Shown: piece by piece, positions 1 through 24,234 of the stretch
Layout: each line of letters begins with the position of its first letter
How positions within the stretch are numbered: position 1 is the first letter of the stretch
Virus record (IMG/VR): IMGVR_UViG_3300030060_003615
Span: 38,798-63,031 of that record
Direction: 5' to 3' (one strand)
DNA: 24,234 nucleotides
DNA from: a virus
Translations under genes and position numbers: made by a program
The notes under the pieces: model-generated
Told to the model about the DNA's origin: nothing
Databases searched by the model: none
Seen by the model: the letters and a program-made list of their open reading frames with translations, nothing else

Positions 1-48
1 AGACAATAATACGTGTTTATCCACGTATGCTTTTGTGCTTTTAGGCAT
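1..48 (-). CDS. Start of an unidentified gene, truncated at the window edge
   Basis: An ATG at 46-48 on the minus strand opens a frame that stays open to the left edge; the first 16 residues begin MPKSTKAYVDKH. It starts 12 bases after the PolB stop codon on the same strand, so it is probably the next gene of the operon. Too little is visible to say what it does; the only support is position and open frame. Confidence 0.5.
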   Translation of the reverse strand, partial: MPKSTKAYVDKHVLLS

Positions 49-59
49 AACTTTGATTT

Positions 60-2051
60 TTAAAATAAACTATATTGATTTATAAATAATTCTGGGCGCA
101 TGGCTTTAATTTCATTATCTATTCTTTGCAAATAGAATTTGTAATTAATGTCATACTGTTCCCACGGCTCATCTTCATATAAATTAAAGATTCTTTGTAG
201 CCATTTGCCAGATACTACATTTATCTGTCTGTCATCTTGCAGGTTGTATTTTATTATTTTACTACCCGTGTTACAGACATAGTATCTTAAGGTCTTCTGA
301 ACATCTTCTTTAAATGGTATACCATCCCTGATACCCATATTAATAAACTTCCAGCTACCTCTAATTTTTGTTTGACCACAGAAATCAAATATATTTCTGC
401 TTCTAAGAATAAACTTTTTAGGATCTATATTATGTACAAAATAACTATATAAAGCTTTTGGTATAATTTGAAAACTTTTGTTCTTATGTAGTGCTAAGTT
501 TTTAAAATCAAATCTACCTTTGCATTTAGTTGCTGCAAAATAAAATTTACCATCTTGTTTTTTAAATAATGCTTCAGGGCTTTTAGATTGCAGTTTTATG
601 AAGTCCTCTTTTGAAACCTCATTATACTTAAAGATCCCTATATAATTATTTACATCTGGTACAATTAACTTTTGATATTCATCATGTTCAAGTTTTAGAT
701 TAGTTAACAATTCCCACTCCTCACATATCTTCATGTATTGATCTTTAAACCTAGTTGGTATCATAATTTCTACACCATCTGTGTTAGTCATGATTGGTAT
801 TGCGCCTGGTATCTGTTCTGATATCATTGTAAACAACATCATCAAACTTAATTGACCATTAATTGTAATACGCATTGTCAGCTCTGGATCATACAAGAAG
901 CTGTGTTTATCATTACTTAAACCATATGTAGAATTTAGAATAATCTTATATACATAATTTTTAGGATTAGATTTAGGAATCTTTTTCCTTTCATTAAAAA
1001 ACCATTCATACAGTTTACAAAACTCATCTGATGGTAAATGTGCAGGTGACCACCCGTTTCTAATAGCTAGATTTGGATAGTAACTTACAACATCTGAAGA
1101 CATAATTGTCATATCTTCATTAGGTATATATATACCCCTTTTTGCACCATGGACACCACCTAGACCAAAGTCTATTTCTACGCCCCGGTATTTAACATTA
1201 AACTTCAGGGCACCTTTTAAATTCTCTGCATCTAATACCAAGTTCTTAAACTTGTTTAGTAGATCATTAAATTCAGGTACATCAAACTTTAAATAAGGTA
1301 AGAGAATGTCATTAACATAAATTTGTCTTCTATATGTCCTGCCGTCTCTTAACTCATACTTGCTTATACCTGTTTCCTGTTGTAAAAAATACAAGAATAA
1401 TTCTTTAGATATCCGTGGTTCAGAAGCACTGTATAAACTAATACCATATTCTTCTGTTAATGCTCCTCTTAGTGCAATTTGATCCTTGCACAAATGCATT
1501 ATAGCTTTTGTACTTGCTACATCATTTAAACAATACTTAATTATATCATCAATCTGTTCAGCTGAATCTATAATAGTTGTGTGATGTAAAGGCATGTCCT
1601 GAACATTATGCCAGTCCATTGAGCATTGAATCCATTTTAATGAACTCATCTTAGCTCTGTTATCCCAATGATTTAATTTGAATATATCAATTTGCTTTAT
1701 TGCTAATTGCTTTTCACTCCATTCCTGGAACTCTTTATTTGTTTGTCTGTTTATACAGTCTTGTGCTTTGCCATATATTGATTTAGCAATTTGTTCACCG
1801 TCCTGTTTTAAGAATTGCTTTTCATGCTTGATAATAAAATTAGTTATCTGCGCATCAAATGCAAGTCCATTAAAAGATATATGCCATTGCTTCTCTTCAA
1901 TATTTTTTCTAAAGAACTTATATAGCTCTTTGATCTCATTATGAAAAGGTGTGCAACGAAATATCCTGACATCATCTTTGTTTTTGTAATGTTCAAAGAC
2001 ACCAATAAAGCAATTAGACAATGTCTCATAATCCATTACGTAATGCGTCAT
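60..2051 (-). CDS. Family B DNA polymerase with 3'-5' exonuclease domain
   Basis: Replicative DNA polymerase, 663 residues. The N-terminal proofreading exonuclease shows Exo I (D7-Y-E9), Exo II (N61 to D66 in NGLAFD) and Exo III (Y173 to D177 in YCLND). The polymerase domain has motif A (D320-VVSYYP), motif B (K369-IILNSTYG377) and motif C (TNTDG, catalytic D425). Only 49 residues separate motifs A and B, so the fingers are very short and the TPR1 insertion of phi29-type protein-primed enzymes seems absent; the primase and helicase in this window also argue for ordinary primers. Motif C has Asn423 where the first Asp of DTD usually sits. At 663 residues it is shorter than T4-type PolB (about 900). 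It is the second-last visible gene of the minus-strand operon, four bases after the gene before it. Confidence 0.95.
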   Translation of the reverse strand: MTHYVMDYETLSNCFIGVFEHYKNKDDVRIFRCTPFHNEIKELYKFFRKNIEEKQWHISFNGLAFDAQITNFIIKHEKQFLKQDGEQIAKSIYGKAQDCINRQTNKEFQEWSEKQLAIKQIDIFKLNHWDNRAKMSSLKWIQCSMDWHNVQDMPLHHTTIIDSAEQIDDIIKYCLNDVASTKAIMHLCKDQIALRGALTEEYGISLYSASEPRISKELFLYFLQQETGISKYELRDGRTYRRQIYVNDILLPYLKFDVPEFNDLLNKFKNLVLDAENLKGALKFNVKYRGVEIDFGLGGVHGAKRGIYIPNEDMTIMSSDVVSYYPNLAIRNGWSPAHLPSDEFCKLYEWFFNERKKIPKSNPKNYVYKIILNSTYGLSNDKHSFLYDPELTMRITINGQLSLMMLFTMISEQIPGAIPIMTNTDGVEIMIPTRFKDQYMKICEEWELLTNLKLEHDEYQKLIVPDVNNYIGIFKYNEVSKEDFIKLQSKSPEALFKKQDGKFYFAATKCKGRFDFKNLALHKNKSFQIIPKALYSYFVHNIDPKKFILRSRNIFDFCGQTKIRGSWKFINMGIRDGIPFKEDVQKTLRYYVCNTGSKIIKYNLQDDRQINVVSGKWLQRIFNLYEDEPWEQYDINYKFYLQRIDNEIKAMRPELFINQYSLF

Positions 2052-2055
2052 ACTA

Positions 2056-2247
2056 CTATTTTATAACCTTATGAACTTTCTTTGCTACCTCTCTACCAAA
2101 ATCTTGGTCATTTGGGTATTGCTTTCTTAATTGTATAACTTCTAATGCAAAGTCAACTAATAATTCCTTCTTAGGTTTTATGACTTGGTTTGCGTAAACA
2201 CAATCCTTAACTTGTCTATATTCATTTAATGTTCTTTTTTTAGCCAT
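2056..2247 (-). CDS. Small basic protein of unknown function
   Basis: 63 residues, rich in Lys/Arg and predicted helical, with a Lys-rich start (MAKKRTLNEYRQ) and end (VAKKVHKVIK). No family recognised. The ATG is preceded at 2251-2260 by the palindrome TTAAATTTAA, the leader type used by many genes here. It ends four bases before PolB starts, so the two are probably co-translated; a small polymerase-associated or DNA-binding role is possible but only inferred from position. A terminator lies just upstream (2263-2297), so this gene either has its own promoter or depends on read-through. Confidence 0.75.
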   Translation of the reverse strand: MAKKRTLNEYRQVKDCVYANQVIKPKKELLVDFALEVIQLRKQYPNDQDFGREVAKKVHKVIK

Positions 2248-2250
2248 AAA

Positions 2251-2260
2251 TTAAATTTAA
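2251..2260 (-). promoter_or_regulatory. AT-rich translation leader box before the 63-residue gene
   Basis: The perfect palindrome TTAAATTTAA lies 3 bases upstream of the ATG at 2247. Very similar boxes sit just upstream of the starts at 2824, 3398, 5511, 12179, 15391 and 15908, and no purine-rich Shine-Dalgarno sequence is seen. This matches Bacteroidota, whose ribosomes favour unstructured A/T-rich leaders. A promoter-related role cannot be excluded. Confidence 0.4.
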
Positions 2261-2262
2261 TA

Positions 2263-2297
2263 AAAAAAGGGTAAGATTAAAAACCCTACCCTTTTTT
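2263..2297 (-). terminator. Intrinsic terminator, possibly bidirectional
   Basis: An 11-bp perfect inverted repeat: AAAAAAGGGTA at 2263-2273 and TACCCTTTTTT at 2287-2297, with a 13-base loop. The stem has a GGGTA/TACCC core flanked by A and T runs, so either strand gives a hairpin followed by U residues. It lies between the 163-residue gene (stop at 2333) and the 63-residue gene before PolB, and would end or attenuate the upstream minus-strand transcript. Confidence 0.75.
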
Positions 2298-2332
2298 CTA
2301 CATAAATAACGAAGTAAATTATTTTCTAACTC

Positions 2333-2824
2333 TTAAGTAGAAATTACTTTTCCAGATTTATCTACTATTTTAGTTTCAGGTAGAATCATGTCTGGACCTA
2401 CAGCTCCCATATCTGGAGCTTTCTTTTCTGTTTCTTTCATAAACTTTTTGTAATCATAGCTTTCACTATTGCATGCAAACAAATCTACAAAAGATTCTTG
2501 CTCTTCTTTTTCTACAATGTAATACTCTGTAAATACATCAATGGTTGTACGTTGTTCTTTAAACGGATTACCATTCTCTTTCTTTTTTGTAGCACGTACT
2601 TGATTTCCGTTATCATCTAAACGGGGAATCATTTGAAAATTAGTTTTAGCAATTTTACTAATTACAACTAATAGAGTTGTATTAGGATCATAAATTACTT
2701 CTGAATACGGACAATCTTCCGTAATAGGAATCATCTTGAACGTATCTGTATTTTGCCAGTAACCAGTAACTAACATCATGTTGTTACCTTGTGCTTTGAT
2801 AGCTGTCAATTCTTTATTTTTCAT
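2333..2824 (-). CDS. Unknown phage protein, 163 residues
   Basis: No family recognised. The N-terminal two thirds look like a beta-rich domain (alternating hydrophobic stretches such as NTTLLVVISKI and FTEYYIVEK). The last 45 residues are charged and proline-containing and look flexible. No signal peptide, membrane segment or metal site is evident. The ATG overlaps the end of the 194-residue gene by 11 bases, indicating translational coupling, and the gene is followed by a terminator, so it closes a transcript that also carries the PD-(D/E)XK nuclease. A DNA-metabolism accessory role is inferred from context only. Confidence 0.8.
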   Translation of the reverse strand: MKNKELTAIKAQGNNMMLVTGYWQNTDTFKMIPITEDCPYSEVIYDPNTTLLVVISKIAKTNFQMIPRLDDNGNQVRATKKKENGNPFKEQRTTIDVFTEYYIVEKEEQESFVDLFACNSESYDYKKFMKETEKKAPDMGAVGPDMILPETKIVDKSGKVIST

Positions 2825-3398
2825 TTGACAAATTTAAGTTAAATGTTTGTAAATTTAAAATTTTCTTATCACTTACTAATACTTCTTGATCTAGTAAAGG
2901 TTTTGAACATAGTTCTCCAACCTGCTTTAGCAGATTTTCATTTACCTTCAAAATATTTGCATAGATCTTAAAGTATTTATCAGGGAATAAATAACTTTCT
3001 ACATGAGCATGGTGTCTTTTATGGTTCTTAAAGAACTTAAGAATACGCTGCTTGTAAGGAGTAGAGAGTTTGGAATATTTTCCATTTCTAATGTGCTTAT
3101 AATCAACTGCATAATCAGTAAAGTCAAACACATAAGCTCCTTTGTTATCATCAATTTCAAAATAATCTAAGAATAATTCATTGTTTAGCAATGCTATCTC
3201 CTCAAATCTTTTGAATTCCCTATCCTCTCTTTTATGATATACAACAATAAACTTGTTATCTTCAAACTCATACATACCATCCCAGGCCATATAAGTTTGA
3301 ACAGGTGTTACGCTAACACCTCTTTTAATCCTAAGAACAGGATACAGAAATATCCTGCTCTTTTGAATATACTTTTTATATATAGAAGTTAGCATCAT
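2814..3398 (-). CDS. Unknown phage protein, 194 residues
   Basis: No family recognised. The protein has a basic N terminus, a central aromatic and acidic region (DYFEIDDNKGAYVFDFTDY, about 98-116) and a basic stretch with a histidine cluster (FKNHKRHHAHVE, about 144-155). It reads as a soluble protein without membrane segments. ATG codons at 3398 and 3395 are adjacent, so the exact start is ambiguous by one codon; a TAAATTTAAA box at 3404-3413 precedes it. It begins 10 bases after the PD-(D/E)XK nuclease gene ends and overlaps the next gene by 11 bases, so it belongs to that operon. Confidence 0.8.
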   Translation of the reverse strand: MMLTSIYKKYIQKSRIFLYPVLRIKRGVSVTPVQTYMAWDGMYEFEDNKFIVVYHKREDREFKRFEEIALLNNELFLDYFEIDDNKGAYVFDFTDYAVDYKHIRNGKYSKLSTPYKQRILKFFKNHKRHHAHVESYLFPDKYFKIYANILKVNENLLKQVGELCSKPLLDQEVLVSDKKILNLQTFNLNLSNEK

Positions 3399-3408
3399 AC
3401 GTGTAAAT

Positions 3409-4428
3409 TTAAAGTTTTATTTTACCTAATGCAAATGCTTGTGGCAGATCAAACTCTTTATTTACAATATGATAATTAGCATCATCAAATACTTGATAGC
3501 TTTTATGATACCAGTGAGATAATGTTTTATCACTTACCGGAAAAGCATATAGTTGATTGTTTCTATCAAATACAATAAAGTTAAAAGATACTTCCCAACT
3601 TCCGTCAATAACATCTTTCAGAAAATCTTTAACTAAATCTATGTACATACAACATTGTAACCAATAGTTCCAATGCTCAACTGATTCTTCAAACTTTACC
3701 AGGGACTTACCTGTTGTTTTAAAATCATTAATAGTTACTTTCTTATTAACTACATCTACAACAAGATTATCAACGATACCTTTGAAACCAAATTTATATT
3801 TATTAGCTTCTGCAGATATTTCCAACTCATTATAAATACCAATATTATGACCATCATGTTGCAAGTCTAAACCAATAAGTTTTCTTATACATTCATCAGA
3901 CTTTACAATTTCAGCTCTCCTACTACATTTATCTAGCAATGCGCTATCTATAATAGTTCTGGTACCTTTAATTTTTAGAAACTCAAAGAAAGCTTCTCCT
4001 TTAACATCAGCTATCTTCTTTACTCTCTGCTCATCTTCTTTAAGTCTTTGATGCAGATTCTTTTCTTTTAACTTCTCCAAGATTATATCACTATAATCTG
4101 CTAGCGGCAGATCAACTTTATCAGTTCTTCTTGTGTGCTCTTTAAACACAGCTTGTATGATTTCCATTGAGCTTTCACTAGGTAAAGATTCTGGAGCAAC
4201 AATAAACTTGCTGTCAAAATCTAATCCGTCTAACACTAGATAATGAATTAACACACCCTCTAGAAGGTACTTTGCTATTTCACGATCTTTGTCTTTCAAT
4301 ACATATTCTTTATAGAATTTACTTGGTGCATCAAGTAATGTATTTAAACTACTATAACTAAAGTAAAAAGGCTTACTATAAAATTCAGCCTCCAAAATAT
4401 TTACATCTTTTTCTAGAACATCATTCAT
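3409..4428 (-). CDS. PD-(D/E)XK superfamily nuclease (RecB/Cas4-like exonuclease)
   Basis: 339 residues. The order of motifs fits the RecB/Cas4 branch of the PD-(D/E)XK nucleases: an N-terminal SYSSLNTLLDAPSKF segment, G58-x3-H62 (GVLIH), D220 in the GIVDNLVVD strand, D235-F-K237 (the D-x-K active-site pair), and Q258-x3-Y262. These are metal-dependent DNA exonucleases; a phage copy typically makes 3' single-stranded ends for recombination or degrades host DNA. The middle (about 80-190) is helical and carries no iron-sulfur cysteine set. It lies 9 bases downstream of the 357-residue gene. Substrate polarity cannot be read from sequence. Confidence 0.85.
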   Translation of the reverse strand: MNDVLEKDVNILEAEFYSKPFYFSYSSLNTLLDAPSKFYKEYVLKDKDREIAKYLLEGVLIHYLVLDGLDFDSKFIVAPESLPSESSMEIIQAVFKEHTRRTDKVDLPLADYSDIILEKLKEKNLHQRLKEDEQRVKKIADVKGEAFFEFLKIKGTRTIIDSALLDKCSRRAEIVKSDECIRKLIGLDLQHDGHNIGIYNELEISAEANKYKFGFKGIVDNLVVDVVNKKVTINDFKTTGKSLVKFEESVEHWNYWLQCCMYIDLVKDFLKDVIDGSWEVSFNFIVFDRNNQLYAFPVSDKTLSHWYHKSYQVFDDANYHIVNKEFDLPQAFALGKIKL

Positions 4429-4437
4429 ATGAATTAA

Positions 4438-5511
4438 TTATACATCATTAAAATTATTAAACTCCGGTCTAAGGCACGGTCCCTCTGTGTAGTACTTATT
4501 TATATCCTTGTTCTCATAACGGATATAATCAGCAGAACATAATGATTGTATGATTTGGACGTTTGATCTGGTAAATTTCTTGGTTGCTTTTAAAGCTTGT
4601 GTCAGCTTAAGCAAGTCAATATCTCCTATTTCTTTTCTTTCAAGATTAAAATATTTCAGGAGACTTCTAAAGTTTACATGATTAATAACAGGCTGATATG
4701 CCATCTTATTACCATATGCCTTTAAAAGCATAAGCAAATATACATAACTTTTTTCAAAATCACAATTAGCCATAAGCTCCATCATAAGAACTATATTTTC
4801 ATCATCATCACTTTCTCCAAAAGCTGTCATTTCATTATACTTTTTGTCATCTATTACAAGAGCATCTTTATTTAAATGTTTTAATAAATCTGTCTCATAA
4901 TATATTGGACATGTAATATTATTAAGCTTTGAATTCATTGGTATAAATACCATTGCCTTACAATCTTCTCCACTAAATGAAGAATAGCCCCATCTAGAAC
5001 CGCTTAACCATTGATCTAATGAAGTTTTATTACCTGTTGTTGCATCATTTGGTCCGTGGTAATAATTAGCTACTACAAAACTTGCATCAATATAACACGT
5101 TGTAAAACTATTCATGTGTGCTAGCATATGTAATTTATCCCATCTTCTATCCTGCTTTGTATAATTGGCTTTTATATAACCAAGAAAATCTGTTACCTTC
5201 ATTTCAATAGTCTTACAAACAGCCATGTTTTTATCTGTTTTAAAAGGGAAGTTCCCCTCTGCAGGAATAAAAACTGCGCTTGCTGTTTCTGGTTTTAATG
5301 TTGCTTTAAAATGTTCTTTAACTTTAAACCTTGGAACTGTACATCCAGGATAAAAATATAGAATATCTGAACCATCATCTTTTGCCTCCCATGCATCTTC
5401 TGATACATTTAATTCTTCCTCATAATCTTCAAGAAAGAATCCGTGCTTCAAACCAACTTTAAAATCAGTGAAGCTATCACCATTTTTACTAATAAAAATA
5501 TATTTTTCCAT
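4438..5511 (-). CDS. Unknown 357-residue protein downstream of a folded leader
   Basis: No family recognised. The N-terminal half is beta-rich and acidic (EDYEEELNVSEDAWE near 30), with a Gly/Ser/Asn/Trp-rich middle (about 152-180) and a helical C-terminal half that contains a hydrophobic helix (SYVYLLMLLKAYGNK, about 256-270), more likely buried than membrane-spanning. The ATG directly follows TAAATTTAATTTAAAT. Immediately upstream is a GC-rich non-coding element able to form a pseudoknot (5529-5612), so this gene and the nuclease after it could be controlled by it. The AAA+ ATPase and VWA genes precede it on the same strand, so it may be a partner or client of that pair; this is inference. 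Confidence 0.8.
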   Translation of the reverse strand: MEKYIFISKNGDSFTDFKVGLKHGFFLEDYEEELNVSEDAWEAKDDGSDILYFYPGCTVPRFKVKEHFKATLKPETASAVFIPAEGNFPFKTDKNMAVCKTIEMKVTDFLGYIKANYTKQDRRWDKLHMLAHMNSFTTCYIDASFVVANYYHGPNDATTGNKTSLDQWLSGSRWGYSSFSGEDCKAMVFIPMNSKLNNITCPIYYETDLLKHLNKDALVIDDKKYNEMTAFGESDDDENIVLMMELMANCDFEKSYVYLLMLLKAYGNKMAYQPVINHVNFRSLLKYFNLERKEIGDIDLLKLTQALKATKKFTRSNVQIIQSLCSADYIRYENKDINKYYTEGPCLRPEFNNFNDV

Positions 5512-5528
5512 AAATTTAATTTAAATAA

Positions 5529-5612
5529 AAGACGCGGCAGGGGATAAGTCCTACGCCACCCTGCCTTAAGAAATAGTACCGTCATTTAAAGGACTGCCTT
5601 ATCTTACGTCTT
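5529..5612 (-). ncRNA. Candidate structured RNA with pseudoknot (leader or intercistronic element)
   Basis: This 105-base gap is much richer in GC than its surroundings and has three compatible helices. P1: AAGACG at 5529-5534 with CGTCTT at 5607-5612, enclosing the element. P2: GGCAGGG at 5536-5542 with CCCTGCC at 5559-5565, 7 bp. Pseudoknot: the P2 loop sequence GATAA-GTCC at 5543-5551 with GGAC (5591-5594) and TTATC (5599-5603), 9 bp with a 4-base bulge. The topology works on either strand; co-orientation with the operon favours the minus strand, where P1 is followed by U-rich sequence and then the ATG at 5511. It does not fit a tRNA (no T-loop) and I do not recognise a known riboswitch or ribozyme. 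Riboswitch-like leader, attenuator or processing site are all possible. Confidence 0.55.
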
Positions 5613-5616
5613 ATAA

Positions 5617-6897
5617 TTATTTTGTTGCTAACTCTTGTACTTTGGTATCAAATAAAAGCTTTTGAAACTTTTTCTTATTACCATTGAGAATTTTCTTTAC
5701 AATATGATATTTAAGATCATCTGTAAATACTTCAGCGTGTTTAACAAGATGTGATATTCTATTAATAATAGGATCATCTATCTTATTACTTTCAGCATAG
5801 TTTAAGGTATAGTTAATTAACCTTGTTGACATTATGCTTGCTATATCTGCTCTGTAATTAGTTGCAGCTGATCCTCCGTCACATATAGCAAGTAGTAATT
5901 TATTTGCTATAGCATCATCACCTTGACCTAATAAGATCTCTTTAGGTGTCATCAACTTATCTAGTCTGTTATTAATAAAACTACTAAATAATGTTGCAAC
6001 TTCTGGACCAACTGAACCTTCACCTACCATTTGTATAAGAGGTAGTTGATCTTCAAACTTTGGTATAGAACTAATACAGTTAAAGAATGTTGTCATAGAT
6101 CTTGGATTAACTCTTTGATTTACAACTTCAGGATTCATCAACACAAAATTGATACATCTACCGTCAATACCTTCTCCTTCTGCCCACTCAGCCCAACGCT
6201 CATGATTCCATTTTAATACTACACTAACAAATCTAGTTCTTTGAGCTACGTCAATTGCATTTACTAAATACTCTCCATCATCTGGATTAGCTGTCAATAC
6301 AATGTGCCAGTCATCAGGCAGCTTCCAAGAAATATATTCTTGTCTATCTACCAATTCCATAACTGCTTGTATAAATCTTATGTCAGCACGGTTCCAATCA
6401 TCTAGTATAAGAATACCACCACCTTGCTTATCAGCAATCCACTCTGGTGGGCAGTATGACATTCTTTTTTCTCCAGTAAAATTGTATCCTTGCTTTACAT
6501 ATTCATCAATTGCATTTTCATCTACCCATATACAGTCACCTTCAATCTCTGATTCAACTTGAACTTTCTTCATTACTTCCATACCATTAGGAAGTTTTAC
6601 TTTCTTAAGTTCAGTTTTAACTTCTACGCCTCCTCCTTCTTTACATAACTGAAATTGACGTAACGGAAAACCAATTAAGTCACCAAGCTCTTCTATTTGA
6701 GCAAGATTAAGTTTTACATAATTTAATTCATGCTCTTCTGCTAATTGCAATGCGATACTTGTTTTACCAAGACCAGATTCACCAATTACTTCTGTTGCTA
6801 CAGGTCTTTTACCTTGAGCTTGTATGTGTCTATTGTTACTTATAATATGCTGGAGAAAATCTTTCATTTCTCCTGAGTCTAAACTTACTTGATTCAT
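5617..6897 (-). CDS. MoxR-type AAA+ ATPase
   Basis: 426 residues. Walker A is G39-ESGLGK45-T46, Walker B is the ILILDD stretch ending D166-D167 followed by NRA, and sensor 1 is N204 in TANPDD; a likely arginine finger lies in QRTRF near 219-223. This is the MoxR/dynein-like arrangement of ATPases that work with VWA-domain partners to remodel or load proteins. About 40 residues between the N-terminal strands and Walker B form a family-variable insertion. The gene starts 2 bases after the VWA/metallopeptidase gene ends, so the two are almost certainly one functional unit. A folded non-coding element follows it. The client protein is unknown. Confidence 0.88.
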   Translation of the reverse strand: MNQVSLDSGEMKDFLQHIISNNRHIQAQGKRPVATEVIGESGLGKTSIALQLAEEHELNYVKLNLAQIEELGDLIGFPLRQFQLCKEGGGVEVKTELKKVKLPNGMEVMKKVQVESEIEGDCIWVDENAIDEYVKQGYNFTGEKRMSYCPPEWIADKQGGGILILDDWNRADIRFIQAVMELVDRQEYISWKLPDDWHIVLTANPDDGEYLVNAIDVAQRTRFVSVVLKWNHERWAEWAEGEGIDGRCINFVLMNPEVVNQRVNPRSMTTFFNCISSIPKFEDQLPLIQMVGEGSVGPEVATLFSSFINNRLDKLMTPKEILLGQGDDAIANKLLLAICDGGSAATNYRADIASIMSTRLINYTLNYAESNKIDDPIINRISHLVKHAEVFTDDLKYHIVKKILNGNKKKFQKLLFDTKVQELATK

Positions 6898-6899
6898 TT

Positions 6900-8153
6900 T
6901 TATAATTCTAATTTAATTGTTGTTCCTGGGAATTTTTCATATGCATCTCCACCAGATGATATAACCCATAAAATATTACCTTTTGCATTCTCAGGTGCAC
7001 TGCATTCACCATCTGTAAAATAAAAGAGACAACTATACTCATGTAGTTTCTCATTATAATAATCTATTACAGGTTGAAAATCTGTACCACCTCTGCCGTG
7101 TATATTAAGATCCTTCTTAGGATCAAATTTACCTATATAAGAAATAGCTGTATCACACTGACATATAGTAACATCAGAGCCAGTCTTCTTTAAATGATGC
7201 AACTCATTTAAGAATTCTGTCAGCTCTCTTGTACTAACTGAACCTGACGTATCAATAGCTGCTAGAATATGCTTATGTCTTTTAATTTTAAGCCCTGGAA
7301 ATTCAGGTGTTCTTTTATTAAATTTACGCCTTGACTTTCTAGTATATGTTTTTGTAGACTTACCTACAAATCTTCTCATATATCCTTTCCAATCAAACTT
7401 AGCAGGTTCTAAAGTATTAAGCTTCTTGATTATCTCTTCAAATTCTCCTGGTACAAAACCTCTACTTTTTTCTACTTGTTCTGCTACTTGCTTTATAATA
7501 TGCCCTGTCTGAGCTTTGATAAGTTTCTGAGTTGCCTCATCCATCTTTTCAATATCATCCCATTTATGATCAGGCATTTCTATTACAGTGCCATCAGGTA
7601 ATTCTATATTACCATCTTCATTCACTTTACCTGGGACAGCTTCACCATCTCCTTCTCCTCCCATACCATTCATGCATTCTAAAGCATTGCCTAGATCAGA
7701 TCCGGATTCCATTTCTTCTATAAGCTTGTCATAGTAATAACGTGTACCTCTTCTTGGTTCTAAATCCATACCTTGTTCTTGAAATGTTTCTAAGAAACAT
7801 CCATTTTCTGGTAACCAATCCTTTTCTATGTACTGATTTATTTCTATGTCCATTGCTATATTTGCAATCTTCTTTTCTTTCAGATGAGTAAAATCTGTAA
7901 GATGAAAAAAGCCTATATGCAATAACTCATGTTTTAATATACCTAGTTTTTCTTTAGAAGACAATCCTTCCCAAAACTCCGAGTTAATTACTAACTCATA
8001 ATTTACACCATTTAATTTAACACCAGCTGTAGGAACTTTATGCTTGTCCCACATCTTATTTAGTGCCATTAAAATCAAACCATAAAAAGGCTCCTTAAGC
8101 ATTAATTCTTTAGAAGCCTTAGCTAACGTTTCTACTTTATTCTTTAAACTCAA
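6900..8153 (-). CDS. VWA-domain protein with N-terminal HExxH metallopeptidase-like domain
   Basis: 417 residues. The N-terminal domain has H75-E-L-L-H79 and H84, a zinc-metallopeptidase signature resembling the DUF2201 N-terminal family. A Gly/Glu-rich linker (about 160-190) and a basic segment (about 265-295) lead to a C-terminal VWA domain with an intact MIDAS site: D301-T-S303-G-S305, T357 in GGTDF and D381 in TDGE. It is paired with the MoxR ATPase 2 bases downstream; such ATPase-VWA pairs act as ATP-driven remodelling machines. The start is a TTG at 8153: no in-frame ATG lies upstream before a stop, and the first internal ATG (codon 18) would remove part of the conserved N terminus. It overlaps the preceding gene by 17 bases. 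Whether it is proteolytic cannot be judged. Confidence 0.85.
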   Translation of the reverse strand: MSLKNKVETLAKASKELMLKEPFYGLILMALNKMWDKHKVPTAGVKLNGVNYELVINSEFWEGLSSKEKLGILKHELLHIGFFHLTDFTHLKEKKIANIAMDIEINQYIEKDWLPENGCFLETFQEQGMDLEPRRGTRYYYDKLIEEMESGSDLGNALECMNGMGGEGDGEAVPGKVNEDGNIELPDGTVIEMPDHKWDDIEKMDEATQKLIKAQTGHIIKQVAEQVEKSRGFVPGEFEEIIKKLNTLEPAKFDWKGYMRRFVGKSTKTYTRKSRRKFNKRTPEFPGLKIKRHKHILAAIDTSGSVSTRELTEFLNELHHLKKTGSDVTICQCDTAISYIGKFDPKKDLNIHGRGGTDFQPVIDYYNEKLHEYSCLFYFTDGECSAPENAKGNILWVISSGGDAYEKFPGTTIKLEL

Positions 8154-8535
8154 TATGTATATCTTTTATAAAATCATAACCTATTGTCTCTAACTTATCC
8201 TTAAGAGATTCAGTAAACTCCTGAACCGCTATCTTTGCTGCTTCACTGGGAACTTCTTTTTTTGCAATAATGTCAAATACTTCATTGAAAGTACATGCAG
8301 TTATTAAAGCTTTGTCAGTTAATTTTGCAACTTTCTTATAAAACTTAGGATAGTTTTCATGTATCCATGAGTTTGGAGTCTTACCAAACTTGCATAATAA
8401 AATTAGAGGTATTACATTATTCTTATCCATTTTAGAATCCTCCATAATAGTCAATGCAACATTCCAGTTTTCTTGATCATCAGACTGTAACATTTGTTTC
8501 ATTGACTCATATTGTTCTCTATTTATAATTTTCAT
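8137..8535 (-). CDS. Unknown helical protein, 132 residues
   Basis: No family recognised. The sequence is almost entirely amphipathic helices (for example NVIPLILLCKFGK near 39-51 and EAAKIAVQEFTESLKDKLE near 98-116), with a look of stacked helical repeats, and no signal peptide or metal site. The stop lies 17 bases inside the VWA gene, so translation of the two is probably coupled. That makes it a candidate third component or adaptor of the MoxR-VWA unit, inferred from linkage alone. Confidence 0.75.
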   Translation of the reverse strand: MKIINREQYESMKQMLQSDDQENWNVALTIMEDSKMDKNNVIPLILLCKFGKTPNSWIHENYPKFYKKVAKLTDKALITACTFNEVFDIIAKKEVPSEAAKIAVQEFTESLKDKLETIGYDFIKDIHIEFKE

Positions 8536-8538
8536 TTT

Positions 8539-8880
8539 TTAGTCCTCTATTTTTTGAGTTTTAATCATCCACTTTGGAGGATTACTTAAATTATCTATCC
8601 ACTCTTTTGCAGAAGGAATATGTCCAAGACAATCCTCCTTAACATGTTGCTCACCAACATATCTAGTGTATACAGTTTTACCATCTGAATTAATAAAACT
8701 TTTTCCAAATTTTTCTTCACATAAAAATATGCCTTCAGAATGATGTCTAAATAAACGATGCTTGCTATGACCTATCCATGATTTTGTATCATCAAACCAA
8801 TCATGAATATGTATATAATCTTCTGCAATACCTCCCCATTTTTTTACTGAGGACTTAGCATGTTGTAACGGATGTGCCAT
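8539..8880 (-). CDS. DUF6915-like small protein
   Basis: 113 residues from the ATG at 8880. An upstream TTG (8907) is open, but the ATG overlaps the previous stop as TAATG, and the family N terminus reads MAHPLQHAKSS, so 8880 is preferred. The first 60 residues are dense in His, Trp and Asp (KKWGG, IHDWFD, HRLFRHHSEGIF), matching my memory of a small phage and bacterial family listed as DUF6915; the C terminus (EQHVKEDCLGHIP) fits too. The clustered His/Asp/Glu residues could bind metal, but no activity is known to me. It lies 3 bases upstream of the 132-residue gene. Confidence 0.7.
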   Translation of the reverse strand: MAHPLQHAKSSVKKWGGIAEDYIHIHDWFDDTKSWIGHSKHRLFRHHSEGIFLCEEKFGKSFINSDGKTVYTRYVGEQHVKEDCLGHIPSAKEWIDNLSNPPKWMIKTQKIED

Positions 8881-9377
8881 TATGCCTGGTATAATTGTTT
8901 TTTCCAATCTATCCCAGTATTGTTTACACCACCTTCATGATGATAATTATCTGTCTCAGTTCTATAGCAATTGTTATTACATTTCCATTGCATTGTATCA
9001 ACATTAAAAGTCAGAATTCCATAACCTCCATCATTATTCCACCAATCCTCTACATCATTTAAAATAGTATTTTCAAAAAATTCTACTAAATAATTTTCTA
9101 TTTCATCTGAACATACTTCATCTGACATACTTTGATGTATATCCCATTCACTCCAGTCCATTAGTTCTTCTACAGATGTATTATCTTCCTTTAAACTTTC
9201 ATGAGTGTATAAACCAAAGTTTTCTATACACCCACTATCTCCTGATCCATTATATGATATCTGAATAGCAACAACGCCCATATCTTTTAACTTAAAGCAT
9301 ATAGTTGGCATGTCTAATTCATTCTCTTTATGCTTTTCTGCCCTGCGTTCTTGCACGCTTTGATAATAATTATTCAT
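8880..9377 (-). CDS. DUF6878-like acidic protein
   Basis: 165 residues, strongly acidic. A strand-rich N-terminal half carries ISYNGSGDSGCIENF (about 40-54) and the C-terminal half has WWNNDGGYGILTFNVD (about 117-132), then NNNCYRTETDNYHHEGG. This GSGDSG plus GGYG pattern is what I recall of the DUF6878 family of phage and plasmid proteins, whose function is unknown. Acidic surface and small size would suit a DNA mimic or inhibitor of a host protein, but nothing here proves it. It overlaps the preceding zinc-finger gene by 8 bases and the next gene by 1 base, so it is translationally coupled on both sides. Confidence 0.72.
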   Translation of the reverse strand: MNNYYQSVQERRAEKHKENELDMPTICFKLKDMGVVAIQISYNGSGDSGCIENFGLYTHESLKEDNTSVEELMDWSEWDIHQSMSDEVCSDEIENYLVEFFENTILNDVEDWWNNDGGYGILTFNVDTMQWKCNNNCYRTETDNYHHEGGVNNTGIDWKKQLYQA

Positions 9378-9552
9378 TTTTTTCTTTTCTTTTTTTATAA
9401 TGTTTCTTAATTATACCATCTCCAATAGCAGATAGTCTAACTGGTATTACTATATGTGTGTTACAATAATCACAACATCTACCTTCAGCAACAGGTGCTG
9501 GATTGTTTCCATATCCTGTATACTCTTCTTCACATATACTACACTTTTTCAT
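9370..9552 (-). CDS. Small zinc-finger phage protein
   Basis: 60 residues. C4-x2-C7 and C27-x2-C30 (CSICEEEYTGYGNNPAPV, then GRCCDYCN) make a four-cysteine zinc-binding fold, followed by the IVIPVRL strand and a Lys-rich tail. Proteins with this GYGNNPxPV and CCDxCN pattern are common in phages of several host phyla; function unknown, probably nucleic-acid or protein binding. It overlaps both neighbours (14 bases upstream, 8 bases downstream), as in a compact early operon. Confidence 0.75.
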   Translation of the reverse strand: MKKCSICEEEYTGYGNNPAPVAEGRCCDYCNTHIVIPVRLSAIGDGIIKKHYKKRKEKNE

Positions 9553-9886
9553 CTTGATTTTTTAATGAATTAAAAGCAGCGTCAGTTAGTTCCCATCTTG
9601 TTAAACGAAACTCATAACCTACATCAGATAAAGCTTGATTTATCCAAAAACATATATGACTAGGCGGTTCACTATCTAATATTTCTCCATACTTCTTGTC
9701 ATTATTAGAAGCTTTCATAACCTTTTTACCTATATAATCATAAAGTTCTTCTTCAGTTATTCTTTTTCTAGAATATACCTTTTTAATACCTGATTTAACA
9801 ATAGATCTAACTTTATCATTTCCTTTATCTGTAAACATTTCAAAGCCTGATTTATCTACTCTTGAAATTAGCTTTTCTTTTTCCAT
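9539..9886 (-). CDS. Unknown protein, 115 residues
   Basis: No family recognised. A basic N-terminal half (KSGIKKVYSRKRITEEELYDYI) precedes a segment with a conserved look, SEPPSHICFWINQALSDVGYEFRL (about 72-95), then a helical end. Soluble, without membrane segments. The ATG directly abuts the stop of the RuvC-like gene (no gap), and its end overlaps the zinc-finger gene by 14 bases, so it is expressed with the replication run. Confidence 0.72.
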   Translation of the reverse strand: MEKEKLISRVDKSGFEMFTDKGNDKVRSIVKSGIKKVYSRKRITEEELYDYIGKKVMKASNNDKKYGEILDSEPPSHICFWINQALSDVGYEFRLTRWELTDAAFNSLKNQDEKV

Positions 9887-10405
9887 TTAATTAAATTTTC
9901 TACGTGAATACTCTGCCATTAATAAGGCATCAATTAATCCATCATGTGGTTTCTTAGCGCGTTCTGTCATAGTTAAATCCATGTGTGGAAATAATCTTTT
10001 AGCTGCTACTTCTGCCATAGCTTTAGTATCTCTTCTATTACTTCCTGATTTCTTTAACTCTGTTACGCCTTGAAACATTTCTTCCTGCCATTTCTTTGCG
10101 GGTACCATTGTATAAGGAACAGCTCTAGCTATAAGCATAGCTTCTAATGATCCTGCTTGATACCCCATTGAGAATGCTGTTGTTTTACTGGTGCCATATA
10201 TAACACCAAGCTTCTCAAATACTACATGTCCATTGAAACCTTCAAATTTTTCAATAAGCTCATGTAGTTTATAATAATCCATTTTGCCTTTTAACACAGG
10301 CATAGGATGTATATCTATTTTTATTTCATTATTACCTTGATCTTCCATAACACAGATTGCGCCTTTTAGACCAATGTCAATACCTACGTGCCATTTTCTA
10401 TTCAT
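9887..10405 (-). CDS. RuvC-like Holliday junction resolvase (RNase H fold)
   Basis: 172 residues, the usual size for phage RuvC-like enzymes. The four acidic positions of the RNase H fold are in place: D10 in GIDIGLKGA, E64 in VVFEKLG, and D155 and D159 in KKPHDGLIDALLMAEY. The middle contains SMGYQAGSLEAML and a basic loop (KKSGSNRRDTKA) expected to contact DNA. The predicted role is metal-dependent cleavage of four-way or branched junctions produced during replication and recombination before packaging. It overlaps the primase gene by 4 bases (ATGA-type junction). Confidence 0.88.
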   Translation of the reverse strand: MNRKWHVGIDIGLKGAICVMEDQGNNEIKIDIHPMPVLKGKMDYYKLHELIEKFEGFNGHVVFEKLGVIYGTSKTTAFSMGYQAGSLEAMLIARAVPYTMVPAKKWQEEMFQGVTELKKSGSNRRDTKAMAEVAAKRLFPHMDLTMTERAKKPHDGLIDALLMAEYSRRKFN

Positions 10406-11403
10406 ATGGGTAAGTTTTTAGTTGTACCTGTTAAGGCATTAGTTAGTACGGGATACAAATGAAATCTTGTATTCTTTATACCGTGTGCTTCTATTGAATC
10501 TGATAGATCTTTTTCTAGTTTTAAATGAGCATATGGTATATTAAATTTATCCTGGTATTTAAGCATTGCTTTCAAACCGGGTTCATCATTGTCAAATAAT
10601 GTACATACATTTTTATACTTATCTTTAAACTTATCTATTAATCTTTCTGGGATCAAAGTATTCTCACTATCTGGAGCAACAACCTCTGCGTTAACAAATC
10701 CAAGTTTCTTGAATGATAACAAATCTTTCATGCTACTGCATATAACTAAATATGGTTGCTCATAAGTAAGTTGATCTATACCTTGTATATGATCTTTAAC
10801 TTTAAAAAATCTTGTCTTAGCGAGCGGTGTATATATCTTGTATAACAAACCTTTATTAGTAAAGTATCCATATATACATTGCCCTACAAGCTTTAGTTCA
10901 TCATTACAATCTTCTTTATATAGGGTGTAATGATCCAAAGGAGAAACGTTATATTGTTCTAATAACTTAGAATCAATTCTGTATTTCATCCAATACTTTT
11001 TATCCATTGCATTCCAGTTTCTTGGAACGGCTTGTTTTATCTTGTACTTACTTCTTATTTTAAATTCTCTTAATGCAAACTCTTCACCGCCATCTAGAAT
11101 ATACTGACTATAATCATTTAATATTCTCATAGCTGTTTGTTTTGCAGAACTATAATCAAACAGAATCTTTACAAGTTCAAATGCTGTACCCTTTTTATCA
11201 GACGAAAAACATTTGAAGTAATATCTTTCTGTGTCTGTATTATAAAATACATACATAGAAGGATTAGAATCTTTCTTATTGAAAACTGAAGTAAGCTTTA
11301 CATCTTGTCCTGTAAGTTTCTCTTTTAATTTAAGATAGTACTCAAAGATCCACTCTTCTGGAACTTTAGATATATCTGTAATAATGTGTTTTGTTCTTAA
11401 CAT
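10402..11403 (-). CDS. DnaG-type primase with TOPRIM domain
   Basis: 333 residues. The C-terminal half is a TOPRIM domain: LVICSSMKDLLSF (about 219-231) stands where most primases have VEGxxD, and D271-N-D273 is the metal-binding DxD, with K298-D-L-S-D302 as the third acidic cluster. The N-terminal part (FNKKDSNPSMYVF at 41-53 and KCFSSDKKGTAFELV at 64-78) aligns with the CHC2 zinc domain, but only one cysteine remains, so zinc is probably not bound. It should make RNA primers on the lagging strand with the DnaB-type helicase at 13541-14545. A terminator sits immediately upstream (11416-11448), so expression needs read-through or a local promoter. Confidence 0.85.
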   Translation of the reverse strand: MLRTKHIITDISKVPEEWIFEYYLKLKEKLTGQDVKLTSVFNKKDSNPSMYVFYNTDTERYYFKCFSSDKKGTAFELVKILFDYSSAKQTAMRILNDYSQYILDGGEEFALREFKIRSKYKIKQAVPRNWNAMDKKYWMKYRIDSKLLEQYNVSPLDHYTLYKEDCNDELKLVGQCIYGYFTNKGLLYKIYTPLAKTRFFKVKDHIQGIDQLTYEQPYLVICSSMKDLLSFKKLGFVNAEVVAPDSENTLIPERLIDKFKDKYKNVCTLFDNDEPGLKAMLKYQDKFNIPYAHLKLEKDLSDSIEAHGIKNTRFHLYPVLTNALTGTTKNLPI

Positions 11404-11415
11404 AATACTTAGAAT

Positions 11416-11448
11416 AAAAAAAGGAGAGCCCTAAAAGAACTCTCCTTT
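11416..11448 (-). terminator. Intrinsic terminator downstream of the ssDNA-binding protein gene
   Basis: A 9-bp inverted repeat (AAAGGAGAG at 11420-11428, CTCTCCTTT at 11440-11448, 11-base loop). On the minus strand the stem is followed by seven U residues from 11422 to 11416, a standard rho-independent terminator. It separates the abundant-type ssDNA-binding protein gene from the primase gene and would lower primase expression relative to it. Confidence 0.8.
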
Positions 11449-11483
11449 AAATGATGAAATATACTTACTTTTCTTTCTACTTT

Positions 11484-12179
11484 TTATAAATCAAACTCAG
11501 GAGCGTTAGCAACTTTGTCCATTAGAGGTTCTTTAGAATCATCACCAAAACTTTCTACGTCAGCAGGCGGTTCAGCTTTAATTAAGTGATCCTCTATATT
11601 ATATTCATGTACATCACCTGTACCTTCAGCAGTATAACCTTTAGTTCTGTTAGCATATTTTGCAAAAAACATATCATAGCCAAGATAACCATTCTTTTTA
11701 TAGAATTCTTTACCAGCTACACAACAGTCTAACCACTTATCTTTGAAAGGTGCATCACTATTGAATGCTTCTACAAACTCTTCAATAGTTTCATACTTAT
11801 CATCAGCTTTTTTGAACCAATCAGAACAACCTGTTTCAGCACAAAAATTCTTAATGAACTTTAGTATTTCATTATCTCTATAAATAGTGTCACCTCTTTT
11901 GGTTTCACCATCTTTATAAAACCATCTTTGAGATTTAACTTGACCTACTTGGCCTTCATATCTACCTAATGATTCATCATCTGGGTTAATAAAGAATCCT
12001 TCAAACCCTTCAATAGGTTTAGTTTCAACACTTAAATTCACAAAATATGAATTGTCTTTTTCCATAAAAGACCATTGTTTCAATTCAATATTATTCACTT
12101 TTAAGGTGTGATTACCTGGAGTTATTGTCTTTGGAGTTCCTCCGTCTCCACCTGTTTTTACATCTTTTGTACTTAACAT
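11484..12179 (-). CDS. Candidate single-stranded DNA-binding protein
   Basis: 231 residues. The reasons are indirect: a beta-rich N-terminal domain (GNHTLKVNNIELKQWSF, YFVNLSVETKP) as in OB-fold proteins, aromatic residues spread along the strands, and an acidic tail ending NAPEFDL that resembles the protein-docking tip of bacterial SSB. It lies 18 bases downstream of a Sak4-like recombinase, a common phage pairing, and is followed by a strong terminator as expected for a highly expressed gene. AAATTTAAATT at 12186-12196 precedes the ATG. I do not recognise a named family with certainty. Confidence 0.6.
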   Translation of the reverse strand: MLSTKDVKTGGDGGTPKTITPGNHTLKVNNIELKQWSFMEKDNSYFVNLSVETKPIEGFEGFFINPDDESLGRYEGQVGQVKSQRWFYKDGETKRGDTIYRDNEILKFIKNFCAETGCSDWFKKADDKYETIEEFVEAFNSDAPFKDKWLDCCVAGKEFYKKNGYLGYDMFFAKYANRTKGYTAEGTGDVHEYNIEDHLIKAEPPADVESFGDDSKEPLMDKVANAPEFDL

Positions 12180-12197
12180 ACTTTCAAATTTAAATTA

Positions 12198-12971
12198 TTA
12201 ATCTATGTATATTTCATCCCAGTTTGTTACCAAACCTTTGTCAGTCATTTCAGACACAACAATTTCTCTATTCTTCAAATGATCAGGTCTAGCACCACAG
12301 CTAACACCGTCATTTGTTTTAAAGCTCAATATGTTTTTATTGCCTTTTCTAAAAAGATAACCAATAGCATCAGATTGAGAAGACATAATTCTTTTAATCT
12401 TTCCTGTTAAATCAAGATCAGCACTTGTAAATTCAGCTCCTGCTTTTTCTAACATAACATCTTTAACGTGTCCAACTAATATAATTCTTGGTGCTAAAGA
12501 TTTTAAATATTCTGTCATTTTGGTAATAGCTTGTCTCAAATAGACATAGCCCGCACCATTAGGTAAGTTTAATATATTACCATATTGTGCTTTACCACTA
12601 GCTGTGGATATCCTGCCATCAGCACCTTTTTTATACCAATTTTTACCCATTGAAGTCCGTGAATATAGTATTTCTGCAAAAGGAATGCAAATTTCTTCTA
12701 ATGCTGTAATAGTATCTACTGCAATATACTTGTATGGTTTTCCTTCTGATTTTATTTGTTCTCCAATAGCTTTGATATCTTCTATTGTATGTGCTTTTAT
12801 CTTTAATGCATCAACATAGTCAGATCCATCTTCAAGATCTAATATTAAACAATTGTCTAATCCTGCTAATAGCGCAGTCTTACCTACTTTAGGCTTAGAG
12901 AATATAATTAGATTCTTAGGACTTTGTGCTGTTGCTTTAACTTTTTTCTTAGGTAATTTTACTTCTGTCAT
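12198..12971 (-). CDS. Sak4-like RecA-fold ATPase (AAA_24 type)
   Basis: 257 residues. Walker A is S25-KPKVGK31-T32 after a short basic N terminus, D45 to D47 follows in ILDLEDGSD, and Walker B is IAVDT ending D86. The compact RecA core without DnaB or RecA extra domains fits phage Sak4 single-strand annealing/recombination ATPases, which cooperate with an SSB; the candidate SSB is the next gene. FTSADLDLTGK and SQSDAIGYLFR (about 197-218) match the beta-strand region typical of the family. It starts 1 base after the 185-residue gene ends. Confidence 0.82.
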   Translation of the reverse strand: MTEVKLPKKKVKATAQSPKNLIIFSKPKVGKTALLAGLDNCLILDLEDGSDYVDALKIKAHTIEDIKAIGEQIKSEGKPYKYIAVDTITALEEICIPFAEILYSRTSMGKNWYKKGADGRISTASGKAQYGNILNLPNGAGYVYLRQAITKMTEYLKSLAPRIILVGHVKDVMLEKAGAEFTSADLDLTGKIKRIMSSQSDAIGYLFRKGNKNILSFKTNDGVSCGARPDHLKNREIVVSEMTDKGLVTNWDEIYID

Positions 12972-12972
12972 T

Positions 12973-13530
12973 TTAAAAAGGTTTATTTTCTTCTAGATCA
13001 TTAATTAAATTATTTAGCCACTTCTTGTGACTTACCGGTACTTTCCACTGTATTGCTGCGTAATCTCTCAATGTCATTGAATTGAAAGGCACGTCTGCAT
13101 CTGCATCTGGTAGTGGTTCAAACAACATTTGTTGTTTTACTTCAGGTTTCTTTTCAACCTCTATAAGTTCATCAATAGGTATTAAGAAGCGTCTATCTCC
13201 TGTACTTGGATGAGGTTCAGACTGTGGATACTCAGTTTCATATGAATCATTGTATACCCACTTCCATAACCTTCTTTCAGGATCTTCAGGTTCATAGTCT
13301 CTACTTACAAATTCTGTATATAGATCTACTCCACCTTCTATTTCACTTGGATAAAAAGAGACTATTAATTCACCTTCATGTTTATAACACATTCTAGGTA
13401 TAAACTTTGGTTGTTTAACTCCCTCTTGTTTAAATAATTCCAAATGTTTATCTTGTAACTTTGCTATCTTCTCTCTCTTTGTTAATATATCTTTCTTTTT
13501 TTCCTTATTACTTCTGGTTTTTAATCCCAT
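12973..13530 (-). CDS. Unknown protein between helicase and Sak4 genes, 185 residues
   Basis: No family recognised. A very basic N-terminal helix (KTRSNKEKKKDILTKREK, 4-21) is followed by a beta-rich middle (GELIVSFYPSEIEGGVDLY) and a Trp- and Pro-containing end with an acidic DADAD stretch near 138. The basic start could bind DNA. It is 10 bases after the DnaB-type gene and 1 base before the Sak4-like gene, so a replication accessory role (for example helicase loading) is possible from position only. Confidence 0.75.
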   Translation of the reverse strand: MGLKTRSNKEKKKDILTKREKIAKLQDKHLELFKQEGVKQPKFIPRMCYKHEGELIVSFYPSEIEGGVDLYTEFVSRDYEPEDPERRLWKWVYNDSYETEYPQSEPHPSTGDRRFLIPIDELIEVEKKPEVKQQMLFEPLPDADADVPFNSMTLRDYAAIQWKVPVSHKKWLNNLINDLEENKPF

Positions 13531-13540
13531 CTTTTTCTTT

Positions 13541-14545
13541 TTAACTTGTTCTTACTGACTTAACATGAACTCCAGGTGTATTCATTTCTAAAACTTTCAT
13601 CTGATCAAATAGACCTTTAAAGAAGCTCATCCTAGTGTCACCGTTTCTACATTTTAGAAAATGCCAAACTAAAACTGAGTCATCATCAATAATATATCTA
13701 TCTGGCCCATAATACTTTATAAACTTTTTAGCTGGTCTGTTAACACCAACTACTAGATCTGCATGTTGAAACAATGCATCACCTCCAAGCAAGTCAGTTT
13801 CTAATATATAATTTCCATACTTACCATCTTCATTCCTTTCAGGAGATTCTACCTCTCTCTTTAATTGTGATAATACAATAAAAGCTATAGGAAATCTTTT
13901 TTTAAGGTTAGTTAATGCTTCACCTAGATTATAAAGCATATCTGTTTTACCTCCTTCTGATTTACTTTTCTTAAATAAATTAGAATGATCAACTGTTACA
14001 ACAGTATTAACATAAACTTTCTTATCATTAATTATTTGAGCATATGTTTCCATATAATCTGTAACAATCTTTTTAAAAGTTTCAATAGTACAAGGATTCT
14101 CTACTATATCTACTGGAAACTTATCTATGTCAACCATCTTTTTAGCATGGTCATGTAACTTTTTAAAGTCATCTACTGTGAGCTTGTTGTTTTCATCAGC
14201 ACTACATACATACTTATATGATTTTTTCAGTGTTGATGAAAACTCTCTGACTTTAGATGCTCTAGCTACCATTTCAAACTGGAATTCTAGAACTCTAATT
14301 GTCTGCCCATTGTTAATTTCAAATCCTTCTCTTACAATCTGATCTTTAATTAACGTTTTACCTGTACCAGGTCTACCACCTATAACTGTTAGTGATTGCC
14401 ACTCAAAGCCATTGACTCCTGCATCATTCACTTTAGGCCATGGTGTTTTAAAGCTTGTAATTAAGCCTTGTCTTCTTGCATGTATATAGCTTAAGGCTTC
14501 TTGATAACCTTTCTTTTGACTTTCCCACGGTTTGTTACTATTCAT
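13541..14545 (-). CDS. DnaB-type replicative helicase
   Basis: 334 residues. Walker A is G57-RPGTGK63-T64 in a TVIGG context, Walker B is VVTVDHSN with its Asp in the VTVDH strand (about residue 186), and IVLSQLKRE (about 221-229) is the DnaB motif H3. The GGDALFQHADLVVGVNRP stretch corresponds to the final core strands. The protein is shorter than bacterial DnaB (about 450-470) because the N-terminal primase-contact domain is reduced to about 40 residues, so contact with the primase must differ. The predicted role is unwinding of the fork as a hexamer. It overlaps the membrane-protein gene upstream by 4 bases. Confidence 0.9.
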   Translation of the reverse strand: MNSNKPWESQKKGYQEALSYIHARRQGLITSFKTPWPKVNDAGVNGFEWQSLTVIGGRPGTGKTLIKDQIVREGFEINNGQTIRVLEFQFEMVARASKVREFSSTLKKSYKYVCSADENNKLTVDDFKKLHDHAKKMVDIDKFPVDIVENPCTIETFKKIVTDYMETYAQIINDKKVYVNTVVTVDHSNLFKKSKSEGGKTDMLYNLGEALTNLKKRFPIAFIVLSQLKREVESPERNEDGKYGNYILETDLLGGDALFQHADLVVGVNRPAKKFIKYYGPDRYIIDDDSVLVWHFLKCRNGDTRMSFFKGLFDQMKVLEMNTPGVHVKSVRTS

Positions 14546-14763
14546 AGATCTTCTGTTTCTGAACTAGTATTTTCTGCTTCTACTATTCCTGAATACTCTT
14601 TAACAAATTTACAAAAATATTCCATAAATCCCATAATTATCTCTATTATAATCCACTGAAATATAGTGACTTTGAGTAAGAATAAATTAACAATAAACCA
14701 TGCGCATAAAGAAAAAGAAATGCCTATTAAGAAACCATGTATTTTCTTTTTTCTTTCACTCAT
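14542..14763 (-). CDS. Small membrane protein, two predicted helices
   Basis: 73 residues from the ATG at 14763, which lies one base after the preceding stop; an in-frame TTG at 14772 is possible but less likely. Two hydrophobic helices (about 9-30 and 33-50) follow a basic SERKKK start, and the acidic C-terminal tail (EAENTSSETEDL) should face the cytoplasm or periplasm depending on topology. No family recognised. Finding a membrane protein directly before the DnaB-type helicase (4-base overlap) suggests membrane tethering of replication or a lysis or exclusion function; neither is shown. Confidence 0.72.
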   Translation of the reverse strand: MSERKKKIHGFLIGISFSLCAWFIVNLFLLKVTIFQWIIIEIIMGFMEYFCKFVKEYSGIVEAENTSSETEDL

Positions 14764-14764
14764 A

Positions 14765-15391
14765 TTATACAACTTTTGTGGAGAATGTAGCTTTTTTAAC
14801 TACTTCACCTCCTGATTTTATAAACTCACAATAATCAGCTAATTTGCTGATAAAACTATTTGTCCCAGCTGGTTGCTTTCTTACAAAGTATTGAGAACAA
14901 GTCATATATTTCTTGTCATAATCAAACTCTGATACATAAAGTTCCGTTGCTAATAAAATAGTTGGCCAATCATATTCATGATTGTCAAAGAACCATCTAA
15001 AACATGTCTCTAGATTTCCTATTGCACTTCTTGCAGCTCTACCACTAGGTAGTTTTTCATTAGGAAAAATATTTCTAAATGCTAAAATGTTTTCTTTGTA
15101 ATTTTTGTTCATCAGTTGAGCAGATGTTTTACTTTTTTGAATCTTAAATAACCTCTCAACTTTCTTAATAAGGGTAACACTTTTAGGTGCTAGTACATAC
15201 CCGTGCTCTACATCTTTGTTTGTTACCCATTTATCTTCTATCAAACTTTTAAGTTCTAGTCTTAGATTCATTCTGATAGGTGTAACTGAGTCATGCATGC
15301 AGCATAACAAATAATACTGATTAGGAGTTAGTTTAGCTGACGTAATCATATCAAACAGCTCCATCTGTTTTAACAACACATTGTTCTTCAT
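14765..15391 (-). CDS. Candidate replication initiator or helicase loader (winged-helix type)
   Basis: 208 residues. The N-terminal 60 residues (LTPNQYYLLCCMHDSV, then LKSLIEDKWVTNK) look like the winged-helix domain of phage replisome organisers. The C-terminal part (FPNEKLPSGRAARSAIGN, WPTILLATELYVSEF, MTCSQYFVRK) resembles the DnaD-like helical domain. Its place two genes upstream of the DnaB-type helicase is where phages usually keep the initiator or loader. The start overlaps the preceding gene by 41 bases and is preceded by TTTAAATTTAAA at 15399-15410; a later ATG at codon 10 is also possible. The assignment rests on pattern and position, not on a certain family match. Confidence 0.6.
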   Translation of the reverse strand: MKNNVLLKQMELFDMITSAKLTPNQYYLLCCMHDSVTPIRMNLRLELKSLIEDKWVTNKDVEHGYVLAPKSVTLIKKVERLFKIQKSKTSAQLMNKNYKENILAFRNIFPNEKLPSGRAARSAIGNLETCFRWFFDNHEYDWPTILLATELYVSEFDYDKKYMTCSQYFVRKQPAGTNSFISKLADYCEFIKSGGEVVKKATFSTKVV

Positions 15392-15908
15392 ATATATTTT
15401 TAAATTTAAAGCATGAACTGCCTGGATTAAATACTAAATCAAAATCTTCCGATCCTTTCTTATCCCAATCTTCTTTGTACATAAAGATCCATCCTTGTGT
15501 AATGTATCTAAGATTACCGTTTTCTAGTTTTACTGGTTTTCTTAGAGATTGTTTTACAACAGGTGTCTTTCTTTTCCCTTTACACATTAATTCAATTCTT
15601 TGTGGTATCTCATTTAAAATATACCCTGCAGACTCTGCACTAGAAAACAACCAATACTTAATGTATTTATGTTCTTTCTTAGCTTCATCTATGCTATATC
15701 CTATTACTGCTTTCTTTTTAGGAAATAACTTTGAATAAATGTTTAAGGCCATTTGCATATACTGAACTTCAATTAAAAGTTTATGGACTTTATCAGTCTC
15801 CATATCTTTCATTACTTCAGCTGTTTCTGTATATCTGTGTAACTCATAAACGTATTTTTCTAGTTGAAGAACTTCTTCTTGAGTTACTGGTAATTTGTGT
15901 TTAGCCAT
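15351..15908 (-). CDS. Unknown protein at the head of the replication operon, 185 residues
   Basis: No family recognised. The first 100 residues are helical and partly coiled-coil-like (EEVLQLEKYVYELHRYTETAEVM); the end is beta-rich with QGWIFMYKEDW and a Cys/Phe-containing tail. It is the first gene of the minus-strand replication run, starting 66 bases from the divergent plus-strand cassette, so it may be a regulator. The last 41 bases overlap the next gene in another frame. TAAATTTAAAT at 15921-15931 precedes the start. Confidence 0.75.
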   Translation of the reverse strand: MAKHKLPVTQEEVLQLEKYVYELHRYTETAEVMKDMETDKVHKLLIEVQYMQMALNIYSKLFPKKKAVIGYSIDEAKKEHKYIKYWLFSSAESAGYILNEIPQRIELMCKGKRKTPVVKQSLRKPVKLENGNLRYITQGWIFMYKEDWDKKGSEDFDLVFNPGSSCFKFKNIYEEQCVVKTDGAV

Positions 15909-15973
15909 TTTGTGTGATTATAAATTTAAATAAATTTATCTATATTTGTTATCTAACATTTAATTTTTAAATT
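15909..15973. promoter_or_regulatory. Divergent promoter region between replication operon and lysis-type cassette
   Basis: This 65-base AT-rich gap separates genes transcribed away from each other, so both need promoters here. On the plus strand TATATTTG at 15941-15948 is a perfect match to the Bacteroidota -7 element (TAnnTTTG) and would start RNA about 20 bases before the ATG at 15974; no good TTTG -33 box is seen at the usual distance. On the minus strand TAAATTTAAATAAATTTA (15921-15938) precedes the start at 15908, but no clear -7 box is visible. Confidence 0.55.
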
Positions 15974-16213
15974 ATGAAATTCATAAGCGATATCTTAACT
16001 GAAGATCTAAAAGACAAGAAATACTCATCAAAGAAAACAGTAGGTGTTATTGGCTCTGCCATATGTTTCTTACTTGTTATCATGGATGGTTTTCATTTCT
16101 ATGAAATAGATGGAACTATGTTAGATTCACTACTAATATTTTCTGCGTCTATGTTAGGTATTTCTGTTCTACGTAAAGTAAACTTTACTGGTAATGGAAA
16201 GACTACTAAGTAG
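15974..16213 (+). CDS. Holin-like membrane protein
   Basis: 79 residues with two hydrophobic helices (about 22-38 and 49-66), a charged N terminus and a basic C-terminal tail, which is the build of class II holins. It is the first of three plus-strand genes whose products are all membrane proteins, the usual setting of a holin next to spanin-like genes. The 3' end overlaps the next gene by 20 bases. A holin would make holes in the inner membrane at the time of lysis. Function is inferred from size, topology and neighbours. Confidence 0.65.
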   Translation: MKFISDILTEDLKDKKYSSKKTVGVIGSAICFLLVIMDGFHFYEIDGTMLDSLLIFSASMLGISVLRKVNFTGNGKTTK

Positions 16214-16535
16214 TAGAAATATTATTCTTGTATTGGTCATAGTCATATTTGCTTTAGGGCTTCATATGATTATAAGGCAGCCTTCTCCAGCTGAGAAGGT
16301 TGTCATTACCAGTACGGAAGAACAAGAATTAAAAATTAAAGAACTTAAGAAAGAAGTACTACTTTGGAAAAGTACTGCAAACAAATTAGAATTGTCTACA
16401 GTTAGGCTAAATCAAAAAGTAGATAGTCTTACAAAAGTTAAAAATAAAGTAAAGATAAAATATCTTGAAGTATACACTAACATTAGTACTGCTAGCAATA
16501 ACGAGCTTGACAGTCTTATACGGGCAAACTGGTAG
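16194..16535 (+). CDS. Rz-like inner-membrane spanin candidate
   Basis: 113 residues: one N-terminal transmembrane helix (about 9-26) and then a long charged coiled coil (about 40-88, EELKIKELKKEVLLWK-type heptads), ending in a polar tail. This single-anchor plus coiled-coil layout is that of Rz-type inner-membrane spanins, which link to an outer-membrane partner and fuse the two membranes in the last step of lysis of Gram-negative cells. It overlaps the holin-like gene by 20 bases and the next gene by 71 bases in a different frame, as in Rz/Rz1 pairs. Confidence 0.6.
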   Translation: MERLLSSRNIILVLVIVIFALGLHMIIRQPSPAEKVVITSTEEQELKIKELKKEVLLWKSTANKLELSTVRLNQKVDSLTKVKNKVKIKYLEVYTNISTASNNELDSLIRANW

Positions 16536-16887
16536 TACAGACACTTTAACGTGTTATACTAACCAAGAGCTTAAACGTATAGCCACAAAAGTGGTATATG
16601 CTAATGAATGTGATACAGTTTTAGCTATTGCTGAAAAACAGCTGATCTATAAAGATAGCGTTATAACCAGCCTTGATTCCATTATATCAATAAAAAGTAA
16701 TATGCTGGCTACCCAAGATAGTGTGATCCTATTAAAAGATACTATAATAAACGTAAAGAGCCAGGACCTTGACTTAATGATACAAGAAGTTAAGGAGACT
16801 AACAGACGTTTGAAATGGGTTAAGGTTGGTTGGTTAGGAACAACAGCTGGTATGTTTGTTTTGTTGGTTGCTGCGTTGTTGAAGTAG
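16465..16887 (+). CDS. Secreted/membrane coiled-coil protein nested on the Rz-like gene
   Basis: 140 residues. Residues 1-20 look like a signal peptide (KYTLTLVLLAITSLTVLYG), 55-112 form a coiled-coil-like stretch with repeated DS-x-I units (KDSVITSLDSIISI, TQDSVILLKDTI), and 120-139 is a C-terminal membrane helix. The start is a TTG at 16465; no ATG exists before codon 80 and a stop precedes it by three codons, so the long overlap with the Rz-like gene is forced. It occupies the Rz1 position and frame (+1 relative to Rz) but has no lipobox cysteine, so it is not a classical Rz1 lipoprotein; a two-anchor spanin-like role is possible. Confidence 0.6.
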   Translation: MKYTLTLVLLAITSLTVLYGQTGSTDTLTCYTNQELKRIATKVVYANECDTVLAIAEKQLIYKDSVITSLDSIISIKSNMLATQDSVILLKDTIINVKSQDLDLMIQEVKETNRRLKWVKVGWLGTTAGMFVLLVAALLK

Positions 16888-16892
16888 AGCAG

Positions 16893-16930
16893 ATAGAGAG
16901 ATGATAGTAAGAAAAGACTCTGTCTATTTT
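16893..16930 (+). terminator. Weak candidate terminator at the convergent junction
   Basis: ATAGAGAG at 16893-16900 can pair with CTCT (16918-16921) and CTAT (16924-16927), 8 bp with a 2-base bulge, followed by four T residues. It lies just after the plus-strand cassette and overlaps the 3' end of the converging methyltransferase gene, where a terminator is expected. The stem is imperfect, so confidence is low. Confidence 0.35.
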
Positions 16931-17574
16931 AAGTCACCTTCTTTTACTTGATATAAATATATATACCCCGTTTGTCTATAAGACCATCCGTAAGGAGCTT
17001 TGAATTTATAACTCCAGGGTTTTACTCCATCAACTATACGTACTCCAACACCTTCTATACCTTCTATTGGTGTGTATTCTACACCTTGTATATGCTTTAC
17101 ACAAGCAATGATACAACCAGGTTGCACTGCTTTAACAATATCTTTCATAAAGTTTATGTTATGTAGAGTATTATCACAGTATATAACAGTTGCATCAGCT
17201 ATAGGTACATTTTGAAACTTATCATTAATGAACATTGCTTTAGAAATATTAGGATATTCATTCTCATAAGCTACCTTCTTGTTACCTGCTATTATATGAC
17301 GCTCCTCTACTACTTCAATACCAGTAGCTTCACATCCTACTTTCTCAGCAATATGTAATACCATCTTACCTGTTCCAGAGCCTATATCATAAAATACAGA
17401 AGTTTCATTAAGGAACTTTGGTGATAAGACTTCTATAAACTTTTCTACACCTCTTCTAGATATTTCTCCATAAGTAGTGCTACCGTTTTTCTTGTCATAC
17501 TTCTTTAAATCTTTAGAAGCAAACATTCCAACGGTAGCGGTTTCTTTATATAAAGTATCTAAGAACTTATTCAT
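16924..17574 (-). CDS. DOT1-like class I SAM-dependent methyltransferase
   Basis: 216 residues. Motif I is D63-I-GSGTGK70 in VFYDIGSGTGKMVL, the ribose-binding acidic position is E87 in GIEVVEERH, and the preceding TYGEISRRGVEKFIEVL segment matches the YGE lead-in of DOT1-like lysine methyltransferases. Motif IV reads VIYCDNTLHN (about 160-169) rather than the DPPY/NPPF of DNA N6-methyltransferases, so a DNA adenine target is unlikely and a protein (or small molecule) is more likely. It follows the 51-residue gene with an 8-base overlap and converges on the plus-strand cassette. The target, perhaps a host protein, is not evident from sequence. Confidence 0.75.
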   Translation of the reverse strand: MNKFLDTLYKETATVGMFASKDLKKYDKKNGSTTYGEISRRGVEKFIEVLSPKFLNETSVFYDIGSGTGKMVLHIAEKVGCEATGIEVVEERHIIAGNKKVAYENEYPNISKAMFINDKFQNVPIADATVIYCDNTLHNINFMKDIVKAVQPGCIIACVKHIQGVEYTPIEGIEGVGVRIVDGVKPWSYKFKAPYGWSYRQTGYIYLYQVKEGDLK

Positions 17575-17722
17575 CTTTCTTTTTTGGATTTGGTATGAAC
17601 CACAGTTTTCTTTTAGACTTACCCTTACCTACAATATGGCCATGCATTGTTTCTAAATGAATGTATACTTTCTCTTGCTTTCCATCTACTGTAGTGGTCA
17701 TTGTTTTTAACTTGACTGACAT
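17567..17722 (-). CDS. 51-residue basic protein, coupled to the methyltransferase gene
   Basis: A short frame from the ATG at 17722 to a TAA at 17567-17569 encodes a basic protein with beta-like character (VKLKTMTTTVDGKQEKVYIH) and a Lys-rich end (KSKRKLWFIPNPKKKDE). The stop overlaps the methyltransferase start by 8 bases, an arrangement typical of real coupled genes in this window. No family recognised. It could be an accessory or substrate of the methyltransferase (it holds many lysines), which is speculation. Confidence 0.6.
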   Translation of the reverse strand: MSVKLKTMTTTVDGKQEKVYIHLETMHGHIVGKGKSKRKLWFIPNPKKKDE

Positions 17723-17751
17723 ACAATTAATTAATAGTTTTTTATTAAACG

Positions 17752-17759
17752 TAAATATA
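17752..17759 (-). promoter_or_regulatory. Possible -7 promoter element in the 110-base gap
   Basis: On the minus strand these bases read TATATTTA, one mismatch from the Bacteroidota -7 consensus TAnnTTTG, about 30 bases upstream of the 51-residue gene. The surrounding gap (17723-17831) is AT-rich and holds no gene or clear hairpin. No matching -33 box is seen, so this is weak. Confidence 0.3.
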
Positions 17760-17831
17760 CAAAAAATATAAATGATTAGATATTAACCAATTACAGCTTT
17801 GTATTGTCTTGTTTTTGCTACTAAACTTATC

Positions 17832-18368
17832 TTAGCGTTTATTGTAGAAAGGTCTAGTTGATATAAGCGTATGCGATGCTTTACCTGGAAAAGATCCTTT
17901 CTTCCATCTTAAGAAATCTATTCTCTTTCTCCATCTAGCGTTCATTGAATCATGAACTATCCATATACCTCTTACATGTTTATTAGGATGATGTACATAT
18001 AAAGTATCACCATAATCAAATGGACCGCCCCAACGCGATAATAAATCACGGGACAATGCAACCCATCTAATTTTTTCCTTCTTTAATTTATCTACAGGTA
18101 TCATAGATCCATCTGCTGTTTCAAATGGTGTATTGTCACATTGCGCTTTAACAGGATTATACATAGTACCTAACACTTCCCATACGCTATTAGTATCAAT
18201 AGCAGGTAATGGATATGCAGGACTAATTGTTCCTTTAACTTTAATTGTTGGAGATTTTACTTCTTTAGGTTGAAAGGCAGATGCCATCATAACTAAACTT
18301 CCAAAATATAACGCTGCACATAACAACGTTATAAATGTTACTCTTCCCATATTACTTTCTCTTTTCAT
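17832..18368 (-). CDS. Membrane-anchored 3D/RlpA-like double-psi beta-barrel protein (probable cell-wall lytic enzyme)
   Basis: 178 residues. An N-terminal signal or anchor (about 10-32) is followed by a Pro-rich linker and a domain at about 62-165 with the 3D/RlpA-like pattern: TMYNPV (68-73), Q76-C-D78, T84-A-D86-G, RWVALSRDLL (101-110), WGGPFDYGD (113-121), VHDSMN (138-143) and RIDFL (149-153). Such double-psi beta-barrels include MltA-type lytic transglycosylases, so the protein probably cuts or binds peptidoglycan in the periplasm. It may be the endolysin of this phage, with export by signal anchor. It starts 2 bases after the glycosylase gene ends. A second ATG (codon 7) is an alternative start. 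Confidence 0.75.
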   Translation of the reverse strand: MKRESNMGRVTFITLLCAALYFGSLVMMASAFQPKEVKSPTIKVKGTISPAYPLPAIDTNSVWEVLGTMYNPVKAQCDNTPFETADGSMIPVDKLKKEKIRWVALSRDLLSRWGGPFDYGDTLYVHHPNKHVRGIWIVHDSMNARWRKRIDFLRWKKGSFPGKASHTLISTRPFYNKR

Positions 18369-18370
18369 AA

Positions 18371-19081
18371 TTACCAGGTTATTTTCTCACCATTGTTCTC
18401 ATAAAGAACATTGTTGATTCTGTTAAACAAATTATTGCTATCCCATTGCTGTTGCTTTTTGTATGCAGCAGACGCTGGGTGACTAACAAAGAACTTATAA
18501 TTTATACTTGGTATAGATTTAGACCATGCTTTAGCTTTAGTGCCTAGAAATATATACACAATGCCTGAATTATAGTGTCCAAGTATATCTAACAAATATG
18601 TAATGAAAGGTTTCCATATATTTATATGTGAACCTATATTACCTATCTGACATGTAAGAGCTGTATTAAGCATCAACACTCCTTGATTACTCCATCTCTT
18701 TAGATCTGGATCCCATTTATATCCGTCAGGATACACGGTATCTTCTATCTCTTTAAATAAATAACGCAATGATGGTTGTACTTTACCTGTCTTAGAACAA
18801 CTAAAGGATATACCATCTGCTACTCCTGCTTGAGGATAAGGATCCTGTCCAATAACAACAACTTTAAGTTTGTCATATGGACATTCTTCAAATGCTTTAA
18901 AAACATCTTTTAATACAGGTGTAAAATGTTTACCACCTTGTGATTGATCATACAACTCTGATAAAATGTTATAGAATTCATCACTTAACAAGAAAGCTTT
19001 TAGCTTTCCGCCCCATCCTGATGGGACTAATCTATCATACAATTTTTGTTGTACGTCTTTTAAAACTTTATTTTCTGCCAT
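18371..19081 (-). CDS. ung: Uracil-DNA glycosylase, family 1 (Ung-like)
   Basis: 236 residues, the usual Ung length. The water-activating loop is VVIGQD80PYP (standard GQDPYH has His at the last position), then ADGISFSC (88-95) for the uracil pocket, LMLNTALT (136-143) with N139, and the C-terminal VSH201PASA where most Ung proteins have HPSPLS. It removes uracil from DNA. In a phage this can repair its genome, clear dUMP, or attack uracil-containing host or rival DNA; no dUTPase is visible in the window. It is divergent from the plus-strand gene at 19102, with only 20 bases between the starts. Confidence 0.9.
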   Translation of the reverse strand: MAENKVLKDVQQKLYDRLVPSGWGGKLKAFLLSDEFYNILSELYDQSQGGKHFTPVLKDVFKAFEECPYDKLKVVVIGQDPYPQAGVADGISFSCSKTGKVQPSLRYLFKEIEDTVYPDGYKWDPDLKRWSNQGVLMLNTALTCQIGNIGSHINIWKPFITYLLDILGHYNSGIVYIFLGTKAKAWSKSIPSINYKFFVSHPASAAYKKQQQWDSNNLFNRINNVLYENNGEKITW

Positions 19082-19097
19082 AATATTTATATATTTG
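19067..19097 (+). promoter_or_regulatory. Bacteroidota-type promoter, likely giving a leaderless mRNA
   Basis: TATATTTG at 19090-19097 is a perfect -7 element, and TTTA at 19067-19070, 19 bases before it, is a near match to the TTTG -33 element. RNA should start about 4-8 bases after the -7 box, which is at the ATG (19102) itself. The -33 part lies inside the start of the divergent glycosylase gene. Confidence 0.6.
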
Positions 19098-19101
19098 TGA
19101 T

Positions 19102-19503
19102 ATGATTAAAGAAAAAGTTAAATGGACTTCAGTACCAGAAGATCTAGTAGTAGAAATAAAAATAAATGGTGCTGCTTTGCAACGTCTAAAAATTCTTTTG
19201 CAATCATATCTTCAGACTGAATCTCAAGAAAAACAAATGCAAACCTTACTAGCTGCAAGTTGGCTGGTAAATCCAGCTAACCAAGGTACAAAAGAAGTAG
19301 AAGAGATAGAAAAAAAAATTGATGATGATATCTTCTATCAAAATATTATTACTCTTTATACTATGATTGGTACTATTGAAGCTGAGTTTATTAAAACTGG
19401 TAAAACAGAAACTCAAGAACAAGAGGTTGAAATGTCTAAAGAAGCACACGAACATCTTAAAGAAATAAGATCAACTATTTCTAAAGCTAAAAAGAAAGGT
19501 TAA
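19102..19503 (+). CDS. Unknown helical protein, sole plus-strand gene in its neighbourhood
   Basis: 133 residues, no family recognised. After a short strand-rich start (VVEIKINGAALQRL) it is mostly helical with charged, coiled-coil-like heptads (EVEEIEKKIDDD; EEHLKEIRSTISKAKKK). No membrane segment. It is divergent from the glycosylase gene and its last 17 bases overlap the converging NinB-like gene. A promoter of Bacteroidota type sits directly on its start. Separate orientation and promoter suggest timing different from its neighbours; its role is unknown. Confidence 0.75.
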   Translation: MIKEKVKWTSVPEDLVVEIKINGAALQRLKILLQSYLQTESQEKQMQTLLAASWLVNPANQGTKEVEEIEKKIDDDIFYQNIITLYTMIGTIEAEFIKTGKTETQEQEVEMSKEAHEHLKEIRSTISKAKKKG

Positions 19504-19882
19504 CCATCTCTCCTGCCTCATTTAATGCTTCAATTACTAAAGACAACTCTTCTTTAGAACAATCTGCAAGAGACTTAGCATAACCTTCAGAACTATTTAA
19601 GTTACCATAGATTAAACCAGATCTCTTTTTAATTTCCAGTTTCATTTGTTCAAATGTATAACCGGTTTCTAATGCCAGCTTCCTAATACATGTGTGTATC
19701 TTAGCTAACTGAGCATTAGTACCGTCATCTTTATGTGCTTCAAAAAACACTTCTATTACTTGATCCTCTTCTAACGTGTCAATAAAACTATTGTACTGGC
19801 TAGTTTCAAAAGGACTTGCAGGTATTAACTTTTTACCTTGTTTCTTTAACCTTACGTTAACTATATTATCTTTCTGACTCAT
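19487..19882 (-). CDS. NinB-like recombination protein candidate
   Basis: 131 residues. An N-terminal beta region leads to a helical core (GTNAQLAKIHTCIRKLALE, about 54-72, then YTFEQMKLEIKKRSGL at 75-90) and a C-terminal ADCSKEELSLVIEALNEAG helix. The order (short strands, Asn/Gln then His-rich helix, Lys-containing helix, Ser-containing loop and a final Glu-rich helix) resembles the NinB family of phage recombination mediators that bind single-stranded DNA. The match is from memory of the pattern, so it is only probable. The start overlaps the stop of the 30-residue membrane peptide (ATGA), and the end overlaps the converging plus-strand gene. Confidence 0.5.
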   Translation of the reverse strand: MSQKDNIVNVRLKKQGKKLIPASPFETSQYNSFIDTLEEDQVIEVFFEAHKDDGTNAQLAKIHTCIRKLALETGYTFEQMKLEIKKRSGLIYGNLNSSEGYAKSLADCSKEELSLVIEALNEAGEMVNLSF

Positions 19883-19971
19883 CTGTCAAACAATTTTTTT
19901 AAATAAATAAATAAGTAATTTAATAATAAGAACGTTGCTCCTATTAAGAGCACCCATAATGCTGCAATCAT
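19879..19971 (-). CDS. 30-residue membrane peptide
   Basis: A short frame from the ATG at 19971 to a TGA at 19879-19881 encodes one hydrophobic helix (IAALWVLLIGATFLLLNYLF) with a basic end (YLKKLFDR). The stop overlaps the ATG of the NinB-like gene (ATGA), and its own start is 2 bases after the preceding stop, so it fills the gap exactly as a real coupled gene would. Likely an inner-membrane microprotein of unknown role. Confidence 0.6.
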   Translation of the reverse strand: MIAALWVLLIGATFLLLNYLFIYLKKLFDR

Positions 19972-19973
19972 AT

Positions 19974-20195
19974 TTAGTTTTTGCTAAAAGAAACTAAATG
20001 ACTTGTTGCCATGTCACCCATAATATCTATGCTATAACCATTCTCTTCTAAAGAATCTATATCAGTTTGTATTTCATCAAATAAATGTTCAATAAAGTCT
20101 TCAAGTCTTTCAAATTTTAAATTGTAATCAAAAAACTTTTCTTCAATATTATCATGAATATTTATCTGAACTATTAGATTTACTTGCTTAGGCAT
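19974..20195 (-). CDS. Small acidic protein, 73 residues
   Basis: No family recognised. The sequence is acidic with strand-like VNLIVQINIH near the start, a helix rich in Glu/Asp (ERLEDFIEHLFDEIQTDIDSLEE, about 29-51) and a short polar end. Too small and featureless for a functional call; an inhibitor or modulator of a host protein is a typical role for such proteins. A 14-base palindrome lies 9 bases upstream of the start (20205-20218). The gene is followed after 2 bases by the 30-residue membrane peptide. Confidence 0.65.
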   Translation of the reverse strand: MPKQVNLIVQINIHDNIEEKFFDYNLKFERLEDFIEHLFDEIQTDIDSLEENGYSIDIMGDMATSHLVSFSKN

Positions 20196-20204
20196 AATAA
20201 AAGG

Positions 20205-20218
20205 TATATTATAATATA
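20205..20218. repeat. 14-base perfect palindrome upstream of a gene start
   Basis: TATATTATAATATA is its own reverse complement. It lies in the 42-base gap between 20195 and 20238, just before the acidic-protein gene. It could be an operator, a promoter element (it contains TATAAT on both strands) or chance in AT-rich DNA. Confidence 0.4.
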
Positions 20219-20237
20219 AGGATAAATACTGAGATTC

Positions 20238-20480
20238 TCAATACTTTTCCTCTATTGTATAACCTTTTCTTATTTTCTGGTTGACTTGCTTATCTCTAAT
20301 TGAGATAGCTTCTGCTAAGTTTACAGGGTATTTTGGTACAACGTATGTATTGTTTACATTCCATCTGCGACCATAACTATATCTAACTTGATATCTCTTA
20401 TCTCCTGTCTCTACAATCTCTGTCTTATAAACTTTGTCTGATGTATGATCTTGATAACCAAGATTAATAACTTTAGCCAT
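20238..20480 (-). CDS. Stand-alone WGR-like domain protein
   Basis: 80 residues. The pattern SDKVYKTEIVETGDKRYQV (about 14-32), YGRRWN (36-41, in place of WGRxG), a helix with PVNLAEAISIRDKQVNQK (52-69) and KGYTIEEKY at the end follows the WGR domain, which is found in PARP proteins and some bacterial proteins and contacts DNA ends. Here the domain makes up the whole protein, so it probably binds nucleic acid or competes with a host WGR protein. The central Trp-Gly-Arg is changed to Tyr-Gly-Arg. It belongs to the small-gene run at 19487-20992. Confidence 0.6.
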   Translation of the reverse strand: MAKVINLGYQDHTSDKVYKTEIVETGDKRYQVRYSYGRRWNVNNTYVVPKYPVNLAEAISIRDKQVNQKIRKGYTIEEKY

Positions 20481-20522
20481 TTTAATTCTTTTTATTATTC
20501 TTATAAGTTCTGGTCTATAAGT

Positions 20523-20771
20523 TTAACCATTATCTTCTTCCTTAAACCTTTCTTTCAAGACTTCAAGAATACCAAGATTAAAAGTATAATTTCTATCAAA
20601 TGAGTCTTGATTACGGCTATAACCAAACTTCTTTTCAAAATTATCTATTAGATTTTGTTTTACTTCTATAGCTGTCTTAAGATCCTTGTACTCTGTACGA
20701 TCTACTCTATCTGCTATACCTTTACCTATCCACCTTCCCTCCATGTAATTAATATCTTCTTTGTAATTCAT
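20523..20771 (-). CDS. Unknown protein, 82 residues
   Basis: No family recognised. A charged, helical protein (LKTAIEVKQNLIDNFEKKFG, about 30-49; LGILEVLKERFKEEDNG at the end) with no membrane segment or metal site. It starts 5 bases after the 71-residue gene ends, in the same operon. The 42-base gap after it (20481-20522) holds nothing I can recognise. Confidence 0.65.
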   Translation of the reverse strand: MNYKEDINYMEGRWIGKGIADRVDRTEYKDLKTAIEVKQNLIDNFEKKFGYSRNQDSFDRNYTFNLGILEVLKERFKEEDNG

Positions 20772-20776
20772 AACAA

Positions 20777-20992
20777 TTATACACTTGCAAGAAACAATGT
20801 CTCCATTGCAACCAACATATGATCTTTAGCGTTTTTTGAAATGTAATTATTATTTTTTACATCTTCTACAAGCTCATTTACTTTTTCTTTATCAAGTACA
20901 TAGAAACCTTCTTCATCTAATAGTTTCTTTGCTGCCTCTATGTTGCCTTGTTTGATTCTATATGAATCAAATATTTCATTAAATATTGCCAT
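20777..20992 (-). CDS. Unknown protein, 71 residues
   Basis: No family recognised. Mostly helical: KQGNIEAAKKLLDEEGFYVLD (about 14-34), NELVEDVKNNNYIS and a hydrophobic C-terminal helix (DHMLVAMETLFLASV, about 57-71) probably packing against the rest. The start overlaps the end of the 125-residue gene by 14 bases. Confidence 0.65.
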   Translation of the reverse strand: MAIFNEIFDSYRIKQGNIEAAKKLLDEEGFYVLDKEKVNELVEDVKNNNYISKNAKDHMLVAMETLFLASV

Positions 20993-21356
20993 TTTTCTCC
21001 TCCTTATGTTTTAATATTATATGTTCTAAATTAGGATCTTCATTAGGATCTGCTATTTTAAACTGATCATCATCTAAACTATATCCTTCTGGATTCCACT
21101 CCGGATCAGTACAAAACTGTGTTATCAATTGTTCTTTCTCTGCAGCATCTTTACGTAATGCTGTATGAAACTCTGATTCTGACTCAGTTCTATAATAATT
21201 TAATGGCGCACCTTGTGGTGTCCAATCTTGATCACAATGGAATACTGATACTAATAGTACTGGTTCACCTTTTAATTCACTCTCTGATGAGTTAATAGTT
21301 ATCCTTTGATATACATCTTTTATATCAGTCTTTATTCTTAATCCTGTTTGTGCCAT
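20979..21356 (-). CDS. Unknown acidic protein, 125 residues
   Basis: No family recognised. An N-terminal beta-rich part (VLLVSVFHCDQDWTPQGAPL) and a similar later part (FCTDPEWNPEGYSLDDDQF) share the pattern C-x-D-x-x-W-x-P-x-G, hinting at two related half-units. The C terminus is acidic and then basic. It overlaps the zinc-finger gene upstream by 32 bases and the 71-residue gene by 14 bases. Confidence 0.68.
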   Translation of the reverse strand: MAQTGLRIKTDIKDVYQRITINSSESELKGEPVLLVSVFHCDQDWTPQGAPLNYYRTESESEFHTALRKDAAEKEQLITQFCTDPEWNPEGYSLDDDQFKIADPNEDPNLEHIILKHKEEKNGNI

Positions 21357-21942
21357 AATTATCTACAATTTTATTTAACCATGAATCATATTTAGTCATA
21401 GAATAATTTAATCTACCTAACTCATACGATTGCACAGCTATTGATTTCACATCTGATTCTGTGTAAGATTTACTTTTCTTTCTTACTGTAGTTATTGTAT
21501 CTTTAAGTAACGCATATGCATTTGCAATACAGCAATCATAACATATATGTTGACTTTTAGCTGCAGTGTAATGTGCATGACATTCAATACACTCTTTACT
21601 ATATTTTCCTTTTCTAAACTTCAATGGAACTATTTGAAAATTATATAAACCTTTATGTTCAAATAATCTATGCTTTATAACTTTCTTCCAGTGTCCAAAT
21701 CTTAAAGGATATTTTTTATCATTAGCAATTACTGTAACTTTATTCAAGTTAGTTTCAGTGGATAATTCACCAGTAACAGTACTGCCGTCTACCCACCAGA
21801 AACCGTCTTGTGTTATATGCTCTACAGTTACAATATCTAAAATACCATTGCTATCTACTATACCCATAGTTCCAGATACAATATCCTTATGATTTATTGG
21901 CTCTAGTATTATTAGCCCTTTCACGTACATTCCTTCTTCCAT
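21325..21942 (-). CDS. Zinc-finger protein of unknown function
   Basis: 205 residues from the ATG at 21942, 2 bases after the helicase stop; an upstream TTG at 21972 is open but would overlap the helicase and is less likely. The N-terminal 75 residues form small-barrel-like strands (VKGLIILEPINHKDIVSGTM, GILDIVTVEHITQDGFWWV). C118-x2-C121 and C134-x2-C137 make a treble-clef or zinc-ribbon site, and the C terminus is helical and basic. Nucleic-acid binding beside the SF2 helicase is plausible. The family is not recognised. Confidence 0.72.
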   Translation of the reverse strand: MEEGMYVKGLIILEPINHKDIVSGTMGIVDSNGILDIVTVEHITQDGFWWVDGSTVTGELSTETNLNKVTVIANDKKYPLRFGHWKKVIKHRLFEHKGLYNFQIVPLKFRKGKYSKECIECHAHYTAAKSQHICYDCCIANAYALLKDTITTVRKKSKSYTESDVKSIAVQSYELGRLNYSMTKYDSWLNKIVDNYGTNRIKNKD

Positions 21943-21944
21943 AA

Positions 21945-23066
21945 CTAATAAACATTTGCTGGCTGAAACCAAGGTTCAACCCATTTTACTTTTGATTCAT
22001 CAAAATGATGTAACGCATCTTCTACCCATCTCTTATCTATACTATTTTCATAGCACAAGATATGAATATTAGCTGTATCATCTGGATTTAATCTTAGCAT
22101 CCTACCTATTTTCTGTGCTGCCTTTCTATTATTACCATATGAATGTAAGATAATACCTACCTTTAATCCTGGTATTGTAACACCCTCACTCAGCTGCTCT
22201 ACAGCACTAAGTTTAGTTATAGCACCTATCTTAAAATTATCTAAGTTAAGTGTTGATTGTCTGTTCTTTGAATGTACACTATGCTTACAAATTTCATCTG
22301 CTTGCTTTTGTGTACTTGCAAATACTATAGTCTTCTTTGTTGAATGCTGTAGTAATGCCTTAGCATAATCTACTTTTAAACTAAACTTCTGCAAGCATTT
22401 CATTCTTTGAATAGTTGCAATTTGTTTTGACTTATCTGTTGTTGCTGTGTCAACTCTATCAGACCAATAACCATAGTCCTTAATTTCAGATGTATAAAAA
22501 ACTTTACCAGTCTTAGTCTTTCTAGGTATTGTCCTTTCAGATCTTAACCTTAACTTATGTACATAAATCTGGTAATCATTTAATATTTTATCTTCCACAG
22601 CTTCATCAGTTGCGTAAGAGTACACTTTAGGACAAAACCTATTGCACATCTTACCTTTTTCTGATGAGTTATATACAGGATATGTTCCTGTTAATCCTAT
22701 TACTTTACCACCTGTTTCCTCAAAAGCTTTTAACCACTCTGCATAATTTTCTTTCAAGCTATGACACTCATCTAAATAGATAACATCATAATTAAATTCT
22801 TGCTTAACTAAAGAAATGTATGTTGTAAACTCTATGTGATCTATTAAGTATTCATAATCAAACTTAACAGCATCATCATGCCATGAATCAAAGATCCTAG
22901 TTCTGGGTGCCACTACAAGAAACCTTGAGATATCAGAGTAGTTCTTTGCCATGTGTTTCAAACCCAATAGACATTTACCTACACCCATTGATACTTCAAT
23001 GCCTGCATTCTTTTTTGTGCCAATTGCTTCTAAAGCCTCCAGTTGTATTTGATCTTTTGTCTTCAT
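21945..23066 (-). CDS. SF2 DNA helicase/ATPase (UvsW/SNF2-related)
   Basis: 373 residues. Motif I is SMGVGK31-C (usual GKT/S changed to Cys), motif Ia VVAPRTR (51-57), motif II D99-E-C-H102, motif III LTGT (125-128), motif V region IPGLKVGIILHS, and motif VI QKIGR322MLR325. Two RecA folds without extra domains suggest a compact branch-migrating or strand-remodelling helicase as in T4 UvsW and phage SNF2-type enzymes. It probably acts with the RuvC-like resolvase on recombination intermediates. It is 9 bases after the 115-residue gene and is followed by the zinc-finger gene. Confidence 0.88.
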   Translation of the reverse strand: MKTKDQIQLEALEAIGTKKNAGIEVSMGVGKCLLGLKHMAKNYSDISRFLVVAPRTRIFDSWHDDAVKFDYEYLIDHIEFTTYISLVKQEFNYDVIYLDECHSLKENYAEWLKAFEETGGKVIGLTGTYPVYNSSEKGKMCNRFCPKVYSYATDEAVEDKILNDYQIYVHKLRLRSERTIPRKTKTGKVFYTSEIKDYGYWSDRVDTATTDKSKQIATIQRMKCLQKFSLKVDYAKALLQHSTKKTIVFASTQKQADEICKHSVHSKNRQSTLNLDNFKIGAITKLSAVEQLSEGVTIPGLKVGIILHSYGNNRKAAQKIGRMLRLNPDDTANIHILCYENSIDKRWVEDALHHFDESKVKWVEPWFQPANVY

Positions 23067-23075
23067 ATCAATTTA

Positions 23076-23423
23076 TTATACTGTAATTACTTTAAAATAT
23101 ATCTTAGGTGGTATTGGTTTATTCATATCTAGTATTTCAAAGGGTACATTAATTATCCAATCTCTTTTCTTTTTATCAATGTACTCATATCTAACTACCT
23201 TCTCACTACCATTTGCTCTGCCAGATCCTATAAAAGATATGTACTCAACACCAACTTCAGGAAACATTTTATCAGTATATAGTATATAACATACTTTTGC
23301 TCTTGGTACGTGTATCCTTAATAAGGTACCCAAACCATCTAATAAAATGTTCTCCTCTTTATCATAAGCTAATTGCCACTTATGATTATTCTTTATTGCT
23401 TTTACTACGCGTACATTTAACAT
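23076..23423 (-). CDS. Unknown beta-rich protein, 115 residues
   Basis: No family recognised. Alternating short strands (MLNVRVVKAIKN, KVCYILYTDKMF, VRYEYIDKKKRDW, PKIYFKVITV) suggest a small beta barrel, with basic residues on several strands, as in OB or SH3-like nucleic-acid binders. It starts inside the end of a 26-residue frame (7-base overlap) and ends 9 bases before the helicase gene. Confidence 0.68.
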   Translation of the reverse strand: MLNVRVVKAIKNNHKWQLAYDKEENILLDGLGTLLRIHVPRAKVCYILYTDKMFPEVGVEYISFIGSGRANGSEKVVRYEYIDKKKRDWIINVPFEILDMNKPIPPKIYFKVITV

Positions 23424-23497
23424 GATGCGTATATATGACTCCCAGGTTGTTCATCACCTGGATCACTAATTATTATTGCGTATTGTATAAACTCCAT
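23417..23497 (-). CDS. 26-residue small open frame before the 115-residue gene
   Basis: ATG at 23497 to TAA at 23417-23419 encodes a short peptide starting MEFIQYAIIISDPGDEQ. The stop overlaps the next gene start by 7 bases and an AT-rich leader of the usual type precedes the ATG, so it may be a real leader peptide or a coupling frame. It could equally be chance; no family. Confidence 0.35.
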   Translation of the reverse strand: MEFIQYAIIISDPGDEQPGSHIYASC

Positions 23498-23519
23498 ATA
23501 TTTATAATTTAAAAAGTTT

Positions 23520-23574
23520 AATGTTTATAGTTTAAACATTATTAGTATGCTATTAAACAAAGATACTAATAATG
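23520..23574. repeat. Two overlapping, mutually exclusive inverted repeats
   Basis: Repeat A pairs AATGTTTA (23520-23527) with TAAACATT (23533-23540). Repeat B pairs CATTATTAGTAT (23537-23548) with ATACTAATAATG (23563-23574), a perfect 12-bp stem with a 14-base loop. They share bases 23537-23540, so both cannot fully form together. The minus-strand product reaches B first, then A, then a U-rich stretch before the 26-residue frame. This could be a terminator/antiterminator pair. Both lie in coding DNA of the 34-residue and 82-residue frames. Confidence 0.45.
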
Positions 23575-23629
23575 ATAGACATGCCACAATTAACGCTAAA
23601 CGTGCTACTTTTGAATATCTTCTTGCCAT
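23525..23629 (-). CDS. 34-residue membrane peptide overlapping the zinc-ribbon gene
   Basis: ATG at 23629 to TAA at 23525-23527 encodes a basic start (MARRYSKVAR) and one long hydrophobic helix (LALIVACLSLLVSLFNSILI). It overlaps the last 77 bases of the zinc-ribbon frame in another reading frame. The positive-inside membrane topology is orderly, which supports a real small gene; the part beyond the zinc-ribbon stop contains half of the inverted repeats. Confidence 0.5.
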   Translation of the reverse strand: MARRYSKVARLALIVACLSLLVSLFNSILIMFKL

Positions 23630-23801
23630 GTTCTATTCTTAATAATTTATCTATTTCTGATCTCTTCAACTTCTTATGCCATCTAGGCGGTCTTGCACTA
23701 ATATCTATTACTTCTGTCTTACATTTAATACATGCAAAACCTTCATTTTCTTTACCGTGCTTGTGACCACATCTACAGGTCCAAAGTTTTATTGCCATCA
23801 T
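23553..23801 (-). CDS. Small zinc-ribbon protein
   Basis: 82 residues. C9-x-C11 and C24-x2-C27 (TCRCGHKHGKENEGFACIKC) form a zinc ribbon, followed by a basic helix (RPPRWHKKLKRSEIDKLLR, about 37-55). Probably binds nucleic acid. Two adjacent ATGs (23801, 23798) are possible starts; the start lies inside the end of the 45-residue gene. The last 25 residues overlap the 34-residue membrane peptide gene and look less constrained (CGMSIIISIFV), so that part may be dispensable. Confidence 0.65.
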   Translation of the reverse strand: MMAIKLWTCRCGHKHGKENEGFACIKCKTEVIDISARPPRWHKKLKRSEIDKLLRIEHGKKIFKSSTFSVNCGMSIIISIFV

Positions 23802-23910
23802 CCATAGTTTTTGCGTAAATGACCTTTAAATAATGCTCAGTATTGAAGCTACCTCCATTACGTGTCCACCATTTTATCATGTCTCCAAGTCTAATTGCTT
23901 TTATTTTCAT
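23773..23910 (-). CDS. 45-residue small protein between HNH and zinc-ribbon genes
   Basis: ATG at 23910 to TAG at 23773-23775. The product is amphipathic with MIKWWTRNGGSFNTEHYLKV in the middle (11-30). Its start overlaps the HNH gene end by 20 bases and its end overlaps the zinc-ribbon start by 29 bases, filling the only gap between them. This chained overlap is the same layout as other real genes here. No family recognised. Confidence 0.55.
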   Translation of the reverse strand: MKIKAIRLGDMIKWWTRNGGSFNTEHYLKVIYAKTMDDGNKTLDL

Positions 23911-24223
23911 TTGATTTGATTTTTGATTTTCTAAATCCTTTTTCTGTTGCCTCTATAGGATGTGTCTCTATCCAATCATGACAGGATCTGCATACAGCCA
24001 TCCATAAATTAACGTCATTTAAGAGATCTCCAGTCCTTCCTGCTATATGGTGCACATCTGTAGCTTTGTGCGTGCAGATGCCCTGTAAACTAGCTTGACA
24101 ACGATCATTGGTAAGCAAGAACTCTTTTCTTAACCTAGAATATGTTCTTTCTTGCTTAGCTCTTTTAAGAGAACGGGTGGCAAGAGGTTTATAAACTTTT
24201 GGTGGTTTCTTCACATTAGTCAT
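23891..24223 (-). CDS. HNH endonuclease
   Basis: 110 residues. A basic N terminus (about 1-33) leads to the HNH beta-beta-alpha fold: C42 and C50 (RCQASLQGIC), H58-H59-IAGR (the catalytic HH), N72 in VNLW, and C78-x2-C81-H82. Metal-dependent nucleases of this compact type in phages act in DNA packaging or as free-standing endonucleases. The visible operon begins with this gene; an upstream promoter is not visible in the 11 remaining bases. Packaging (terminase-linked) or homing function cannot be decided without the sequence to its right. Confidence 0.85.
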   Translation of the reverse strand: MTNVKKPPKVYKPLATRSLKRAKQERTYSRLRKEFLLTNDRCQASLQGICTHKATDVHHIAGRTGDLLNDVNLWMAVCRSCHDWIETHPIEATEKGFRKSKIKSNENKSN

Positions 24224-24234
24224 GGTTTGAATAC

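Follow-up and report, generated by a model that had tools for sequence, protein, structure and literature searches.

A three-way-junction RNA family in two related types at gene boundaries of phage genomes

Introduction

The HMP-PP riboswitch (thiS motif) is an aptamer embedded in a terminator, noticed through its abnormally conserved loop; it occurs only with thiamin-precursor genes, and the aptamer lies within one long terminator stem (PMC6478431). The element described here, an 84-nt sequence from a virus genome, resembles it in its terminator-like hairpin, abnormally conserved loop, possible pseudoknot, competing closing stem (P1) and compact size, but differs in forming a three-way junction with other loops and in being carried by phages. 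No thiamin gene was recognised beside it by PHROG or Pfam.

Three other described systems invite comparison. The purine riboswitch (RF00167) is likewise a three-way junction capped by two loops, which in the present element may dock, whereas the junction strands that bind purine are not conserved in it. The loop words CCUNAAU and UGUWUGG presumably recall the purine riboswitch kissing loops, with their order swapped. With intrinsic terminators the element shares, in the group of sequences to which the analysed locus belongs, a GC hairpin and a U-rich tail, replacing the simple terminators of relatives; in contrast to a terminator it adds an enclosing P1, a second stem (P2) and conserved loops, and the U-run is missing from some lineages. 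Self-cleaving ribozymes such as twister are comparable in small size, conserved loops, variable stems and intergenic location in phages, whereas their topology differs. Rfam matches the element neither to the thiS motif nor to the purine riboswitch nor to any ribozyme.

Genomic context and orientation of the element

The analysed window (24,234 nt) spans positions 38798-63031 in a virus record of 63 kb. Its gap at 5512-5616, non-coding when both strands were checked, separates a gene for a MoxR-like ATPase (5617-6897, minus strand, 426 aa; PHROG 1297 ATPase, E 1.8e-32), located upstream of the element, from a downstream orphan gene (4438-5511, minus strand, 357 aa), after which the next gene encodes a PD-(D/E)XK nuclease. 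The orphan protein has no PHROG or Pfam match, and neither a search of GenBank phages nor one with its own peptide patterns found anything. Its orthologues occupy the same place in relatives, where the gene diverges fast (22-38% identity, versus ~75% for the neighbouring MoxR).

All genes around the gap are on the minus strand, and the sense of the element coincides with that of its flanking genes in 11 of 11 lineages. The RNA is therefore the minus-strand transcript, that is, the reverse complement of the plus strand on which an earlier, sequence-only reading had drawn its fold. P1 of this transcript begins 4 nt past the MoxR stop codon, and the ATG of the orphan gene follows 17 nt after P1.

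Fold of the window element

The window element (5529-5612, minus strand) is an 84-nt three-way-junction RNA formed by the closing stem P1, the short P2, a GC-rich hairpin P3 and a U-rich tail; this form is referred to as type II, and its homologues, covariation and top rank in its own genome are described below. On the minus strand, P1 pairs AAGACG (5607-5612) with CGUCUU (5529-5534), P2 pairs AGAUA (5600-5604) with UAUUU (5571-5575), and P3 pairs GGCAGGG (5559-5565) with CCCUGCC (5536-5542). Both strands of P2 were placed by the model R2 described below; the 5' strand is invariant in the three type-II sequences, and the 3' strand is paired in the type-II count. Loop L2 (AGGCAGUCCUUUAAAUGACGGUAC, 5576-5599, minus strand) is invariant in type II, and its first bases, AGGC, are common to the type-I loop AGGCCUNAAUC. 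Loop L3 (UGGCGUAGGACUUAUC, 5543-5558, minus strand) differs by one base across the three homologues and contains UGGCGU, found at a different loop position in type-I L3 (UGUWUGGCGU). The U-rich tail CUUUUAUUU (5523-5531, minus strand) follows P3/P1 as in an intrinsic terminator, and a terminator-like site is predicted at 5554-5537 with the tail CGCGTCTTTT, a GC-rich hairpin plus U-run of the kind that defines intrinsic terminators.

The sequence-only reading had placed a closing stem at 5529-5534/5607-5612 (AAGACG/CGTCTT) and a hairpin at 5536-5542/5559-5565 (GGCAGGG/CCCTGCC). Both are present at these positions, and both covary in homologues, as P1 and P3. Its description of a GC-rich, non-coding structured element, at a place suited to a riboswitch, an attenuator or a processing element, was likewise borne out, whereas the third helix, P2 (5600-5604/5571-5575), escaped it; with this helix the fold becomes a three-way junction.

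The minimum-free-energy fold of the minus strand is also a three-way junction, with P2 slightly shifted. Its stability is unremarkable (z -0.73 for the minus and -2.03 for the plus strand), and the case that the element did not arise by chance rests on comparison. When P1 and P2 were shuffled around a fixed P3, 34 of 2000 shuffles were as good, so that a single sequence argues only weakly for these two stems.

Type II homologues

A pattern built from the window loops, with the stems left free, gave three matches. One of them (L219) has 58% GC and stems that do not match, and it was set aside as a chance match. In the other two, L220 and L221, the window element has homologues in which the P2/L2 stretch and the P3 loop are nearly letter-identical, the only loop change being the one base in L3, which belongs to L221. 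Their stems have changed: P1 is AAGAUG/CAUCUU in place of AAGACG/CGUCUU in L220 and L221 (C-G to U-A), and P3 of L221 is UGUAGAG/CUCUACA in place of GGCAGGG/CCCUGCC, with three two-sided changes. Taken as three-way junctions, the three sequences are 100% paired with 4 two-sided changes, a result reached by 5 of 500 shuffles; with so few sequences this result is modest by itself, but its direction is clear. A scan of 47 records with R3, a model built from type II, found only the three known type-II sites: that of the window after the MoxR gene, that of L220 after an SSB-like gene, and that of L221 across the stop codon of a 98-aa ORF. On the 3' side of the type-II element of L221, a stretch of ~440 nt (5514-5957) has no sense-strand ORF of at least 40 aa with an ATG start; further RNAs or promoters may be located there.

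The condition set for refuting the sequence-only reading, a lack of covariation in homologous gaps, was put to the test: the same gap in close relatives mostly contains a plain hairpin or a related element, and true homologues of the window element sit at other places in other phages and show P1 and P3 covarying.

Pseudoknot and loop-loop contact

The sequence-only reading had also listed recurring words and set the hairpin loop (5543-5551) opposite 5591-5594 and 5599-5603. All of these are found in the sequence, but the 9-bp pseudoknot finds no support in the form drawn. In this pairing of GAUAA..GUCC with GGACUUAUC, the pair A5600-U5546 is replaced in L221 by A-C, with no compensating change, and the other eight pairs are invariant in type II and for that reason uninformative. 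The pseudoknot competes with P2, and the P3 loop is no more complementary to the upstream strand than in shuffles, 20-23% of which reach the same level. As a whole, the earlier observation is partly confirmed, and its interpretation partly supported.

A shorter contact is possible between AGUCCU in L2 (5590-5595, minus strand) and the complementary AGGACU in L3 (5547-5552, minus strand), for which each of the three type-II sequences offers 6 Watson-Crick pairs. This docking of the two loops is unproven, because its bases never vary in type II. The counterpart in type I would be a contact of 3-4 bp, GCC(A)/(U)GGC, whose bases hardly vary.

Type I family

Two relatives, L020 and L036, have a longer gap after MoxR that contains a constant upstream word and a stem-variable hairpin with the fixed loop UGUAUGGCGU; the upstream word recurs after the SSB-like gene of other phages. 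A relaxed loop pattern led to L122, L133 and L137/L138, all with entirely different stems, and R2 added L225, in the L220 phage (63.2 bits), and L218, a second, more divergent copy in the L103 phage (34.5 bits), both located after an SF2 helicase gene. Stem length splits the true type-I members (12-13 pairs) from chance matches (at most 9). No convincing member emerged when genome contigs were scanned with the type-I loops (combined stem scores of 2-5, and of 9 in L206 (Massilia), versus 12-13 in true members), and an R2 search of 39 further MoxR-relative records found nothing. GenBank phages, searched at the nucleotide level with type I and with the window as queries, yielded chance matches only.

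In the eight type-I lineages 133 of 133 pair cells are paired, and two-sided changes occur in 16 of 17 pairs, a count biased upward by the fitting of the alignment to the structure of the model; the slid controls and the conservation of the loops are independent of this bias. The covariation score is 1.011, compared with 0.291 ± 0.049 for shuffles and at most 0.218 for slid controls. All five pairs of P2 covary in type I, although they are invariant in type II (n=3). G-U pairs occur in type-I stems, and P3 is AT-rich in L122 and L138. Across the whole family the element measures 62-84 nt, with freely variable stems and near-invariant loops.

A sequence resembling the type-P1 twister ribozyme (L215 288-347, plus strand; L214 2723-2782, minus strand; 56.7 bits, below the Rfam cut-off of 67.2) was observed in an intergenic region of the L137/L138 phage.

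Relation between the two types

The first type-I model, R1 (three sequences), scored the window at 11.8 bits in a misaligned form, and the resulting verdict of non-membership was overturned by R2 (six lineages). R2, which contains type I only, ranks the window gap first in the 63-kb genome (20.7 bits, E 0.0044; the next match scores 12.5) when run unfiltered, the filtered search missing the element; it scores L220 and L221 at 20.9 and 14.4 bits. In the opposite direction, R3 (type II only) gives its three best scores in 24.5 kb around type-I sites to type-I elements (18.0, 14.5 and 13.9), a result that is supporting rather than conclusive, since the scores are low.

The slot after the SSB-like gene is occupied by type I in the L095 group and by type II in L220, with similar DNA preceding it, and the L220 phage carries its type-I element after the SF2 helicase gene. 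The two types have the same junction spacing and the same AGGC start of L2. The window has the P1-P2-P3 junction of type I with compatible strand spacing, as aligned by R2, but in place of the type-I loops (AGGCCUNAAUC and UGUWUGGCGU) it has AGGC and UGGCGU within longer, different loops, and is therefore filed separately as the related type II. Judged from these comparisons, the element belongs to a family of three-way-junction RNAs with at least 11 lineages and two related types, located at gene boundaries. That the window element is a conserved folded RNA we consider nearly certain.

The family is apparently undescribed. Among the 4227 models of Rfam (release 15), none matched at the gathering threshold and none up to E 10 for positions 5450-5680, and the elements of relatives of either type likewise have no match, which agrees with the sequence-only reading that this is no known class. 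A literature search, with the supplementary tables of large surveys outside its scope, found no description of the element.

Terminators at the same gap and at neighbouring slots

Relatives of the MoxR gene were collected, and the gap after it was read in each. In nearly all relatives with 66-79% identity this gap contains a GC-rich hairpin; close relatives that lack the element have an ordinary one, mostly resembling a terminator, and several have textbook intrinsic terminators there (L004/L015, L005, L021 and L023), that of L004/L015 being AAAAAGCTCTGG..CCAGAGCTTTTT; more distant relatives (54-63%) mostly have gaps of 1-12 nt. Two other gaps of the window have terminators of the ordinary kind (11448-11420 and 2298-2262). 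Together with the hairpins of the relatives, these suggest that in this group transcription is commonly stopped in some form at the MoxR gap.

Behind P1, the window, L020, L036, L095, L220 and L225 have a U-rich tail, with the next ATG 15-23 nt on, whereas the U-run is absent from L122, L133, L138 and L218. The window, L020, L036 and L225 have the element with its U-run 4-11 nt after a stop codon and 15-20 nt before the next ATG. The start of P1 lies between 2 nt inside and 11 nt past the upstream stop in 7 of 11 lineages (window, L221, L020, L036, L133, L225 and L218).

L095 and L220 carry a terminator-like hairpin just before the element, in tandem with it, with stems CCUGC/GCGGG versus CCCGC/GUGGG. 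After the SSB-like gene of L009 (1072-1167) and L010 (1042-1137) there is a second, different enclosed element followed by a terminator, its closing stem (ACACUA/UAGUGU versus AUAUCA/UGAUAU) surrounding a constant UUAAUUGU(U)GGGGCUCAUUAGUGGGCUUCCU; this is possibly another structured RNA. A weak Rfam match to sraA in L100 (7987-8045; 31.7 bits against a cut-off of 56), with a weak R1 score as well, is probably a terminator.

Discussion

The reading that we prefer, while holding it to be somewhat short of probable, is that the element is a regulated intrinsic terminator, an attenuator whose terminator itself contains the sensor. The two loops would dock (through GCC/GGC in type I and possibly AGUCCU/AGGACU in type II) into a compact recognition domain. 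In the window group, the stacked P3/P1 with the U-run would act as an intrinsic terminator ending the upstream transcript. A ligand, a protein or the ribosome that completes the upstream gene, 4-11 nt away, would control the formation of P1/P2, and this formation would set the choice between a stop and read-through into the next gene. The U-tail, the nearby ATG and the closeness of P1 to the upstream stop codon fit a terminator that is tunable by a factor or by the ribosome of the upstream gene. Against an attenuator counts the variety of genes found beside the element, since a metabolite riboswitch would usually keep constant neighbours. Termination is not a function common to the whole class, since four lineages (L122, L133, L138 and L218) have no U-run and two of these (L122 and L138) have an AT-rich P3. 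In the SSB slot the element is not needed to end the transcript, given the separate hairpin that precedes it in L095 and L220. The same two observations, the four lineages lacking the U-run and the separate hairpin, keep a protein-bound or processing element and a ribozyme among the candidates.

The first of these, an intercistronic element bound by a protein or ribosome that would stabilise or separate the messages on both sides, as a decay barrier or processing site with no switching, is in our judgement unlikely but deserves serious consideration. It would account for the position of P1 near the upstream stop in 7 of 11 lineages, whichever gene is upstream, and for the retention of the fold and both loops where the U-run is missing. 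Against it speak the persistence of the U-run in the window group and the plain terminators that relatives of this group have at the site. A self-cleaving ribozyme cutting the polycistronic message between genes is improbable: the size of 62-84 nt, the variable stems, the near-invariant loops and the intergenic position fit, and the twister-P1-like sequence ~1.2 kb upstream of the element in the L138 phage indicates that ribozymes occur in such phage intergenic regions, but no Rfam ribozyme model matches, no cleavage site is predictable, and the junctions, where the core of several ribozymes sits, vary freely.

A plain intrinsic terminator whose remainder is chance or hitch-hiking sequence would explain the terminator-like P3 with its U-run and the simple terminators found here in relatives. 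This reading is close to refuted, and we give it very little credence, considering that the ~60-nt loop/P2 region is nearly unchanged in L220 and L221 despite other contexts and changed stems, and that P1 and P2 covary massively in type I. Least probable of all is a folded single-stranded DNA site or mobile element instead of an RNA, which would suit the movement of the element between gene slots but is opposed by its orientation, which always follows that of the adjacent genes in 11 lineages, by the G-U pairs in its stems and by flanks in which neither repeats nor a recombinase were seen.

Covariation in 16 of 17 pairs over eight lineages, combined with near-invariant loops, is the hallmark of an RNA with a specific binding or action. 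Beyond the regulated terminator preferred for the window, the family might represent a new phage-borne class of riboswitch or self-cleaving ribozyme at gene boundaries, read through a pair of docked loops and comprising at least two sub-types, which interchange with each other and with ordinary terminators at the same slots, an idea that we put forward tentatively and with a little less confidence than the terminator reading itself. Rfam does not contain the element, which lies in phage genomes that otherwise have few gaps and replaces ordinary terminators at operon boundaries. It thus provides a testable case of the timing of phage gene clusters, or of a new riboswitch or ribozyme class.
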